DNA from: Kitasatospora sp. NBC_01266
GTDB taxonomy: Bacteria; Actinomycetota; Actinomycetes; Streptomycetales; Streptomycetaceae
Length of the DNA stretch: 64,000 nt
Reading direction: 5' to 3'
NCBI RefSeq assembly: GCF_036242395.1
Contig: NZ_CP108458.1
Location: forward strand, 682,001 to 746,000
The notes under the pieces are model-generated. The model worked only from the letters and a program-made list of their open reading frames with translations, was not told where the DNA came from and ran no database searches. The translations under genes and the position numbers were made by a program. Positions 1 to 64,000 of this stretch are shown one piece after another; the first letter of the stretch is position 1; each line of letters opens with the position of its first letter.

Positions 1-1588
1 CGGTCGGGCACCACGGCCGGTCCCGGTAGGGACGCTCGACCAGGCAGAGCCGGGCGCCGGCGTCGGTGAGCAGGTCGCTCAGGCGCGGGTCGGGGTGCTG
101 GGAGTCCAGCGGCAGGTAGCCGGCGCCGGCCCGCAGGATGCCCCAGAGTCCGGCGACGGCGGCCGGCGAGCGGTCGGCGAGCAGCCCCACGACCTCGCCG
201 CGGCGCACCCCGCGGGCGCGCAGCGCGTCGGCCACCGCGTCGGCGCGGCGGCTCAGTTCGGCGTAGCTGACGGTGCCTTCGGGGCCGCTGAGGGCGACCC
301 GGGAGGGGGTCAGTTCGACCTGGCGGCGGAACAGTTCCAGCACGGACGGCGCGGTGGAACCGGCCCGCTCGGTGCGGTTGCCCGCCCAGTCGCGACGGCC
401 GGCCGGCGACAGGGCCTCCTCGATCAGGTCGAGCAGCGCTTCGGCGCGCTCGGCGACGCCGGGGCCGCTGCGCCAGGCGACGGTGATCTCGGTGCGTCCG
501 GCGCTCTCCACCAGGTCGACCTCGGGCGGGGAGAGGGCGGCGGGGGTGCCGAGGCTGTAGAGCGCGGTGGCCTCGAAACCGTCGGTGCAGAACTCCGCCA
601 GGTCGACGGTGCCCAGGTGGGAGAGGAAGGCGGTGGCGGCGTAGCGGTCCTGCTTGGCGGCCTTGGTGTCGGCGGACCGGGCCATCAGGCGCAGCGCGGG
701 CAGCGGGAGCTTCAGCAGCGCGGGGTCGGTGCGCGCGGCGAGCTCCTGGCGCTCGCTGAGCGCGGTGAGCAGGCGGTGGTGCACCTCCTCCCAGCCGTCG
801 CCCTGCTGGACGTCGAGCAGCACGCTGGTGGCGAGGTTGGCGGTCGAACTGATCTCCGGGGCGTGCCGGCGCAGGTCCACGGGGACGGCGAAGCGGCCGG
901 TGCCCGCACCGTAGGCCTCGGCGAGCAGGGTGGCGACCTTGGCGACGGCGGCCGGGTGGGTGCCGTCGACGGTGCGGCGGCGCCAGACCACGCCGCGCGG
1001 CCTGGCGGCGGCCGGGCCCAGCGGCGAGGGCCACCGGGCCTCGGGCTCGGCGGCGATGTCGGGCAGGCCGTCCGGGAGTTCCCGTGCCAGGCCGTCCATC
1101 AGCTGGAGGTCGTTGAGTTCGCAGCGGGCGCCGAGCAGGGTGTCCCCGCGCAGCGCGCGGAAGACCTCCGCTGCCCACAGCAGGGTGCCGCGCCCGTCCA
1201 TGACGCCGTGGAAGGCGCGGAAGACCACGGTGGACGGTGCGCCGTCCACCAGCAGGACCTCGCAGCTCGCGCCGCGCTCGCCGGTCAGCGGGGTGCGCAG
1301 CAGCGGGGAGTCCAGGGTGTCGCGGTCGAAGTCGGCGCCGGGTATCAGCCGGACGGCCGGTACCTGTCCGCTGTCGGTCCACCGGCGGCCGCGGCGCACC
1401 AGCCGGGCGCCGGGGCAGCTCTCGGAGGCGACCGCCACGGCAGCCGTCAGCAGGTCCTCGTTGATCCGGCCCGCGCCCTCGACGGCGAGCTGGATCACCG
1501 GCACCGCACCCTTGGGAGAGGCCAGCAGCCACCAGTCCACGGGGGCGATCGGTCTGCCGTACAAGTCCTGACCGGGTGCTGACTGCAT
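1..1588 (-). CDS. NRPS-like protein, condensation-type domain followed by adenylation domain (partial, 3' end beyond left edge)
   Basis: The reading frame is open on the minus strand from an ATG at 1588, preceded by GGGAGAGATCC, to the window edge (529 residues seen). Residues about 10-400 look like a condensation/acyltransferase fold: near residue 126 the active-site motif reads FHGVMDG, so the second His, Asp and Gly of HHxxxDG are kept but the first His is Phe. From about residue 410 an adenylation domain starts, with TPSRVAL, SYAELSRRAD and AGAGYLPLD motifs typical of its N-terminal lobe. Known of the family: C-A modules activate an amino acid or aryl acid and acylate it. The substrate pocket, carrier protein and downstream modules lie outside the window. 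The condensation part is shorter than the usual 450 residues and could be closer to PapA/WES-type acyltransferases. Confidence 0.85.
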   Translation of the reverse strand, partial: MQSAPGQDLYGRPIAPVDWWLLASPKGAVPVIQLAVEGAGRINEDLLTAAVAVASESCPGARLVRRGRRWTDSGQVPAVRLIPGADFDRDTLDSPLLRTPLTGERGASCEVLLVDGAPSTVVFRAFHGVMDGRGTLLWAAEVFRALRGDTLLGARCELNDLQLMDGLARELPDGLPDIAAEPEARWPSPLGPAAARPRGVVWRRRTVDGTHPAAVAKVATLLAEAYGAGTGRFAVPVDLRRHAPEISSTANLATSVLLDVQQGDGWEEVHHRLLTALSERQELAARTDPALLKLPLPALRLMARSADTKAAKQDRYAATAFLSHLGTVDLAEFCTDGFEATALYSLGTPAALSPPEVDLVESAGRTEITVAWRSGPGVAERAEALLDLIEEALSPAGRRDWAGNRTERAGSTAPSVLELFRRQVELTPSRVALSGPEGTVSYAELSRRADAVADALRARGVRRGEVVGLLADRSPAAVAGLWGILRAGAGYLPLDSQHPDPRLSDLLTDAGARLCLVERPYRDRPWCPT

Positions 1589-1800
1589 GGATCTCTCCCT
1601 CGTAGACGGTCGACCGCCGGTGACTGCCCGACTGCCGGTCGGAAGGAATCTAGGCAGCGGCCAAACGTGGGGATAACCCCGACTCGCACCCCTGCCCACC
1701 CCAGAAGGCACCATGGGGTGGCGTGCGGGGTTGCGGCCCCGGGCCCGCGGGCCGGCCGCGATCCGGGCCCGGCACCGGGCCGGGCGGGGCACCCGGGAGG

Positions 1801-2064
1801 TCAGCTGTGGTTGACGATGACCGAGATGCCCCAGCCGATCGCGGCGAGCACCACGGCGAAGCAGAGCCCGGCCAGCGCGTAGCCGACCGGTCCGGCGGTG
1901 GACCGCCCGGCAGCGCCCTGGCCGTCCCGGCCGGCCTGGTCGGCCGCGACGGGCGGGCTGAGCAGCCGCAGCCCGATCGCGAAGAGCGCGGGCAGGCCGG
2001 CGCCGGCGAGCAGGCCTACCACGACGATCTTCCACAGCGCGTTCAGGTTGATCCACGAGTTCAC
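1801..2064 (-). CDS. Small membrane protein coupled to Pit transporter
   Basis: An 87-residue protein starting at a GTG whose bases overlap the TGA of the upstream phosphate transporter gene (GTGA overlap), so translation is probably coupled. It has two hydrophobic helices, about residues 11-36 and 62-83, separated by a polar linker rich in Gly, Ala and Gln. I do not recognise a named family. The position directly behind pit suggests an accessory or small subunit of the phosphate permease, which is inference only. Confidence 0.7.
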   Translation of the reverse strand: MNSWINLNALWKIVVVGLLAGAGLPALFAIGLRLLSPPVAADQAGRDGQGAAGRSTAGPVGYALAGLCFAVVLAAIGWGISVIVNHS

Positions 2065-3215
2065 GAGCTCACCTGCTCGGCGTCCGGTGTCGGGGCGACC
2101 GATCCGGTCCAGGCGGCGTTGACGTTCTCCGGTGTCACCGCCGGGTGGCGGGAGGCGACGAAGAAGGCGATCGAGGCCAGCACCAGCACGATGAAGATCA
2201 CCACCACCCCGGTGGTCCCGCCGATCCCGTGGGCGGCCCAGTAGGCCAGCGCGCCGACCAGGGCGGCGGCCGGCAGGGTGAGCAGCCAGGCCGCCACCAT
2301 CCGGCGGGCGATGTGCCAGCGCACCACGCCGCCCTTCTTGCCCACCCCCGCGCCCAGGATCGACCCGGTGGCCACGTGGGTGGTGGAGAGCGAGTAGCCG
2401 AAGTCGGTGGAGGAGAGGATCACCGCGGCCGAGGCCGACTCGCTGGCCATCCCCTGCGGCGACTCGATCTCCACCAGCCCCTTGCCCAGCGCCCGGATGA
2501 CCCGCCAGCCGCCGATGTAGGTACCCAGGGCGATCGCCACCGCGCAGGAGGCGATCACCCAGGTCGGCGACTTCGCCCCGGTGTGCAGGGTCCCGTTGGC
2601 GATCAGGGCCAGCGTGATGACGCCCATGGTCTTCTGCGCGTCGTTGGTGCCGTGGGCCAGCGAGACCATGGAGGCCGAGCCGACCTGGCCGAGCCGGAAG
2701 CCGTGCCCGCGCGGGCGTTCGGGTACGTCGCGGGTGAGGCGGTAGACCAGGTAGGTGCTCAGCGCGGCGACCGCGCCGGCGATGAACGGCGACAGCGCGG
2801 CGGGCACGATCACCTTGGAGACCAGGCCCTGCCACTTGACGGCGGAGGACCCGGCCGCCGCCATCGTCGCGCCCACCACACCGCCGATCAGCGCGTGCGA
2901 GGAACTCGAGGGGATCCCGAGGAACCAGGTCGCCAGGTTCCACAGGATGCTGCCGGTCAGTCCGGCGAAGACCACGGTCAGGGTCACGTCGTGACTGTTG
3001 ACCAGGCCGCTGGCGATGGTCGCCGCGACGGCGGTCGACAGGAACGCCCCGGCCAGGTTGAGCACCGCCGAGACGCCGACCGCGACGCGCGGGGGCAGTG
3101 CGCCGGTGACGATCGAGGTCGCCATGGCATTGCCGGTGTCATGGAATCCGTTGGTGAAATCGAAGCCCAGCGCGGTGACTACCACCAGCGCCAGGACCGC
3201 ATCGTTGCCGGTCAC
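2061..3215 (-). CDS. pit: Inorganic phosphate transporter, Pit family
   Basis: 384 residues from a GTG at 3215. The Pit family carries metal-phosphate into the cell with protons or sodium. The two duplicated signatures are visible: FTNGFHDTGNAMA near the N-terminus and AHGTNDAQKTMG in the middle, each followed by hydrophobic segments, giving roughly ten membrane helices. Longer upstream extensions are possible in frame but are Arg/Pro-rich and lack membrane character, so the start just before TGNDAVLALVVV was chosen. Many actinobacterial pit genes have a PhoU-like DUF47 gene beside them; here none is seen, and only a small membrane protein follows. Its stop overlaps that gene. Confidence 0.9.
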   Translation of the reverse strand: MTGNDAVLALVVVTALGFDFTNGFHDTGNAMATSIVTGALPPRVAVGVSAVLNLAGAFLSTAVAATIASGLVNSHDVTLTVVFAGLTGSILWNLATWFLGIPSSSSHALIGGVVGATMAAAGSSAVKWQGLVSKVIVPAALSPFIAGAVAALSTYLVYRLTRDVPERPRGHGFRLGQVGSASMVSLAHGTNDAQKTMGVITLALIANGTLHTGAKSPTWVIASCAVAIALGTYIGGWRVIRALGKGLVEIESPQGMASESASAAVILSSTDFGYSLSTTHVATGSILGAGVGKKGGVVRWHIARRMVAAWLLTLPAAALVGALAYWAAHGIGGTTGVVVIFIVLVLASIAFFVASRHPAVTPENVNAAWTGSVAPTPDAEQVSS

Positions 3216-3292
3216 ACGGTTGAACCTAGCCGGTCGGGCCGGTGCCGCGCGGCTGCCGCGCCCCGGCGCGTCGGGGCGCGGCAGCCGAGGGT

Positions 3293-4312
3293 TCACCGTC
3301 CGATGATCCGCCGCAGCCAGCGGGTACGGGCGTCGCGGGCGTCCTGGCTGAGCACCGCCCGCGGGGCGAGTGTGTCGAAGCCGTGGAACGCGCCGGGCCA
3401 GACGTGCAGTTCGGCCTCGCCACCGGCCTGCCAGATCGCGTTGGCGTAGGCCACGGCCTCGTCCCTGAGGGTCTCGGCCGACCCGACCTCGAGGTAGGCC
3501 GGCGGCAGCCCGGAGAGATCCGTGGCGCGAGCGGGGGCCGCGTAGGGCGGCAGGTCGGCGGCGCCGTACCGGTCGCCCAGCGCTGCCTGCCACGCGGTCG
3601 TGTTGGAGGTCCGGTCCCAGGTGTCACGACCGGCCAACTGGTGGCTGGAGAAGGTGTCGTTGCGGTCGTCGAGCATCGGGCTCAGCAGCAGTTGACCGAT
3701 CGGGACCGGCCCGCCGCGGTCGCGGGTGAGCAGCGCGAGTGCCGCGGCGAGTCCACCGCCGGCGCTCTTCCCCGCGAGGATGACGCGGTCCGCGTCCAGG
3801 CCCAGGGCGGCCGCGTGGTCGGCCGCCCAGACGAGTCCGGCGTAGCAGTCCTCCACGGGTCCGGGATACCGCGCCTGCGGCGCCAGTCGGTACTCGACCG
3901 AGATGACGGCCAAGCGCAGCGGGAGAGCCCATTCGCGCAGCACCCGCGGCAGTACCGACCACGCATTGCCCATGATCATTCCGCCGCCGTGCAGGTAGTA
4001 GAGCAGCGGCAGTGGTCCGTTGACCCCGGCGGGCCGTGCGCTGACGAGCGTGACCTCGCTCCCGTCCTCAACTCCCGGCGCGCACAGCTCCGTCACCTCG
4101 AACCGGCCGTCGGCCCGCAGCTCCTGAACCGTCGGCCTGGGCCGGGCCGCGGCATCCCGCTGCTGCCTGGCCGCCAGACCCTCCGGGGTGACCGGCTCCC
4201 TCGCCCCCTCTCCCACGGCTGCCAGCGCGGCCCGCAGCTCCTGGTCGAACTCCGGCGCGCGCCACGCCATCGAGGCATGGCCGTGCTCCAACGGCAGTCC
4301 ACCGACGCCCAC
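3293..4312 (-). CDS. Alpha/beta hydrolase, hormone-sensitive-lipase (family IV) esterase
   Basis: 339 residues from a GTG at 4312 that has a strong GGGGGAGG ribosome binding site six bases upstream; an ATG at 4270 is an alternative. The oxyanion motif HGGG is at residues about 108-111, and the nucleophile elbow GKSAGG puts Ser near 183 (the usual form is GDSAGG, here Lys replaces Asp). RLAPQARYPGPVEDC is the typical family IV block. The acid is probably in SAETLRDEA and the His in HGFD near the C-terminus. Known of the family: hydrolysis of short acyl esters, cytoplasmic. No signal peptide is seen. Transcribed away from the S53 protease gene and toward pit, with an 80-base gap to pit. Confidence 0.87.
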   Translation of the reverse strand: MGVGGLPLEHGHASMAWRAPEFDQELRAALAAVGEGAREPVTPEGLAARQQRDAAARPRPTVQELRADGRFEVTELCAPGVEDGSEVTLVSARPAGVNGPLPLLYYLHGGGMIMGNAWSVLPRVLREWALPLRLAVISVEYRLAPQARYPGPVEDCYAGLVWAADHAAALGLDADRVILAGKSAGGGLAAALALLTRDRGGPVPIGQLLLSPMLDDRNDTFSSHQLAGRDTWDRTSNTTAWQAALGDRYGAADLPPYAAPARATDLSGLPPAYLEVGSAETLRDEAVAYANAIWQAGGEAELHVWPGAFHGFDTLAPRAVLSQDARDARTRWLRRIIGR

Positions 4313-4561
4313 GAGGACCTCCCCCTCGGTCGAGGGATGCCCGGCGGCACCCCGACCAGGACAGCCTGCCAGCCCGACCGCGCCGCCGGGTAAGGCCTGC
4401 GAGTTGTTCCGGCCGAGCGACCTGCCCGGACGCCCGAAGGCCGGGCCCGAACCGATCACGCGCGCCCACGCGCTTCCAGCGAACGTTCAGGTGATTGCCA
4501 CACTGTTTTGAGCTCCGCTCTCCTGTCGGCGTGTCCGTGTCAGCCCCTACTCTCGCGTAAT

Positions 4562-4579
4562 CACCACAGAGAAGTGGTG
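4562..4579. promoter_or_regulatory. Inverted repeat CACCAC-N6-GTGGTG in the esterase/protease intergenic region
   Basis: Six-base perfect arms (4562-4567 and 4574-4579) around AGAGAA. It lies in a 409-base divergent intergenic region (4313-4721) that holds no gene. It could be an operator for either flanking gene. Chance occurrence cannot be excluded. Confidence 0.3.
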
Positions 4580-4654
4580 TCACCAAGCGGGTGCCCGAAC
4601 CGAGGCATGCCCGCCAACGGTCAGTGCGCACACCGCAGTTCCTGTTCCGGAATG

Positions 4655-4689
4655 GCACCCGTATCTGACGATCCGTCATCTCCGGGTGC
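4655..4689. promoter_or_regulatory. Nested palindrome upstream of the S53 protease
   Basis: Outer arms GCACCCG (4655-4661) and CGGGTGC (4683-4689) enclose inner arms TGACG (4666-4670) and CGTCA (4674-4678), with four unpaired bases on each side and ATC in the centre, so the whole 35 bases are symmetric. It ends 32 bases before the start codon at 4722. It could be an operator or a 5' leader stem-loop. Confidence 0.5.
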
Positions 4690-4721
4690 TCCCCCCTTCG
4701 TTCCCTCAGGGAGAGTGTGGC

Positions 4722-7013
4722 TTGAGTACCTCGATATCGGCGCGCCGGATGCGTGCGCTCAGCAGGACGGTGGCGGCGACCGCTGCCGCTGCCACCGTCG
4801 CCGTCTTCGGCCTCGCGGCCGTCGGACCGGCGCAGGCCGCCACCACGAGCAGTGCGGTCTCGGTCCACCAGCAGTGCCCACAGGCACCGGTGGGCTACGC
4901 AAGCTGCATGGCACTCAAGCGAACTGACGTCAAGCCGGAGCTGGCGCACGCGAACGACGCTCCGCTGGCGACTGTGTCGGGCTACGGCCCGAGCCAGCTG
5001 CAGTCCGCCTACAACCTGGCCTCCGCGGCGGCCTCCAACGGTGGCGGCGAGACCGTCGCGCTCATCGACGCGTACGACTACCCCAGCGCGCAGAGCGACC
5101 TGAGCACCTACCGCAGCCAGTTCGGCCTGTCGGCCTGTGCCAGCGGCTGCTTCACCAAGCTGAACGAGAGCGGGCAGACCAGCCCGCTGCCGTCTCCCGC
5201 GCCCTCCAGCGACGACTGGACCGGTGAGGAGGCGCTCGACATCGACATGGTCTCCGCGATCTGCCCCAACTGCCACATCATGCTGGTCGAGGCGAACTCG
5301 GACAGCAACGACGACCTGGGCCAGGCCGTCAACGCGGCCGTCAACGCCGGGGCGAAGTTCGTCTCGAACAGCTACGGCGGCAGCGAGGCCTCGACCGACA
5401 CCACGTACGACAGCGAGTACTACAACCACCCCGGTGTCGCGGTCACCGTCTCCTCGGGTGACGAGGGCTACGAGACCGAGTACCCCGCCTCCTCGCAGTA
5501 CGTGACCGCCGTCGGCGGCACCTCGCTCTCCACCGCGTCCAACACCCGCGGCTGGACCGAGTCGGTGTGGTCGACCTCCTCCACCGAGGGCGCTGGCTCG
5601 GGCTGCTCCGCCTACGACGCCAAGCCCAGCTGGCAGACCGACACCGGCTGCTCCAAGCGCACCGTCTCCGACGTCTCCGCGGTCGCCGACCCGGCCACCG
5701 GCGTGGCCGTGTACGACACCTACAACAGCAACGGCGGCTGGAACGTGTACGGCGGCACCTCCGTCGCCTCGCCGCTGATCGCCGCGGTCTACGCGCTGGC
5801 GGGCAACCCGGGCAGCGGCGACTACCCGGCCAAGTACCCCTACCAGCACACCTCGGCCCTCAACGACGTCACCAGCGGCTCGACCGCGACCTGCACGCCG
5901 TCCTACCTGTGCACGGCCGGGACCGGCTACGACGGCCCGACCGGCTGGGGCACCCCGAACGGCCTCACCGCCTTCCAGAGCGGCACCACCACCGGCAACA
6001 CGGTCACGGTGACCAACCCGGGCAACCAGAGCGGCACGGCGGGCACCGCCGTCTCGCTGCAGCTGAGCGGCACCGACTCGGGCGGCGCCGCCCTGACCTA
6101 CAGCGCCACCGGTCTGCCGGCCGGCCTGTCGATCTCCTCCTCCGGCCTGATCTCCGGCACCCCGACCACCGCCGGCACCTCCAGCGTGACGGTGAAGGCC
6201 ACTGACTCCACCGGCGCCTCCGGCTCGGCCTCGTTCAGCTGGACGGTCAGCTCGCAGGGCACCGAGACCGTCTCGGTGACCAACCCGGGCAGCCAGACCG
6301 CCACCGTGGGCACCGCCGTCTCGCTGCAGCTGAGCGCCACCGACTCGGCGGGCAAGTCGCTGACCTACAGCGCCACGGGTCTGCCGGCCGGCCTGTCGAT
6401 CTCCTCCTCCGGCCTGATCTCCGGCACCCCGACCACCGCCGGCAGCTCCAGCGCGACGGTCACCGCCGGCTCCGGCACCGCCTCCGGCAGCGCCTCCTTC
6501 AGCTGGACCGTCAACCCGGCCAGCACCGGCTGCCCGACCCCCGGCCAGCTGCTCGGCAACCCGGGCTTCGAGAACGGGACTTCGGCGGCCCCCTGGACCG
6601 CGACGGCCGGCGTGATCAACAACGACACCACGGACGAGCCCGCCCACTCCGGTAGCTGGGACGCCTGGCTCGACGGCTACGGCACCACCCACACCGACAC
6701 GCTCGCCCAGAGTGTCGCGGTCCCGGCCGGGTGCAGCGCCAACTTCTCCTTCTGGCTGCACATCGACACCGCCGAGACCACCAAGACCACGGCGTACGAC
6801 ACGCTCAAGGTCCAGGTCCTGAGCAGCACCGGCAGCGTGCTGGGCACGCTGGCGACCTACTCCAACCTGAACGCCGCCAGCGGCTACCAGCAGCACTCGT
6901 TCAACCTGTCCAGCTACGCCGGGCAGACGGTGACCCTGAAGTTCACCGGCAGCGAGGACTCCTCCCTGCAGACGAGCTTCGTGGTCGACGACACCGCGCT
7001 GAACGCCTCCTGA
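4722..7013 (+). CDS. Secreted S53 (sedolisin-type) serine-carboxyl peptidase with two Ig-like repeats and a C-terminal jelly-roll-like domain
   Basis: 763 residues from a TTG at 4722 behind AGGGAGAG; an ATG at 4749 is an alternative start. A signal peptide of about 39 residues ends in GPAQA. The sedolisin catalytic set is visible: Glu about 169 and Asp about 173 in [10 protein letters not shown], oxyanion Asp about 247 in SSGDEGY, and Ser about 347 in GGTSVASP. The calcium-site signature NDVTSGS followed by [15 protein letters not shown] is present. No long pro-domain is evident: only about 50 residues precede the catalytic core. Two 89-residue putative Ig (He_PIG-like) repeats follow, then a domain starting NPGFENG that resembles carbohydrate-binding or MAM-like jelly rolls. 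Probably extracellular, an acid-active endopeptidase by family. Confidence 0.9.
6009..6515 (+). repeat. Tandem 267-base coding repeats (Ig-like domains of the S53 protease)
   Basis: Two copies in register, 6009-6275 and 6276 to about 6515, each encoding an Ig-like domain that begins VTNPG and contains [20 protein letters not shown]. The central stretch, from about 6093 and again from 6360, is almost identical at DNA level. This suggests recent duplication or gene conversion within the gene. Confidence 0.85.
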
Positions 7014-7030
7014 CCCACCCACACCGGGCG

Positions 7031-7046
7031 GCCCGTTCTGGCGGGC
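7031..7046. terminator. Short hairpin between convergent genes
   Basis: GCCCG (7031-7035), loop TTCTGG, CGGGC (7042-7046), in the 42-base gap between the protease stop and the convergent MFS stop. The stem is only five base pairs, so the call is weak. Confidence 0.3.
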
Positions 7047-7055
7047 TCGGCAGGC

Positions 7056-8300
7056 TCAGGTGAGGCTCACCGCCTGCTCCGCGGCGCTCCGGGGCGCCTT
7101 CTCGCGGCGCGGCAGCAGCAGCGGGGTGGCCAGCAGGAGGACGCCGGCGGCCGCGATCGCGGTGCGCGGACCGGTGACGGCGGCGAGCAGACCCCACCCG
7201 GCGGTCAGGGTCGCGATGGCGGCGCTGCTGCTGATCGACCACGCGGACAGGGTGCGGGCGACCCGGTCGGGGGCGGTGTGCTCCAGCCGGCAGGTGGCGA
7301 GCACCGGGTTGAAGACGCCGCAGCAGGTCACCAGTCCGAGCTGGACGGCGATGATCAGGACGATCCCGGGAACACCGGGTTGGACGAACGCCAGTCCGAG
7401 CGGCCAGACCGCGCGCAGCGCCCCGGCGGTGAGCAGCACCTTGTGCTGCCCGAACCGCGCGGCGAGCGGGCGCGCCAGGCGTGAGCCGACCAGGCCACCG
7501 ACGCACGGGAGCGCGAACGCGAGCCCGTACTGCCAGGGCGCGAACCCGAGGCGGCCCAGCAGCAGTACCGCGAGCAGTGGCTCCGAGGCCATGATCAGGC
7601 CGTTGACCACGATCGAGTTGAAGAACAGCGGGCGCAGCACGGGGTCGCTGAGGATGTGGCGCCATCCTTCGAGCAGGTCACCCGCACGCAGCCGCGGTGC
7701 ACCGCTCCGCGCGGGGCGCGGCTCCGTCCCGCCGATGGCGCGGATGCCCAGCGCCGAGAGCAGGTAGCTGACCGCATCGGCCAGCACGGTCACCACCGGC
7801 CCGAACACGCCGATCGCGGCCCCGCCGAGCGGCGGTCCGACCACGATCGCGGTCCAAGTCGTGGACTCGAAGCGGCCGTTCGCGACGAGCAGGTCCTCCG
7901 GCGGCACGAGCGCCTTCAGATAGGCACCGCTGGCCGCCTTGAACGCGATGTCGGCCGCGGCGGTGACGATGGCGACCAGGAGAAGCTGCGCGAAGCTGAG
8001 CCGGCCGAGCGCGAAGGCGGCCGGGACGCTCAGCAGCGCCGCGAACCGGATCAGGTCCATCGCCATCATGACCGGCCGCTTGCGGCGGAACTCCACCCAC
8101 GGACCGAGCGGCACCGCGACCACGGCTCCCACCGCCCGCCCCGCGGCGGCCAGCGCCGCCACCTGGGTCGGTCCGCAGTGCAGCACGAGAACCGCGATCA
8201 GCGGAAACGCGCCGAACCCGAACCCCGAGCCGTACGCGCTGACCGCATAGGCCGCCCACAACCACCCGACCCGCCGCCCCAGCGCCCGCCTGCCCGTCAT
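7056..8300 (-). CDS. Major facilitator superfamily transporter
   Basis: 414 residues with about twelve hydrophobic segments, the size of a 12-helix MFS exporter. The loop between helices 2 and 3 carries PWVEFRRKRPVMM, matching the degenerate GxxxDRxGRRP motif A of the enterobactin/macrolide-exporter-like branch, and a central hydrophilic loop near residues 190-215 is Arg/Pro-rich. The start could be ATG 8300 or the in-frame GTG at 8306, which lies closer to AGAGG. Divergent from a methyltransferase gene with inverted repeats between them. The substrate cannot be told from sequence. Confidence 0.85.
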   Translation of the reverse strand: MTGRRALGRRVGWLWAAYAVSAYGSGFGFGAFPLIAVLVLHCGPTQVAALAAAGRAVGAVVAVPLGPWVEFRRKRPVMMAMDLIRFAALLSVPAAFALGRLSFAQLLLVAIVTAAADIAFKAASGAYLKALVPPEDLLVANGRFESTTWTAIVVGPPLGGAAIGVFGPVVTVLADAVSYLLSALGIRAIGGTEPRPARSGAPRLRAGDLLEGWRHILSDPVLRPLFFNSIVVNGLIMASEPLLAVLLLGRLGFAPWQYGLAFALPCVGGLVGSRLARPLAARFGQHKVLLTAGALRAVWPLGLAFVQPGVPGIVLIIAVQLGLVTCCGVFNPVLATCRLEHTAPDRVARTLSAWSISSSAAIATLTAGWGLLAAVTGPRTAIAAAGVLLLATPLLLPRREKAPRSAAEQAVSLT

Positions 8301-8400
8301 ACCCACCGCACCTCTCGCCGACCTGAACAACCACCCGATGACCATCGGCATCAAAGCGAGTAGCAGCCGGCGAGATCAAACAACCGGTCCACCAGGACAC

Positions 8401-8417
8401 CACAACCATCGGTTGTG
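8401..8417. promoter_or_regulatory. Putative operator CACAACC-N3-GGTTGTG
   Basis: Perfect seven-base arms (8401-8407, 8411-8417) around ATC in the divergent region between the MFS gene and the methyltransferase. Two further ACAACC half-sites occur nearby at about 8327 and 8379. No regulator gene is adjacent, so the protein that binds it is unknown. Confidence 0.5.
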
Positions 8418-8452
8418 CGGGCACCTGGCCGACGTGACTCCCGACCGACCCG

Positions 8453-8464
8453 GACGATATCGTC
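8453..8464. promoter_or_regulatory. 12-base perfect palindrome GACGATATCGTC before the methyltransferase start
   Basis: Lies six bases upstream of the chosen GTG start at 8470, where a ribosome binding site would be expected but none is seen. It could be an operator or part of the promoter of a short-leader transcript. Confidence 0.4.
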
Positions 8465-8469
8465 GCCCA

Positions 8470-9267
8470 GTGGCTGAAACACCGGAGAAGTTCGACACCG
8501 CGATGACCGCCTGGCAGCAGTGGCAGGAGGCCCCCTGGGGCAGGCTGCGCTACTCCGTTGCCGAGGCCAACCTCGAACGCCACCTCAACGGCCTCGGCAG
8601 TGCGCCGCTCCGGGTGCTCGACCTGGCCGGCGGCGACGGCGGCGACGCGGTCCGGCTCGCCGCCCGCGGACACCACGTCACCATCGTGGACTACGCGCCC
8701 GCCATGCTGCTCGCGGCCACCGAGCGGGCCACCGGCGCCGGCCTGGCGGAGCGGATCACCTGCGTCGAGGCCGACGTGACGGATCTTCCCCGCGAGCTCG
8801 CCGCCGGGGCCTTCGACGTGGTGCTCTGCCACAACCTGCTGCAGTACGTGGCCGACCTCCCCAGCACCCTCGCCGCCGCCCTCGCGCCGCTGCGGCCCGG
8901 TGGCCTGGTCTCGGTGATGGCGGTCAACCGGCACTCCGCGCCGCTGAACATCGCCGTCCGGGAGATGGACCCCGCAGCGGCATACGCCGCCCTCGAGTCC
9001 GATCAGCTGCGTACCCAGATCTTCGACTCCACGTTGACCCTCCACACGGCGGAGGAGATCATCCCGGTCCTGCGGGACCTCGGCTGCCAGGACGTCAGCC
9101 ACTACGGCATTCGCAGCTTCTGCGACTACATCACCGACGACGCGCGCAAGTACGACCCGGCGTTCTACGCGGACCTCGAACGCCTGGAGCTGGCCGTCAC
9201 CGACCGCCCGCCCTACATGCACACGGCCCGGCTCTTCCAGCTCACCGCCCGCAAGCGGGACAGCTGA
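8470..9267 (+). CDS. SAM-dependent methyltransferase (class I)
   Basis: 265 residues from a GTG at 8470, the last start before the conserved domain; longer in-frame extensions lack conserved character. The SAM-binding motif I reads VLDLAGGDGGDAVRLA, followed by an acidic residue in TIVDYAP and the motif CVEADVTDLP. LCHNLLQYV and LRPGGLVSVM are standard later blocks of the Methyltransf_11/25 fold. The C-terminal part (SHYGIRSFCDYITDD) resembles SmtA/CmoM-like enzymes. The methyl acceptor is unknown. Cytoplasmic. Convergent with the ABC operon. Confidence 0.85.
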   Translation: MAETPEKFDTAMTAWQQWQEAPWGRLRYSVAEANLERHLNGLGSAPLRVLDLAGGDGGDAVRLAARGHHVTIVDYAPAMLLAATERATGAGLAERITCVEADVTDLPRELAAGAFDVVLCHNLLQYVADLPSTLAAALAPLRPGGLVSVMAVNRHSAPLNIAVREMDPAAAYAALESDQLRTQIFDSTLTLHTAEEIIPVLRDLGCQDVSHYGIRSFCDYITDDARKYDPAFYADLERLELAVTDRPPYMHTARLFQLTARKRDS

Positions 9268-9352
9268 CACCTGCCCGGCCGTCCCGACTGTCCCTGCTGT
9301 CCCGACTCCCGCACTGTCACGGCAGCTGTCGTGGGGACGTAGAGTCGCGGGA

Positions 9353-9385
9353 GCGGCCGAAGCCAGTTGCGATGGCTTCGGCCGC
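9353..9385. terminator. Bidirectional intrinsic terminator
   Basis: Perfect 13-base arms GCGGCCGAAGCCA and TGGCTTCGGCCGC around a seven-base loop, between the convergent methyltransferase and ABC permease genes. Confidence 0.8.
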
Positions 9386-9416
9386 CCTCGACCTGAATCG
9401 TCGCCTCGTGCCCTGG

Positions 9417-10403
9417 TCAGGCGAGGCGGCGACGCAGCCACCACATGCTGAAGCCGGCCAGTCCCGCTGTGAGGGCGAGGAAGATCGCCGTCTCGTACCA
9501 CTGGAACGTCCAGTAGCGGTCAGCGGGTTGGTAGGACACCGCCACGTGGAAGTCGGCCTTGGCGAGGCAGCTCTGGAAGGCGTCGGCGCCGCCGGCGTGC
9601 TCGCACGGCTCGGTGGCCATGGTGACGGCCCGGCCGGACGAGTTCTGGACCTGCTCGGCACCGGAGAGGACCCAGGCCCCCGGCACACCGAGGTCGGCGA
9701 CGAACGGGGCGTTCGGACCGGTGCCGTTGGTGAAGCCGATCAGCGAAGCGGACCGCATCGTCTCGGCCGTCAGGGCGACGTCCGATCGGGCGGGCGATTC
9801 CAGATGCGGTCGCACGACCAGCGGCATCAGGAACTGGACCGCGACGAAGACCACCAGTGTCACCGCCATCGCCGGCACGGTGCGTCGGACCAGGAGCCCG
9901 ACGCAGGCTCCGAGGGCGACCGCGAAGGCGGCGTACCCGAGCGGAACGATGCCCCGCGCGCCGAAGAGCAGGGGGATGAACCGGTTGTCGTTGATCCGGT
10001 CCACCGGGGCGGCGAACCAGGACACCAGCAGGCTCAGCAGCCCGGCCGTGGCCACGGCCACCGCGCCGACGAACAGGAGCTTGACGGTGAGCCAGCGCGT
10101 GCGGGTGATGCTCTGGTTCCAGACCAGCCGGTGCGTGCCCGTCTCCAGTTCCCTGGCGATCAGCGGGGCACCCCAGAAGGCACCGATCAGGCCCGGCACC
10201 ACCAGCACCAGTGCGCTGCCGAAGTAGTAGGGAAGGTCGTACTGGGAGGTGAACTGGGACAGGTTCGAGCCGGTGGCCACGTCGTTGTGGTACGCGTCCC
10301 GCAGTTGGAAACCGGACACCAGGAGGTAGACCGCGACAGCGGCCAGGGCCGTTGCGGCCACCAGCAGCTGCATCCGGAACTGACGCCAGGTCATCCAGGT
10401 CAT
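9417..10403 (-). CDS. ABC-2 type transporter permease
   Basis: 328 residues with six hydrophobic segments and a large extracytoplasmic loop between the last two (about residues 205-300) containing two Cys (PCEHAG and QSCLAK) that might form a disulphide. Starts at an ATG that overlaps the stop of the ATPase gene by four bases (ATGA), so the two are translationally coupled. Known of such gene sets: GntR (YtrA subfamily), ATPase and permease form small exporter operons often linked to cell-envelope stress or antibiotic response. Substrate unknown. Confidence 0.85.
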   Translation of the reverse strand: MTWMTWRQFRMQLLVAATALAAVAVYLLVSGFQLRDAYHNDVATGSNLSQFTSQYDLPYYFGSALVLVVPGLIGAFWGAPLIARELETGTHRLVWNQSITRTRWLTVKLLFVGAVAVATAGLLSLLVSWFAAPVDRINDNRFIPLLFGARGIVPLGYAAFAVALGACVGLLVRRTVPAMAVTLVVFVAVQFLMPLVVRPHLESPARSDVALTAETMRSASLIGFTNGTGPNAPFVADLGVPGAWVLSGAEQVQNSSGRAVTMATEPCEHAGGADAFQSCLAKADFHVAVSYQPADRYWTFQWYETAIFLALTAGLAGFSMWWLRRRLA

Positions 10404-11296
10404 CGCTGCGCCTCCAGGACAGGGCGGTGCTCGGTGCCGGTGGCGCCGGCCTGGGTCATGTAGGCCAGGACGAGATCCTCCAGGCCGATCGGCTCGATGG
10501 CCCAGGAGGGGTCTTCGACCGCTTCGTCGGCGCGCACCACGAAGGTGCTCTGGCGGTCGGTGTGGTCGGCCTGGACGACGTGCATGCCCGAGGGCAGCGT
10601 GTGGGCCTCGCGGCGGGCGGTGGTGAGCCGGAAGTGGGTGGCGAGCAGGTCGTCGACCTCACCGTCGGCCTGGACCCGGGAGGCGGCCAGGACTATCAGG
10701 TGGTCGCAGACCCGCTCCAGGTCGGAGACCAGGTGGGAGGAGAGCACGGCTGTCGCCTCGGCTTCGGCCACGAACTCCATCAGGCTCTGCAGGAACCCGC
10801 GCCGCGCCAGCGGGTCCAGGGCGGCGACGGGCTCGTCGAGCAGGAGCAGGTCCGGGCGCTTGGCCACGGCCAGGGTCAGTGCGAGTTGGGCGCGTTGTCC
10901 GCCGGAGAGCCGTCCGGCGCGCTGGGTGGGGTCCAGGCCGAGCTGCCGGATGCGGCGTTCGGCGAGCTTGTTGTCCCAGCGGGGGTTGAGTTCGGCGCCC
11001 ATGCGCAGGTGGTCGGCGATGGACAGTGCGGCGTAGGTGGGGGTGTCCTGGGCGACGAAGCCGACCCGGGCCATATGCGCGGTGCTGGACGCGGGCGGTT
11101 CGCCGAGCACGGTGATCGTGCCCGAAGTGGGGGTGAGCATGCCGCAGGCCAACTGCAGCAGCGTGGACTTGCCGGCCCCGTTGGGTCCGACCAGCCCGAC
11201 GACGCGCCCGGTCGGCACGTTCAGCGTGCAGTCGGTCAGTGCCTGGCGTCGGCCGTAGCGTTTGCCCAGCCCTCGGGCTTCGAGTATCAGGGTCAT
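10400..11296 (-). CDS. ABC transporter ATP-binding protein
   Basis: 298 residues. Walker A GPNGAGKST at about 37-45, Q-loop in GFVAQDTPTY, signature LSGGQ near 143, Walker B LLLLDEP near 165, and the switch His in LSSHLVSD. A C-terminal extension of about 75 residues follows the nucleotide-binding domain, as in many exporter ATPases of the drug/lantibiotic class. It overlaps both neighbours by four bases (ATGA at each junction), placing it firmly in a regulator-ATPase-permease operon. It powers the permease encoded next. Confidence 0.93.
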   Translation of the reverse strand: MTLILEARGLGKRYGRRQALTDCTLNVPTGRVVGLVGPNGAGKSTLLQLACGMLTPTSGTITVLGEPPASSTAHMARVGFVAQDTPTYAALSIADHLRMGAELNPRWDNKLAERRIRQLGLDPTQRAGRLSGGQRAQLALTLAVAKRPDLLLLDEPVAALDPLARRGFLQSLMEFVAEAEATAVLSSHLVSDLERVCDHLIVLAASRVQADGEVDDLLATHFRLTTARREAHTLPSGMHVVQADHTDRQSTFVVRADEAVEDPSWAIEPIGLEDLVLAYMTQAGATGTEHRPVLEAQR

Positions 11297-11682
11297 TTCT
11301 CCTCTTCGGTGGAGCTGCGAAAGGTGTTCATGAGCAGGGCTTCGATGCTGTCCTCATCCAGTCCGGCGCCGCGGGCCTTGGCGAGCCAGCGCAGCAGTTC
11401 TCTGCGGAGCGGCTCGTGTTCGGAGGGCGTCGTGTCACCGAGCGTTCCGGTGACGAACGTGCCCACGCCGGGCTTGGCGGAGACCAGGCCCTCGTTCTCC
11501 AGCTGCCGGTAGGCCTTGAGCACGGTGTTGGGGTTGATCGCGACCTTGGCCGCGACGTCCTTGACCTTCGGCAGCCGGTCCCCCTGGGACAGCAGGCCCA
11601 GTCGCAGGGCCTGGCGCACCTGGTGGACCAACTGCATGTAGGGCGCGACGCCCGTCCGGGCCTCGACGTGGAACTCGATCAC
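11293..11682 (-). CDS. GntR-family transcriptional regulator, YtrA subfamily
   Basis: 129 residues from a GTG at 11682 behind GAGG. The N-terminal winged helix contains PYMQLVHQVRQAL, GDRLPKVKDVA and NPNTVLKAYRQLENEGLV, diagnostic for YtrA-type GntR proteins, and there is only a short C-terminal tail without a ligand domain. First gene of the three-gene exporter operon and likely its autorepressor, given an inverted repeat at the promoter. Confidence 0.92.
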   Translation of the reverse strand: MIEFHVEARTGVAPYMQLVHQVRQALRLGLLSQGDRLPKVKDVAAKVAINPNTVLKAYRQLENEGLVSAKPGVGTFVTGTLGDTTPSEHEPLRRELLRWLAKARGAGLDEDSIEALLMNTFRSSTEEEK

Positions 11683-11703
11683 CGCAACCTCATTTATCTA
11701 GCT

Positions 11704-11719
11704 TCCTAGCACTATAGGA
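11704..11719. promoter_or_regulatory. Probable promoter and operator of the GntR-ABC operon
   Basis: TCCTA (11704-11708) and TAGGA (11715-11719) form a perfect inverted repeat with a six-base spacer, 22 bases upstream of the gntR start. On the minus strand the repeat contains TATAGT, a good -10 box, and TTGACA lies at 11742-11737, though the 20-base spacing is longer than usual. A repressor bound here would cover the -10 region. Confidence 0.6.
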
Positions 11720-11975
11720 CTATGCCGCTGAGGCGCTGTCAAGCAGGAGTTGTCGAAGGCCACTTGCAGCCCGCCACCGGGCACTCACCGCAGGGGCATC
11801 GCGGATACCGCTCCGGCCCATGGCAGCGCAGGGGGTGTGACGCGAAGGCGTCGGGGCGTCCATGGGTGTCACCGCCGCCGAGGCGAGGCCACTCCGGCCA
11901 CGTGATCGCGAACTACAGCTGCCGTGACTGGGCATGCCCCAGGACAGCCGGGCCCACCCCGAGGGCCGGCACCCC

Positions 11976-12176
11976 TCAGTGAGCCGCCGTGGTCAGCACG
12001 CCGACCAGTCGGAGAATCGCCTGGCCCCACGGCGTCGCGGCGATCAGCACGCCGAAGACCACGCAACTGATCGCGGTCACCCTCTCGTCATTGCGGGTGC
12101 GGGCCTCCGTGCGCCGCGACAGCCGGACGAGGATGATGACCGCGAGAAACACGGTCGCACTGACGGAAAGCCGCAC
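11976..12176 (-). CDS. Small membrane protein (hypothetical)
   Basis: 66 residues from a GTG at 12176 preceded by GGGGTGGAG. Two hydrophobic segments, about residues 3-17 and 34-60, are separated by a basic/acidic loop (SRRTEARTRNDER). It resembles short two-helix proteins common in Streptomyces genomes and associated plasmids, but I do not recognise a named family. The region between it and the gntR promoter (11720-11975) holds no other gene that I can support. Confidence 0.55.
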   Translation of the reverse strand: MRLSVSATVFLAVIILVRLSRRTEARTRNDERVTAISCVVFGVLIAATPWGQAILRLVGVLTTAAH

Positions 12177-12627
12177 GTCTCCACCCCAGGTGCAGAGTTG
12201 TCCAAGCGACACCGCCCGGGCCCGGCCCGGGAGGTGCGTCTCCCACCGAGAATGCCAGAAACCCGGCCGGCGGGAACCCGGTTCCGCCCATTTCACTCGA
12301 AGACCGTCCGCACCCGTCCCACCGAACCCGAATTCTTCGGCGGCAGGCCGTTGTTTCGCCGGCCGCCCAAGGAATCGTCCGCCAACTCCCGCGCCGGACA
12401 ACCGCCAGATCGTCAGGGCCGTCGCCGACCCGTTGGTCCCGAGCGCACCCATCCGATAGATCATCGCATTTTGCGACCGGATGACATCTCACGGAATCGG
12501 CGAACTCCGTTGTCGCTTCGGCGTCGCAAACCGTCGACACCGACATTCCTGACACGGCATCACTCGACCGGGTGAAATGCCCGGCCGAACGCCCCGGATG
12601 CGAGGTGCATCCGTACACAATCCTTCC
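12177..12627. other. Intergenic region without a supportable gene
   Basis: 451 bases between two divergent genes. Open frames here lack start sites and conserved character. It presumably holds the promoters of the small membrane protein (left) and the I66-like protein (right). I see no clear inverted repeat. Confidence 0.5.
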
Positions 12628-13221
12628 ATGACTGCACCTCTGAGCCGACGCCAGATGCTCGGCACCGCCGCCGCAGCCGGTGCCGCGGCCCTCTTCTCCA
12701 CGGGAACGGCCAAGGCCGCCACCGCGGCAACGACCAAGGCAGCCGGGACGGATCCGGCCGGGGCCGCCCGGTCCTCGGACCGCGCCCGCCGCGCACCCGT
12801 CCCGCCGGGCGTCTACGCGATCACCAAGCCGCACGACCGACTCCTCACCCTGGACGACCGTGAAGGCCCCGTCATCGTCCTGCCTCCTGACGGGGAACCG
12901 GGCTTCCAGGAGTGGCAGTTGGAGAGCCTGTCCAACGGAAACGTCACCCTGCGCAACCTGCGGCACGGCACGTACGCGAGCTACGAGGGCGACCCTTCCG
13001 TCAACAAGCTCGTCGTCGGCCGGCCCACGCCCACCGAGTGGGCGCTGTACCAGAGCGCCGAGCCCCGCAGGTTCCACGTGGTGGTCCCCGGCGGCCCCAT
13101 CGACGGCACCGAACTGGCCCTCGACCTCAGTCTGCTGCTGATCTACCCGCCCCGCACCGCCCTGCGCCCCCTGCGACTCGACGACCGGGACCAGGCCTGG
13201 GGATTCCAGTTCCACGAGTAG
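12628..13221 (+). CDS. Secreted beta-trefoil protein resembling I66 protease inhibitors
   Basis: 197 residues. A twin-arginine-like signal SRRQMLGTAAAAGAAA near residue 6 is followed by an Ala/Thr-rich linker to about residue 55. The remaining ~140 residues start PPGVYAITKP and contain LPPDGEPGFQEWQLE, NGNVTLRN and PTEWALYQ, a pattern like the I66 (cospin-type) inhibitors best known from fungi, which adopt a beta-trefoil fold. Function as a protease inhibitor is inference; the reactive loop cannot be assigned. Monocistronic, ended by a strong terminator. Confidence 0.6.
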   Translation: MTAPLSRRQMLGTAAAAGAAALFSTGTAKAATAATTKAAGTDPAGAARSSDRARRAPVPPGVYAITKPHDRLLTLDDREGPVIVLPPDGEPGFQEWQLESLSNGNVTLRNLRHGTYASYEGDPSVNKLVVGRPTPTEWALYQSAEPRRFHVVVPGGPIDGTELALDLSLLLIYPPRTALRPLRLDDRDQAWGFQFHE

Positions 13222-13291
13222 CGCCCCCGCGACCGACCTCGCACCGAAGGGGCTGAACCCCGACCGTTGCCGGGCAGGCCCTGAAAGGAAG

Positions 13292-13331
13292 TTCACCCAG
13301 GACGGGCCAACTCCGGCCCGTCCTGGGTGAA
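13292..13331. terminator. Strong bidirectional intrinsic terminator
   Basis: Perfect 17-base arms (13292-13308 and 13315-13331, starting TTCACCCAGG) around the loop AACTCC, between the I66-like gene and the convergent zwf. Confidence 0.9.
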
Positions 13332-13368
13332 ACGGCTTGGCGTCGCGCGATGTCCGCGCTCCAGCTGG

Positions 13369-14835
13369 CTAGTTGCCGTCGGGCAGGTACCAGTGATGGG
13401 GCGCGATCAGCGTGTCGATCGCCGCCGGCCCCCAGGAGCCGGGGGCGTAGGGCTGCACCGGGCGCGGGTGCGCGAGGAGTTCGGCGGAGACCTCCCACAG
13501 TCGCTCGATGGAGTCCGAGCGGGTGAAGAGCGACTGGTCGCCGAGCATGGCGTCCAGGAGCAGCCGCTCGTAGCCCTCCAGTCCGTGCCGGCGGCGGAAG
13601 GAGTCCGCGTAGCGGAAGGTCATCTCCGCCGTGCCGAGCCGCATCGCGGGGCCGGGCTCCTTGGCGAGGAAGCGGGCGCTGATCCAGCCGGGGTCGTCGA
13701 AGTCGACCACCAGCGCGTTGCCGCGCTCCGAGGCGGGGTCGTCCTGCGCGTCGTCGGGGAACATCCGCAGCGGGGGCTTCTTGAAGTGCAGGGTGACGGT
13801 CTGACGGCGCTTCGCCATCGACTTGCCGGAGCGCAGGTAGAACGGAACGCCGGCCCAGCGCCAGTTGTCCACCTCGGCGCGCAGCGCGACGAACGTCTCG
13901 GTCTGCGAGTGCGGGTCCACGCCGGGCTCGGCCAGGTAGCCGTCGTACTGCCCGCGCACGACGGCCGCGGGGTCCAGCGACTCAAGCGAGTTGAAGACCT
14001 TGGCCTTCTCGTCGCGCAGTGCCTGCGCGCTCAGCGAGGTCGGCGGTTCCATGGCCACGATGCCGAGCACCTGGAACAGATGGGTGACGATCATGTCCCG
14101 GTAGGTGCCGGTCTTCTCGAAGAAGTCGGCGCGGCCCTCGATCCCGATGGTCTCGGGCACGTCGATCTCGACATGGCTGATGTGATCGCGGTTCCAGACG
14201 GGTTCGAAGAGTCCGTTGGCGAAGCGCAGGGCCAGGATGTTGTCGACGGACTCCTTGCCCAGGAAGTGGTCGATCCGGAACACCTGCGCCTCGTCGAAGA
14301 CCGCGTGGACGGTCTCGTTGAGCGCGCGGGCCGAGGCGAGGTCGGTGCCGAACGGCTTCTCGATGATCACCCGGGTGTCGCGCGCGAGGCCGGTGGCGCC
14401 GAGCATGCCGATCACGGACGTGAAGGCGCCCGGCGGGACGGCCAGGTGGCAGAGCCGGCGCGGTTTTCCGCCGATGGCCTGCTCGGCGTCCCGGACCGCG
14501 TCGAGCAGCGGCTGCGGGTCCTGCGGATCGGCGGCTCCGAAGCTCAGCGCCTCCTCGAAGGCCTGCCAGCTCGCGCCGGTCGGCTCGGTGAGGCCGAACT
14601 GCCGTACCGCTTCCTTCGCGTGGCGACGGAACTCCTGGTCACTCGGCGCGCCGTCGGCCGGCGCGGACCCGATGATCCGGTAGGCCGCCGGGAGCAGCCC
14701 GGCGTTGGCGAGGTGGAAGAGGCCCGGGAGCAGCTTGCGGCGGGCGAGGTCGCCGGTCGCCCCGAACAGCACGATGACGTGGTTCTCGGGGCGGGTGGCC
14801 GGCATGGGGGCGGCTGCCGCCGTCGCGGCGTTCAC
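13369..14835 (-). CDS. zwf: Glucose-6-phosphate 1-dehydrogenase
   Basis: 488 residues, the usual length. The NADP-binding motif GATGDLARRKL is at residues 25-35 and the substrate/catalytic motif RIDHFLGKE lies near 190-200, with its His as the expected base. It oxidises glucose-6-phosphate to 6-phosphogluconolactone, the entry to the pentose phosphate pathway. The start is a GTG at 14835; an internal ATG ten codons later also fits. Actinobacterial zwf is usually found with tal, tkt and opcA; here it stands alone, so this may be a second copy. Confidence 0.95.
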   Translation of the reverse strand: MNAATAAAAPMPATRPENHVIVLFGATGDLARRKLLPGLFHLANAGLLPAAYRIIGSAPADGAPSDQEFRRHAKEAVRQFGLTEPTGASWQAFEEALSFGAADPQDPQPLLDAVRDAEQAIGGKPRRLCHLAVPPGAFTSVIGMLGATGLARDTRVIIEKPFGTDLASARALNETVHAVFDEAQVFRIDHFLGKESVDNILALRFANGLFEPVWNRDHISHVEIDVPETIGIEGRADFFEKTGTYRDMIVTHLFQVLGIVAMEPPTSLSAQALRDEKAKVFNSLESLDPAAVVRGQYDGYLAEPGVDPHSQTETFVALRAEVDNWRWAGVPFYLRSGKSMAKRRQTVTLHFKKPPLRMFPDDAQDDPASERGNALVVDFDDPGWISARFLAKEPGPAMRLGTAEMTFRYADSFRRRHGLEGYERLLLDAMLGDQSLFTRSDSIERLWEVSAELLAHPRPVQPYAPGSWGPAAIDTLIAPHHWYLPDGN

Positions 14836-15044
14836 GGGTGCCGCCGCACTGCGGGGCCGGCCATGCCGGGCCGCACGGGCCTGTCAGATGCGTCAGATGC
14901 CATGGCGGTCAGTCCTCGTCCTTCGGTGCGTCCGAGTGGCGGACCGGGCAGGTGCCGGCGCTCCGTCCACCGCACATCGTGCGGTCGGCGTACGACCCCC
15001 CGATGGGCGGGACACGGCGCGGCGGCGTTCTTCCACCGGACGGG

Positions 15045-17282
15045 CTATCGGGCAGCTGGACCGAACCGGCCGTCACCGTCCGGCTGCCCGGGGTGCCGTG
15101 CCGTGATGCGGGCCAGGTCGGCGCTCAGGCCCTGCAGCCACGCACCCGCGTCGAAGAGCAGCAGCATCGCCGACGCCGCGGTGGCGTCCTGCCCTTCGGG
15201 CGCGGGAGGCGTCCACGTCGGGGCTCCCAGGGGGGCGCGAGGCGCAGTGCCGGCGTCGAGTTGTTCGGCCAGCAGACGGTACTGTCCGGCGAGGACGTCG
15301 GCGTAGCCGTTGATCCCGGCGGCCGGCCCCGCCTGCCGGTCCTGCGGCGACTGCGGCGACTGCGGGGCCTGCGGCGCGGGGCTCGGCCGCTCGTCGAACA
15401 GGCGGCGGGAGCCGCGCAGCGCGTGGTGGCCGGCGATCAGCGCGGCCTGCCAGTCCGGTGCGTCCCTGGCGGGGCCCCGCGGTTCGCACTGGAACTGGGC
15501 GTAGGAGGACTCCGCCAGGCTCAGGGCGTGCGGGATCGTCGAGCGGGCGGGGGCCGGCCCGGTGCCGCCGGCCAGCTGGCGGACGGTGGCGGTGACCGTG
15601 GTGGCGATGGCGCGCAGCAGGTCGGCGATGTCCCTGCGCAGCTCGTCGTGGGCGCCCTTGGGCCAGGCCAGCAGGCCGATGACCAGGCCGATCAGGCTGC
15701 CGGTGACCACGTCCAGCAGGCGGGCTTCGGCCAGGTGCCAGCCGGCCGGGGCGAGTTGGGCGAAGACGGTGGCGACCGTGAGGGTGAACAGGCCCTGGGC
15801 CCAGCCGACGCCCCGCACCGGGCCGAAGCGGAAGGTGGCGAACATGACCACGGGCAGCGCGACGGCGTAGACGTTGGTGTGGTGTCCGGCCGCGACGAGC
15901 AGGCCGGCAGCGGCCAGGGCGCCCAGCATGGTGCCGGTGAGCGCCTGACGGATCGTGGTGCCGGTCTGTCCGGTGGTGGTGCGGGTCAGGGTCAGGGCGG
16001 CCAGCATGGCCCAGAAGCCGTGGGGCAGCGAGAGCACGCCCGCCACCGCGCGGGCCGCGGCCAGGCCCAGGCTCAGGCGGATGGCGTTCTGGAAGTAGAC
16101 CGAGCGGATGCTCAGGTGGCCGGTGAGCCGGTGCCGCCACAGCTGGACGCCGCTCAGCTCGGCGTACCAGAGGGCGCTGCGCAGCGACGGCGGCACCGGC
16201 TGCCGCGCGCCGGCGGCCAGGTCGGCCGTCACCAGCAGGGTCAGTGCCGCCTCGCCCGTTTCGACGAGTGCCGCCTGGCAGCGCATGGTCGCGCCCGTGA
16301 CGTGGCCGCGGGCGATCGCGGTGGCGCGTCCGTCGTGGAAGGCCGTCAGGACCTGCCGCAGGGGGCGCGGATCGGCCGGCGGCGCGCCGCCCAGGGTGGC
16401 CGCCGCCTGCTCGGCGGCTCGGGTGATCTCCCGCAGCAGGTCGAGCACGGCCTGGCCGGGCCCGGATTCCCGGTCGCGGTCGGCCGCCGGTGCGAGGTCG
16501 CGCAGGCGGGCCAGCAGGACGCGGGCCGTCGCGCCGGCCTGGGCCAGCGCCCGCGCCCGCCGTCCCGCTCCCCCGGGCCGGTCCGCCTCGGGGACCTGGG
16601 ACAGGCGCAGCGCCTGGCTCGCGACGTGGGTCTGCTGCCGGGATTCGCCGGTCAGGTCCCAGGGCGGGCCGGTCAGTTGCCGAGCGCAGCGCGCGGCCGT
16701 CCGGGCCGCCTCGGCGGTCAGCTCGCGGTAGCTGCGGGTGGGCGGGTCCGGCAGCAGGGCGGCTTCGGCGGCGATGAGCAGGGCGATGCCGAAGGTCATG
16801 CCGCCGAGTCGTTCGCCGAGGGTGCCGGGGGCGTAGGGGGGAAAGCAGGGCAGGATGTAGAGCAGTTGCAGGCCCGGGGTGGCACCGGCGATCCGCGGGC
16901 CCGCCACCGCGCCGAAGGCCAGCGCGAACCCGATGACGAGCATGCCCGCCACCGCGGCCCAGGTCCGCACCGCCAGCAGGGTTCCGACGGTCAGCAGGAC
17001 CCAGCCCACCGGCAGGACCCTCAGCAGGACGGCGGCCCGCTGCCGCCCCGTCCCGGGGATGCGGGAGAGCCCCGCCATCGACACCGCCCCGAACAGCGCG
17101 TAGGTCGCGGTCACCGGCTGGTGCAGCCCGTACAGGCAGAGGTAGAAGGCGAGGGCGGCGGCCAGCGTCACCCGTACGGACCGGCGCAGCGCGGTCGCCG
17201 CGGGCCCCGGATCGTCGCGCAGGCCGGCCCTGACCCGCGTCAGCGCCCCGCGGAATCCGCTGCGACCGGAGTCGGTGTTCAT
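15045..17282 (-). CDS. FUSC-type integral membrane protein (aromatic acid exporter-like)
   Basis: 745 residues from an ATG at 17282. Two blocks of about five to six hydrophobic helices (residues about 30-190 and 380-530) are separated by a long cytoplasmic helical region, with another soluble region at the C-terminus: the FUSC/YccS/AaeB architecture. The C-terminal tail has a Pro/Gln-rich run (SPAPQAPQSPQSPQ). Members export p-hydroxybenzoate-like acids or act in envelope stress, but the substrate here is unknown. An in-frame extension upstream is Arg/Pro-rich and rejected. Confidence 0.8.
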   Translation of the reverse strand: MNTDSGRSGFRGALTRVRAGLRDDPGPAATALRRSVRVTLAAALAFYLCLYGLHQPVTATYALFGAVSMAGLSRIPGTGRQRAAVLLRVLPVGWVLLTVGTLLAVRTWAAVAGMLVIGFALAFGAVAGPRIAGATPGLQLLYILPCFPPYAPGTLGERLGGMTFGIALLIAAEAALLPDPPTRSYRELTAEAARTAARCARQLTGPPWDLTGESRQQTHVASQALRLSQVPEADRPGGAGRRARALAQAGATARVLLARLRDLAPAADRDRESGPGQAVLDLLREITRAAEQAAATLGGAPPADPRPLRQVLTAFHDGRATAIARGHVTGATMRCQAALVETGEAALTLLVTADLAAGARQPVPPSLRSALWYAELSGVQLWRHRLTGHLSIRSVYFQNAIRLSLGLAAARAVAGVLSLPHGFWAMLAALTLTRTTTGQTGTTIRQALTGTMLGALAAAGLLVAAGHHTNVYAVALPVVMFATFRFGPVRGVGWAQGLFTLTVATVFAQLAPAGWHLAEARLLDVVTGSLIGLVIGLLAWPKGAHDELRRDIADLLRAIATTVTATVRQLAGGTGPAPARSTIPHALSLAESSYAQFQCEPRGPARDAPDWQAALIAGHHALRGSRRLFDERPSPAPQAPQSPQSPQDRQAGPAAGINGYADVLAGQYRLLAEQLDAGTAPRAPLGAPTWTPPAPEGQDATAASAMLLLFDAGAWLQGLSADLARITARHPGQPDGDGRFGPAAR

Positions 17283-17566
17283 GGCCTGGCACCCGTCCGT
17301 GCGATCGGACCCGGACTCCTCCCGGGGACCAGGATGGCACCGGTCGCCCCCGGCCGCAGTCCGCGCGGGGTCCGCCGGGACGCCGGGACGCCCGGATCTC
17401 CGGCACAACTGGCCTCGAGCCTTCGATCAGCAGGCAACTTCCTGAACAGAAGGGAAATTGAAAGGCCACAGGCTCAATCTGGTGTAGAATCTGAAGCATG
17501 AGGGCGGCCTCCGGAGCCGGCATCACGGGGATGCCGACGGATCGCCCACCAGCAGGGGGAAACACC

Positions 17567-17719
17567 ATGACCTACCACCTCGAAGCAGCGCGGGCGACGA
17601 TCGACGAGCGCCTGCGGGAGGCCGCGGAGCACCGCATCGTCCGCGCCGCCCGGCTCCGGAACCGCGCCGAGCGCACCACCCGGCGCGCCCGTCAGGCCCT
17701 GACCAGCCTGACCGCGTGA
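17567..17719 (+). CDS. Small basic helical protein (hypothetical)
   Basis: 50 residues from an ATG with a good AGGGGG site eight bases upstream. The sequence is Arg/Ala/Glu-rich and predicted helical (ERLREAAEHRIVRAARLRN). I do not recognise the family. A perfect terminator hairpin directly follows, which supports a real short transcript. The 284 bases upstream hold no other gene. Confidence 0.6.
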   Translation: MTYHLEAARATIDERLREAAEHRIVRAARLRNRAERTTRRARQALTSLTA

Positions 17720-17733
17720 GCACCCCGATCACA

Positions 17734-17767
17734 ACGGGCCGTCACCGAAGCACCGGTGACGGCCCGT
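17734..17767. terminator. Intrinsic terminator
   Basis: Perfect 14-base arms ACGGGCCGTCACCG and CGGTGACGGCCCGT around AAGCAC, 15 bases after the small basic protein gene. It also faces the convergent frameshifted gene. Confidence 0.85.
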
Positions 17768-17838
17768 CCCGTTTCCCGCACTGAAGCCCCCCGCGCACCG
17801 GTGGCGACCACCCGGCGCGCGGTGCCGAGCATCTGACG

Positions 17839-18392
17839 TCACGTCAGGAGCCGGGCGACGTCGGATCGGACGACCCGGCGGCGCCGGCTGTAGGCATACG
17901 CCAGGGCCAGCACGATCGGGCCCCAGAGCATCACCGGGCCGGTGCACACATACGCCAGCGCCCGCCACCAGTCGTTGCGGTAGCCCACCTCGTGGAAGCC
18001 CAGCACGCCGAACCAGGCGAGCGGCATGGGGTCCCAGAGCGCGACCAGGCCCAGGCCGCCCAGGGTGGCCGGCACGATCGCGGCGGCCGGCGCGACGCGC
18101 CTGCCCCCGATCAGCGGCGGCCAGGCCGGGGCGACCTCGCCCCACCCGCTGACCAGGCCGGCGCAGAGCAGGGCCAGCGCCTCGGTGAGCAGGCTCAGCC
18201 CGAAGACGTAGTACTGCCCCACCACGGGAACGCCGGCGCCGACGGATCGACCGTTCCCATCGTGAAGTCGAAGGCGAACGGCAGCCGCCACAGGCAGTGC
18301 GGCAGGACCACGACGGGCAGCGCCCTCGCGAGCCGCAGTACCCAACGCGGCACCGGGCGTTCGGAGTCGCCCACGGAAAGCTTGATCGGCAT
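17839..18392 (-). pseudogene. Integral membrane protein interrupted by a frameshift
   Basis: Two overlapping frames together make one protein. The N-terminal part starts at ATG 18392 (MPIKLSVGDSERP) and runs through PHCLWRLPFAFDFTMG to FPWW. The C-terminal part continues in the next frame from QYYVFGLSLLTEALALLC to the stop at 17839. Adding one base in the G-run at 18217-18220 (minus strand GTGGTGGGGCAG) would restore a single ~180-residue protein with about four membrane helices. This is either a sequencing error in a homopolymer or a real recent loss. Function unknown. Confidence 0.75.
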
Positions 18393-18567
18393 GACTCCAC
18401 TGTCGTTCAACCGCCATGACGGCACGTCAGCCAAGCGGACGATCCATCTCCCCCACCGGAGCTGCCTCCTGGGGCAGGCGGCCCGCACTCCGGGGGCCGC
18501 GCGTCGACCGCGGCGGCCCAGCAGTGGACACTGGTGCGGTGGTCAACCAACCGACAGAGGAGGACCC

Positions 18568-20004
18568 GTGGGGAAGCGAACGCCGATGACAGGCGACCGC
18601 TGGGGGAAGGCCGTGGTCATCGGCGGCGGGTACGCCGGTCTGGTGACGGCCCGGGTGCTGAGCGACTACTTCGGCGAAGTCGTCATCCTGGAGCGGGATC
18701 CGGTGGACGACGAGACCGGCGTCCACCCGCACACGCCGCAGGCCCACCACGCGCACGCCATGCTGGCCAAGGGCGCGGAGATCCTGGAGACGCTCTTCCC
18801 CGGGCTGCGCGCCGAGTTGCGCGACCTCGGTGCGCCGGTCTTCGACTACGGGGAGCGCATCAGCTTCCTCCAGCCCGCCGGCTTCGCCCCGCGGTGCCGG
18901 ACCGGAGTGCTGGTCCAGACGTTCACCCGGCACGAGCTGGAACGCCGGCTGCGGCAGCGGGTGTTGGCGCTGTCCGGCGTGACGCTGCTGGCCTCGGCGC
19001 GGTGCGAGGGGCTGCTGATGGAGCAACCCGGGGCGGTCAGCGGGGTGGTGTACCGCGTGGACGGTTCCGCGGAGCCCACCCGGCTGGCGGCGGACCTGGT
19101 GGTGGACGCCTCGGGGCGGGCCGGCGGCCTGGACCGCTGGCTCGGCGACCTGGGTCTGCCCGTACCAGGCAAGCGCGTCGTGAAGACGAAGATCACGTAC
19201 ACCTCGATGAACTTCGCCCGGCCCGAGCAGGACCGTACGGACTTCGACGTCGCCTACCAGATGACGTTCGCGCCCGGCATCGCCCGGGGCGGCGTCATCC
19301 TGGCCGTCGAGCACGACCGCTGGACGTGCTCGCTGTTCGGCTTCGAGGACCAGGCGCCGCCGACCGACGACCAGGGCTATCTGGACTTCGCCCGGAGCCT
19401 GACGAACCCTCGGCTGGCCGAGCTGATCGAGCGGCGCAGCAACCCGGAACCCACCCGCCAGTACGTCAACGTCAACAACCGGTGGAGCGAGTACCACAAG
19501 GCCAAAGCCTGGCCGGAGCGCCTGCTCGCGGTCGGCGACTCGGTCTGCGTGTTCAACCCGGTGTACGGGCAGGGGCTGACCGTGGCGGCGCTGGAAGCCG
19601 ATCTCCTGCGCGGCATGCTGACCGCGGCCCGCTCGGACGGGACGGAACTCGACGGGCTGAGCCGCACGTTCCAGCGTCGCCTCGCACGCCTCCTGCTGGT
19701 CCCGTGGACCCTGTCGAGCAACTCCGACCTCATGTGGAGCCCGCAGGGCCGGCCGCTCTCGGCCCGGGTCGCCCACTGGTACAACCAGCAGGTGTTCGCG
19801 GTCTCCGTGCACGACCCGGAGGTCTGGTCCCGCTTCGCCAGGGTCGCCAACATGGTGGCCCCGCCCGGCGTGCTCTTCCACCCCTCGGTACTGGTGAAGG
19901 TCATCGGCGCGGCGCTGTTCCGGCGCCGCGCCGCCTCGCCGACGGCCGACCCGGGCGGCTCCGTGCCGGAGGTGCTCCAGCAGCCAGGAGGTTCCGGTGG
20001 GTGA
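18568..20004 (+). CDS. FAD-dependent monooxygenase/oxidoreductase
   Basis: 478 residues from a GTG at 18568 with GAGGAGG upstream. The N-terminal dinucleotide-binding motif GGGYAGLVTARVL, the middle motif VVDASGRAGG and the FAD ribityl motif AVGDSVCVFNPVYGQG define the UbiH/geranylgeranyl-reductase-like flavoprotein family. The motif after Gly-Asp reads SVCVFNPVYGQGL, where hydroxylases more often have DAAHxxxPxxGQG. The protein is probably soluble with a hydrophobic C-terminal segment (about 435-460). Substrate unknown. It is convergent with a reductase-like gene and divergent from the frameshifted membrane protein. Confidence 0.85.
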   Translation: MGKRTPMTGDRWGKAVVIGGGYAGLVTARVLSDYFGEVVILERDPVDDETGVHPHTPQAHHAHAMLAKGAEILETLFPGLRAELRDLGAPVFDYGERISFLQPAGFAPRCRTGVLVQTFTRHELERRLRQRVLALSGVTLLASARCEGLLMEQPGAVSGVVYRVDGSAEPTRLAADLVVDASGRAGGLDRWLGDLGLPVPGKRVVKTKITYTSMNFARPEQDRTDFDVAYQMTFAPGIARGGVILAVEHDRWTCSLFGFEDQAPPTDDQGYLDFARSLTNPRLAELIERRSNPEPTRQYVNVNNRWSEYHKAKAWPERLLAVGDSVCVFNPVYGQGLTVAALEADLLRGMLTAARSDGTELDGLSRTFQRRLARLLLVPWTLSSNSDLMWSPQGRPLSARVAHWYNQQVFAVSVHDPEVWSRFARVANMVAPPGVLFHPSVLVKVIGAALFRRRAASPTADPGGSVPEVLQQPGGSGG

Positions 20005-20050
20005 CGCTCCCCCGCACCTCTGGGCAGACGCACGCAGCCGCCCGTCGAGC

Positions 20051-21028
20051 TCACCGTCCCGGCAGCAGCGCGGGAGCGGAGACCTCGATGGTCGTGCCGG
20101 CCACCGCCGTGACGAGGTCGACGCCGAGCAGCTCGCACGGCGTCCACGCGCCCGGCCGCTCGCCGGCGAGCAGCCGCAGGGCCGTCTCGGTCGCGATCGA
20201 CGCGCTGAACACGAACCCCTGCACCGTGCTCAGCTCGGCGGTGTGGGCGCGCCCCGCCTCGTCGACGAACTCGGCGTAGCTGTGGGAGCGCTGCTCCGGT
20301 GAGCCGCCGCCACCCATCGCGAGGTAGGCCGTCACGTCGGCCGCCCCGCTGATCCGTCGCGCTGCCTCCAGGTCGCCCACCGGCGCCGGTACCACCTGGC
20401 GCGCGGCCCCGCCGAAGGACAGGTCGGTGGCACCCGAGCCGAACGGAGCGCGGACGAGCTCACCACCCCGGTACGTGGTGGCGCCGTCCGCGACGGCTTC
20501 GGCCACCGTGTTCCGCACGCCCTCGCTCTCGCGCAGGCTCCCGGACGCGGCGGCGACCACCACCCGGGAGGGGCGAACACCCTGGGCGAGCAGGGTCAGC
20601 ACCAGCGCCTCGGTGGCGGCCAGCCCGAAGCCGGCACCGGTGACCAGGCACACGCCCCGCTCCCGGGCCTCGCCGTCGAGGTCGAGCAGGGCGCGCACCG
20701 CGGCCCGTTCGTTGGCGATGTCGACGTAGGCGGTTCCGGCGGCGAGGCAGGCGGTCACCACCGCGGGTGCCAGCCGGGCGAACGGGCCGACGGCATTGAC
20801 CAGGACCCGGGCCGCGCGGGCCATGGCGGACACGGCGGCGTGATCGTCGAGGTCGACCGTCATGGTGGTCACCGACGGGTTGCCGGGGGCGAGCCGTTCG
20901 GCGGCCTCGGCCAGCCGTCCCGGATCCCGGCCGGCGAGCACCACGCTCGCCCCGCGCCGGATGAGCCGGTCGGCGACCAGGCCGCCGGTGCTGCCGGTCG
21001 CGCCGAACACAACGAAGTCACTGGACAT
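20051..21028 (-). CDS. Saccharopine-dehydrogenase-like NAD(P)-binding protein
   Basis: 325 residues from an ATG at 21028 (AAGGA eight bases upstream). The Rossmann motif VFGATGSTGGLVADRL opens the protein, followed by LAGRDPGRL and VNAVGPFARL, the pattern of the trans-acting enoyl reductase/saccharopine dehydrogenase-like family. No membrane segment. The gene begins eleven bases inside the end of the upstream hydrolase gene, so the two form an operon. The exact reaction is unknown. The pair lies divergent from a MarR regulator. Confidence 0.8.
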   Translation of the reverse strand: MSSDFVVFGATGSTGGLVADRLIRRGASVVLAGRDPGRLAEAAERLAPGNPSVTTMTVDLDDHAAVSAMARAARVLVNAVGPFARLAPAVVTACLAAGTAYVDIANERAAVRALLDLDGEARERGVCLVTGAGFGLAATEALVLTLLAQGVRPSRVVVAAASGSLRESEGVRNTVAEAVADGATTYRGGELVRAPFGSGATDLSFGGAARQVVPAPVGDLEAARRISGAADVTAYLAMGGGGSPEQRSHSYAEFVDEAGRAHTAELSTVQGFVFSASIATETALRLLAGERPGAWTPCELLGVDLVTAVAGTTIEVSAPALLPGR

Positions 21029-21935
21029 GATCACAATCCTTCTGCCGAGGTGGCGTGGCCAGGTGGGTCCGCAGGAACTCGATCTGGCCGTTGATGGCGG
21101 GTTCGAACTGGTCCCGGTAGACGCTGTGGTGGCCGCCGGGAATCAGCTGCAGGCTCTTGGGTTCCCGGGCGGCGGCGAACGCGGCGAGCGCGAGATCCGT
21201 GGGGCACAGGGTGTCGGCGTCGGCCACGGTCATCAACAGCGGGCGCGGGCCGATCCGTTCGACGAACGCCTCCGGGGCGAACTCCAGCAGCGCGTCGATG
21301 CCGGCCAGGGTGACCTCGTTGCGAAACGTCGCGGAGTCGGCCGCACGCTCGACGAGGTGGTCGCGGACGCCCTGGTCGGGCAGCGCCGCCCCCGGCCCGT
21401 CGCCGGCGATCGGGATCACCGCGGCGGGCCGTCCGGCGCAGCGCCCGCTCCGGTCGGCGGACAGCGCGGCCAGCAGGGAGTCCAGCTCGGCCTGCGGGAT
21501 CATCCGCCGCAGCGTCGTCCACGGTTGGAGCATCGGGATCTGGGCGATGACCGCGCGCACCCGCGGGTCGACCGCGCCCACGACCAGGACGACGGCCCCG
21601 GCCAGGCTGGTGCCCCACACGGCGACCCGGGAGGCGTCGAGGTCGGGGCGGCTCTGCACGTAGGAGATGGCGTCGCGGTACCCGTGCACCTGCGCGGTCG
21701 GGTCGATGTGCTGGCGGGGCAGACCGTCGCTGGTGCCGAAGTGCGGGTGGTCGTAGGCGAGGACGGCGAACCCCGCGGCGGCCATCCGCGCGGACGCCTC
21801 GGCGAGCCACTCCTTGACGCCGCCGAAGCCGTGGGTCATCACCACGACAGGCACCGGACCGGTGCGGTCGGCGGGCTGTTCGAGCCAGCCACGCAGGACG
21901 TGTCCGCCACTGCGGAACTCCACTTCAGTGCGCAC
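21018..21935 (-). CDS. Alpha/beta hydrolase
   Basis: 305 residues from a GTG at 21935 behind GGGAG. Oxyanion region MTHGFGG, nucleophile elbow VWGTSLAG (Ser), acid in TVADADTLCP and catalytic His in GGHHSVY are all present. It resembles the dienelactone-hydrolase or FrsA-like group with a 4-helix cap (residues about 165-215). Substrate unknown. First gene of a two-gene operon, overlapping the next by eleven bases, and divergent from marR with an array of repeats between, suggesting MarR control. Confidence 0.85.
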   Translation of the reverse strand: MRTEVEFRSGGHVLRGWLEQPADRTGPVPVVVMTHGFGGVKEWLAEASARMAAAGFAVLAYDHPHFGTSDGLPRQHIDPTAQVHGYRDAISYVQSRPDLDASRVAVWGTSLAGAVVLVVGAVDPRVRAVIAQIPMLQPWTTLRRMIPQAELDSLLAALSADRSGRCAGRPAAVIPIAGDGPGAALPDQGVRDHLVERAADSATFRNEVTLAGIDALLEFAPEAFVERIGPRPLLMTVADADTLCPTDLALAAFAAAREPKSLQLIPGGHHSVYRDQFEPAINGQIEFLRTHLATPPRQKDCDHVQ

Positions 21936-21955
21936 GGCGCTCCCTGAAAGCTGAC

Positions 21956-22014
21956 GATATGACATTGATGTCACAACATCGATGTCGTGTCATTGATGAT
22001 GTGTCATTGATATC
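21956..22014. promoter_or_regulatory. MarR operator array
   Basis: In the 118-base divergent region: inverted repeat GACAT-TG-ATGTC (21961-21972), palindrome ACATCGATGT (21976-21985), and a direct repeat GTGTCATTGAT at 21987-21997 and 22001-22011, 14 bases apart. AT-rich compared with the surroundings. It covers the probable promoters of both marR and the hydrolase operon. Confidence 0.75.
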
Positions 22015-22053
22015 CTGGAGTCAGCCACGCGTCAACGAACCGAAGGACCGTCC

Positions 22054-22551
22054 GTGACGTCCCGCGACACCCGACCCGACCGGGTCGCCCAGCACGAACT
22101 GCGGTACCTGATCCTCGCGGCCCAGCGGGAAGGCAGCCGCCGGCTCGGCGAGGCCCTGCGCCATCTGGGGCTGACCCCCGCGCAGGCCGAAGTCCTCGAC
22201 GTGCTGGCCGCCCACGGGCCGATCACGCTGGCCGCGCTCGGCCGGATGCTGGTCTGCGAGCAGGGCAGCCCGAGCCGACTGGTCGACTCGCTGGTCCAGC
22301 GGGACCTGGTCAGCCGCACCCCGCACCACCAGGACAAGCGCGCCGTGCTGATCGAACTCACCCGCTCGGGCGGCAGCCTGGCCACCCGGCTCGACGAGGC
22401 GACCGACCGGCTCACCGACGACATCGCCGGCAGGCTGCCCGCCGAGGACGTCGACCGGCTGATCGGCCTGCTGCACGCCCTGCTCGACGGCACCCACGGC
22501 GATCACGTCATCCGCAGGCGCTTCCCGGCCGCACCGCGACCCGAGAAGTGA
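22054..22551 (+). CDS. MarR-family transcriptional regulator
   Basis: 165 residues from a GTG at 22054 with AAGGA upstream. The winged-helix region shows LTPAQAEVLDVLAAHGPITL, CEQGSPSRLVDSLVQRDLV and the wing HHQDKRAVLIELT, typical of MarR dimers that sense phenolic or lipophilic ligands. Divergent from the hydrolase/reductase operon, with operator-like repeats in between, so it probably represses both itself and that operon. Followed by a strong terminator. Confidence 0.92.
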   Translation: MTSRDTRPDRVAQHELRYLILAAQREGSRRLGEALRHLGLTPAQAEVLDVLAAHGPITLAALGRMLVCEQGSPSRLVDSLVQRDLVSRTPHHQDKRAVLIELTRSGGSLATRLDEATDRLTDDIAGRLPAEDVDRLIGLLHALLDGTHGDHVIRRRFPAAPRPEK

Positions 22552-22553
22552 AC

Positions 22554-22593
22554 GGGCGGCGGCCGTGGACCGGTTGGTCCACGGCCGCCGCCC
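22554..22593. terminator. Strong bidirectional intrinsic terminator
   Basis: Perfect 18-base arms (22554-22571, 22576-22593; core GGCCGTGGACC) with loop GGTT, between convergent marR and the phosphodiester-glycosidase-like gene. Confidence 0.92.
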
Positions 22594-22614
22594 CTGGGCC
22601 GGGTCCGCGACGCG

Positions 22615-24246
22615 TCAGCCGCGCCCGGCCGGGGCGGCGGGGACGACCACGACGGCGTCGCCCACCGGGCGCTCACCCGTGGCGTCGGAGGGCTTGCTGA
22701 CCAGGCCGCCCGCGACGTACATGGCCGAGGAGCCGCCGCCGTCGAGGTTCATGGCCGCGACCACACCGAGCGACTTGAGGGCCTTGGCCTCCTCGTCCAG
22801 GGTCAGGCCCTGGCTGTAGCCGGGCTCGCGGCCGTCGGCCTCCAGCAGCACGACGCGGCCCTGCCGGTCCCTGCCGATCACGGTGCGCGGGTTGCGGCGG
22901 ATGCCCCAGCCGTAGAAGTAGGACGGGTCGCCCGGGTGCGCCACGCCGTCGGCCACCGGATTGATGGACTCACGGCCGCTGTCCAGCAGCTGCGGGCCGC
23001 CGTTGACCACCGAGTCGTGCGGGCCGAAGGTGACCGGGCGGTCGTGCTCGTCGGTCACCCGGGTGTGCAGGGTGACCTGCTGACCGACCTTCAGGGCGCC
23101 GGTGAGCCAGCTCGCCTGGGTGCCGATGGCCTGCAGCACCGAATCGCCGGCCGGCACCGCGGCGCCGTCGCGGGCGCCGATCGAGACCACCCGGCCGTTC
23201 GCGCCGATGACCGCCTGCTCGCCCGGCCCGGCCGGCGGGGCGGCGCCGAACTCCGGGGTGAGCATGACGGACTCGTTCGGATTGGTGCAGGTGACGTCCA
23301 TCAGCGGGAGGCTGGTGGGCTGGTCCCCCGGGTGGCCGCAGTCCCGGATCAGTCCGGCGGGGCGGTTCAGGCCCTGGATGGCGTGCTGGGTGCCGCCGAC
23401 CGAGACCGTCAGGTGCGTGGTCAACTCGGCGAACTGCACGTTCCTGCCGCCGTCGCGCAGGATCGCCGCGACCCGGCCGTCGGTGCCCTCGCGCAGCACC
23501 TTGCCGTTCTCCACCACCATGCCCGCCGACTCGCCGGGCGTACCGTCGGCCGGGCTGATCACGAAGAAGCCGCCGTTGACGGCCGCCAGCGCGCCCGCCG
23601 CGGTGGCCAGTTGGGTGGTGGTGCGGCGACCGGTCATGGTGCCGCCGTGGGACTCCTCGACGGAGCCCTTGAACGTGTGCGGGTCGATCACCAGCTCGTG
23701 CAGCACCCAGGGACCCTCGGTCTGGGTGTTGTCCATGCCGGTGTAGACCGTGGAGGTGGCGTAGCCGAGCGTCGCCAGGGCGCCCGCCAGCGCGGTGGCC
23801 GAGGGCTGGTCAGCGAAAGCGCCGACGCGCACCACGTAGCCCTGGGGGCCGCCGGCGAAGCCCTGGAAGGCCGGGCTGTCCTGCTCACTGACCGTCGGGG
23901 CGTAACCGGCGGCGGTCAGCTTCGCGGCGATCGCGTCGGCGTTGGCCCGGCTGCCCAGCACCGATGCGGGGGTGTCGGGGTCCAGGGTGGGCGGCACCAC
24001 GCCGGTGGGAACCGCCACGTCCACGGTCCAGTGGTCGGCCGGGGAGACCTTGCCCCGCACGATCGTGGTGAGGCTCACCCCCGGGGCGATCTGCTGCACG
24101 GTGCGGGTCTCCGGCAGGCCGCCGGAGCCCAGCGGCAGCCCCAGGTGGCCGGTGGCGCCGTACGGTGCCGCACCGAGACCGAAGGGGGCGAGCACCGCCA
24201 GCAGCCCGACGAGTGCGCCCTGGCGCCGCGACATACCTCTGGACAT
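22615..24246 (-). CDS. Secreted phosphodiester glycosidase (NAGPA-domain) protein with SPOR-like segment
   Basis: 543 residues from an ATG at 24246 with AGAGGAG four bases upstream. A signal peptide (MSRGMSRRQGALVGLLAVL) is followed by a segment at about 115-205 that resembles a SPOR peptidoglycan-binding repeat (GGPQGYVVRVGAF, SATALAGALATLGY). The NAGPA-type domain covers the C-terminal half: AAVNGGFFVIS, DGRVAAILRDG, the late block VVAAMNLDGGGSSAMY. Known of the family: removal of sugar-phosphodiester-linked groups or hydrolysis of related envelope glycans. Probably acts in the cell wall. The in-frame extension upstream lacks conserved character. Confidence 0.82.
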   Translation of the reverse strand: MSRGMSRRQGALVGLLAVLAPFGLGAAPYGATGHLGLPLGSGGLPETRTVQQIAPGVSLTTIVRGKVSPADHWTVDVAVPTGVVPPTLDPDTPASVLGSRANADAIAAKLTAAGYAPTVSEQDSPAFQGFAGGPQGYVVRVGAFADQPSATALAGALATLGYATSTVYTGMDNTQTEGPWVLHELVIDPHTFKGSVEESHGGTMTGRRTTTQLATAAGALAAVNGGFFVISPADGTPGESAGMVVENGKVLREGTDGRVAAILRDGGRNVQFAELTTHLTVSVGGTQHAIQGLNRPAGLIRDCGHPGDQPTSLPLMDVTCTNPNESVMLTPEFGAAPPAGPGEQAVIGANGRVVSIGARDGAAVPAGDSVLQAIGTQASWLTGALKVGQQVTLHTRVTDEHDRPVTFGPHDSVVNGGPQLLDSGRESINPVADGVAHPGDPSYFYGWGIRRNPRTVIGRDRQGRVVLLEADGREPGYSQGLTLDEEAKALKSLGVVAAMNLDGGGSSAMYVAGGLVSKPSDATGERPVGDAVVVVPAAPAGRG

Positions 24247-24604
24247 CGTTCTCCTCTGTTGCCCGCTCCGAGCGGTCGGACCGGCCCGAGGTGGATCCGC
24301 CTGCGCGGTGGACCCACCGGGTCCGGCGTGGTGACGGTCCCGAGTGTCGTCCAGTACGGCGAACACCCGCTGTCCCTTGGGCGTTGGCAACTTGTCGAGG
24401 ATGTGATCGGCTGAGGTCGGGTCAGGCCGCGGCGTCCCGTGCGCGTCCACCACTGGTGCCTCCCGCCCACGCACGTGTGACGTCGGCATCATTCGCGGCC
24501 CTCCGTCCGCATTTCTGCACGATGAGTCACCATTCCCCGACACATGGCTACACTGAGCAACCATCCCATCACCAGGCGTCTTGATCTTGCGTGAGGGAGT
24601 GATT

Positions 24605-24618
24605 ACCATACGTATGGT
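24605..24618. promoter_or_regulatory. 14-base perfect palindrome ACCATACGTATGGT, probable operator
   Basis: Lies in the 508-base divergent region 24247-24754, 137 bases before the acyl-CoA ligase start. An adjoining hairpin GGTTGC-TTCGG-GCAACC overlaps its right end. The rest of this region holds no gene I can support. The palindrome looks like a TetR-type site, but no TetR gene is next to it. Confidence 0.55.
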
Positions 24619-24754
24619 TGCTTCGGGCAACCACGTTGACGGGTCAGGATCAAGGAGATGCCCAGCCGTCATGACGGCCTGTCAGGTCCGGCCCACCACC
24701 GACCTACGAGCCGTCGGCGCATGGGCGTGCGTCGGCGCTCAGGAGGGGAATGAC

Positions 24755-26293
24755 ATGACCACCACCACGCAGGAATTCCAGAACTACGTCGAGCGGAACC
24801 TCGACGCGCTGGCGGAGCGGCCCGAGCAGGAGGCCCTCGTCCACGGGGAGCGGCGCTTGACCGCGGGAGAACTCCGCGACCTCGTCTACCGGATGGCCCG
24901 CGCCCTGCAAGCACGGGGAATCGGCCGCGGCCGGACCGTCACCCTGCTGAGCGGGAACGTGCCGGAGGTGATCGCCGCACGCTATGCGGCCAATCTGCTC
25001 GGCTGCCAGGTCAACCACCTGTACAACAAGCTCTCGGCGGACGCGCAGGCCGCGATCGTGCTGGACGTCGAGACCCACGCGCTGATCGTCGACCCCCGGT
25101 ACGCCGAGCGGGCCGCCGAACTGACCGCCCAGGCCAAGGTGGAGCACGTCCTGGTGCTCGGGCCCACCGCCGAGGGCGAGGACCTGCTGGCCCTGGCCGC
25201 GCAGCAGAGCGCACAACCGTTCCCGAGTCCGGCTCGGCCCGAGGACGTCTGCTCGATCCGCCACACCGGCGGCACCACCGGACACCCCAAGGGGATCTGC
25301 GCCACCTTCGAGCAGTTGGTCGGCTTCCGGCGCCAGCTCACCGAGATCCAGCGGGAGACGCACCGTCAACTGGTGTGCACCACGCTCGCCCACGCGGCCG
25401 GCCACCTCGCCGACTTCACCCTCTCCCAGGGCGGCACCGTGGTGCTGCTGGACGACTTCGAGCCCGGCGAGGTGCTGGCCGCCATCGAGCGGGAGCGGAT
25501 CACCGGACTCTTCCTGCTCCCGCCCCTGCTCTACCAGTTGCTGGACCACCCCGACCTGGCCGCTCGCGACACCTCCAGCCTGCAGAACCTGGTCTACGGC
25601 GGCTGCCAGGCCTCCCCGGCCCGGCTGGCCGACGCGGTCCGGCGGCTCGGCCCGGTGCTGTTCCAGTTCTACGGCCAGAACGAGGCGGGCGGCATCAGCG
25701 CCCTGGCCGCCGAGGACCACGACCCCGACCGTCCGGACCGCCTGCGCTCCGCCGGACAGGTGCTGCCCGGCGTCGAGTTGGCGATCCGTGACGAGTCGGG
25801 CCGCGACCTGCCGGTCGGCGAACTCGGCGAGATCTGCGTGCGGTCCGGCAGCGTCATGCTGGGCTACTGGAAGCAGCCGGAGCTGACCGCCGAGGTGCTG
25901 CGGGACGGCTGGCTGCGCACCGGTGACCTCGGCCGGCTGGACGAGGACGGCTACCTCACGGTCGTCGACCGGCTGAAGGACATGATCATCGTGGTGGGTG
26001 GCCACGTCTACACCACCGAGCTGGAGGACGTGCTCAACTCCCACCCGCAGGTCCAGCAGAGCGCCGTCTTCGGGGTGCCCGACGCCGACCGCATGGAGCA
26101 GGTGCACGCCGTCGTCGTTCCGGTGCCCGGCGGCCACGTCGACGAGCAGCAGCTGCGCGAACTGGTGCGCGGCGAACGGGGCGCGATGTACGAGCCGGCC
26201 CGGATCACCTTCGTCGGCGAGCTGCCGCTGACCGACGTCGGCAAGCCGGACAAGAAGCTGCTGCGCCGCAACGCCGAGGCCGCGCAGGCCTGA
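24755..26293 (+). CDS. AMP-dependent fatty-acid/aryl-CoA ligase
   Basis: 512 residues from an ATG at 24755 behind AGGAGGGG. The ANL-superfamily P-loop RHTGGTTGHPKG is at about 169-180; later motifs are YGQNEAGG, RTGDLGRLDEDGYL, DRLKDMI and the C-terminal lysine block TDVGKPDKK. The enzyme activates a carboxylic acid as the adenylate and transfers it to CoA or another thiol. The acid cannot be predicted. Monocistronic, with a palindromic operator candidate upstream, and convergent with a LysR gene. Confidence 0.9.
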   Translation: MTTTTQEFQNYVERNLDALAERPEQEALVHGERRLTAGELRDLVYRMARALQARGIGRGRTVTLLSGNVPEVIAARYAANLLGCQVNHLYNKLSADAQAAIVLDVETHALIVDPRYAERAAELTAQAKVEHVLVLGPTAEGEDLLALAAQQSAQPFPSPARPEDVCSIRHTGGTTGHPKGICATFEQLVGFRRQLTEIQRETHRQLVCTTLAHAAGHLADFTLSQGGTVVLLDDFEPGEVLAAIERERITGLFLLPPLLYQLLDHPDLAARDTSSLQNLVYGGCQASPARLADAVRRLGPVLFQFYGQNEAGGISALAAEDHDPDRPDRLRSAGQVLPGVELAIRDESGRDLPVGELGEICVRSGSVMLGYWKQPELTAEVLRDGWLRTGDLGRLDEDGYLTVVDRLKDMIIVVGGHVYTTELEDVLNSHPQVQQSAVFGVPDADRMEQVHAVVVPVPGGHVDEQQLRELVRGERGAMYEPARITFVGELPLTDVGKPDKKLLRRNAEAAQA

Positions 26294-26346
26294 TCGCGTC
26301 CACCGGCGGTACCGATCGGGTAACCGCCCACAGCGGTGCCCTCTCA

Positions 26347-26392
26347 GCGCTCTGCTGACCGATCGTCACCTGACGATCAGTCAGCAGAGCGC
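26347..26392. terminator. Long terminator hairpin overlapping the LysR stop
   Basis: Arms of 21 bases (26347-26367 and 26372-26392) with a single mismatch and loop ACCT. The right arm includes the last codons and the stop of the convergent lysR gene, so it should terminate both transcripts. Confidence 0.88.
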
Positions 26393-27277
26393 GCCACGCA
26401 TCGTGTCGCGCAGCCAGCGCTGCGCCGGGTCGACATCGAGCCGGGCATGCCAGAGCAGGCGCACCTCGAGTTCCGGCAGGTCGGCGGGGATCGGGAACCA
26501 GCGGATGCCGAGGCGCCGGCCGTGCTGCTCGGCGAGGCGCTGCGGGACCAGCCCGACGTAGTGGCTGGCGGCGACCAGCAGCACGGCGACGGCGAACGTG
26601 GGCACCACGGCGGCGACATGGCGCTGGAGGTCGGCGGCGTCCAGCGCGTCGTCGAGCGGTCCGCGCAGGCGTCCGCGGCGCGAGGCCGAGACGTGCGGAT
26701 GCTGGCAGAGTTGGGCCAGGGTCGGCCGGCGGTGACGGCCCAGCGGGCTGTCCGCGCGGACGATGCCGACCAGTCGTTCGCGGTACAGCGCAGCCGTCCG
26801 GATGTCGGGAGCCGCCACGTCGCCGACGCCGATGTCCAGATCGATCGAGCCGTCGCGCAGCGCCTCGATGCTCTCGCTGCCCTCCGCGACGAAGCGCAGG
26901 GTCACACCCGGGGCGAGGGCGGCCGTGGCCTCGACCGCCGCCGTCGCCAGGGTCGCGGCGACGCCGTCGTTGATCCGGATCGTGAACGTGCGCTTGAGTT
27001 CGGCGGCCGTGACCTCGCGGTCCGCACTGATCAGTGCCGACGCCTCGTCGAGCAGCGACCGCACCCGCGGCGCGGTGCGGAGCGCGAACGGTGTGGGAGC
27101 CATCCCCCGGCCGGCCCGCACCAGGATCGGATCGCCCATCGCGCGCCGCAGCCGGCCCAACGCCCGGCTGGTCGCCGGAATGGACAGGTGCAGGCGCTCG
27201 GACGCCGCCGTGACGCTGCCGTCCTGGAGGAGCGCGTCGAACACGCGCAGCAGGTTCAGGTCGAGTTGCTCGGACAT
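26381..27277 (-). CDS. LysR-family transcriptional regulator
   Basis: 298 residues from an ATG at 27277. The N-terminal helix-turn-helix (LNLLRVFDALLQDGSVTAAS, then LSIPATSRALGRLR) is of the NodD/SyrM-like branch of LysR. The effector domain spans about 95-290. Divergent from an MFS drug-exporter gene with a T-N11-A type inverted repeat between the two start codons, so it probably controls that exporter. Confidence 0.9.
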   Translation of the reverse strand: MSEQLDLNLLRVFDALLQDGSVTAASERLHLSIPATSRALGRLRRAMGDPILVRAGRGMAPTPFALRTAPRVRSLLDEASALISADREVTAAELKRTFTIRINDGVAATLATAAVEATAALAPGVTLRFVAEGSESIEALRDGSIDLDIGVGDVAAPDIRTAALYRERLVGIVRADSPLGRHRRPTLAQLCQHPHVSASRRGRLRGPLDDALDAADLQRHVAAVVPTFAVAVLLVAASHYVGLVPQRLAEQHGRRLGIRWFPIPADLPELEVRLLWHARLDVDPAQRWLRDTMRGALC

Positions 27278-27278
27278 A

Positions 27279-27295
27279 CTTGCATGGTACGCAAG
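27279..27295. promoter_or_regulatory. LysR-type operator
   Basis: CTTGC (27279-27283) and GCAAG (27291-27295), seven bases apart, contain a T-N11-A box. A further half-site CTTGCAA starts at 27301. All lie in the 74-base gap between lysR and the MFS gene. Confidence 0.65.
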
Positions 27296-27351
27296 GAACT
27301 CTTGCAAAAGTTGCGTGGCACGAGAACCAGGATCTCCCTAGCGTTGCGGTC

Positions 27352-28887
27352 ATGCCCCTCAACGTCCTGCTCCACGAACACACTTCGACGCCGCGCGAGC
27401 GGCCGTCCCGCCCGTTCTCCCCACGCAGCCTGCTGGCGGTCATGTGCGCCTGCACCGTGCTCGTCGTCGGCATGGTCGCCGCGATCAACCTCGCCGTCCC
27501 GATGCTCGCCGCCAGCGCGCTGCACCCGTCCGCGTCGGCCCTGATCTGGATCGTCGACACCTATGTGATCGTCTTCGCCTGCCTGGTGATCCCCGGCGGA
27601 GCCGCGGGCGACCGCTTCGGCCGCAAGGGCGTCCTGCTCGCCGGCCTGCTGCTGTTCGCGGTGGGCGCGCTGATCTCGGCGACCGCTCCGGACCTGGCCC
27701 TGCTGCTCGCCGGCCGGGCGATCACGGGCGTCGGCGCCGCGGCCGTGCTGCCCAACACGCTGGCCGTCCTGCTGCACGCCGTACCCGCCGAACGCAAGGG
27801 CGCGACGATCGCGACCTGGGCATCGATGACGGGCATCGGCGGAGTCGTCGGCAACGTCGGCGGCGGGGCGGTCCTGTCGAGCGGATCATGGCGCTGGCTG
27901 TTCGCCGCCGCCGTCCCGGTCGCACTGCTGCTCGCCGCGCTGGCCGGACGGGTCGCGCCGGTGTCGCCGCGGCACGACCGCCGCCTCGACCCGCTGGGCA
28001 CGGTGCTGCTCGTCGGCGCCTCGGTCGCACTGCTGCTGGGCATCGTCCAGGGCCCGGAGGCGGGCTGGGGCAGCGCGGTCGTCGTGGCCGGATTCGCCTG
28101 CTCCGCCGTGCTGTTCGCGACCTGGACGCTCGTCGAGCTGAAGGTCGAGCACCCGCTGCTCGATCCCCGGCTGTTCCGCCTGCCGGGCCTGCGCAGCGCC
28201 TGCCTCGGCATGACAGCGGTCTTCTTCGGCATGTTCGCGCTGTTCTACGTCAACGCGTCGTTCCTGCAGTACGGCAAGGGCTTCAGCGTGCTGCGGACCG
28301 GGCTCGGGATCATCCCGCTGACCGTCCCGATCATCCTCGGCGCACGGCGGGTCGGCCGCCTGTCCCAGCGCATCGGCCTCGATGCCACCCTCGCGCTCGC
28401 CTTCGGGTTCGTCGGCTGCGGACTGCTGGGACTCTCCACCAGCGGCATCCGGACGCCCTACCTCGACTACGCCGCCTGGCTCGTGGTGACCGGAGTCGGC
28501 GTGACGCTGGCGCTGCCCACGCTCTCCGGCGCCATCGCGGGCTCACTGCCGCCGGCCCAGGCCGGGGTGGGAGCCGGACTGCAGTCCACCACCAGGGAGT
28601 TCGGCAGCGCCCTCGGCGTCGCCGTCATCGGCACGGTGCTCACCGCACGGTTCGCCGCCGCGCTGCCCCCGGACATCCGGGCCGACCACGATCCGCACAC
28701 CGTGGCCCAGGCACTCGCCACCACCACCCCCGGTCGCGCCCACGAGGTCGTCACGGCGTTCGTCTCGGGCACGGACCTCGGGCTGCGGGTGATCGGCGTG
28801 TCCGTGCTCGTCCTCGGCGGGTTCGTGGTGCTGCAGTCACTGCTCTCCCGAAAGATCACCGCGGGTGACCGCGCAGGTCGCCGGTAA
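27352..28887 (+). CDS. MFS drug-efflux transporter, DHA2 (14-helix) family
   Basis: 511 residues with about fourteen hydrophobic segments. Motif A is GDRFGRKGVLLAG between helices 2 and 3, and the motif C region in helix 5 reads GIGGVVGNVGGGAVL, as in QacA/SmvA/LfrA-like proton antiporters. The start ATG 27352 has no clear ribosome binding site, so a leaderless or short-leader message is possible. Divergent lysR probably regulates it. An epimerase follows 101 bases later in the same direction and may be cotranscribed. Confidence 0.9.
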   Translation: MPLNVLLHEHTSTPRERPSRPFSPRSLLAVMCACTVLVVGMVAAINLAVPMLAASALHPSASALIWIVDTYVIVFACLVIPGGAAGDRFGRKGVLLAGLLLFAVGALISATAPDLALLLAGRAITGVGAAAVLPNTLAVLLHAVPAERKGATIATWASMTGIGGVVGNVGGGAVLSSGSWRWLFAAAVPVALLLAALAGRVAPVSPRHDRRLDPLGTVLLVGASVALLLGIVQGPEAGWGSAVVVAGFACSAVLFATWTLVELKVEHPLLDPRLFRLPGLRSACLGMTAVFFGMFALFYVNASFLQYGKGFSVLRTGLGIIPLTVPIILGARRVGRLSQRIGLDATLALAFGFVGCGLLGLSTSGIRTPYLDYAAWLVVTGVGVTLALPTLSGAIAGSLPPAQAGVGAGLQSTTREFGSALGVAVIGTVLTARFAAALPPDIRADHDPHTVAQALATTTPGRAHEVVTAFVSGTDLGLRVIGVSVLVLGGFVVLQSLLSRKITAGDRAGRR

Positions 28888-28988
28888 CCGCCCCCGCAGA
28901 GACCACCGGTGGCCCATCCGGGTCACCGCCCCGACCGTCCGCGGCAGGCAGGCAGTCAGTCGCGGACTTGCCCAGAGGACACATCACC

Positions 28989-29885
28989 ATGCAGGTATTC
29001 GTCACCGGAGCGACCGGCTGGATCGGCTCGGCCATCGTCGACCGACTGCTCGAGGCCGGGCACAAGGTCACCGGCCTCGCCCGCTCGGACGCCTCCGCCG
29101 CCCTGCTCGAGGCCAAGGGCGCCCAGGTCCGGCGCGGCGACCTCGACGATCTCGACAGCCTCCGGGCGGGCGCCACCGACGCCGATGCGGTGGTCCACCT
29201 GGCCAACAAGCACGACTTCGCCAACCCGGCCGTGAGCAACCGGGCCGAGCGGGGCGCCGTGCAGGCCATCGGCGACGCCCTCGCGGGCTCCCACCGGCCG
29301 TTCGTGCTCGCCTCCGCCCTGGCCTTCCTGGCACCCGGCCGGCTGGCCACCGAGCAGGACCGATCCCCGTTCCACGGCATCGACTCCCTGCGCGGCGGCA
29401 GCGAGAACCTCGCGCTCGAGCTCGTGGCACAGGGTGTCAACACGGTCGTCGCGCGTTTCGCCCCCACCGTGCACGGCGAGGGCGACCACGGCTTCGTGGC
29501 CGCCCTGGTGGCGACGGCCCGCGCCAAGGGCGCCTCGGCCTACCTCGGCGACGGAACCACCCGCTGGGCGGCCGTCCACCGCGGCGACGCCGGACGCCTG
29601 GTGCGCCTCGCCCTCGACCAGCGGGTCCCGGCCGGCACCGTCCTGCACGCCACCGCCGAGACCGGGATCCCGACCCGCGACCTCGCCGAGGCCATCGGCC
29701 GCGGACTGGGCCTGCCCGTCGTCTCCGTCCCGGCCGACCAGGCCGGCGAGCACTTCGGCTGGCTGAGCAAGTTCTGCGGAGCGGACATGGCCGCCACCAG
29801 TGACGCCACCCGCGCGCTGCTCGACTGGGCGCCGAGCGGCCCCACCCTGTTCGAGGACCTCGACAGCGGCTGCTACTACCGCTGA
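28989..29885 (+). CDS. NAD(P)-dependent epimerase/dehydratase (extended SDR)
   Basis: 298 residues from an ATG at 28989, AGAGGA upstream. Rossmann motif VTGATGWIGSAIV at the N-terminus, then GDLDDLDSL and AVVHLANK. The usual Tyr-x3-Lys pair is not seen: the corresponding region reads PFHGIDSLRGGSENLAL, so this is probably an atypical member such as the putative NAD-binding dehydratases. Its substrate is unknown. Located after an MFS exporter and followed by a hairpin terminator. Confidence 0.82.
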   Translation: MQVFVTGATGWIGSAIVDRLLEAGHKVTGLARSDASAALLEAKGAQVRRGDLDDLDSLRAGATDADAVVHLANKHDFANPAVSNRAERGAVQAIGDALAGSHRPFVLASALAFLAPGRLATEQDRSPFHGIDSLRGGSENLALELVAQGVNTVVARFAPTVHGEGDHGFVAALVATARAKGASAYLGDGTTRWAAVHRGDAGRLVRLALDQRVPAGTVLHATAETGIPTRDLAEAIGRGLGLPVVSVPADQAGEHFGWLSKFCGADMAATSDATRALLDWAPSGPTLFEDLDSGCYYR

Positions 29886-29930
29886 CCGGCCCCGTCGCGG
29901 CGCGGCGCGGCACCTGGCCTCCGCCGCCCG

Positions 29931-29960
29931 ATCCGCCCGGAGATGAGACCCCGGGCGGAT
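29931..29960. terminator. Intrinsic terminator
   Basis: Perfect ten-base arms ATCCGCCCGG and CCGGGCGGAT with a ten-base loop, 46 bases after the epimerase. Confidence 0.7.
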
Positions 29961-30003
29961 TCGGGGACCATGGAGGCAGCAGCATCCGAAAGGAGCCCCC
30001 GTC

Positions 30004-30198
30004 ATGACGATGCTCGACAAGCTCAAGGGCCTGCTCAAGGGCCACGAGGACCAGGCGCAGCGAGGCGTCGAGAAGGCCGGCGACGCGTTCGACGCCAAGA
30101 CCGGGAACAAGTACCAGGGCCAGGTCGACACGGCCCAGCAGAAGATCAACGAGCAACTGGGCAGCGACAACCCGCAGGACCACCCGCCGCAGTCCTGA
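30004..30198 (+). CDS. MT0933-like small protein (annotated family: antitoxin protein)
   Basis: 64 residues from an ATG behind AAGGAG. Very hydrophilic and helical (LDKLKGLLKGHEDQAQRGVEKA, broken here only in wording, then FDAKTGNKYQGQVD), matching the small actinobacterial family named after M. tuberculosis MT0933. No toxin gene is adjacent, so an antitoxin role is doubtful here; many members are stress-induced CsbD-like proteins. Ended by a nested hairpin. Confidence 0.75.
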   Translation: MTMLDKLKGLLKGHEDQAQRGVEKAGDAFDAKTGNKYQGQVDTAQQKINEQLGSDNPQDHPPQS

Positions 30199-30228
30199 GG
30201 CACCGGCCAGCACCACCGGATGCGCGAG

Positions 30229-30275
30229 GGGGCGCGGCACACGTCCGGCCGCACCCCGGCCGGCCACCGCGCCCC
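30229..30275. terminator. Nested terminator hairpin
   Basis: Outer arms GGGGCGCGG (30229-30237) and CCGCGCCCC (30267-30275); inner arms CCGGCCG (30245-30251) and CGGCCGG (30257-30263). It lies 31 bases after the small MT0933-like gene. Confidence 0.65.
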
Positions 30276-30378
30276 TTCAGCAGCCCGCCAAGCCGTGGGA
30301 CCGGTGGGACCCCAGTGCTCTGACCGGGATGGTTCACCGGGTTGGGGTTCGCGCTGACGGGCTGTGGGCCGGTCGGAT

Positions 30379-30480
30379 GTGAGGAAACATCCGATCCGGC
30401 GCGCGATGATGCTGCTGGCCTCGGCCGGTGGCAACCGTGTTCCGGTCATCGCCCAGCTGGTTCAGGCCGACCCTGCGTTG
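30379..30480 (+). pseudogene. IS630-family transposase fragment
   Basis: About 33 codons starting at a GTG encode IRRAMMLLASAGGN followed by VPVIAQLVQAD, matching the N-terminal helix-turn-helix region of IS630-type transposases of actinobacteria (typical text RRAxxLLASAGGNxVPxIAxLVxADEDTVR). The match ends abruptly after QAD and no catalytic DDE part or terminal repeats are seen. The 30276-30527 gap holds nothing else convincing apart from a hairpin TCGGATGT-N6-ACATCCGA at 30373-30394. Confidence 0.7.
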
Positions 30481-30527
30481 GGGCGGGCGCCCCCTCCTCG
30501 CGGCCTGAGCGACCCGGCCGCTCCGTT

Positions 30528-30953
30528 TCAGCACGACCCGCCGCCGGCCGCCCCGGGGGTGTCGGTCCGGTCCAGTTGGATCAAGTCCCAGCGGTTTCCG
30601 TACAGGTCTCGGAAGACGGCGACCGTGCCATAGGGCTCACGCCGGGGCGCCTCTTCGAAGGCGACGCCGGCCGCCCGCATGCGCTCGTAGTCGCGGTCGA
30701 ACGCATCGGTGTTCAAGAACCAGCCGACGCGGCCACCGGTCTGGTCCCCGACTCTGGCCTCCTGCTCGGAGACCGTGGCTCTGGCGAGGAGCACAGCCGC
30801 TTCCCGAGCTCCTCGCGGGGCGACGACCACCCAGCGCTTCCCATCGCCGACATGTGTGTCTTCCAGGAGCTCGAAGCCGACGGCGTCCACGTAGAAGGCG
30901 ATGGCCTCGTCGTAGTCACGCACGACAACGGTCACCAGTCCGAGATGAGGCAT
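30528..30953 (-). CDS. VOC-superfamily (glyoxalase/bleomycin-resistance-like) protein
   Basis: 141 residues from an ATG at 30953 with AGGA upstream. One beta-alpha-beta-beta-beta pair begins LVTVVVRDYDEAIAFYVDAVGFELLE in two short pieces, DYDEAIAFY and VGFELLE, and ends FRDLYGNRWDLIQL, the standard VOC pattern; a potential metal Glu is absent from the last strand. Such proteins are dioxygenases, isomerases or binding proteins. No functional link to neighbours is visible. Confidence 0.82.
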   Translation of the reverse strand: MPHLGLVTVVVRDYDEAIAFYVDAVGFELLEDTHVGDGKRWVVVAPRGAREAAVLLARATVSEQEARVGDQTGGRVGWFLNTDAFDRDYERMRAAGVAFEEAPRREPYGTVAVFRDLYGNRWDLIQLDRTDTPGAAGGGSC

Positions 30954-31216
30954 CCGGCAATCCTGCCCGTCAGCCGACCAGACGCACCACCCCAACCCGG
31001 TGAACCATCCCGGTCAGAGCACCAGGTTCGGCCCGCAGCCACTCGGTCGCCCGCTCGTGCCGGCCCAGGACCGGCCGCCGGGGAGGCCTTTTTTCATGCC
31101 CTGGGCCGACTTTCGCGCGGAGATGCGCACACTTCATACGGGCGCTGGTCCTGCCTCTGACCGCTGACCCGGGCCTGCGGCGCCCACCAGTTGATCCCTC
31201 CCCGCGAAGGAGTTTC

Positions 31217-31726
31217 ATGCCAGACGTATCCGTGCGCCTCGCGAACATGGCCGACCACCCGGTAGCGGAGCGGCTGTGGCTGATGTTCCGCCACGACATG
31301 TCGGAGTTCAGTGATCTGCTGCCCAATCCGGACGGAACCTTCCGTAGCGATCGGCTCCGAACCGCCTTCACTGACACCGACTGGGCGCCGTACCTCCTGA
31401 CCAGCGGCCGGCACCCCGTCGGGCTCGCCTTCGTCCGTGGCTTGACCGGCCCAACGCGCGTGCTGAACAGCTTCTTCGTGGTGCGCGGAGCACGGAGGGC
31501 GGGGATCGGACTGCGTGCCGTTCAAGAGGTCGTGGCCAAGCACCCGGGACCGTGGGAGGTGGCCTTTCAGGACGGGAACGCGGCCGCAGTTCACTTCTGG
31601 CGTCGCGTCGCCACGGCGATCGCCGGCGACGCATGGGCCGAGGAACGCAGGCCGGTGCCCGGTCGGCCCGACCTGCCACCTGACGTCTGGATCTCGTTCG
31701 GCGTCCCCTCGAAGGCCTACGACTGA
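31217..31726 (+). CDS. GNAT-family N-acetyltransferase
   Basis: 169 residues from an ATG with GAAGGAG upstream. The acetyl-CoA region is NSFFVVRGARRAGIGLRAV followed by VAFQDGNAAAVHFWRRVA, the usual motif A and motif B of GNAT enzymes. The first 60 residues (HPVAERLWLMFRHDMSEF) resemble a predicted acetyltransferase subgroup. The acceptor is unknown. A nine-base-pair hairpin follows the gene. Confidence 0.83.
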   Translation: MPDVSVRLANMADHPVAERLWLMFRHDMSEFSDLLPNPDGTFRSDRLRTAFTDTDWAPYLLTSGRHPVGLAFVRGLTGPTRVLNSFFVVRGARRAGIGLRAVQEVVAKHPGPWEVAFQDGNAAAVHFWRRVATAIAGDAWAEERRPVPGRPDLPPDVWISFGVPSKAYD

Positions 31727-31743
31727 ACACCGACAGTCGGGAA

Positions 31744-31766
31744 GCCGCCGAGCAGGACTCGGCGGC
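31744..31766. terminator. Intrinsic terminator
   Basis: GCCGCCGAG (31744-31752), loop CAGGA, CTCGGCGGC (31758-31766), 18 bases after the GNAT gene. Confidence 0.65.
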
Positions 31767-31869
31767 ACAGGCAACGTCGGCCGACCTCGGCGGCGGGTTG
31801 GACTACTGCCGGACCGCTGCTCGCAGCCCTCTGGGTACTCTCTCAAGCGGACGTCACCCGAGGAGAACC

Positions 31870-32190
31870 ATGGCGAGCTACATCACCGTCCTGACCACCA
31901 CCGACAGCGCGGCGCACGCCGAAGAACTCGCCCGCGCCGGCGTGACCGCACGAGTCGCGGCCTGCGCCCAGATCGACGGTCCGGTCAAGTCCGTGTACTG
32001 GTGGGAGGGTTCCGTCCAGGCTGACGAGGAGTGGCGCGTGCTCTACAAGCTGGCCACCGATCGCTTCGCCGAGCTGGAGCAGATCATCAAGTCGGTTCAC
32101 ACCTACGACACTCCGGAGATCATCGCTGCCGACATCACGCACGGCAGCGCTGAGTACCTTCAGTGGATCTCCGCGGAGACCGGCGTCTGA
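31870..32190 (+). CDS. cutA: Divalent-cation tolerance protein CutA
   Basis: 106 residues from an ATG with GAGGAG upstream. The trimeric CutA1 fold is recognised by ITVLTTTDS, RVAACAQI, SVYWWEGSVQ and the C-terminal VHTYDTPEIIAADI with EYLQWI. The family was linked to copper tolerance in E. coli, but the molecular role remains uncertain. Convergent with an aminoglycoside-phosphotransferase-like kinase gene. Confidence 0.93.
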   Translation: MASYITVLTTTDSAAHAEELARAGVTARVAACAQIDGPVKSVYWWEGSVQADEEWRVLYKLATDRFAELEQIIKSVHTYDTPEIIAADITHGSAEYLQWISAETGV

Positions 32191-32253
32191 CCGCAACTGA
32201 GCGATCGCGGCCCATGGCCTCCGATGCAGCATCAGGATCCCTTTCGTCGGCGC

Positions 32254-33033
32254 TCAGCCCTCCGGACCGCCGAGGAGAGCCGTGCGTTCCGATCGGAGCC
32301 ACGATCGCTCGGCCAGCATCTCGGCCGCATCACCGCGGGCGAGAAACATCGCCCACGGCTCGTGGCCCTGTCGGCCGAGCCGCTCGATTCGGTCGGCCTC
32401 GCGGGACTGGAGGGAGTCAAGCGCATCGAGAACCGCTGCCGGGCCTGCCCCGTAGGCGGTGCAGAGGGCCTCGAGGCGGCTCCGCAGGGTGCGTGCACCG
32501 GCGATCGACGCGCGTCGCTGCTGCTCGATGGGACGCAGCGGTACGGCGTACCAGGCGAGTTGCGCGAGATCGTCGAGGGCATGGCCGGGCGCTGCGAAGT
32601 CCCAGTCGATGAAGCCGGCCAGCCGGTCGCCGCGCCAGATCGAGTTCCACGGGCCGAGGTCGCCGTGCCGAATGACCATGCCGGGCCTCCACTCGTCCTC
32701 CTGGCCCTGCCATCGCGCGCCGGTGGGCGGCTGGAAGTCCCGGACAGCCTGGTGGTAGTCCCGTAGCCAGCGCCCCAGTTCGCTGATTCCGGCGGTCGAC
32801 CGCAGCGCCGACGGCCAGGGTGCGAAGGCGGGTTCGCCGTGCAGCAGCGAGAGCACCTCATCGGTGCCGTCGGTACCGACGACTCGCGGAGCGCGAGTGA
32901 AACCCACCGCTTCCAGGTGGGTCAACAAGGCGTGCACCGCAGGCGTCCACTCGCCGACCGGTCGGCGGATCGTCTCGCCGATCCGCCGCACCGTGGTCAC
33001 GCTGCCCCGGTCGGTGGCGCCGTCCTCGATCAT
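32254..33033 (-). CDS. Aminoglycoside/choline phosphotransferase-family kinase
   Basis: 259 residues. Brenner-type catalytic motif RHGDLGPWN (His 123, Asp 125, Asn 130) and metal Asp about 143 in FIDWDFAAPG are intact, followed by DDLAQLAWYAVPL. The N-terminal ATP-binding lobe is shortened. It probably phosphorylates a small hydroxylated substrate; whether an antibiotic is involved cannot be told. Start ATG 33033 lacks a strong ribosome binding site. Confidence 0.85.
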   Translation of the reverse strand: MIEDGATDRGSVTTVRRIGETIRRPVGEWTPAVHALLTHLEAVGFTRAPRVVGTDGTDEVLSLLHGEPAFAPWPSALRSTAGISELGRWLRDYHQAVRDFQPPTGARWQGQEDEWRPGMVIRHGDLGPWNSIWRGDRLAGFIDWDFAAPGHALDDLAQLAWYAVPLRPIEQQRRASIAGARTLRSRLEALCTAYGAGPAAVLDALDSLQSREADRIERLGRQGHEPWAMFLARGDAAEMLAERSWLRSERTALLGGPEG

Positions 33034-33182
33034 GGGGTCAGCGTAGCCTTGCCACCGACGTCGGTGTCCCGAATATCCGCGCGCCGGTCGGGAAGTGATC
33101 GCCGTGGACCCCCGCGGTGGGCGCCATCAACGTTCCACGGGCCGGGCTGGTCTGTCGCGACGCCAACCCGGCCTAGCCCCGC

Positions 33183-34112
33183 TCACCGCTGAGCGCGGCG
33201 GAAGTCGCCCGGAGTGCGGCCGGTCTCGCGGGCGAAGAACTTGCCGAAGTTGGTGGCCTCGGTGAAGCCGAGCGCGCGGCCGATCGCGACCACGGGCAGG
33301 TCGGTGTGGGCGAGCAGCCGCTGCGCTTGCAAGGCGACGCGGGCGTCGGCGAGTTGCTTGGCGCTGCGGCCGGTGACGGTCAGGCACGCGCGGGTCAGGG
33401 TTCGCGCGGAGTAGCCGAGGTGCGCGGCGTAGTCCGCCACGGAGCGGGTGGTGGCGAAGGAGTGTTCCAGCTCGCGCCGGAAGGCGAGGTACACCTCGAC
33501 ACCGGGCGCGGCGGGGCCGGGGAGTCCGGCCGGGTCCGGCAGGCGCGCCATGCGGATGAGCAGCGCACCGAGGAGTTGGCGCAGCAGTGCTCCGGTCAGC
33601 TCGACGTCGACGTCGGTGTCGGCGGGCGCTGGTGGGTCAGGCGTCCGGTCACCCCGCAGCGTCCCGTACTCCGCGGCCAGCTCCGTCACGGCGCGATCGA
33701 GGACGTCGAACCGCTCGGGTGGCAGCCGCCAGGCGACCGGGCCGAATCCGTCGAGCACCTCGCGCGTCGCGGGCAGCGGCGGCGGGAAGTCGGCGGTGAA
33801 CAGCAGCAGGACGGCGTCCAGCTCTGCGGGGCGGCCGTTCGCGCCGGAGGGCAGCCGCTGCACCTGCCCCGGCCGCAGGTGCAGCAGCGTGCCGCGGGCG
33901 CACGGGTACGTGACGAAATCGACCATCGCGGTGCCCTCGCCGCCGCGCACCAGCATGATCTGGTGGAAGTCGAGGCGGCTCGGCCGACGGGCGACTGAGC
34001 TCTTCAAACGCCGCTTCAGCACGTCGAAGGTCAGCACTTCGACGCCGGTGTGCAACCGGTCGGGATTGTCGTAGGCGATGTCGATGACATCGCGCTGTCC
34101 ATTTTCGACCAT
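33183..34112 (-). CDS. AraC-family transcriptional regulator
   Basis: 309 residues from an ATG at 34112. The N-terminal half resembles a cupin ligand/dimer domain (YPCARGTLLHLRPGQVQR). The two C-terminal helix-turn-helix motifs are SVADYAAHLGYSARTLTRAC and LPVVAIGRALGFTEATNFGK, ending GRTPGDFRRA. It is divergent from an NTF2-like gene, 134 bases away, which is the likely target. Confidence 0.9.
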   Translation of the reverse strand: MVENGQRDVIDIAYDNPDRLHTGVEVLTFDVLKRRLKSSVARRPSRLDFHQIMLVRGGEGTAMVDFVTYPCARGTLLHLRPGQVQRLPSGANGRPAELDAVLLLFTADFPPPLPATREVLDGFGPVAWRLPPERFDVLDRAVTELAAEYGTLRGDRTPDPPAPADTDVDVELTGALLRQLLGALLIRMARLPDPAGLPGPAAPGVEVYLAFRRELEHSFATTRSVADYAAHLGYSARTLTRACLTVTGRSAKQLADARVALQAQRLLAHTDLPVVAIGRALGFTEATNFGKFFARETGRTPGDFRRAQR

Positions 34113-34246
34113 CTCGAGTCCCGACCCTACCTCGTCCGGCGCGCGGCTGCGGGGGCATCGTGGAGTCACGGCCGAACGGCGGGCGCCACCCGGGCAGCAC
34201 GCTGACAGACCGTCACCACACCCCTCTTGAGGTAAGGACCTTCACC

Positions 34247-34627
34247 ATGCTCCCTGTCGTCACCGACCCCGCGAAGCTGCCGCTCGTCTTCCAGGACGCC
34301 CTGAACGCCGGCGACATCGCCGGTGTGCTGGCCCTGTTCGCCGCGGGCGCGGGCATGCGCACGGTGACCGGCGAGCACCTCGCCGGCACCGAGGCGCTGC
34401 GTGCGGAGATCAGCGGGACCGTCGCCGCGCACGGCAGGCTGACGAACGTCCCGCGGCACACGCTCGTCGGCGCGGAGACCGCCCTCCTGGTCACCGACTG
34501 GACCATGGAGATCGACGGCCCCGACGGCGAGCGGATCGCTCCGACCGGCACCACCGCCAACATCGCCCGCCGGGACGCCGACGGCGGCTGGCGCTTCACC
34601 CTGCTCAACCCGCTCGGCACCGCCTGA
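34247..34627 (+). CDS. NTF2/SnoaL-like protein
   Basis: 126 residues from an ATG with AAGGA upstream. The cone-shaped fold is suggested by LPLVFQDALNAGDIAGVLAL and RTVTGEHLAGTEALRAEI, then TDWTMEIDGPDGERI and GGWRFTLLNP. Such proteins are isomerases, cyclases or binding proteins; no catalytic residues can be assigned. Divergent from araC, convergent with copD (20-base gap). Confidence 0.78.
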   Translation: MLPVVTDPAKLPLVFQDALNAGDIAGVLALFAAGAGMRTVTGEHLAGTEALRAEISGTVAAHGRLTNVPRHTLVGAETALLVTDWTMEIDGPDGERIAPTGTTANIARRDADGGWRFTLLNPLGTA

Positions 34628-34647
34628 GCCCGCGCCGCACCCACCGA

Positions 34648-35814
34648 TCAGGAGGTGGCCGGGACCTGGCGCCGGGCAAGGGCCTCGGAGGTCCTGGCCG
34701 TGACGTAGAGCGAGGCGGCGAGAGTCAGCGCGAGCGCCGCACCGACGGCGAAGACGCTGCCGGTCGCGACGGGCGCCGGGCCGCCGGCCTGGGAGCGGGC
34801 GGAACCGCTGAGGAAGGGGACGACGCCCAGGACGCCGGCCCCGAGCGCGACCTCGCCCCAGACGACCTTCGGGAAGTGTCGCAGCGTCAGGTGCAGCAGG
34901 GAGGCCGTCGCGTCGGCCTGGCGGGCCCGGGCGATGCGCGGCATCAGCCAGAACTGGTTGGCACCGCCGGCCGCGACCATGCCGAGCACCATCGTGATCT
35001 TGATGAGCAGGAGGAACCCGTAGGTCGTCGTCCACAGCTGCCCGATGCTGCCCACGTGCTTCCAGGCCAGCCACAGGCCGGAGATCAGCACCGCCCCGAC
35101 GCAGACCAGCGCGACGAAGCTGAACCGTCGCCAGATGTCCGCCCAGAGCAGGCCGGCGTTCCCGCCGAGGTGGCGGCGGGCCGCCGCGAGGGCGGCCAGC
35201 AGGGCCAGTCCCCCGAGCCACACCGTGCCGCCGACGATGTGGACCTGGTCGAGGACCAGCTCGAGCGCGTGGCTCGGGTCCGCGGGGACGGTGGTCGGTA
35301 TCTCCGCGATCAGCGTCACCGCGACCGACAGTGGCAGGGCGGTCAGCGCGAGGGCGTCCAGGTGGCGGCGCGCGCCGGGGCCGAACAGCGAGACCAGCGC
35401 GGCACACGCCAGCACCAGCACGATGCTCTGGACCAGGTAGACCGTGCCCTGCGACACCCAGGCACCCCGCGCCGCGGGTGCGCGCAGGAAGTCCCAGATC
35501 CGCCCCGGCGCGAGCGCCTGCCCGAACGGCAGGTGCCTGCGGGCGCCGGCCACCCGGGCGGCGAGTTCGAGGTATCCGGCCACCAGCAGCACCACCCCGG
35601 CCCACGCCAGGTAGGCCGCCGACCGCCGCCGCAGGGCCGCGACGTCACCGCGCTCGCTCGTAGGCGCGCGCAGCACCGGGCGGACCACTGCCGCATAGGT
35701 GACCGTGGCGCCGATGGCGCCGCACAGGCCGACGAAATAGCCGGACTTGGTCAGAATCCGCCAGGGCGGAGGGGTGGTATAGGCCGTAACCGCGGCCAGC
35801 TGCACGCAACTCAT
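34648..35814 (-). CDS. copD: CopD-family copper/iron-related membrane protein
   Basis: 388 residues with about nine to ten hydrophobic helices. The PcoD/CopD-type segment includes DQVHIVGGTVWLGGLALL, where the His faces the membrane centre as in copper-import CopD proteins. The first helices (KSGYFVGLCGAIGATVTY) resemble the fused upstream half of actinobacterial CopD proteins. A DmdR/IdeR iron box ends exactly at the start codon, so the gene is probably repressed by iron, and the message may be leaderless. The role in metal transport is inferred from family. Confidence 0.8.
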   Translation of the reverse strand: MSCVQLAAVTAYTTPPPWRILTKSGYFVGLCGAIGATVTYAAVVRPVLRAPTSERGDVAALRRRSAAYLAWAGVVLLVAGYLELAARVAGARRHLPFGQALAPGRIWDFLRAPAARGAWVSQGTVYLVQSIVLVLACAALVSLFGPGARRHLDALALTALPLSVAVTLIAEIPTTVPADPSHALELVLDQVHIVGGTVWLGGLALLAALAAARRHLGGNAGLLWADIWRRFSFVALVCVGAVLISGLWLAWKHVGSIGQLWTTTYGFLLLIKITMVLGMVAAGGANQFWLMPRIARARQADATASLLHLTLRHFPKVVWGEVALGAGVLGVVPFLSGSARSQAGGPAPVATGSVFAVGAALALTLAASLYVTARTSEALARRQVPATS

Positions 35815-35833
35815 GAAGGTAAGGCTAACCTAA
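35815..35833 (-). promoter_or_regulatory. DmdR/IdeR/DtxR-type iron box
   Basis: On the minus strand the 19 bases read TTAGGTTAGCCTTACCTTC, matching the consensus TTAGGTTAGSCTAACCTAA at 16 positions. It directly abuts the copD ATG at 35814. This is the only such box I saw in the window. Confidence 0.85.
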
Positions 35834-36085
35834 GTATCCGGAGGTCTGTCCACGGCCTCGACCAAGGTCATCCACTTGTTACCGGCGCCGGCCCTGGTGA
35901 ACCGTCAACTTCCGTCGGCGGCAACGAGCATGACGGGACACCGGCCAGGCTCTCGCCGGGCTGTGCGACCTCCGTGGTCGCCGTGGCACCGCTGTGCACC
36001 GCCCCGCTCGGATCTTCCTGGTACCGGCAGTCCCAGGAAGACCGGACGCCTGGCTGACCGCGCGACTGCGCCGCATCGTGGAGGC

Positions 36086-36793
36086 ATGACAACGACACTG
36101 ATCACCGGCGCGAACAAGGGTCTGGGCTTCGAGACCGCCCGCCGGCTCATCGCAGCGGGCCACACCGTCTACCTCGGCAGCCGGGACGCCGGACGCGGGC
36201 GCCGGGCCGCCGAGCACCTGGGGGCGCGGCTGGTCCGGCTCGACGTCACCGACGACGCCTCGGTGGCGGCCGCGGTGCGAACCGTCGAGGCCGACGGAGG
36301 GCTGGACGTCCTGGTCAACAACGCCGGCATCGAGGAGCGGGGCGACCAGAACGCCGTGATCGGCGCCGCGCAGGTGACCGCCGACTTGATGCGGACGACG
36401 TTCGAGACGAACGTCTTCGGCACGGTGCGCGTCACCCACGCGTTCCTCCCGCTGCTGCTGCGGTCCACCGCGCCGGTGATCGTCAACGTGAGCAGCGGCC
36501 TGGCCTCGCTGACCGAGGTCACCACCCCGGGCACCCCGAGGTACGCCTACCCGGGCGTGGCGTATCCGGCGTCGAAGGCGGCGGTCAACATGGTCACCGT
36601 GCAGTTCGCGAAGGCGTTCCCGGGCATGCGGATCAACGCGGTGGAGCCCGGCTACACCGCGACGGATCTCAACGGACGCACGGGGACCCAGACCGTCGAG
36701 CAGGGCGCCGAGATCATCGTCCGGATGGCGCAGCTGGGCCCTGACGGCCCGACCGGAGGCTACTTCGACGCTGACGGCCCGATCCCCTGGTGA
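36086..36793 (+). CDS. Short-chain dehydrogenase/reductase
   Basis: 235 residues. The NADP-binding motif TGANKGLGFETAR, the NNAGIEERG motif, the Ser in NVSSGLASL and the Tyr-x3-Lys pair in YPASKAAVNM are all present, with EPGYTATDLNG after. Length and motifs match classical carbonyl-reductase-like SDRs. GGAGG almost touches the ATG, so the start may instead be read on a very short leader. The 252 bases between it and the iron box hold no gene. Confidence 0.9.
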   Translation: MTTTLITGANKGLGFETARRLIAAGHTVYLGSRDAGRGRRAAEHLGARLVRLDVTDDASVAAAVRTVEADGGLDVLVNNAGIEERGDQNAVIGAAQVTADLMRTTFETNVFGTVRVTHAFLPLLLRSTAPVIVNVSSGLASLTEVTTPGTPRYAYPGVAYPASKAAVNMVTVQFAKAFPGMRINAVEPGYTATDLNGRTGTQTVEQGAEIIVRMAQLGPDGPTGGYFDADGPIPW

Positions 36794-36831
36794 GGGGTCG
36801 GCGAAGGGCTCGGAGCAAGGAGACCGAAGGC

Positions 36832-37074
36832 TCAGGCCTCGTCCGCGAGCCGGTCGCGCTGGATCCGGCAGGCGAGCACGCGGCGCACGGCGGCCGGGGC
36901 AGCCGGGGCGGCGGCGACCACCGGCGCGGTGGCGGCGGCCGGCTTCGCGGGAGCGTCGAGCCCCCGGCTGGTCTCGTCGTACGCGCGCCGGTAGCCGCCG
37001 GGCAGCTCCGCCTGATGCAGCCTCAGGTCCTCTTCGACCAGCTGCCGCAGCTCGTCGACGCTCTGCGGCGTGAG
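36832..37074 (-). pseudogene. Truncated unknown gene (C-terminal remnant)
   Basis: A minus-strand frame of about 80 codons, ending at 36832, reads like real protein (SVDELRQLVEEDLRLHQAEL, then a Pro/Ala-rich linker, then RRVLACRIQRDRLADEA), but there is no start codon or ribosome binding site before the conserved part ends near 37074. I do not recognise the family. Its broken end coincides with the broken end of the hydrolase remnant on the other strand. Confidence 0.35.
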
Positions 37075-37086
37075 GCGATCATCGCG

Positions 37087-37437
37087 GGCACCGGCGGCGA
37101 CGGGGAGGCCATCGCGCCCTTCTCCTACGGCCGGTGGGACGCCGCGGCGCAGCAGCACCACGCCGCCGGCCGACCGGGCAACCCGGCCGCCGTCGCCCGG
37201 TTCGGAGCCGAGGGCGCCTTCACCCTGCGGACCACGCGGGCGGCGCTCGCCGCCTGCCGGGCGCCGGTCCTGCTGCTGGTCGGAGAGTTCGACCTGAACA
37301 GTCCGCCGCCGTCGGTGGCCGAGTTCGCGGCGCTCTTCCCCGACGCCACCCTCGCGGTGCAGCCGGCCGCGGGCCACCACCCCTGGGTCGACGACGCCGA
37401 CCGCTTCGTGGCGACCACCGCGGCCTTTCTGGGGTGA
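37087..37437 (+). pseudogene. Alpha/beta hydrolase, C-terminal remnant
   Basis: About 116 codons encode the last third of an alpha/beta hydrolase: APFSYGRWDAAAQQHHAAG, then APVLLLVGEFDLNSPP with the catalytic Asp, then VQPAAGHHPWVDDADRFV with the catalytic His. The oxyanion region and nucleophile Ser are missing. An in-frame ATG at 37015 exists, but the residues from it to the conserved part are antisense to the other remnant. Probably a dead fragment. Confidence 0.65.
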
Positions 37438-37468
37438 GGAGTTGCACCCGCCCTGCTCGCCCGTCCGC

Positions 37469-37491
37469 CCCGGACAGCGCGAGAGTCCGGG
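37469..37491. terminator. Hairpin after the hydrolase remnant
   Basis: CCCGGAC (37469-37475), nine-base loop, GTCCGGG (37485-37491). It may be the original terminator of the truncated hydrolase gene. Confidence 0.45.
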
Positions 37492-37577
37492 CAACTGGCG
37501 TGGGAAGGGTCGATCATGATGAGCTGATCATCGTCTCACCGCTTGATCAACGCACCTTCCCTGACCGGAGTTGACGC

Positions 37578-38438
37578 ATGCCCATATCGGTGACCACCAC
37601 TCAGTTGACCGTCGGCCCGTACACCTTCGACGCGCTGACCGCCGGGCCGGACAGCGGTGAACTCGTGCTCCTGCTGCACGGGTTCCCCGAGTTCGCGGAC
37701 TGCTGGACGGCCGAGCTGCAGGCGCTGGCCGAGGCCGGCTACCGCGCCGTCGCGGTGGACCAGCGCGGCTACTCCCCCGCCGCACGGCCCGACGCGGTGA
37801 CCGACTACGCGGTCGAGGAACTGGTCGCGGACGCGCTCGGCTTCGCCGACGCGCTCGGCGCGCCGACTTTCCACCTGGTCGCGCACGACTGGGGCGGCCT
37901 GGTCGCCTGGGCGCTGGCCGCCACCCACCCGCAGCGGCTGCGGACCCTCAGCGTGCTCTCCACGCCGCATCCCAGCGCCCTGTACAGCGCGCTGAACGGG
38001 GAGGGCGACCAGCAGGAGCGCTCCCAGTACATCCGGCACTTCCGGCTGCCCGGCCAGGTGGCCGAGCAGGGGCTGCTGGCCGACGACGCGGCCGGGCTCC
38101 GCGCGGTCTACCGAGGCGCGCTGCCCCAGCACCTGATCGAGTCCAACGTCGCCCGGCTGTCCGAGCCCGGCGTGCTGACCGGCGGGCTCAACTGGTACCG
38201 GGCGATCAGCGAGGACCTGCTGATACCGGCCGGCGAGATCACCGTGCCCACCCTCTTCGTCTGGGGCACCGAGGACCGCGCCCTCGGCCGGGAGGCCGCC
38301 GAGCTGACGGCGCAGCACGTCTCGGCGCCCTACCGGTTCGTGGCGCTGGAGGGGGCCGGCCACTGGCTGCCCGAGGCCGACGCCGAGCGCGTCGTCCCGC
38401 TGCTCCTGGCGCACCTCGCGGGCCGGTCCACCGACTGA
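37578..38438 (+). CDS. Alpha/beta hydrolase, epoxide-hydrolase/haloalkane-dehalogenase-like
   Basis: 286 residues from an ATG with CGGAG upstream. Oxyanion motif LLHGFPEFADCW, nucleophile elbow VAHDWGG (the Asp nucleophile typical of epoxide hydrolases), acid in WGTEDRAL and His in EGAGHWLPE. VDQRGYSP is the usual strand-loop before the elbow. A cap-domain Tyr may be in NWYRAI. Cytoplasmic; substrate unknown. Terminated by a long hairpin shared with the convergent DUF1275 gene. Confidence 0.9.
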   Translation: MPISVTTTQLTVGPYTFDALTAGPDSGELVLLLHGFPEFADCWTAELQALAEAGYRAVAVDQRGYSPAARPDAVTDYAVEELVADALGFADALGAPTFHLVAHDWGGLVAWALAATHPQRLRTLSVLSTPHPSALYSALNGEGDQQERSQYIRHFRLPGQVAEQGLLADDAAGLRAVYRGALPQHLIESNVARLSEPGVLTGGLNWYRAISEDLLIPAGEITVPTLFVWGTEDRALGREAAELTAQHVSAPYRFVALEGAGHWLPEADAERVVPLLLAHLAGRSTD

Positions 38439-38450
38439 CCGACGCCCGGC

Positions 38451-38487
38451 GGCCACCGCCCCGGCCCGCGAGGCCGGGACGGTGGCC
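38451..38487. terminator. Bidirectional intrinsic terminator
   Basis: Sixteen-base arms (38451-38466 and 38472-38487, beginning GGCCACCG) with one mismatch and a five-base loop, between the epoxide-hydrolase-like gene and the DUF1275 gene. Confidence 0.85.
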
Positions 38488-38489
38488 AC

Positions 38490-39224
38490 TCACATCGGGA
38501 CGCTCCAGGCCGCGCTGGTGCCGGTGAACCGCAGAGCGGCGAGGCCCGCCGCCGCGAGCAGGGCGGCGGCCAGCAGCAGGACCAGGGCCGGGTGGCCGTG
38601 CAGCACGGCGCAGGCGCCGGCGAGGGCACCGACCAGCATCGCCGCGGCCGAGAGCAGCCGGCGGCCGGCGCGGGCGTCCGGCCCGCCGGCCAGGCGGCTG
38701 TCGGCGGCGATGCCGGTGATGGTCAGGGTCAGCACGGTGGTGGTGAGGTCCGGCACCGCCAGCGCCCGGGCGGCCGCGTTCTGCACACCCATGGCGAGCC
38801 CGAGCAGGGCGATCAGCGGGTAGCGGCCCTGGCCTCCGTAGGGGTGGCCGACCACCTGGGTGGCCAGGAACGCGCCGGCCACCAGGGCGGCCTCGACGGT
38901 CAGGGCCCGGTGCAGGACCCGGGCCCGGTGCTGCCGGGCGGATCGGCCGAGGCGGCCGCCGAGCAGCGCGCCCGCCGCGAAGGCCGCGAGCGAGGCGAGC
39001 GAGGCGGCGAGCGAGAAGCCGGCGGCCCCGACGATCGCGAAGCCGGAGAAGACCACGTTGCCGGTCATGTTGGCGACGAAGACGTGACCGAGGGTCAGGT
39101 AGCTGAACGCGTCGATGAGACCGGTGACCACCGTGAGGACGATCATCAGCGGTGGCAGCGGACCGTGCCGGTCCGTCAGGTCCGGGACCACGGTGGTCCA
39201 CGCTTCGCGCAGTACGGCAGGCAC
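38490..39224 (-). CDS. DUF1275 (YoaK-like) membrane protein
   Basis: 244 residues from a GTG at 39224 with GGAG six bases upstream. The family block GLIDAFSYLTLGHVFVANMTGN is seen as VTGLIDAFSYLTLG and FVANMTGNVVF, followed by about six hydrophobic helices and the block GMQNAA in the form GVQNAAARAL. Function of the family is not established. A LysR gene lies 139 bases upstream on the same strand. Confidence 0.9.
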   Translation of the reverse strand: MPAVLREAWTTVVPDLTDRHGPLPPLMIVLTVVTGLIDAFSYLTLGHVFVANMTGNVVFSGFAIVGAAGFSLAASLASLAAFAAGALLGGRLGRSARQHRARVLHRALTVEAALVAGAFLATQVVGHPYGGQGRYPLIALLGLAMGVQNAAARALAVPDLTTTVLTLTITGIAADSRLAGGPDARAGRRLLSAAAMLVGALAGACAVLHGHPALVLLLAAALLAAAGLAALRFTGTSAAWSVPM

Positions 39225-39363
39225 GGGAGCTCCGATCCGAGGGACCCGCCACGGTGGCGGGCCGGGGTGTCGTGCTCCAGACTGCGACGCGCCCGGCGTT
39301 CTGTCCAAGAGATGGATTCGGATGCAGCGATCGCTTTGAGCGATCGATGGCGGAGGCTCGTTC

Positions 39364-40296
39364 TCAGTCTTCGCCGCGGCTGTGCCGCTCGAGGGTGGCC
39401 AGGAAGGCGTTGGCGGCCGCCGACAGCCGGGTGCCGTCGTAGACGACGGCGACCCGGTGCAGCGCGGCCTGGTCCGCCAGGGGCAGCACCCGGGCACCGT
39501 CGGGCGGCCCGGCCGCGGCGGCGAGGCCCTCGGCCGCCCGGCGCGCACCGACGGCGGCCGACCGCGGCACCACCGTGACACCCAGCCCGCGCGCGGCCAG
39601 TCTGACCATGTCACCGACCAGGCCCACCTCGAAGCGCTGGTCGGGCCGGACTCCGGCGCGCTCGAACGCCTCCTCGACCTGGCGGCGCAGCCCGGTCCCC
39701 CGACTGAACTGGATGAGCCGGTCGTCGGCGAGTTCACCCAGGCCGATCACCGCACGGTCGGCGAGCGGGTGGCCCTGCGGGACGACGGCGACCAGCGGAT
39801 CGCTGTCCAGCACGCGGCAGTCCACCCCGTGCGGCAGCCGTCCGGGGCCCAGGCCGATCACCGCCAGGTCGAGCGCCCCGGCGGCCACGGCCGCCGCCAT
39901 CTCCGCACTGGGGGCGTTGCTGATGTGCAGGTCGATGCCGGGATGGCGGTGCTGGTAGTCCGCCAGCACCTCGGCCAGGTCCAGGGCGCTGGCCAGGGTC
40001 TGGATCAGTCCCAGGTCCAGCCGTCCGCGCTCCAGCCCGGCCAGGGCGTCGAGTTCGGCCCGCGCACCGTCCACGTCCGCCAGGATCCGCCGGGCCCAGG
40101 GCAGCAGCGTCCCGCCCGCGGCCGTCAGCCGCACCGAACGGCTGGTGCGGCTGAACAGCGCGGCCCCGACGTCCTTCTCCAGCCGGGCGATCTGCTGGCT
40201 CAGGGCGGACTGCGCGACGTAGCAAGCGGCGGCGGCCTGGGTGAAACTACGGGTCTCGGCGACGGCGACGAAGTACCTGAGGTGCCGTAGTTCCAT
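39364..40296 (-). CDS. LysR-family transcriptional regulator
   Basis: 310 residues from an ATG at 40296. Classical LysR helix-turn-helix: LRHLRYFVAVAETRSFTQAA, then YVAQSALSQQIARLEKDVG, and the linker TAAGGTLLPWARRIL. The effector domain of about 210 residues is complete. It is on the same strand as both DUF1275 downstream and the P450 upstream, with gaps of 139 and 83 bases. Its target is not clear. Confidence 0.92.
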   Translation of the reverse strand: MELRHLRYFVAVAETRSFTQAAAACYVAQSALSQQIARLEKDVGAALFSRTSRSVRLTAAGGTLLPWARRILADVDGARAELDALAGLERGRLDLGLIQTLASALDLAEVLADYQHRHPGIDLHISNAPSAEMAAAVAAGALDLAVIGLGPGRLPHGVDCRVLDSDPLVAVVPQGHPLADRAVIGLGELADDRLIQFSRGTGLRRQVEEAFERAGVRPDQRFEVGLVGDMVRLAARGLGVTVVPRSAAVGARRAAEGLAAAAGPPDGARVLPLADQAALHRVAVVYDGTRLSAAANAFLATLERHSRGED

Positions 40297-40379
40297 CTGC
40301 CACACCGATCGGTTCGTACGAGGTCACGCCCTGGACCGGTCCATCGTCCCAGGCCCCGCCGCGGGCACCGTCGACCGGC

Positions 40380-43300
40380 TCAGCCGCCGTAGACGTCCTC
40401 GACGTAGCGGCCCTGGTCGACCAGGGCCCGCAGCCAGTCCACCGCCATGCCGCGGTCGGCCTGCGGACTGTGCTTGAGGTACACGTCATGGAACGCCTCC
40501 CGCACGCCGGGGGCCATCCGGGCACCGTCGCCGCAGACGTAGACCCGGGCGCCGGCCCGCAGCAGTTCCCACACCTGGTCGGCCTCGGCCGCGATGCGGT
40601 GCTGGACGTAGCGGTGGCCCTCCTCGGGCGCCGCGCTGAAGACGGGGCGCAGCGAGACGGCTCCCGCGTGTTCGGCCGCCCGCAGTTCGTCGGCGTGCAG
40701 GAAGTCGGCGTCGGGTGCGTCGCAGCCGAAGTAGCAGAGTGCGGCGGCGAGTCCGACCCCGTCCGCGAGCAGGGCGCGGCGCTCGGCGACGGCGGCGCGG
40801 AAGGGGGCCAGGCCGGTGCCCGCCGCGATCATGATGACCGGGGTGCCGGCCCGGTGGTCGATCCGGAAGTCCGCGCGGCACGGCTGGAGGCGGGCGAGCA
40901 CGGTGTCGCCGGGCGAGCGGCTGCCGAGGTAGCCCGAGCCGGTGCCGTGGAAGGTGCCGCGACCCGAGCGGGCCGGCGCCCGCAGCACGGAGACCATCAG
41001 GTCGACCTGGCCCGGCTGGACGGCCGGGGTGGAGGAGATGGAGTAGTGGCGGGGCCGGATCGGCGCCAGCAGCTCCAGCAGGGTGGGCCAGTCGAGCGCC
41101 TCGCGCAGCGCGGGGTGGTCCTCGATCAGGTCCAGCACGGTGCGCCGGTCCTCGGCGCGCGCCACACCGTCCTCGGCCAGGGCCCGCAGGGCGGCCCGCT
41201 CCGGCGGGCAGGGGTTGCCGGCGGCCAGCAGGGCCAGTTGCTCGGCGGTCGGCCGGTCCTGCAGTTCGACGTAGTGGGTGAGCAGTTCACGCACCGTCAG
41301 CGGCCGGTCCACGCCGAGCCCGTCGCGGCGGGCGCGGTTGGCGGTGATCCGCAGGACGGTGTCGGGGTCGACCCGCAGCAGCCGGATCGCGCGCTCGACC
41401 AGCGCGGGGCTGTTGGCCGGCAGCACGGTGAGGTGGTCGGCGGCGCGGTAGGCCATCCCCGCCGGCAGCGCGAGGCGGACCAGCCGCTTGACCCGGGGGT
41501 AGCCCGGGCGGCTCAGCTCGGCGGCCTCCAGCACGGTCAGCTCGGTCAGGCCGTGGCGGGCGGCCAGCGCGGCGCGCGCACCGCCGGTGACCTCGGTGAC
41601 CGTGTAGGCCGGGGCCTGCTCGCGCTCGGCCGGGCGGCCGGCGGTGGCGCTGTCGCCGTACCGGGCGAGCAGGGCGGCGGCCAGCGCGGCGCTGAACGCC
41701 TCGACGGCGGAGCTCAGTTCGCCGGACGCATCGGCCTCGCCCCGGGGCAGCAGCCGGGTGGCGCCCAGGGCCGTGAGGCGGTCGTCGATCAGGGTGGGCA
41801 CGCGCTGGTAGGTGGCCGCCCAGTTGCGGTCCCCGACGCCCAGCAGGGCGTAGCCGACCCCGGCGGCGGCGCCCGGTTCGGCCTCCTCCAGCCAGCGGAC
41901 GAAGTCGGCCGCGTCGTCGGTGGGCCGGCCGTTGTAGGAGGCCGCGACGATGACCACGGGCCGGTCGGTGGGCAGCGCGGCGCGGTGGTCGTCGAGCGGG
42001 GCGAGGGTGGTCTCGCAGCCGAGTTCGGCGGCGGTGTCGGCGAGTTGGGCCGCGAAGTCGCGGCAGGTGCCGTAGTTGGAGCCGTGCAGCAGCAGCACGC
42101 CGGTGCCCTGGCGGACCCGGGTGGGCAGGTCGGCCGCCGGATCCTGCGGCGCGGCGGCGCTGGACGGCGCGGCGCTGGACGGCGCGGTGGCGCTCCGGCC
42201 GCCGAGGGCGGCGCGGTCGGCGGCCCGGTCGGCGGGGGTGCGCGGGTGGAGGGTGAGGGCGAAGCCGTCCGGCTTGATGGTCAGCGACTGCTTGAGCGCC
42301 AGCTGGTAGCGGTCCTGGTCGATCAGCCGGTAGCGGTGCACCAGCATGGCCAGCAGCATGGTCGCCTCGTGCAGCGCGAACTGCCGCCCGATACAGGCCC
42401 GTTCACCGGTGCCGAACGGCTTGAAGGCATGCGGGGAGCGGGCCGCCACCGCCTCGGGCGCGAAGCGCTCGGGGTCGAACAGCTCCGGGTTGTCGCCCCA
42501 GACGCTCTGCCGGTGCAGCATCGTGGTCAGCACGATGACGCCCTGCCCGGCACGCAGCGGGATCCGGCCGCCGAGGACGGTGTCCTGGCGGGCCTGGCGC
42601 CCGAAGGCGGGGGCGGTGGGCCACAGGCGCAGCGTCTCGTTCAGCACCTGGCGGGTGTAGGGCAGTCGGCCGACCTCGTCGAAGGTCGGCTCCGGGTCCG
42701 GGGTGTCGCCCCACAGCTCGTCGACCTCGCGCCGCACCTGGCGCAGCACGGCCGGGTGCTTGGCGAGGTGGTACAGCGCGAAGGCGAGGGTGCCCGAAGT
42801 GGTCTCGTGGCCGGCGATCAGGAAGGTGATGACCTGGTTGCGGACGTTCTCCAGGTCCAGGCCGGTGCCGTCCGCCGGGTGCTTGGCGTCCAGCATCAGG
42901 TCGAGCAGGTCCCGGGGCGCCCGGTCCCCGTCCGCCGGGCGGCCGGCGGCCCGCTCGGCGGTGCGGGCCGCGATGACCTCGTCGACCACCGAGGCGAGGT
43001 AGTCGGCGTCCGTGCGCATCGCCCGGTCGCTCGCGCTGTGGTCCAGGTCGGGGTCACGGGTGGTCTTGGTCATCGCCCACTCCAGGCAGCGCACCATCGA
43101 CTCGACGAACGGGTGCGGCTGATCGCCCCCGAAGGAGTGGAAGTCGAACCCGAAGCCGGCCAGCCCGATGGTGTCCAGCGTCATCCTGGTCATGTCGGCG
43201 GCCACGTCGACGCGTTCGCCGGTGGCGGCCCGGCCGTCCCAGGAGTCGATCAGCCGCCGGGCCACCTGGACCATCACCGGGTGGTAGGTGCGCATCGACC

Positions 43301-43643
43301 CCAGCGCGAAGGCGGGCATCAGGATGTCGTGCGCCTTGGCCCAGTTGGGCTCCTCGTTGTACGCGGTGAACAGGCCGTCGCCGGTGAACTCCCGCACGTT
43401 CTCCAGCGAGGGACCGACGGTCTTGGCGAACCGCTGCTCGTCGGCCAGTTCGGTGACCAGCTCCACGTCACTGACCATGAGCAGGTCGCCGCCGTGCAAG
43501 CGCCGCACGAAGGCGGGTCCGTGGCGACGGGCCAGCTCCATCAGCCGCAGGGTCGGCGTGTCGGTCGGCTCGTCCGCGGAGACGTCGACCAGGGGCAGTT
43601 CCCCGCTGCCGTCGGGCCATGGTGCGCGCTGGGTCTCGGTCAT
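40380..43643 (-). CDS. Self-sufficient cytochrome P450/NADPH-P450 reductase fusion, CYP102 (P450 BM3) type
   Basis: 1087 residues. Heme domain (about 1-470): I-helix AGHETTS 277-283, ExxR at 336-339, and the heme loop FGTGERACIGR with Cys 417. An Ala/Ser/Pro-rich linker follows (about 472-512). The FMN flavodoxin domain starts HGSNYGTC at 520, and the FAD/NADPH reductase half includes RHYSISSTP and IMIAAGTGLAPFRA. Known of CYP102: NADPH-driven subterminal hydroxylation of fatty acids, soluble. The linker is longer than in BM3. Divergent from a PAS-LuxR regulator, with an inverted repeat between them. Confidence 0.95.
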   Translation of the reverse strand: MTETQRAPWPDGSGELPLVDVSADEPTDTPTLRLMELARRHGPAFVRRLHGGDLLMVSDVELVTELADEQRFAKTVGPSLENVREFTGDGLFTAYNEEPNWAKAHDILMPAFALGSMRTYHPVMVQVARRLIDSWDGRAATGERVDVAADMTRMTLDTIGLAGFGFDFHSFGGDQPHPFVESMVRCLEWAMTKTTRDPDLDHSASDRAMRTDADYLASVVDEVIAARTAERAAGRPADGDRAPRDLLDLMLDAKHPADGTGLDLENVRNQVITFLIAGHETTSGTLAFALYHLAKHPAVLRQVRREVDELWGDTPDPEPTFDEVGRLPYTRQVLNETLRLWPTAPAFGRQARQDTVLGGRIPLRAGQGVIVLTTMLHRQSVWGDNPELFDPERFAPEAVAARSPHAFKPFGTGERACIGRQFALHEATMLLAMLVHRYRLIDQDRYQLALKQSLTIKPDGFALTLHPRTPADRAADRAALGGRSATAPSSAAPSSAAAPQDPAADLPTRVRQGTGVLLLHGSNYGTCRDFAAQLADTAAELGCETTLAPLDDHRAALPTDRPVVIVAASYNGRPTDDAADFVRWLEEAEPGAAAGVGYALLGVGDRNWAATYQRVPTLIDDRLTALGATRLLPRGEADASGELSSAVEAFSAALAAALLARYGDSATAGRPAEREQAPAYTVTEVTGGARAALAARHGLTELTVLEAAELSRPGYPRVKRLVRLALPAGMAYRAADHLTVLPANSPALVERAIRLLRVDPDTVLRITANRARRDGLGVDRPLTVRELLTHYVELQDRPTAEQLALLAAGNPCPPERAALRALAEDGVARAEDRRTVLDLIEDHPALREALDWPTLLELLAPIRPRHYSISSTPAVQPGQVDLMVSVLRAPARSGRGTFHGTGSGYLGSRSPGDTVLARLQPCRADFRIDHRAGTPVIMIAAGTGLAPFRAAVAERRALLADGVGLAAALCYFGCDAPDADFLHADELRAAEHAGAVSLRPVFSAAPEEGHRYVQHRIAAEADQVWELLRAGARVYVCGDGARMAPGVREAFHDVYLKHSPQADRGMAVDWLRALVDQGRYVEDVYGG

Positions 43644-43746
43644 GGCTGAACTGCCCTCCGAAGTCAGAATTTTCGGCCGCCGCCGGCGGGCAACGACCCC
43701 CTCGGCTCAACTCTCGCGCTCCGGCGGCGTCGTTGGCCCCGCGCTC

Positions 43747-43764
43747 ACTACACGATTGTGTAGT
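43747..43764. promoter_or_regulatory. Putative operator ACTACAC-N4-GTGTAGT between the P450 and PAS-LuxR genes
   Basis: Perfect seven-base arms around GATT in the 224-base divergent region, 104 bases from both start codons. It is AT-rich for this genome and centrally placed, fitting control of both genes. Confidence 0.65.
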
Positions 43765-43867
43765 AGCCACTCGAGTTACGATCTTGCGCGAACCAACTCC
43801 CGGTGCTAGCACCCGGCCGGACGGCGGGTCAGCGCAGGTGGGGCCGACAGGACGGGCGGGGAGCGCG

Positions 43868-44626
43868 ATGGAGTCGCAGGGACAGCTCAGCTGCGGCGAG
43901 CCGGGCGACGGCTCGGCCCCGCCGAAGTGCGAACGGGCGATCTTCTGGCGCAACCGGACCATCCTGCTCTTCGACCACATCCCGCTGCCGACCGCCTTCT
44001 GCGACCCGGACGGCGTCATCCTGATCGCCAATCCCGCGATGGCCGCCGAGTGGGGGCTGCTGCCCGGCCGGCTGACCGGGCGCAACATCCTCGACCTCTT
44101 CCACCCGCGGACCACTCCCCGCCTGCGCTCGCTCGCCGAGGCGGTCCGGCTGCAGCGCCGCTCGCGCTACCCGATCGAGGTCTCCTGGTCCCCCGGGAAC
44201 GGCAACGGCGACGGGAACGCGGGACCGAACACCGGCGGCGGCAGCGGTGCCGCCGACCTCGAACGGCACGGCGAGATGACCGTCGACCTGGTCAGCGACG
44301 GACCCGACGCCCAGCCCAACCTACTGCTGCACCTGCGCGTGCCGGCCACCCCGCCGCCACCCCCGCCCGCCGAACCGCGGGTCAGCGCGGTCGAGGCGCG
44401 CATCCTCGCGCTGGCCGCCGCCGGCTCCACCACCGCCCGGATCGCCGCCGCGACCAACCTGAGCGTCGACGGCGTCAACTACCACCTCGGCCGGCTCTCC
44501 CGGCGCTGGGGCACCACCAACCGCGCCGCGCTGGTCGCGCGCGCCTACGTGACCGGTGTCCTCGCCCCGCACGCCTGGCCGCCGGCCCCGGCCAGCACCG
44601 CCCCCGGCCGGGACCAGGAGGCGTAA
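43868..44626 (+). CDS. PAS-LuxR transcriptional regulator
   Basis: 252 residues from an ATG at 43868. The N-terminal part (about 35-120) resembles a PAS fold: FDHIPLPTAFCDPDGVILIA and GRLTGRNILDLFHPR. A Gly/Asn-rich insertion lies near 120-135 and a Pro run near 160. The C-terminal LuxR helix-turn-helix is RVSAVEARILALAAAGSTTA, then TNLSVDGVNYHLGRLSRRW, unusual in that the recognition helix has NYHL. Such regulators sense small ligands or redox state. It lies between the divergent P450 and the codirectional glycerol genes, 170 bases before glpF, and may control either. Confidence 0.82.
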   Translation: MESQGQLSCGEPGDGSAPPKCERAIFWRNRTILLFDHIPLPTAFCDPDGVILIANPAMAAEWGLLPGRLTGRNILDLFHPRTTPRLRSLAEAVRLQRRSRYPIEVSWSPGNGNGDGNAGPNTGGGSGAADLERHGEMTVDLVSDGPDAQPNLLLHLRVPATPPPPPPAEPRVSAVEARILALAAAGSTTARIAAATNLSVDGVNYHLGRLSRRWGTTNRAALVARAYVTGVLAPHAWPPAPASTAPGRDQEA

Positions 44627-44746
44627 GCACCCGCCCGCCCCTAGCACCCCGCCACCGCCACCACCCGCCCGACACCCCCGAACGCGGCCCGCGCAACTCG
44701 AACAGCCGTGTCGACGAGGCCCCGGCGGCCTTCCTGACTCAGGCTT

Positions 44747-44760
44747 GGCCGTGTACGGCC
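44747..44760. promoter_or_regulatory. Inverted repeat GGCCGT-GT-ACGGCC upstream of glpF
   Basis: Six-base perfect arms with a two-base spacer, 36 bases before the glpF start, in the promoter-sized gap between the PAS-LuxR gene and the glycerol operon. Possible operator. No GylR-type IclR gene is present in the window. Confidence 0.45.
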
Positions 44761-44796
44761 TTTACAGGCATCACTTCGGCGGCAGGACCGGACTCC

Positions 44797-45639
44797 ATGA
44801 CGGGCAGTCACAGCACAGCACAGATCGAACGCAGTCCCGGCAGGCTTCTCCTCGGCGAACTCAGCTCCGAGTTCGCCGGAACGATGATCCTGCTCCTCTT
44901 CGGCGCCGGCGTGGTCGCGCAGGTGGTGGCCGCCGGCATCGGCGACCACGACAGCATCGCCTGGGCCTGGGGCCTGGGCGTCACGCTGGGCGTCTACACC
45001 GCCGGGCGGATCAGCGGCGGGCACCTCAATCCGGCGGTCACCCTCTCGCTGGCCATCTTCAAGGGCTTCCCCTGGCGCAAGGTCCTGCCGTACGTGCTGG
45101 CCCAGACGTTGGGGGCGTTCGTCGCCGCCCTGCTGGTGCGTTGGAACTACACCAACATCCTGGACAAGGTCGATCCCGACCACACCCTCAAGACGCAGGT
45201 GGTGTTCTCCACCCTCCCCGGCAACGGCGTGCTGCCGATCAGTGACCTCGGCGCGCTGCGCGACCAGATCATCGGCACCGCGATCCTGGTCTTCCTCGTC
45301 TTCGCGGTGACCGACGTGCTCAACTCGCCCCCCGGCGCCAACCTGGGCCCGTTCATCGTCGGCCTGATCGTGGTGGCCATCGGCATGGCCTGGGGCGCCT
45401 GCGCGGGGTACGCCATCAACCCGGCCCGCGACTTCGGCCCGCGCCTGGCGAGCTACCTCACCGGCTACCACCACGCCTGGCGGGACCAGTACGGACATCT
45501 GTACTTCTGGGTGCCTATCGTCGGACCGCTGATCGGCTGCGTCGTCGGCGGCCTCGTCTACCGGCTCCTGATCACTCCGCACCTGGGGATCGGCGAGCCC
45601 GAGGAGCCCGGTCGCGCTCCGCTCGAGCCCACGAAGTGA
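44797..45639 (+). CDS. glpF: Glycerol uptake facilitator (aquaglyceroporin, MIP family)
   Basis: 280 residues, six hydrophobic helices and the two half-helices with NPA boxes: GGHLNPAVT (NPA 78-80) and YAINPARDFGPR (NPA 208-210). The Asp after the second NPA-Arg marks the glycerol-facilitator branch rather than water-only channels. Facilitates glycerol entry across the cytoplasmic membrane. First gene of glpF-glpK-glpD, with 48 bases to glpK. Confidence 0.95.
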   Translation: MTGSHSTAQIERSPGRLLLGELSSEFAGTMILLLFGAGVVAQVVAAGIGDHDSIAWAWGLGVTLGVYTAGRISGGHLNPAVTLSLAIFKGFPWRKVLPYVLAQTLGAFVAALLVRWNYTNILDKVDPDHTLKTQVVFSTLPGNGVLPISDLGALRDQIIGTAILVFLVFAVTDVLNSPPGANLGPFIVGLIVVAIGMAWGACAGYAINPARDFGPRLASYLTGYHHAWRDQYGHLYFWVPIVGPLIGCVVGGLVYRLLITPHLGIGEPEEPGRAPLEPTK

Positions 45640-45687
45640 TCCCGTCCCGCCCCCCAAGCAAGCCCCCACACAGCAGAGGCGGCAGTC

Positions 45688-47205
45688 ATGCCAGAGTTCG
45701 TCGGAGCGGTGGACCAGGGGACCACGAGCTCACGATTCATGATCTTCGACCACGACGGCAACGAGGTGGCGAAGCACCAACTGGAGCACACCCAGATCCT
45801 GCCCCGGCCCGGCTGGGTCGAGCACGATCCGGTGGAGATCTGGGAGCGCACCAACTCGGTGATCCAGACCGCGGTCCGGCAGGGCGGCCTCTCGCCGGCC
45901 GACCTGGTGGCGATCGGCATCACCAACCAGCGTGAGACCACCGTGGTGTGGGACCCGCGCAACGGTCGGCCGTACTACAACGCGATCGTCTGGCAGGACA
46001 CCCGGACCGACTCGATCGCGGCCGCCCTGGAACGCGAGGGCCACGGCGAGGTGATCCGCCGCAAGGCCGGCCTGCCGCCCGCCACCTACTTCTCCGGCGG
46101 GAAGATCAAGTGGATCCTGGACAACGTGGAAGGCGTCCGGGCCGCCGCGGAGCAGGGCCACGCGGTCTTCGGCAACACCGACAGCTGGGTGCTGTGGAAC
46201 CTCACCGGCGGCCCCGACGGCGGGATCCACGCCACCGACGTGACCAACGCCAGCCGCACCATGCTGATGAACCTGGAGACCCTGGACTGGGACGACGAAC
46301 TGCTGGCGCTGTTCGGCATCCCGCGCCGGATGCTGCCGAAGATCAATCCGTCCTCGCACGCCGAGGCCTTCGGCACCGCCCGGACCTCCCGGCCGCTGCG
46401 CACCGCCATCCCGATCACCGGGGTGCTCGGCGACCAGCACGCGGCCACCGTGGGGCAGGTCTGCTTCGCCCCCGGCGAGGCCAAGAACACCTACGGCACC
46501 GGCAACTTCCTGGTGCTCAACACCGGCACCGAGCTGGTCCGCTCCCAGCACGGCCTGCTGACCACCGTCGCCTACCAGTTCGGCGACAGCCCAGCGGTGT
46601 ACGCCCTGGAGGGCTCCATCGCGGTCACCGGCTCGGCTGTCCAGTGGCTGCGGGACCAGCTGAAGATCATCACCACCGCCGCAGAGGTCGAGCGGCTGGC
46701 CGGCACGGTCGAGGACAACGGCGGGATGTACTTCGTGCCGGCCTTCTCCGGCCTGTTCGCCCCGTACTGGCGCTCCGACGCCCGCGGCGCGATCGTCGGC
46801 CTGGCCCGGTACAACACCAACGGGCACCTGGCGCGCGCCACCCTGGAAGCCATCTGCTACCAGAGCCGGGACGTGGTGCAGGCGATGGAGCAGGACTCCG
46901 GTGTCCGCCTGGACGTGCTGAAGGTGGACGGCGGCGTGACCGCCGACGACCTGTGCATGCAGATCCAGGCCGACGTCCTGGGCGTCCCGGTCAGCCGTCC
47001 GGTGGTCGCCGAGACCACCGCGCTCGGCGCCGCCTACGCCGCCGGCCTGGCCACCGGGTTCTGGCGGGACACCGACGAACTGCGCTCCCACTGGCAGGAG
47101 TCGAAGCGCTGGGAGCCGTCCTGGTCCGAGGAGCAGCGCACCGTGGGGTACGCGGGCTGGCAGAAGGCGGTGGCGCGAACCCTCGACTGGGTGGACGTCA
47201 AGTAG
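45688..47205 (+). CDS. glpK: Glycerol kinase
   Basis: 505 residues, the usual length. FGGY-kinase motifs: [13 protein letters not shown] at the N-terminus (phosphate 1), [22 protein letters not shown], the block [13 protein letters not shown], and [18 protein letters not shown] near the C-terminus. It phosphorylates glycerol to glycerol-3-phosphate using ATP. Second gene of the operon; glpD follows 29 bases later. Confidence 0.97.
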
Positions 47206-47234
47206 GACTCTCACGGACGCAGAAGGGCTGACTC

Positions 47235-48947
47235 ATGGTGAAGCCAGTAGCGCTCTCCCCGCAGGCGCGGGCCGAGGCGCTCACCCGGCTGGGGGAACGG
47301 GAACTCGACATCCTCGTGGTCGGAGGTGGCGTGGTCGGGGCGGGCGCCGCGCTCGACGCGGTCACCCGGGGCCTGAGCGTGGGCCTGGTGGAGGCCCGTG
47401 ACTGGGCGTCAGGGACCTCCAGCCGGTCCAGCAAGCTGATCCATGGCGGCCTGCGCTACCTGGAGATGCTCGACTTCCGGCTGGTGGCCGAGGCGCTCAA
47501 GGAGCGGGGCCTGCTGCTCCAGCGGCTCGCCCCGCACCTGGTCCGCCCGGTGCCGTTCCTCTACCCCCTGACCCACCGGGTCTGGGAGCGGCCCTACGTC
47601 GGCGCCGGCGTGCTGCTCTACGACACGATGGGCATCACCTCCGGCACCGCCCGCGGCCTGCCGCACCACCGGCACCTGCTGAAGCGCCAGGCGCTGCGCG
47701 AGGCACCGGCGCTGCGCTCGGACGCCCTGATCGGCGCCGTCCAGTACTGGGACGCCCAGGTGGACGACGCGCGGCACACCATGAACATCGTGCGCACCGC
47801 GGCCTGCTACGGCGCGCACGTGGCCAACCGCAGCCGGGTCACCCGGTTCCTGCGCCAGGGCGAACGCGTGGTCGGCGCGGTGGTGCGGGACCTGGAGAGC
47901 GGGCGGGAGGTGGAGGTCCGCGCCAAGCAGGTGATCAACTCCACCGGCGTGTGGACCGACGACACCCAGAGCATGGCGGGCACCCGCGGCCAGTTCCACG
48001 TCCGGGCGTCCAAGGGCGTCCACCTGCTGGTGCCGCGCGACCGGATCAACTCCCGCACCGGGCTGATCCTGCGCACCGAGAAGAGCGTGCTCTTCGTCAT
48101 CCCGTGGGGCCGGCACTGGATCGTCGGCACCACCGACACCGCCTGGGACCTCGACAAGGCGCACCCGGCGGTCAGCTCCAAGGACATCGGCTACCTGCTG
48201 GAGCACGTCAACAAGGTGCTGGTGACCCCGCTGACGCCGGAGGACGTGGAGGGCGTCTACGCGGGCCTGCGGCCGCTGCTGGCCGGCGAGGCCGCCGACA
48301 CCAGCAAGCTCTCGCGCGAACACCTGGTGGCCCACCCGGTCCCCGGTCTGGTGGTGGTCGCGGGCGGCAAGTACACCACGTACCGGGTGATGGCCAAGGA
48401 CGCGGTGGACGAGGCGGTGCGCAACCTGGACGAGAAGGTCCCGGAGAGCACCACCCACGACGTGCCGCTGATCGGCGCCGAGGGCTACCCCGCGCTGTGG
48501 AACGCCCGCTACGCGCTGGCCGAGCAGTCCGGTCTGCACGTGGCCAGGATCGAGCACCTGCTGCGCCGGTACGGCTCGCTGGTCAGCGAGTTGCTCGCGC
48601 TGGTGGCCGAGGACCCCTCGCTCGGCGAGCCGCTGCCGAGTTCCGACGACTACCTGCGGGTCGAGGCCGTCTACGCGGCCACCCACGAGGGAGCCAGGCA
48701 CCTGGACGACGTGCTGGCCCGGCGTACCCGGATCTCCATCGAGTCCTGGGACCGCGGGGTGGACGCGGCCCGCACGGTGGCCGACCTGATCGCGGGCCCG
48801 CTCGGCTGGCGCCAGGAGCAGGTCGACCGCGAAGTCGACCACTACGCCAAGCGGGTGGAGGCCGAGCGCGAGGCGCAGCACCAGCCGGACGACCAGACGG
48901 CCGACGCGGTGCGGCTCGGCGCGCCGGAGATCGTGCCGCTGACCTGA
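47235..48947 (+). CDS. glpD: Glycerol-3-phosphate dehydrogenase (FAD-dependent)
   Basis: 570 residues from an ATG with AGAAGGG upstream. FAD-binding motif LVVGGGVVGAGAALDAVTRG, then ASGTSSRSSKLIHGGLRYLE, the GlpD signature. WIVGTTDTAWD and GGKYTTYRVMAKDAVD are later conserved blocks. Oxidises glycerol-3-phosphate to dihydroxyacetone phosphate, passing electrons to quinone at the membrane. Last gene of glpFKD, closed by a strong terminator. Confidence 0.97.
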   Translation: MVKPVALSPQARAEALTRLGERELDILVVGGGVVGAGAALDAVTRGLSVGLVEARDWASGTSSRSSKLIHGGLRYLEMLDFRLVAEALKERGLLLQRLAPHLVRPVPFLYPLTHRVWERPYVGAGVLLYDTMGITSGTARGLPHHRHLLKRQALREAPALRSDALIGAVQYWDAQVDDARHTMNIVRTAACYGAHVANRSRVTRFLRQGERVVGAVVRDLESGREVEVRAKQVINSTGVWTDDTQSMAGTRGQFHVRASKGVHLLVPRDRINSRTGLILRTEKSVLFVIPWGRHWIVGTTDTAWDLDKAHPAVSSKDIGYLLEHVNKVLVTPLTPEDVEGVYAGLRPLLAGEAADTSKLSREHLVAHPVPGLVVVAGGKYTTYRVMAKDAVDEAVRNLDEKVPESTTHDVPLIGAEGYPALWNARYALAEQSGLHVARIEHLLRRYGSLVSELLALVAEDPSLGEPLPSSDDYLRVEAVYAATHEGARHLDDVLARRTRISIESWDRGVDAARTVADLIAGPLGWRQEQVDREVDHYAKRVEAEREAQHQPDDQTADAVRLGAPEIVPLT

Positions 48948-48971
48948 CGGCGGCTCACCCGCGCGCACGAC

Positions 48972-49021
48972 ACGCCGCCGCACCGCCCCCGGGGACCGTC
49001 CCGGGCGCGGTGCGGCGGCGT
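48972..49021. terminator. Strong bidirectional terminator after glpD
   Basis: Arms of 22 bases (48972-48993 and 49000-49021, beginning ACGCCGCCGC) with one mismatch and loop GACCGT, between glpD and the convergent RraA-like gene. Confidence 0.92.
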
Positions 49022-49025
49022 GCTG

Positions 49026-49679
49026 TCAGCCTTCGAAGCCCCGTTCGGCCAGGATCCGCTCGATCCGGGCGTGGTGCTCCCGCTCCCAGTCATCGAGGGA
49101 TTCACCGGCCTCCTTGGCCAGCTTCGCCCGGGCGGCCCGCAGGATCTCCTCCTGGCGGGCCGCGGGGGTCACCACGATGCCCTCCTCGTCGGCCACCACG
49201 AGGTCGCCGGGATGCACCGGCGCACCGCCGCAGCGCACCTGGCCGCCCAGCGCCCCGATGGCCTCCTTGGTCCCCGGAACGGGGATGACGCCCCGGGCGA
49301 AGACCGGGAAGCCCGCCGCGCGCACCTCGCCCAGATCCCGGATCAGACCGTCCACCACGAACGCCGCGATCCCCCGGCGCTGAGCGACGGCGCACACGTT
49401 CCCGCCGGCGAGTGCGTAGTCCAGGTCGCCCGACTCGACGACGATGACCGAGCCCGGCCGCGCGCGGTAGATGGCCGCGTGCAGCATGAGGTTGTCGCCC
49501 GGAGGGCACCGCACGGTGAACGCCGGACCGGCGACGCGCGGGGTCGGGGACCAGAGCGGGCGGATGCCGATGTCCATGACCTGCGCGCGCCCGAGCAGGT
49601 CGGCCAGGGTGGTCGAGGGGATGTTCGTGAATTCGGTGCTGCGGTCCATGTCTTCCATGTCTTCCATACCTTCCTCCAT
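49026..49679 (-). CDS. RraA/HMG-CHA-aldolase-like protein
   Basis: 217 residues. The RraA-family core reads GPAFTVRCPPGDNLMLHAAI, then AALGG-like block YALAGGNVCAVAQRRGIAA and VVDGLIRDLGEV, containing the Arg-Asp pair that binds metal in class II HMG/CHA aldolases, and PVHPGDLVVADEEGIVV. So it is more likely an aldolase or dimethylmenaquinone-methyltransferase-like protein than an RNase E inhibitor. The start lies in a short repeat (MEEGMEDMEDMDR) with three possible ATGs; 49679 has GAAGGAAGG upstream. Third in line after TetR and SGNH genes. Confidence 0.83.
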   Translation of the reverse strand: MEEGMEDMEDMDRSTEFTNIPSTTLADLLGRAQVMDIGIRPLWSPTPRVAGPAFTVRCPPGDNLMLHAAIYRARPGSVIVVESGDLDYALAGGNVCAVAQRRGIAAFVVDGLIRDLGEVRAAGFPVFARGVIPVPGTKEAIGALGGQVRCGGAPVHPGDLVVADEEGIVVTPAARQEEILRAARAKLAKEAGESLDDWEREHHARIERILAERGFEG

Positions 49680-49723
49680 GCCTTCCTTCGTGTTCCGCAG
49701 CCTCGTCAGCGGTCAGCGGCTCG

Positions 49724-50899
49724 CTACTCGGCGAACGGGCCCTTGCCGGCGAAGGCCAGCTGGGCGAAGCGTTCGCCGATCCGGCGGTGGGTGGCGGCGT
49801 CCGGGTGGAGCCGGTCGGGCAGCGGCAGTTCGGCGGCGTCGGCCTGGCCGTAGAGGTCGCGGCCGTCGAGATAGTGCAGGTTCGGGTCCTCGACCGCCCG
49901 CTGCGCCACGATCCGGGCCAGCTCGTCCCGGATGACGCCCAGCGTCAGCTTCCCGCTCGCGCGCTCCGCCGGGTCGCCGGTGGCCCGGAAGCGCAGCTGC
50001 CCGGCGCTGAGCGCGGCGAGGTCCGGGGCGCTGGGGCCGGGGGTGTCCTCGTGGATGGGGCACAGGATGGGCGAGACGACCAGCAGCGGTGTGCCGGGGT
50101 GGCCCTCGCGGACGGTGTCGAGGAAGCCGTGCACGGCCGGGGTGAAGGCGCGCAGGCGCATCAGGTCGGTGTTGACCAGGTTGATGCCGATCTTGAGGCT
50201 GATCAGGTCGGCGGGGGTGTCCCGCAGCGCGCGGGCGGTGAACGGGTCGAGCAGGGCGCTGCCGCCCAGGCCCAGGTTGATCAGCTCCACGCCGCCGAGG
50301 GCGCCGGCGAGGGCGGGCCAGGTGGTACTGGGGCTCGCGGCGTCGGAGCCGTGGCTGATCGAACTGCCGTGGTGCAGCCACACCTTGCGGCCCAGGTCCG
50401 GGGCCGGCTCGACGGGGGCGTCGGTGCGCAGCGCGACGAGTTCGGTGGTCTCGTTGTGCGGCAGCCAGATCTCGACGTGCTTGACGCCCTCGGGCAGGTC
50501 GGTGAAACGCAAAGTGCCGGGCGGGCCGGGCCGGGAGGTGGCGGTGCCGGTGGCCAGGTCGATGGTCAGGGTGTTGCCGCCGGTCACGCCGGCCTGACCG
50601 GCCAGGCGGCCGTCCACCAGCAGGTCGTAGACGCCGTCCGGCCGGGGCGGGGCACCCGGGTAGACCCGCTTGGTGGGCAGCGCGTCCAGTTCGACGGCGG
50701 TGGCCCGGGTGCGGAAGACCAGCCGCACGCCGGAGGGCTGGGACTCCGCCATGGCCAACTGCGGGTCGGCGTTCTGGGCGCGGGCCCGGGCGGGCAGCCG
50801 GTGCGGCAGCACGCCGTGCGCGGTCTGCTCCAGGTCGAGGGCACCGCGCAGGAGGTCCGCGGTGATGGGTGTGGTGATCCAGTGCTGCTGGGTGTGCAT
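49724..50899 (-). CDS. SGNH/GDSL-family hydrolase
   Basis: 391 residues from an ATG at 50899. An N-terminal beta-rich domain (about 1-185) precedes the hydrolase domain. Block I HHGSSISHGSD contains the Ser, block II is NLGLGGSA (Gly), block III KIGINLVN (Asn), and block V DRLHPDAATH gives Asp and His. So the triad and oxyanion residues are complete. No signal peptide is seen. Family members are esterases or deacylases. It follows tetR by 91 bases and precedes the RraA-like gene by 44. Confidence 0.85.
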   Translation of the reverse strand: MHTQQHWITTPITADLLRGALDLEQTAHGVLPHRLPARARAQNADPQLAMAESQPSGVRLVFRTRATAVELDALPTKRVYPGAPPRPDGVYDLLVDGRLAGQAGVTGGNTLTIDLATGTATSRPGPPGTLRFTDLPEGVKHVEIWLPHNETTELVALRTDAPVEPAPDLGRKVWLHHGSSISHGSDAASPSTTWPALAGALGGVELINLGLGGSALLDPFTARALRDTPADLISLKIGINLVNTDLMRLRAFTPAVHGFLDTVREGHPGTPLLVVSPILCPIHEDTPGPSAPDLAALSAGQLRFRATGDPAERASGKLTLGVIRDELARIVAQRAVEDPNLHYLDGRDLYGQADAAELPLPDRLHPDAATHRRIGERFAQLAFAGKGPFAE

Positions 50900-50990
50900 C
50901 GTGTCAGCCTGCCGGTCGAGGTGTTCGGGTCTGCTCTGGTTTCGCTGCTCGGCACCTTTCCCCGGGCGCCCGGCGGTGGTTGATCCACCG

Positions 50991-51560
50991 TCAGGGCGCG
51001 GGCCAGTTCCGCAGCAGCGCGTCGAGGGCGTCCATGGTGCGCGACCAGGTCTCCTGGGTGTCGGGGGCACTGTGGCTGAACCCGCCCCCCAGCTCCAGGG
51101 TCACGTAGCCGTGGAAGACGCTGCCCAACAGCCGGACCGCGTGGGTCTGGTCCGGCTCGGTCAGGTCGTACCCGCGCAGGATCGCCCGGGTCATCTGGGC
51201 GTGCCGGACACCGGCGCTGGCGGCCGCCGTCTGCGGGTCGAGCCTGAGCTGGGTCGCGGCGTAACGGCCGGGATGCTCGCGGGCGTAGTCGCGGTAGACG
51301 TTCGCCAGCGCCGTCAGGGCGTCCTTGCCGGCCCGGCCGGCCAGGGCGTCGGCGGCCCGGTCGGCGAGTTCCTCCAGGGCGAGCAGGGCGATCCTGGTCT
51401 TGAGGTCCTGGGAGTTCTTCAGGTGCGAGTAGAGGCTCGCGACCTTGACGTCGAACCGCCTGGCCAGCGCCGAGACGGTGACCTGGTCGAAGCCGACCTC
51501 GTCGGCCAGCTCCGCCCCCGCCAGGGTGAGACGTTCCGTGGTCAGTCCCGCGCGTGCCAT
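50991..51560 (-). CDS. TetR-family transcriptional regulator
   Basis: 189 residues from an ATG at 51560. The DNA-binding domain shows LTLAGAELADEVGFDQVTVS, then ALARRFDVKVASLYSHLKNS, matching TetR. The C-terminal part (WHG-type, about 80-185) includes VFHGYVTLELGGGF. A perfect 15-base palindrome lies 38 bases upstream of the start, so autorepression is likely. Same strand as the SGNH and RraA-like genes and divergent from a hypothetical gene. Confidence 0.92.
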   Translation of the reverse strand: MARAGLTTERLTLAGAELADEVGFDQVTVSALARRFDVKVASLYSHLKNSQDLKTRIALLALEELADRAADALAGRAGKDALTALANVYRDYAREHPGRYAATQLRLDPQTAAASAGVRHAQMTRAILRGYDLTEPDQTHAVRLLGSVFHGYVTLELGGGFSHSAPDTQETWSRTMDALDALLRNWPAP

Positions 51561-51597
51561 GTCCTGCCTCCCGTTCGTAGAACTGATTATGCATTTA

Positions 51598-51612
51598 CCT
51601 AAAGGCTTTAGG
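51598..51612. promoter_or_regulatory. TetR operator CCTAAAG-G-CTTTAGG
   Basis: Perfect seven-base arms around one G (51598-51604, 51606-51612), flanked symmetrically by TTT and AAA at 51594-51596 and 51614-51616. AT-rich in a GC-rich setting, between divergent tetR and the hypothetical gene at 51744. Confidence 0.8.
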
Positions 51613-51743
51613 CAAACAAGCCTCTCTATTAGCCTGACGTGGGTCCCCGCCGTCCCGGTTGAGCCGACCGGCCCCTTCGAGCCGTTCACCGTGGCGGGTG
51701 CGCTCCCGGCAGTGGTGCGCACGACGACGTCAGGAGGACAGCG

Positions 51744-52340
51744 GTGCTCAGGTTCAACGGCTCGTGGCGGATCACCATCGTCAGCAAGGCCGCCGACTTC
51801 GATCAGCGCGTGGTCGTCCGCGGCCCGCACGGCACCTGGACGGTCCCCGGGCAGCCGGGCGCCTGGCTGCAGGTGGACGCGGACAGCTGGTCGCTCTCGA
51901 CGGAGCACAACTACCCCGGCCGCGGTTGGCAGCCGAACGTGCGGACCACCTCCAGGTCGGACGCCGAGTCGAACGGAGCCCGCAGTCAGATCCTGACCAG
52001 CACCGACATCAGCTATGCGGGCAAGGACGCGAACTACCCCAACCTCGTCGTCCGGTTGGACCGGTCGTCGGCGGGCCAACTCACCGAGGCGTTCAAGCGC
52101 ACGAGGACCCCCCTCGAGCAGTCGGCGCACCAGGGCCGGCTCGGTTCCATCGGACAGCCGATCCAGGCCCCGCTGTCCGCCCCTTCCCAGACCATCCGGA
52201 CCTCCAGCGACCCGGCCACCAGCCCGGCGACGACACCCGCCAGGCGCGGCACCACGCCCGCACAGACCGCACAGCCCGCACAGACCGCGCAGCGCGCACA
52301 GCCTGCGGGGCAGCCCCGCTCCGCGACGAGGCAGGGATAG
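51744..52340 (+). CDS. Hypothetical protein with beta-rich N-terminal domain and low-complexity tail
   Basis: 198 residues from a GTG with AGGAGG seven bases upstream. Residues 1-115 look like a compact beta-rich domain (RFNGSWRITIVSKAADFDQ, SWSLSTEHNYPGRGW, NLVVRLDRS). The rest is Pro/Thr/Gln-rich with TAQPAQTAQRAQPAG repeats, suggesting a disordered tail. No signal peptide or membrane segment. I do not recognise the family. The strong start and the TetR operator upstream support a real, regulated gene. Confidence 0.7.
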   Translation: MLRFNGSWRITIVSKAADFDQRVVVRGPHGTWTVPGQPGAWLQVDADSWSLSTEHNYPGRGWQPNVRTTSRSDAESNGARSQILTSTDISYAGKDANYPNLVVRLDRSSAGQLTEAFKRTRTPLEQSAHQGRLGSIGQPIQAPLSAPSQTIRTSSDPATSPATTPARRGTTPAQTAQPAQTAQRAQPAGQPRSATRQG

Positions 52341-52691
52341 CAGCCCGGCCCGCCTCAGCCGGCGGCCGGCACCTCGGCGAGGCCGGCGTAGACGTCCTTA
52401 CCCTGGGCGCGGGCCTGATCGGCCATCATGTCCGCGCCCCGACAGGGGCCACGGGTAGCGCGTGGACCCACCACCTTCCTCATCGAGATGCCAAGCCCCG
52501 GCAATGACCCGGGAAAGCCCCCCGAACCCCGACCGCGCGGCAATGGTTCGATCACGATTCGGCCACTGTTCCACGCCGTCAGCCGCTGCGGCCGAATCTG
52601 CTTTGGCGTCAGCCCGCACTGCCGATAGTGTCTCGGCTTCGGCCGCTCAGCTCGGTCGCAGTTGACGATGACTCATCACGGGGGATCAACC
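52341..52691. other. Intergenic region with a possible minus-strand gene remnant
   Basis: On the minus strand, about 27 codons ending at a TGA at 52355 read GADMMADQARAQGKDVYAG, which looks like the tail of a real protein, but nothing coherent precedes it. I could not identify the family. A possible -10 element GATAGTGT lies at about 52624, about 60 bases before the LppU-like gene. Nothing else was seen. Confidence 0.35.
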
Positions 52692-53597
52692 TTGTCCACT
52701 CCGCTGCCGCCTGCCCAGGGTCCGCTGTCACCGCAGGCTCCGGCCGGGCCGCCCCCTGGCGCATTCGGGCCGCCCATGGGCGAGTTCGGCGCTCCGCCGG
52801 CCGGGGCGGCAACGGCCGCACCGCCCGCCCAGGCCTACACCCCGCCGCCGGGTGCGCAGGCGCCTTACGGCTACGGCGCGCTGCCGCCCCAGGCGCAGCC
52901 CCAGCCAGGGCCGCAGCCGGGGCCGCAGGGCTGGCCGGTCGGTGCGCCGCAGTTCCAGGGTGGGCTCAGCTGCCGCTTCTGCGGTTCGGTGCCGGCCGTG
53001 GAGGCGACCATTCGCGGCCACCAGGGCTTCCTGGTGATCATGCGCTTCCTCAAGCTCCGGGGTCCGTTCTGCCGCGACTGCGGAATCGCCACGCACCGCT
53101 CGATGACCGCCAAGAGCCTGTGGCAGGGGTGGTGGGGGATCGCCTCGGCGCTCATCAACCCGATCACCATGCTCGTCAACCTGCCCCAGCGCGCCAGGAT
53201 CAACAAGCTGGCGCCCCCGGTGCCGGGTGCTCCCCGGCAGCCGATGAGTCCGGGGCGGCCGCTCTTCACCCGGCCTGCCTCGCTCGGCCTGCTGATCCCG
53301 GTGCTGGCCGTCGGACTGGTGGTCTGGTCGAGCCAGCAGAGCCCGGACTACGCGAGCGTGGGCGACTGCGTGCACAACCGGGCCGACGTGACGACCGCCG
53401 GCGCCACCGACGACCACCCGGACGTCGAGGTGCTCCCCTGCTCGGATCCGTCGGCCGACGCCAAGGTGGTCGGCAAGGAGAGCGGCACCGGCAACCCCGA
53501 CGACCTCTGCCGCAAGTACCCGGATTCGGACGGCTATTACCAGAAGCAGGGCTCGTCCTCGGACTCGTACACGCTCTGCCTGCAGTTCCTGCACTGA
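52692..53597 (+). CDS. LppU/SCO3897-like membrane protein with zinc-ribbon-like segment
   Basis: 301 residues from a TTG at 52692 with GGGGGA upstream; ATG 52668 is an alternative. A Pro/Ala/Gln-rich N-terminal tail (about 1-85) is followed by two CxxC pairs, CRFCGS and CRDCGI, about 37 residues apart, suggesting a zinc ribbon. A single membrane helix (GLLIPVLAVGLVVW) lies near 205-220. The outer domain (about 225-301) has four Cys and resembles the LppU/SCO3897 family: VGDCVHN, LPCSDPSADAKVVG, LCRKYPDSD, YTLCLQFLH. Function unknown. Confidence 0.75.
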   Translation: MSTPLPPAQGPLSPQAPAGPPPGAFGPPMGEFGAPPAGAATAAPPAQAYTPPPGAQAPYGYGALPPQAQPQPGPQPGPQGWPVGAPQFQGGLSCRFCGSVPAVEATIRGHQGFLVIMRFLKLRGPFCRDCGIATHRSMTAKSLWQGWWGIASALINPITMLVNLPQRARINKLAPPVPGAPRQPMSPGRPLFTRPASLGLLIPVLAVGLVVWSSQQSPDYASVGDCVHNRADVTTAGATDDHPDVEVLPCSDPSADAKVVGKESGTGNPDDLCRKYPDSDGYYQKQGSSSDSYTLCLQFLH

Positions 53598-53708
53598 GCG
53601 GCTGCCGGTGATCCCGGTGATCACCGGCGCCCGCGCCGGGGCATCACGGCTCCCCCGCCGGCCCGGCCGAACCCTCCTCGCCGCCCTCGCCGGCTCCCTG
53701 GTCCCCGC

Positions 53709-54131
53709 TCCGGCGACCCGTACCGGGCCTTCGTCGGCGACCCGGACGGCTCCGAGAGCGCCGGCACCGGCTACGGCGTCTACTTCCCGCCGGTGGCCGA
53801 CGCCGCCCGCGCCTACGGAGTGCGGGTCGCCGCCGCCGGTGAGGGCCTGACCCCGGCCCGGCTGCGCGCCCAGCTGCGAGCGGGCCGCCCCGCGATCGTC
53901 TGGGTCGACTACCTGTGGCGCGACCGGCCCGATCACCCCTACACCGCCTACGACGGCCGCAGCGTCCGCTACCCGGGCACCGCCGAACACGCGGTCGTCG
54001 TCACCGGGTACACCGACACCGCCGTCACCATCAACGACCCGGCCCGCGGGCACCTGACCGTCAAGCCGAGCGACTTCGAGGCGGGCTATGCCAGTTACGG
54101 GGACATGGCCGTCGTCCTCGCCGACGCGTGA
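53709..54131 (+). pseudogene. C39-type peptidase remnant
   Basis: About 140 codons in one frame, without a plausible start before the conserved part, encode the back half of a bacterial C39-like peptidase: DPYRAFVGDPDGSESAGTGY, RPAIVWVDYLW, then the His in GTAEHAVVVTGYTD and Asp in INDPARGH. The N-terminal part with the catalytic Cys is missing. Just upstream, in another frame from about 53608, a signal-peptide-like stretch (RRPGRTLLAALAGSLVP) is seen, so an internal deletion probably joined the two pieces. Confidence 0.65.
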
Positions 54132-54183
54132 CGGCGTGCGGCGGACAGCGGCCGGCCGGGCGAGGCTGCGTATCGTGGGAAGC

Positions 54184-54507
54184 ATGAGCGAGCGGCACGC
54201 GTGGCAGGTGGCCGAGGATCTCGGCGCCTCGGGCGAGCGGTCCTGCGGGCACCTGGGCGAGGTACGGGAGGTCGTCCCGAGCAGCACCCGCGGCTGCGAG
54301 GACTGCCTGCGGATCGGCAGCCGCTGGGTGCACCTGCGGGAGTGCCTGGCCTGCGGGCACGTGGGCTGCTGCGACAGCTCACCGAAGCAGCACGCCCACG
54401 CGCATGCCCACGCCGCACCCGGCCACGACCTCGCCCGGTCCATCGAGCCCGGCGAGGACTGGGCCTGGTGCTACACCGACGAGCTCTTCCTGCGGCCCGC
54501 CGACTGA
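54184..54507 (+). CDS. UBP-type zinc finger domain protein
   Basis: 107 residues. The zf-UBP signature is CGHLGEV, then GCEDCLRIGSRWVHLRECLAC and GHVGCCDSSPKQHA broken into these pieces, then HAHAHAHA and GHDLARSIEPGEDWAWCY. All zinc ligands expected for two to three sites (Cys and His) seem present. Eukaryotic relatives bind the ubiquitin C-terminus; the bacterial role is unknown. Convergent with a small gene of the DUF4331 operon, 15 bases apart. Confidence 0.85.
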   Translation: MSERHAWQVAEDLGASGERSCGHLGEVREVVPSSTRGCEDCLRIGSRWVHLRECLACGHVGCCDSSPKQHAHAHAHAAPGHDLARSIEPGEDWAWCYTDELFLRPAD

Positions 54508-54522
54508 CCCGCCGCGCAGGCC

Positions 54523-54849
54523 CTACGCCCAGTGGTACTCGGTCACCTCGCCGCCACGCACGGTGACGCTGCCCGCCGGTGTGTCCGCGGTCCGCCAGAG
54601 CGTGTACTCACCCTCCGGGAGCGGCGAGATCACCGCGCAGTGGATGCTGCGCCCGACGAGATGGCGGGGCCGGACGGCCGCGTGGGTGCGGGTGGTGTCC
54701 TGGCCGGTCAAACTGACCTCGATCTCCAAGCCGTCCTCGGCGGCACCGGTGTGGATGATCAGGGCGCCGAGGGTGCCGCCGATCTCCAGGACCACGCTGC
54801 CTTCCCGGGAGGGGGCGGGCAGCGGCGCGTGCGTGTGGGTGTGCGTCAT
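54523..54849 (-). CDS. Small hypothetical protein of the DUF4331 operon
   Basis: 108 residues from an ATG at 54849. It starts with a Thr/His alternation (MTHTHTHAPLP), then a beta-rich domain with VVLEIGGTLGALIIHTG, EIEVSLTGQD and GEYTLWR. No signal peptide or membrane helix. I do not recognise a named family. The 79-base gap to the DUF4331 gene upstream on the same strand suggests one transcript. Confidence 0.7.
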   Translation of the reverse strand: MTHTHTHAPLPAPSREGSVVLEIGGTLGALIIHTGAAEDGLEIEVSLTGQDTTRTHAAVRPRHLVGRSIHCAVISPLPEGEYTLWRTADTPAGSVTVRGGEVTEYHWA

Positions 54850-54928
54850 GCGTGGTGACTCCTGATCGGGGAACGGGCCGGTGCGGGCCGCCACGACGGC
54901 TACCCGCACCGGGTGCGCTGCTGACGGG

Positions 54929-56305
54929 TCAGCTGGACGGGGTGTGGTACCCGTCGAAGGGGACGCCCAGGTACGGGAAGCTGTTCAGGTACGGCGTGCC
55001 GAGGTCGGCCGGGGTGAGACCGTCGGTGATCACACTGGCGGCACCGTCCGGCGTGAAGCTCGGGTCGACCAGCGGCAGGGTCAGACCGGCGATGGCCCGC
55101 AGCTCGACGGTGACGACGTCGTCGAAGACGCGCCGACCGTTCGGGAAGCCGGCCGGGTCACCGGCGACCAGGCCCAGGATGTTGGGGTTGGTGGCCGGCG
55201 GAACGGCGACGTTCAGCCGCAGCATGTCGGCCTGGGTGTCGCCGGTGTAGTTCTGGAAGCCCGGCACGACACCGCTGGGGATGCCGGTCAGCAGGATGGC
55301 GAGCAGGTCGGCCCGCGACTTGGTGTAGGCCGCGAGGTTGGGGAAGACGCCCGGGTAGAGCACCGGCAGCAGCTTGGCCACCTCGGGAAAGGCCACGTAC
55401 TGCGCGAAGTTCTTGTCGTCGGCCGGGGGCTGGGAGTTCCACAGGTCCTTCTTCCCCATCGGGACGATGACCTCGTTGAAGAGCGGGTTGCCCAGCCGGG
55501 AGACCTGCACGAAGGGGCCGGACTCGGTGGTGTGTCCGGTGTGGTCGATGACCCGGGCCTGGCGGCGGGAGGCGGTGGTCCACACGCCGATGGTGGCGTG
55601 CGGGTCCGTCACGCTGCCGGGCTTGCGGTGGTCCTTGGTCAGGTCGGTGATCGGGACCTGGAGCGCGATGCTGTGCACGTTCAGCTGCTTGGTGGCGTTG
55701 ACACCGGGGGCGGGCTGGGTGAAGGCCGGCATGAGGTGCAGCTGCTGGAACGGCCGCAGGGTGAGGAGGTCGAAGATCGAGCCGAGGTCGACGTAGAAGC
55801 CCTCGGCGCGCTGCCCGGCGAAGACCTTGCGCCCGCCCTCGATCCGGTGGACCGCCATGGCGGCCAGCGAGGTGTAGTCGGGGGTGGAGAGCGGGCCGAT
55901 GTTGCACGGCGGGCAGGCCAGGTTCTCGGCGATGACGCGGCGGCGGTCACCGGCCTCGACCCGGGTGATGCTGTACGTCTGGCGCCGGTTCCAGGTGGGC
56001 GAGTCCAGCGCGGTGATCGGCCCGGTGTTGTAAAGGAAGGAGTTGGGGTCGACCACCTCCACCCGGAAGCGGAACTCGTAACTCACGTCCGGACGGCCGT
56101 CGTTGTCGTTGTCGATGTGGATCGTGTAGAGGACGTCCTCGCCGAACTCGTAGAAGTTCGGGCCGCCGGCCGGGCTCTGCAGCGGGATGTAGTTGGCGAT
56201 CAGCGTGACGGTGTCGCAGGCGTCGGGGCTGACGAAGGCGTAGACGTCGGTGCTGTCGGCGACCGGGTCCTTGGAGATCTCGGGGGCTTCGCGGTGGGAC
56301 GACAC
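54929..56305 (-). CDS. DUF4331 domain-containing protein
   Basis: 458 residues from a GTG at 56305. The family start SSHREAPEISKDPVADSTDV is followed by YAFVSPD, GPNFYEFGEDVLYTIHIDND and later PGVNATKQLNVHSIALQVP and PNGRRVFDDVVTVELRAIAG, as in DUF4331. DNDNDGRPDVSYEF looks like a calcium-binding loop. Despite probable export in other bacteria, no signal peptide is seen. The function is not established. Flanked by a Tat-signal small protein and a small cytoplasmic-type protein in the same direction. Confidence 0.92.
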   Translation of the reverse strand: MSSHREAPEISKDPVADSTDVYAFVSPDACDTVTLIANYIPLQSPAGGPNFYEFGEDVLYTIHIDNDNDGRPDVSYEFRFRVEVVDPNSFLYNTGPITALDSPTWNRRQTYSITRVEAGDRRRVIAENLACPPCNIGPLSTPDYTSLAAMAVHRIEGGRKVFAGQRAEGFYVDLGSIFDLLTLRPFQQLHLMPAFTQPAPGVNATKQLNVHSIALQVPITDLTKDHRKPGSVTDPHATIGVWTTASRRQARVIDHTGHTTESGPFVQVSRLGNPLFNEVIVPMGKKDLWNSQPPADDKNFAQYVAFPEVAKLLPVLYPGVFPNLAAYTKSRADLLAILLTGIPSGVVPGFQNYTGDTQADMLRLNVAVPPATNPNILGLVAGDPAGFPNGRRVFDDVVTVELRAIAGLTLPLVDPSFTPDGAASVITDGLTPADLGTPYLNSFPYLGVPFDGYHTPSS

Positions 56306-56418
56306 GGGAACCTCACAGGGGTTGGATTGTGGTGTACGGCGGGGGCAGGAGCGGGAACGTGGGCCGGTCGGCCCCGGAAGGAGCCCGACGCCGGGGCCGA
56401 CCGGTACGCGCGGGACGG

Positions 56419-56742
56419 TCAGCCCAGCGCGCGGACCAGCGCGGCGGCCAGCGCCGGGTCCTGGACGGCGTGGTGCTTCTCGCCGCTGAACAGGTCGAGC
56501 CGGCCGGTCCGCGCGTCGCGGACGTGCACGATCATCGGCTCGTCGTGCTCGGGGGCCTGGGCCGGCGCGGGCTCGCCCGCCGGCGACCTGTCGGTGGTGG
56601 CGGCCTCAGCCGCGCCGCCACCGGCGCCGGCGACCAGGCTCACGGCGAGCCCGGCGGCGCCGACGGCCGCCGCCTGGCGCATCAGGTGCCGGCGGGTCGG
56701 GCCGTTGGACGGGGCGTCAGTCGCGGGATTTTCCAAGGACAT
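56419..56742 (-). CDS. Small Tat-exported hypothetical protein upstream of DUF4331
   Basis: 107 residues from an ATG at 56742 with a GGAGG-type site. A twin-arginine signal TRRHLMRQAAAVGAAGLAVS is followed by a mature part of about 60 residues, ending in MIVHVRDARTGRLDLFSGEK. Similar short proteins are often found beside DUF4331 genes. First gene of the probable three-gene operon, 113 bases before DUF4331. Confidence 0.72.
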   Translation of the reverse strand: MSLENPATDAPSNGPTRRHLMRQAAAVGAAGLAVSLVAGAGGGAAEAATTDRSPAGEPAPAQAPEHDEPMIVHVRDARTGRLDLFSGEKHHAVQDPALAAALVRALG

Positions 56743-57342
56743 GGGAATTCCTCCGGAGATGGAATGGACGGGCGTGCCGCCGACCCGCCCCGATCCGCCG
56801 CACGAGAAGGTGGCCGATCGCAGTCGGGCGCACGCCAGGGTGCGAGTGACGTTGGATCACGAAGGAGAAATGGCGACCAGGCTTCGGGTACTGGGACTTC
56901 GGGTACTGGTGGGCGGTCACCGGAAGTGAAATGGTCCCGGAATACCCCGGTCAAGGCGACACGCGTCCACCCGCTGCGACATTCCGCCCTACCGGCTCAA
57001 CTGCGTTGCAGATCAACGAATGGTCGATGACCAGAGGCCGATGACGAGCCGTCACCGACTTCCGGCTGCCGCCGGACCGCTACCGAGTGGCGCCGCGCGG
57101 TGAATTCGGCGTGCGCGGAAGGCCGAGATGGAATACTGCGGCTCAACGACTCGGCAGACGCACCGCTTCGGAAAGGGTCCACCCGGAAAACACCCACTCG
57201 GAAAGCGCCTGCCCAGCGGGCCGCCCCTGGGGCCTGTCAATGGCCGGCCGGCACCCAACTCCGCTGGTCGCCGCGCCATTCGCGAGCGCCGAGTACCGCC
57301 TTCCGGCACGCGCCGGGGGCCGCCGCCCGGACGGCGTCGGCC
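56743..57342. other. 600-base intergenic region with a short direct repeat
   Basis: No open frame here has a start site and conserved character. CTTCGGGTACTGG occurs twice, at 56882-56894 and 56897-56909 (15-base period). The region likely holds the promoter of the DUF4331 operon on its left. It is somewhat less GC-rich than its neighbours. Confidence 0.5.
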
Positions 57343-57831
57343 TCACACGTGCGCGGGCAGGCCCGTCGTCCACTCCCGCTGCTCGGCGGTGTCCGGGACG
57401 GCCAGCCCGCGCGCTCGTCCGATCAGCTCCCAGGCGGTGTCAGGATCAAGGCCGTTGAGGATCAGCAGCGCGGCGGCGAGCAGCGAGGACCGGCCGATGC
57501 CGGCCCGGCAGTGCGTGACGACGTGCGCGCCGTCGCGCAGTTGTGCCGCGAGTTGCCGCAGGACGGGCAGGATCGTGGGGAGATCGGGGACGGTGAAGTC
57601 CGGGATGGGCACCTCGACGAACCGCAGCCCGGCCGCCTCCGCTGCCCCGGGTTCGCCGGTCAGGCCGAGTTCGTCGCGCTCGGCCCCGGGGAGGGCGCAG
57701 ACCAGGACGTCGACACCGGCGTCCTTGAGCGCGGCCATCTCGCCTTCGAGCCGGTCGTTGCCACGGGGTCTGGCCATGGTGCTCAGCCGGCCCGGCCCCG
57801 GGAGGTCGACGGTGAAGAAGGGGGGTCGCAT
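57343..57831 (-). CDS. Dual-specificity/protein-tyrosine phosphatase-like protein
   Basis: 162 residues from an ATG at 57831. The signature HCRAGIGRS places the nucleophile Cys at 108 and the phosphate-binding Arg at 114. The general acid is probably Asp 79 in IPDFTVPD. The size fits a cytoplasmic DSP/VH1-like or PTP-like phosphatase. Start lacks a strong ribosome binding site. The 288 bases upstream (57832-58119) hold no gene I can support. Confidence 0.83.
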   Translation of the reverse strand: MRPPFFTVDLPGPGRLSTMARPRGNDRLEGEMAALKDAGVDVLVCALPGAERDELGLTGEPGAAEAAGLRFVEVPIPDFTVPDLPTILPVLRQLAAQLRDGAHVVTHCRAGIGRSSLLAAALLILNGLDPDTAWELIGRARGLAVPDTAEQREWTTGLPAHV

Positions 57832-58119
57832 GTCCGCAGCGCTTTCGGAAGGGTTGGATGACGGTCGGATGATCAGCTGGGTCAGTGACCGGAGTTGGCC
57901 CCGCCTCGGCGGGTCGGACGTTCCCTGCTGATCGAAGACCGTTGCCCGGCAGCACGGTCCGCGACCGACATCGTAGTCCCGCGTGCCGGCGAGCCCTCGT
58001 CCGTTGCGCCTGCGATACCGGTGTGCCGGGCACCGGGATGGACCAGCCCGGCTCGCGGCGGCTGTCCGGCCAGGTGACGGTGAGGGCAGGCGGCACGGGA
58101 GCGGTCCCGGCCAGCAACC

Positions 58120-58776
58120 ATGGGCGGACCCGTGAGCAGAGAGTATTCCGGAACGGTCGGAGCGGGCGGAACCTGGCGCCTGCCGCTGGCGGCGCTGGTC
58201 GTGACGACCGGTTGCGTCGCCGGCCTGTCGGCGTGCAGCAGTTCGACCACGCACACGTCGACGTCGACACCGGCCTCGGCGGCGTCCTCCGCGGCGTCCC
58301 CCTTCTCGCCGGCGACGGCGTCCTTCTCGGGTGCCACTCCCTCCGGGCTGTCGTCACTCGCCGCCTCGGCCCAGGCCTCGCTGTCGGCGGCCTCCGCTTC
58401 CGCCTCCGCCGCGGCCGCCTCCTTCGAGGCGTCGGTCTCCGCGGCGGGTGCCGCGTCCGAGGCCTCGGCCTCGGCCGCGCTGGCGAACGTCTCCGGGAGC
58501 GGCAACGCCACCGGGGACGTCACCCTCACGGGAGTGCCCAGGACCACGAGCGGCGATGTGACGGCGGTGCTGGTGAACATCACCAACACCACCTCCAGCA
58601 CCGCTTCCTACGCGGTGCGGGTCGACTTCACGGACTCCTCCGGCACCCTCGTGGACAGCGATGTGGTGGGCGCCCAGAACCTCGCGCCGGGCCAGCACGC
58701 GGCGCCCGTCGCGGTCAGCACCAAGTCCTCGGGTGTCGCCCTGAACCCGAAGGTCGCGACGGCCGAGCGCTACTGA
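58120..58776 (+). CDS. Lipoprotein with Ala/Ser-rich linker (hypothetical)
   Basis: 218 residues; a GTG at 58132 is an alternative start. The signal ends in a lipobox LSAC near residue 39. The next 90 residues are nearly all Ala, Ser and Thr. The last 90 form a beta-rich domain (TGDVTLTGVPRT, TAVLVNITNTTSS, YAVRVDFTDSSG, VVGAQNLAPGQ), reminiscent of FxLYD/DUF-type cell-surface domains. Anchored outside the membrane, probably spanning part of the cell wall. Confidence 0.72.
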   Translation: MGGPVSREYSGTVGAGGTWRLPLAALVVTTGCVAGLSACSSSTTHTSTSTPASAASSAASPFSPATASFSGATPSGLSSLAASAQASLSAASASASAAAASFEASVSAAGAASEASASAALANVSGSGNATGDVTLTGVPRTTSGDVTAVLVNITNTTSSTASYAVRVDFTDSSGTLVDSDVVGAQNLAPGQHAAPVAVSTKSSGVALNPKVATAERY

Positions 58777-58986
58777 CCGCTCGGTCCGCCCGTTGGCGGT
58801 CCTGGCGCGGTCCGGGGCCGTCCGTCCGCCGTCCGCCCGCAGCCCGCAGCCCGCCCGTGTGTGACAACCGACTGCCCGAGCCGTACCCCTGCCGATCCGG
58901 GGCCGGCCGGGCACTTGGCATGATGTGGCACGCACCGGGGGCGATCCGCGCTCCCGCGCTGCCGCTGGGCGGGAGGCTGGGCACGG

Positions 58987-59571
58987 ATGACGTCCGAGGA
59001 GCGCTGGGTGGTGGCCGGCCTGGGCAACCCCGGCCCCTGGTTCGCGGGAACACGGCACAACGCCGGGTTCCTGGTGGTCGACCGGCTCGCCGAGCGCCAC
59101 GGCGCCAGGTTCCGCCGGCGCGGGATCCGCTGCCGGGTCGCCGAGATCGAGGTCGCGGGCCGCCGGGTGGTCCTCGCCAAACCGGGCTGGACCATCAACC
59201 TGTCGGGCGGCCCGCTCGCCGGGGTCCTGCGCGCCTACCGCGGCACGCCCGAGCGCCTGCTGGTCGTCCAGGACGACCTGGACTTCCCGTTCGGCGCCGC
59301 CCGCCTGAAGCGCGGTGGCGGTCCGGCCGGGCACAACGGGGTGCGGTCGGTGGGCGAAGCGCTGGGCACGCGCGACTTCCTCCGGCTGCGTTTCGGGATC
59401 GGGCGTCCGCCCAAGGGACAGCCGGTCGGCAGCTTCGTCCTCCAGAAGTTCACCCAGACCGAGCAATCGGCCCTGCCGGACCTGGTGGACCGCTGCGCGG
59501 ACGCCGCCGAGGAGCTGATGCTGAGCGGTCTGGGCAAGGCGCAGAACGCGCTGCACGCCGCGCAGGCCTGA
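58987..59571 (+). CDS. pth: Peptidyl-tRNA hydrolase (possibly a second copy)
   Basis: 194 residues. The catalytic residues are kept: Asn 14 in GLGNPG, His 24 in TRHNAGF, Asp 97 in VQDDLDFPFG, and Asn 117 in GPAGHNGVRS. The block normally reading TYMNxSG is TINLSGG, so Met is replaced by Ile. Hydrolyses peptidyl-tRNA released from stalled ribosomes. Housekeeping pth usually sits with rplY and ribosome-related genes; here neighbours are a lipoprotein and a lone secE, suggesting a paralog. Confidence 0.9.
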   Translation: MTSEERWVVAGLGNPGPWFAGTRHNAGFLVVDRLAERHGARFRRRGIRCRVAEIEVAGRRVVLAKPGWTINLSGGPLAGVLRAYRGTPERLLVVQDDLDFPFGAARLKRGGGPAGHNGVRSVGEALGTRDFLRLRFGIGRPPKGQPVGSFVLQKFTQTEQSALPDLVDRCADAAEELMLSGLGKAQNALHAAQA

Positions 59572-59722
59572 CCGGCCGGCCCGCCACCGACCGCAGAACA
59601 GCGGCGAGCGGGGCTCAGCTGTCCGTTTCAAGTAGAAGCATCCCTTTTCGTCCGTACGCTGGAAGCCAGGACTCAGACGCCTGCCATCAGATCCGGCGGC
59701 GTCCAGGGAAAGGCGTCGGCGC

Positions 59723-59974
59723 ATGGCTGGACCTACCACCCGCGAGCGGGGCAAGGCACCCTCGTCGAAGCAGCACGGCCTGCGCGGCCTCCTGGCGCGG
59801 ATCTCGCTGTTCTACCGGCAGATCGTCGCCGAGCTGCGCAAGGTCGTCTGGCCGACGCGCTCCGAGCTGACGTCCTACACCGGCGTGGTGCTGACCTTCG
59901 TGGTCGTGATGGTGATGCTGGTCTACGGCCTCGACGTCGCGTTCGCGCACATCACCTTCTCGATCTTCGGCTAG
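59723..59974 (+). CDS. secE: Preprotein translocase subunit SecE
   Basis: 83 residues, the actinobacterial length. The conserved cytoplasmic block ELRKVVWPTRSELTSYTGVV precedes a single membrane helix VVLTFVVVMVMLVYGLDVAF. SecE is the essential small subunit clamping SecY. In actinobacteria secE normally lies between tRNA-Trp and nusG; here no tRNA or nusG is present and the next gene is a convergent P450, so this is probably an additional or relocated copy. Start ATG 59723 has a weak GGAAAGG upstream. Confidence 0.92.
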   Translation: MAGPTTRERGKAPSSKQHGLRGLLARISLFYRQIVAELRKVVWPTRSELTSYTGVVLTFVVVMVMLVYGLDVAFAHITFSIFG

Positions 59975-60022
59975 CCACCCGGCTCTTCCACCCGCCGCTC
60001 CACTCGCCGACGACCGACGACG

Positions 60023-60055
60023 ACCGCCGAGGCCCGCCCCCGGGCCCTCGGCGGT
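60023..60055. terminator. Bidirectional terminator between secE and P450
   Basis: Arms ACCGCCGAGGCCCG (60023-60036) and CGGGCCCTCGGCGGT (60041-60055), pairing with one bulged base. It overlaps the first base of the P450 stop codon. Confidence 0.75.
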
Positions 60056-61398
60056 CAGCCGGTGGCGGGCGGGGTGAAGGTGAAGGGCAGCGAGCGGACC
60101 CGGTGGTCGAAGGTGGACGGGGCGATCTCGGGGGCGGCGGTCGAGCGGATGTCGGGCAGGCGGCTGAAGAGTTCGCGGTAGAGGGCCTTCATCTCCTGAC
60201 GGGCCAGGTGGGCACCGAGGCAGAAGTGCGGGCCACCGCCGCCGAAGGCGAGCTGCGGGTTGGGGTCACGGGTGATGTCGAAGGCGTCGGGCTCGGGGAA
60301 GACCGACTCGTCCCGGTTGGCGGCGGCATAGCAGAGCAGGACCCGGTCGCCGCGGGACAGTTGGGCGCCGCCCAGCTGGTGGTCGGCGGCCAGGGTGCGG
60401 CGGAACTGGATGATCGGGGTGGCGTGGCGGAGGATCTCGTCCACCGCGCCGTCCAGCCTGCGCTCGGGGTCGGCCAGCAGCAGGGCGCGCTGCTCGGGGT
60501 GGGCGCTCAGCAGGTGCAGGCCGTGGGCGAGCGCGTTGCGGGTGGTCTCGACGCCGGCCACCAGGAGCAGCGAGAAGAAGGCGCCGAGTTCGCGCCCGGT
60601 CAGGCCGCGCCCGTCGAGGTCGGCGCCGACCAGGGCCGAGATCAGATCCTCGGTGGGATGCCGGCGGCGCTCGCGGCCCAGCAGGGCGACCAGCCGCTGC
60701 ATGCGGGCCAGCGCCCGCAGCCCCTGCGCCGGGAACCGGATCCGCTCGCGCAGCGGGCGGTGGACGCCGGTGTGCTCGGAGGCCTGGTCGATCTGGCGCA
60801 GGATCAGCGCTCGCTGCTCCTCGGGGATGCCCATCATGGCGCAGATGACCTGGAACGGGAGCTGGGCGGCGACGGCGGGGACGAAGTCCGCCGGGCGCTC
60901 GGCGATCACCCGGTCGACGATCCGGGCGGCGGTGGCCCGAATGTCCTCCTCCACCCGGGCGATCAGCCGCGGGGTGAAGGAGCGGCCGACGATCCGGCGC
61001 AGCTGGGCATGGCGCGGATCGTCCAGGTTGACCATGGAGTCGCCGAACAGCAGCCGGACCCAGCGGGCCGGTTCGGGCGTGGTGACGCCGGGCGCGCTGC
61101 GGAACACCTGGGCGTTGCGACTGGCGGCGAGCACGTCGGCGTGGCGGACCAGGGCGTGGAAGCCGCGCTCGCGGCGCAGCGGGCCGGCCGGGCGCTCGAC
61201 GAAGTAGACGGGCGCGGGCAGGGCGCGCAGATGGCCGAAGGCGGCACTGCGTTGCTCGGCCGGGAGCCGCCAGAAGGCGGGGGCGGCCAGATCGATCCAC
61301 GGCGGCAGCGCGGTCGGCGGGACGAGCTCCGGCGCTCCAGGAGAGGGCGACGCGGGCGAGGGCAATGCGGGTGTCTCGATGCGCAGTTGGTCGGACAT
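60055..61398 (-). CDS. Cytochrome P450
   Basis: 447 residues from an ATG at 61398 with GGAGGGGG upstream. The I-helix is LVAGVETTRNALAHG, the ExxR helix VDEILRHATP, and the heme loop FGGGGPHFCLGAHLAR. Bacterial class I type, so it needs separate ferredoxin and reductase, which are not encoded nearby. GDSMVNLDDPRHAQLRRIV and RDESVFPEPDAFDI fit the CYP107/125/142-like range of families. No biosynthetic genes adjoin it; substrate unknown. Confidence 0.93.
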   Translation of the reverse strand: MSDQLRIETPALPSPASPSPGAPELVPPTALPPWIDLAAPAFWRLPAEQRSAAFGHLRALPAPVYFVERPAGPLRRERGFHALVRHADVLAASRNAQVFRSAPGVTTPEPARWVRLLFGDSMVNLDDPRHAQLRRIVGRSFTPRLIARVEEDIRATAARIVDRVIAERPADFVPAVAAQLPFQVICAMMGIPEEQRALILRQIDQASEHTGVHRPLRERIRFPAQGLRALARMQRLVALLGRERRRHPTEDLISALVGADLDGRGLTGRELGAFFSLLLVAGVETTRNALAHGLHLLSAHPEQRALLLADPERRLDGAVDEILRHATPIIQFRRTLAADHQLGGAQLSRGDRVLLCYAAANRDESVFPEPDAFDITRDPNPQLAFGGGGPHFCLGAHLARQEMKALYRELFSRLPDIRSTAAPEIAPSTFDHRVRSLPFTFTPPATG

Positions 61399-61567
61399 CC
61401 GGACCGCCCCCTCCCCTGGCCCCGATCTGTTACGGAGCGTCAATGTGCGGATGCCACAGGTTAGCAAAGGGCGCGATTGGTCGTATACCACCGTCCGAGT
61501 GGTCCCGCACCTGCGGAAGCTGACGCGCCCCGACCCGGCTCGCCCTGCCACCGCCTTCGGGAACGCC

Positions 61568-63103
61568 TCAGCGCGGCCTGGTCAGGCGGCGCTCGCGGGC
61601 GCGCCGCCAGGCGGGGCGGGCAGCCGCCAAGGCAGCTGCGGCGGCCGGGCGTTGGGCCGCGTGCAGGACGCCGTAGCCGAAGGTGTTCTCCCCCTCGGCG
61701 TAGGCCTCGGCGGCGAGTTCGGGCAGCAGCCGCTCGGCCACCACGGCGTCCTGGTAGCCGCCGAGGGCCTCCTGCAGGGCGCGCATCCGGCGGGCCAGCC
61801 GGGCGCGTCCCGGGCCCGCCAACTCGGCGGTGTAGCGGGCGCGTTTGGCCGCCTTGCGGGCGACGTGCAGCGCTTCGTCGCGACCGGGGCCCGCGGGGTG
61901 GCCGATGGCGGCACGCATCCGGCGGTCGACGCGGCGCTGTTCGTGGCGCAGCAGGCGTTCGAGTTCACCGCGGCCGCGGCGGGCCCGGCGGCGCAGCGGT
62001 GGGCGGTCGGCGATCCGGCGGATGTCCACCAGGAGCCTGAAGTAGCGCTCGCTGTCGAGGACTTCGCGGACCTGCTGGTAGGCGGTGGCATAGCGCCGCT
62101 GGAACCGGGCGGTGAGCTGGTCCGCCAGCTGCCGCGGTGCGGCGGCCGACGGCAGCTGGGCGCAGGCGGCGGCGAGGCGCTCGCCGGTGGCCTCGGCGTC
62201 CCGGGCCAGGCCCAGGACCTGGCCGAGCCAGCGGAGTTCGTCGGCGACCCGGCCCACCTGCGGCCCACGCAGCAGCTGCTGACCCGCCGTCAGAGCGCTG
62301 CGCAGGCGGCGGCAGCAGACCCGCATCCGGTGCACGGAGTCGGCTTCGTCGCGACGCACCGCCGCGTCCAGGGCGAAGAGTTCGGCGCACTGGGTCCGCA
62401 GGTAGCCGGCGATGGCCGCACCGGCGCTGCCGGCGGCCGGCCGGCGGGCGGAGCCGGTGGCGGGCTGGACGGCGGGCCGGCGCAAGCGGGTGGCGGCGAG
62501 CAGGGCCGCCGGTCGGGCGTCGGGTGCGGCGCCGAGCCCCTGGGCGCGCAGTCGGGCATCGAGGGCGGCCAGCAGGCGGGCGCGGCCGTGCACCAGGCGC
62601 ACCTCGGTGCCGGTCCAGCCGGCCAGCCGTCCCGGCCCCGGAGTGGCGGACAGGGGTTGGGCGAGCGTCTCGGTGCGGTCGAGCCGGGCCAGCGTGCGGC
62701 GGTCGCTGTCGAGCAGCAGCGCGCGGGTTCGCCGGGTGCGCAGTCGCAGCACGGGGCGCGGCGTACGACCGCCGGTGTAGGCGAGCAGTTGGTCGACCAG
62801 CTCGACGGGGACGGCCGCCGCCGGTGGGGCATGCCGCTCGCTGCCGTCGGGCAGGGTCAGGCACCAGTCGGGCTCCGGTCCGCTGAGGGTGCGGCCGTGG
62901 GCGAGCAGGCGCAGGTCGGGTGTGTCGTGACAGACCAGCACCGTCTCCTCCCACCCGCCGTCGACGAGCTCCGCCACCCGCGGCAGCGGCCCCAGGCGCA
63001 GCGGCTCGGGCGGCACGCCCTGGTACCTGCGGACCGGCTCGGGGTCCGCGCCGCCGCCGTGGCGCGACCCGTGCGAACCGTGGGTACCGTGCGGAGTGGC
63101 CAT
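61568..63103 (-). CDS. CYTH-CHAD domain protein
   Basis: 511 residues from an ATG at 63103. A His/Gly-rich start (MATPHGTHGSHGSRHGGG) precedes a degenerate CYTH-like region (about 20-190), where the usual ExExK motif is not clear. The CHAD domain covers about 225-505: VHRMRVCCRRLRSALTAG, ELRWLGQVLGLARDAEAT, ALHVARKAAKRARYTAEL, with many conserved His and Arg that bind polyphosphate in other CHAD proteins. Likely linked to polyphosphate granules. The extreme Ala/Arg content is common for such proteins in this group. Confidence 0.85.
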   Translation of the reverse strand: MATPHGTHGSHGSRHGGGADPEPVRRYQGVPPEPLRLGPLPRVAELVDGGWEETVLVCHDTPDLRLLAHGRTLSGPEPDWCLTLPDGSERHAPPAAAVPVELVDQLLAYTGGRTPRPVLRLRTRRTRALLLDSDRRTLARLDRTETLAQPLSATPGPGRLAGWTGTEVRLVHGRARLLAALDARLRAQGLGAAPDARPAALLAATRLRRPAVQPATGSARRPAAGSAGAAIAGYLRTQCAELFALDAAVRRDEADSVHRMRVCCRRLRSALTAGQQLLRGPQVGRVADELRWLGQVLGLARDAEATGERLAAACAQLPSAAAPRQLADQLTARFQRRYATAYQQVREVLDSERYFRLLVDIRRIADRPPLRRRARRGRGELERLLRHEQRRVDRRMRAAIGHPAGPGRDEALHVARKAAKRARYTAELAGPGRARLARRMRALQEALGGYQDAVVAERLLPELAAEAYAEGENTFGYGVLHAAQRPAAAAALAAARPAWRRARERRLTRPR

Positions 63104-63224
63104 GGGATCAAGCGTCGCGCTTCCGCGCCTGACCTGCACCCTTCCCCGCCCCGTTCGGCGGGCCGGGCCGGCATGATCGCCGGCGCGGACCGGCTCAGCA
63201 GCGGGCCTGGCAGGAAGGCGCCCG

Positions 63225-63261
63225 GCTGCCGGGCCCGGGATACCGGTCCGGGCCCGGCAGC
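63225..63261. terminator. Intrinsic terminator after the lysozyme gene
   Basis: Perfect 14-base arms GCTGCCGGGCCCGG and CCGGGCCCGGCAGC around a nine-base loop, immediately downstream of the minus-strand GH25 gene. Confidence 0.85.
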
Positions 63262-63269
63262 GCGGCCGC

Positions 63270-64000
63270 TCAGTCGGCCAGCGCCTGCAAGCGGCTGTAG
63301 GCGCCGTTGAAGTAGTCCTGGTCGCCGGGGAAGGTCCCGGAGTCCGCGTACTGCCAGAAGGTCTGGTAGGACCAGCCGTTCGGGAGCGTGCCCGGCGAGC
63401 TGGAGTAGCGGGCGATCCAGAGCGGGTTGGTGGCGCCGAAGCCGCCGTAGTTGCCGGTGCAGGTGGTCCACCAGTCGGTGGTGGTGTAGATCGTCGGGTA
63501 GCGGCCGGTGAGGCTCTCGACGGTGTTGCTGAAGTCCCGGATCCAGCTCACCATCGCGCTCTGGCTGAGGTCGTAGCAGCTATCGCCGTAGGGGTTGTAC
63601 TCGATGTCCAGGGCGGGCGGCAGGGTCATGCCGTCGGCCGACCAGCCGCCGCCGTTGCTGACGAAGTAGTCGGCCTGGGTGGCGCCGCTGGAGGCGTTGG
63701 GCAGGGCGAAGTGGTAGGCGCCCCGGATCAGGCCGGCGTCGTAGCTGCCGTCGTACTGCTGGGCGAAGGACGGGTTGGTGTAGTCGGTGCCCTCGGTGGC
63801 CTTGACGTAGGCGAAACCGGCGCCGTCCGCGGCGGCCGTGGACCAGTCGACGCTGCCCTGGTAGCTGGAGACGTCCAGGCCGGGGGTCTGGGCGACCATC
63901 GGCTGCAGCGGTCCGGCGGGGCCTCTGCCCTCGTGCGCGACGATGGTGGACCCGGCGTGGTCGAGCTCGGGGTGACTGGGCTGGAAGCCGCGCCCGGCGG
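63270..64000 (-). CDS. Secreted GH25-family lysozyme (partial, 5' end beyond right edge)
   Basis: The minus-strand frame is open from the right edge to a stop at 63270. The GH25 domain begins TPGLDVSSYQGSVDW (first catalytic-cleft Asp), then FAYVKATEGTDY and LPPALDIEYNPYG with the DxE pair that provides the catalytic residues, and ends TFWQYADSGTFPGDQD. Upstream residues such as HPELDHAGSTIVAHEGRG match secreted actinobacterial lysozymes, so the internal ATG at 63899 is not the true start. It hydrolyses peptidoglycan outside the cell. The signal peptide lies outside the window. Confidence 0.9.
   Translation of the reverse strand, partial: AGRGFQPSHPELDHAGSTIVAHEGRGPAGPLQPMVAQTPGLDVSSYQGSVDWSTAAADGAGFAYVKATEGTDYTNPSFAQQYDGSYDAGLIRGAYHFALPNASSGATQADYFVSNGGGWSADGMTLPPALDIEYNPYGDSCYDLSQSAMVSWIRDFSNTVESLTGRYPTIYTTTDWWTTCTGNYGGFGATNPLWIARYSSSPGTLPNGWSYQTFWQYADSGTFPGDQDYFNGAYSRLQALAD

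Follow-up and report, generated by a model that had tools for sequence, protein, structure and literature searches.

We found that a CYP102-type self-sufficient cytochrome P450 gene and a PAS-LuxR regulator gene, located in a 64,000-nucleotide stretch of Kitasatospora sp. NBC_01266 DNA (hereafter the window), are inherited together, and that the same palindrome precedes the P450 gene in other genomes; because of this combination, we infer that the regulator switches the P450 on. With a probability of roughly 0.6, a PAS-LuxR dimer would bind ACTRCATGATTGTGYAGT, whose centre lies ~52.5 bp ahead of the predicted start of P450 transcription, and would activate a promoter that has a –10 but no –35 element, while the PAS domain would set regulator activity by sensing a small cytoplasmic molecule or cofactor state. 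The P450 would be essentially the only target of the regulator, so that regulator, operator and enzyme would together form one dedicated two-gene module passed on as a whole. In that case, a specific regulator, an operator of 18 bp, a predicted start of transcription and a regulon of probably one gene can be named for a widespread self-sufficient P450; since the regulator appears to control a single promoter, its inducer would be a clue to the enzyme's natural substrate. The features are as follows:

40380 to 43643, minus strand: self-sufficient cytochrome P450 of CYP102 type with a fused FMN/FAD reductase, 1087 aa
43710 to 43715, minus strand: predicted P450 –10 element GAGAGT (NANNNT), with the transcription start predicted near 43703
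43747 to 43764, no strand: operator ACTACACGATTGTGTAGT, putative PAS-LuxR dimer site; exact repeat, conserved, with covarying arms
43783 to 43787, no strand: CTTGC box, which reads GCAAG on the strand of the P450, at a fixed 18 bp from the operator on the P450-upstream side
43868 to 44626, plus strand: PAS-LuxR transcriptional regulator, 252 aa, ATG start, GGGGAG upstream

The two proteins and conservation of the pair

The P450 fusion contains the Pfam domains p450, Flavodoxin_1, FAD_binding_1 and NAD_binding_1 in this order, the same layout as that of CYP102A1 (P450 BM3). Its heme domain is ~46% identical (211 of the 459 query residues, as counted in the alignment) to PDB 8dmg, which we take to be P450 BM3. 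Under the P450 naming rule, members of CYP102 share >40% identity with CYP102A1, which by this count places the window P450 in the family; at ~46% it probably represents a subfamily other than that of CYP102A1. The heme Cys417 and F92, the equivalent of F87, are shared with CYP102A1 and are identical in 64/64 sequences, including that of the window. The residues that anchor fatty acids, R47/Y51 in BM3 numbering, are replaced by G52/M56 in the window P450, and many relatives have R and F.

Pfam (PAS_4, PAS and GerE, all above the cut-off) and the predicted structure (a PAS domain plus a four-helix HTH, mean pLDDT 85) agree on an N-terminal PAS domain and a C-terminal LuxR-type HTH, the arrangement of PAS-LuxR proteins. 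The best full-length PDB folds, both of moderate similarity, were the ligand sensor VqmA and the light sensor EL222. The initial annotation had proposed fatty acid or redox input through the PAS domain. This proposal found no direct support in these folds or in the residues of the PAS part, which has no invariant His or Cys across 54 sequences (C45 was present in at least 90%); such an input may nonetheless exist.

As first annotated, the P450 (40380–43643, minus) and PAS-LuxR (43868–44626, plus) genes are transcribed divergently, and conservation of the pair, suggested earlier as a check, held. The P450 was divergent from LuxR in 65/78 named LuxR loci, and among 70 genomes of the genus, the 22 that contain one gene also contain the other. 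Among 249 Streptomycetaceae genomes, 62 contained both genes, 3 contained LuxR only and 1 contained only a P450 of this type (Fisher's test, P = 9e-54, which is indicative only because the genomes are related). Two of the three LuxR-only genomes retained P450 fragments, with one match at a contig edge. The P450 and LuxR protein distance matrices were correlated (r = 0.84, 63 loci), and none of 999 permutations reached this value. Apart from the P450, no neighboring gene was common to more than 21 of the 78 loci. Within at most 8 kb on each side of the 78 named loci, other candidate partners were rejected: neither the genes of the glpFKD operon behind luxR nor DUF1275 gave any match, and matches to alpha/beta hydrolase, LysR and RraA were merely scattered.

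Several exceptions count against the preferred reading. Genome G202 has a second LuxR (L225, 42% identical) that lacks both a P450 and an operator in the 10 kb examined, and the C16 pair of G241 (L226) has only a dyad with 4 mismatches and no CTTGC. Six pairs that are more distant (L236–L241) have an operator with 2 to 4 mismatches.

A palindrome that stays with the pair

The perfect repeat reported midway between the two starts is exact at 43747–43764, and its centre (43755.5) coincides with the midpoint between the start codons. This midway position looks incidental, since the distance from the operator to the P450 –10 element is fixed and that to LuxR varies. Taken alone, a 7+4+7 palindrome says little: when as many as 3 mismatches are allowed, 0.62 were expected in the window and 2 were found. 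It is conservation in other genomes that places the palindrome beyond chance. ACTACACGATTGTGTAGT occurs exactly once in the 8.57 Mb genome, and 76 of 78 near-exact operator matches in 394 genomes adjoin this LuxR or its P450. We rejected the palindrome as the site of a broad regulon, because almost no further places were found in the genomes scanned. The arms of the conserved operator, ACTRCATGATTGTGYAGT, change in pairs; for positions 4 and 15 of 62 sites, we counted 34 A-T, 22 G-C and 6 unmatched combinations, and none of 2000 shuffles scored as high. LuxR residues 191 and 193 change together with the G-C type operators, in one event on one branch; this was dropped as strong proof of operator/HTH co-evolution because it is confined to that branch.

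It is very unlikely that another protein binds the palindrome and that LuxR is only genetically linked or works at another site. Such a reading could draw on the facts that binding by PAS-LuxR is read from sequence, that no protein has been assigned to the GCAAG box, that the operator is unlike the published PAS-LuxR site, and that L225 has no operator nearby. However, the operator stays with LuxR in 10 loci of one clade that have lost the P450 yet keep ACTGCACGATTGTGCAGT or ACTGCACGATCCTGCAGT, the P450 of G171, which lacks LuxR, also lacks the operator, and the pair has no other neighbor of comparable recurrence. The operator was absent at three fused CYP102 paralogues (L228–L230) and a lone P450 (L233), all without LuxR.

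Since lineages with LuxR alone still carry the operator next to it, autoregulation of luxR is also possible. A mainly autoregulatory operator, with the P450 promoter secondary, would fit these loci and G239, in which the genes are ~150 kb apart and the operator is perfect at LuxR but has 4 mismatches at the P450. Nevertheless, we assign this reading a very low probability, as where other genes separate the two, the operator and GCAAG box are found at the P450: L215, L217 and L219 have none at LuxR with up to 4 mismatches, and in L216 and L218 a second copy close to the LuxR start has one mismatch more than the P450 copy. In L223, the copy near the LuxR start equals that at the P450 (2 mismatches each), but its outer arm is broken. 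Moreover, flanking conservation sits at the P450 –10 element and the GCAAG box.

Promoter geometry and direction of regulation

An NANNNT hexamer was present at one exact distance from the operator in 62/65 loci, compared with 2.1% elsewhere in the same flanks. An ATG lies exactly 6 nt past this –10-like hexamer in 24/65 loci, 22 of them in frame with the P450. The best –35 match reached at least 4/6 bases in only 4/65 loci, and a consensus promoter scan of the region found nothing. Relative to the predicted transcription start, the operator is centred at –52.5, upstream of a would-be –35 element and clear of the –10 element and the start. This position and the missing –35 suggest that the window PAS-LuxR acts as an activator.

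Alternatively, PAS-LuxR might be a ligand-released repressor of the P450, like Bm3R1/FatR of Bacillus. TetR proteins repress CYP102 genes elsewhere, as far as the available passages describe, divergent regulators often repress their neighbor, and the second operator near the LuxR start in L216, L218 and L223 suits autorepression. We consider this unlikely, because the operator lies outside the region from –35 to the start, its spacing to the –10 element is exact to the base, a recognizable –35 is so rare, and the PAS-LuxR proteins characterized so far, PimM among them, act as activators in the available text of PMC4700089.

The CTTGC box was exact in 55/65 loci, and where LuxR is not adjacent it was found at the P450 operator in 8/9 loci, with GTTGC in the ninth. 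It was rejected as a luxR promoter element because it stays with the P450 in loci where LuxR lies apart, and because in L215, L217 and L218 a flanking lacI-like gene runs towards it. The heptamer of the SARP PimR is CGGCAAG (PMC4700089, in part); a SARP repeat was rejected, as the box is single-copy and its profile has no repeat column. A second factor may act at the GCAAG box, a point against the preferred reading. It is distinctly unlikely that the two genes are a mobile and closed signalling pair, in which the P450 makes or destroys the molecule read by PAS in a VqmA-like circuit and GCAAG is the site of a partner factor.

Comparison with known systems

Control of CYP102 genes by TetR-type regulators, named as the classical case in the initial annotation, is documented in the passages available for Bm3R1/FatR in Bacillus (PMC3814354) and for SAV576, which controls SAV575 (CYP102D1) in S. 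avermitilis (PMC3742746). As in the window, a dedicated regulator adjoins the fusion gene in these systems, and palindromes close to the P450 promoter serve it as binding sites, as the operator would here. However, both are TetR-family repressors with other operators (that of SAV576 is CCRTACRVYGTATGS), whereas the window PAS-LuxR would activate. No TetR-family repressor adjoins the window P450, whose neighbors are the divergent PAS-LuxR and a downstream LysR. Of the different sensing route envisaged in the initial annotation, the conserved PAS-LuxR pairing in place of TetR and the repeat as a conserved operator stand; fatty acid or redox input has no direct support. No report of a CYP102/PAS-LuxR link appeared among the titles and abstract openings of a literature search, or in passages of PMC3742746, PMC9774167, PMC4700089, PMC3599690 and PMC12416667.

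Excerpts on VqmA of Vibrio describe an activator and PAS-LuxR quorum-sensing receptor for DPO; its PAS domain forms dimers and has a small molecule as ligand, and its HTH recognizes 18 bp that include a palindrome. VqmA was a top fold match with EL222, yet is ~15% identical to the window regulator and differs in needing GG-N6-CC.

PimM, PteF, AmphRIV and CfaR, from polyene and other clusters, share the N-terminal PAS and C-terminal LuxR HTH, and in the available passages the HTH consensus of PimM-type regulators (ARIL...GV.YH...NR.AL) is similar to that of the window regulator. The window operator is CTRCATGATTGTGYAG; its inner 16 bp match the PimM site in length and in the CT...AG ends, but the operator differs from CTVGGGAWWTCCCBAG, which had no exact match in 244 loci and, in the window, a single 3-mismatch match far from the pair and below chance expectation. 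According to the same passages (PMC4700089), the PimM site lies on the –35 hexamer; the –52.5 position differs from this, a point against the preferred reading. PteF has 101 putative operators there, compared with one apparent target here. The window regulator appears to represent a clade of PAS-LuxR regulators with an operator unlike that of PimM and almost no other sites. PAS-LuxR proteins may also work at a DNA site of another kind and away from antibiotic clusters.

The divergent pair and its conservation

The initial annotation had described a self-sufficient P450 gene divergent from a PAS-LuxR gene across a palindrome, and this arrangement was borne out: the two genes are 224 bp apart, and ACTACACGATTGTGTAGT occupies the exact centre of the gap. 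The locus comprises the following genes.

40380-43643, minus strand: P450-reductase fusion (Pfam p450, flavodoxin, FAD- and NAD-binding domains)
43868-44626, plus strand: PAS-LuxR regulator (Pfam PAS_4, PAS and GerE)
44797-48947, plus strand: glpF-glpK-glpD operon, directly behind luxR

The 8.57 Mb host genome carries a second pair (C1:6441544; LuxR 61% and P450 72–74% identical) with the operator GCTACATGATTTTGTAGT, and also a 61% paralogue of GlpK elsewhere. No glpF, glpK or glpD match was found near the 78 LuxR loci of named genomes, and there is no room for a GylR-type gene because only 170 bp separate luxR from glpF.

A LuxR match was found in 33 of 70 genus genomes, 11 of which matched the C-terminal part alone; the remaining 22 are the same 22 that carry a P450 of at least 70% identity. 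One further genome (G009) has only a 43% fusion, and two (G034 and G054) have a similar fusion paralogue (44–45%) without an adjoining LuxR. Conservation in other actinobacteria, a check that the initial annotation had proposed, was also confirmed. An alignment scan of named genomes yielded the 78 loci, which span Kitasatospora, Streptomyces, Streptacidiphilus, Saccharopolyspora, Amycolatopsis, Goodfellowiella and others, and the P450 lies upstream on the opposite strand in 65 of them (partial in L152 and L159). The other 13 loci have no such P450: 11 lack it, L164 retains a remnant and L096 is a contig end. LuxR was present in 105 of 394 Streptomycetaceae genomes (E threshold 1e-40). It occurred in only 2 of 396 genomes of the phylum sample, and the group is therefore narrow.

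Among 249 genomes searched for the heme domain (taken as G000–G248, the last being the highest handle among the matches listed), LuxR and a P450 of at least 60% identity occurred together in 62. LuxR occurred without P450 in G177, G211 and G223, and P450 without LuxR in G171 alone; P450 fragments persist in G177 and G211, and the G223 match sits at a contig start. The distance matrices of the two proteins were correlated (0.84, 63 loci; none of 999 permutations as high), and the nearest neighbour was identical for both in 36 of 63 loci. Shared species descent explains part of this correlation.

Operator and predicted P450 promoter

A palindrome-anchored alignment of 55 non-redundant P450-bearing loci gave the consensus ACTRCATGATTGTGYAGT, and flanks of 90 bp on the left side and 70 bp on the right held only two other strongly conserved boxes (55 drawn from 64 loci after excluding 14 of the 78, namely the 13 without P450 and L159; rows more than 80% identical merged). 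At operator positions 4/15, 62 non-redundant sites (from 76, with L096, L119 and L164 removed and the window site counted in) had A-T in 34, G-C in 22 and unmatched bases in 6, and none of 2000 shuffles reached the observed number of complementary pairs. Covariation between the arms favours binding by a homodimer. The G-C form belongs to one LuxR clade (support 100/99), whose members also have A/S in place of R/Q191 and G in place of A193; in the predicted LuxR model both residues fall in HTH helix two. Because the changes represent one event, the association is weak as proof.

Distinct sites with at most one mismatch (ACTRCANGATTGTGYAGT) numbered 78 across the 394 genomes: 71 lay within 1.5 kb of a LuxR match, five adjoined a P450 or its remnant with LuxR 3–9 kb away, and two were elsewhere (G041 and G101). 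The reversed pattern matched three times on the reverse strand and 0 times on the forward strand. Near-exact sites occurred in 77 genomes compared with 105 for LuxR, and the sites of some pairs are therefore more diverged. In G101, the operator-like ACTGCATGATTATGCAGT (L220:4042-4059) lies 5΄ of an unrelated membrane-protein-like gene, in a genome where no LuxR passed the threshold used. In G038, ACTACATGAGTCTGTAGT (L222:3135-3152) is part of a longer, nearly perfect inverted repeat that precedes a different gene, and it could be bound by another regulator.

Promoter features were counted in 65 loci (64 named loci and the window; 14 named loci, L119 among them, were omitted). The exact consensus was present in 35 and at most three mismatches in 59, the worst having seven. 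On the P450 strand, NANNNT was spaced identically from the operator in 62 loci, compared with 2.1% elsewhere in the same flanks, and was displaced by one base in the other three. An ATG follows exactly 6 nt past NANNNT in 24 loci, and 22 of these are in frame with the P450 (L159 and L170 are not). An ATG 6 nt after the –10 hexamer is the spacing of leaderless genes, and together with the NANNNT distance this geometry puts the operator centre at a predicted –52.5. A –35 match of at least 4 of 6 bases was found in only 4 loci (best of six spacings), and CTTGC lies 18 bp past the operator, on the side away from the –10, in 55. In the window, the P450 transcription start would be near 43703, with this hexamer:

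43715-43710, minus strand: predicted –10 hexamer GAGAGT (NANNNT at the conserved operator distance)

Loci with separated or lost partners

In nine loci (L119, L215–L219, L223, L231 and L243) LuxR is distant from the P450. The operator stays at the P450 in all nine (0–4 mismatches), with CTTGC at its usual place in eight and GTTGC in one. Because both elements remain there, GCAAG-N18-operator-N31-NANNNT looks like the anatomy of the P450 promoter. L216, in which the P450 is broken, L218 and L223 have an extra operator copy at LuxR (3, 2 and 2 mismatches; 2, 1 and 2 at the P450), and L215, L217 and L219 have none within four mismatches at LuxR. Judged by eye from sequence, glycosyl-hydrolase and LacI-type genes, with transport-like genes in two loci, separate luxR and P450 in several Streptomycetaceae (L215–L218).

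Ten P450-less loci of one clade retain the operator next to LuxR, and CTTGC and the –10 box are absent from their usual places. In the P450-less L142, L144, L146 and L150, a gene labelled by eye as NAD(P)H dehydrogenase-like is divergent from luxR, and the operator is retained. The second LuxR of G202 (L225, 42% identical) has no P450 and no operator within four mismatches in the 10 kb covered. One pair (L226, contig C16 of G241) has only a four-mismatch dyad without CTTGC, and six pairs of other genera or distant lineages (L236–L241) have 2–4 mismatches on the better strand.

Probable regulation and comparison with known systems

We consider the pair a real, conserved and dedicated regulator-operator-enzyme module, whose molecular function is predicted. 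A PAS-LuxR dimer would occupy the operator just 5΄ of a P450 promoter lacking a –35, an arrangement that fits activation. The predicted LuxR fold (mean pLDDT 85, pTM 0.59) is closest to VqmA and EL222, with whole-protein TM-scores of only 0.3 to 0.4. The PAS domain of VqmA is described, in an excerpt, as binding a small ligand and mediating dimerisation (PMC8284805), and this analogy suggests that the PAS of the window LuxR may sense a ligand.

At the places of R47 and Y51, the fatty-acid anchors of BM3 (BM3 numbering), the window protein has G52 and M56, and the commonest residues among 64 sequences are R (30) and F (42), respectively. A fatty-acid-like substrate is therefore possible for the group and less clear for the window copy. 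Other P450s, 50–53% identical to the heme domain (G164, G205, G100, G146, G220 and other genomes), often lie about 8–14 kb from the pair and are found also in genomes without LuxR; because their open frames are mostly 510–600 aa, they probably lack a reductase.

Excerpts of two reports describe PimM as an activator acting from CTVGGGAWWTCCCBAG (PMC9774167, PMC4700089). The inner 16 bp of our operator, CTRCATGATTGTGYAG, equal this site in length and share its outer CT...AG, whereas the core differs. The statement of the initial annotation that CYP102 enzymes are classically controlled by TetR-type repressors agrees with excerpts on Bacillus (PMC3814354) and on S. avermitilis CYP102D1 (SAV575; PMC3742746). 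Compared with the systems described there, the CYP102 lineage of the window has a regulator of another kind, PAS-LuxR instead of TetR.
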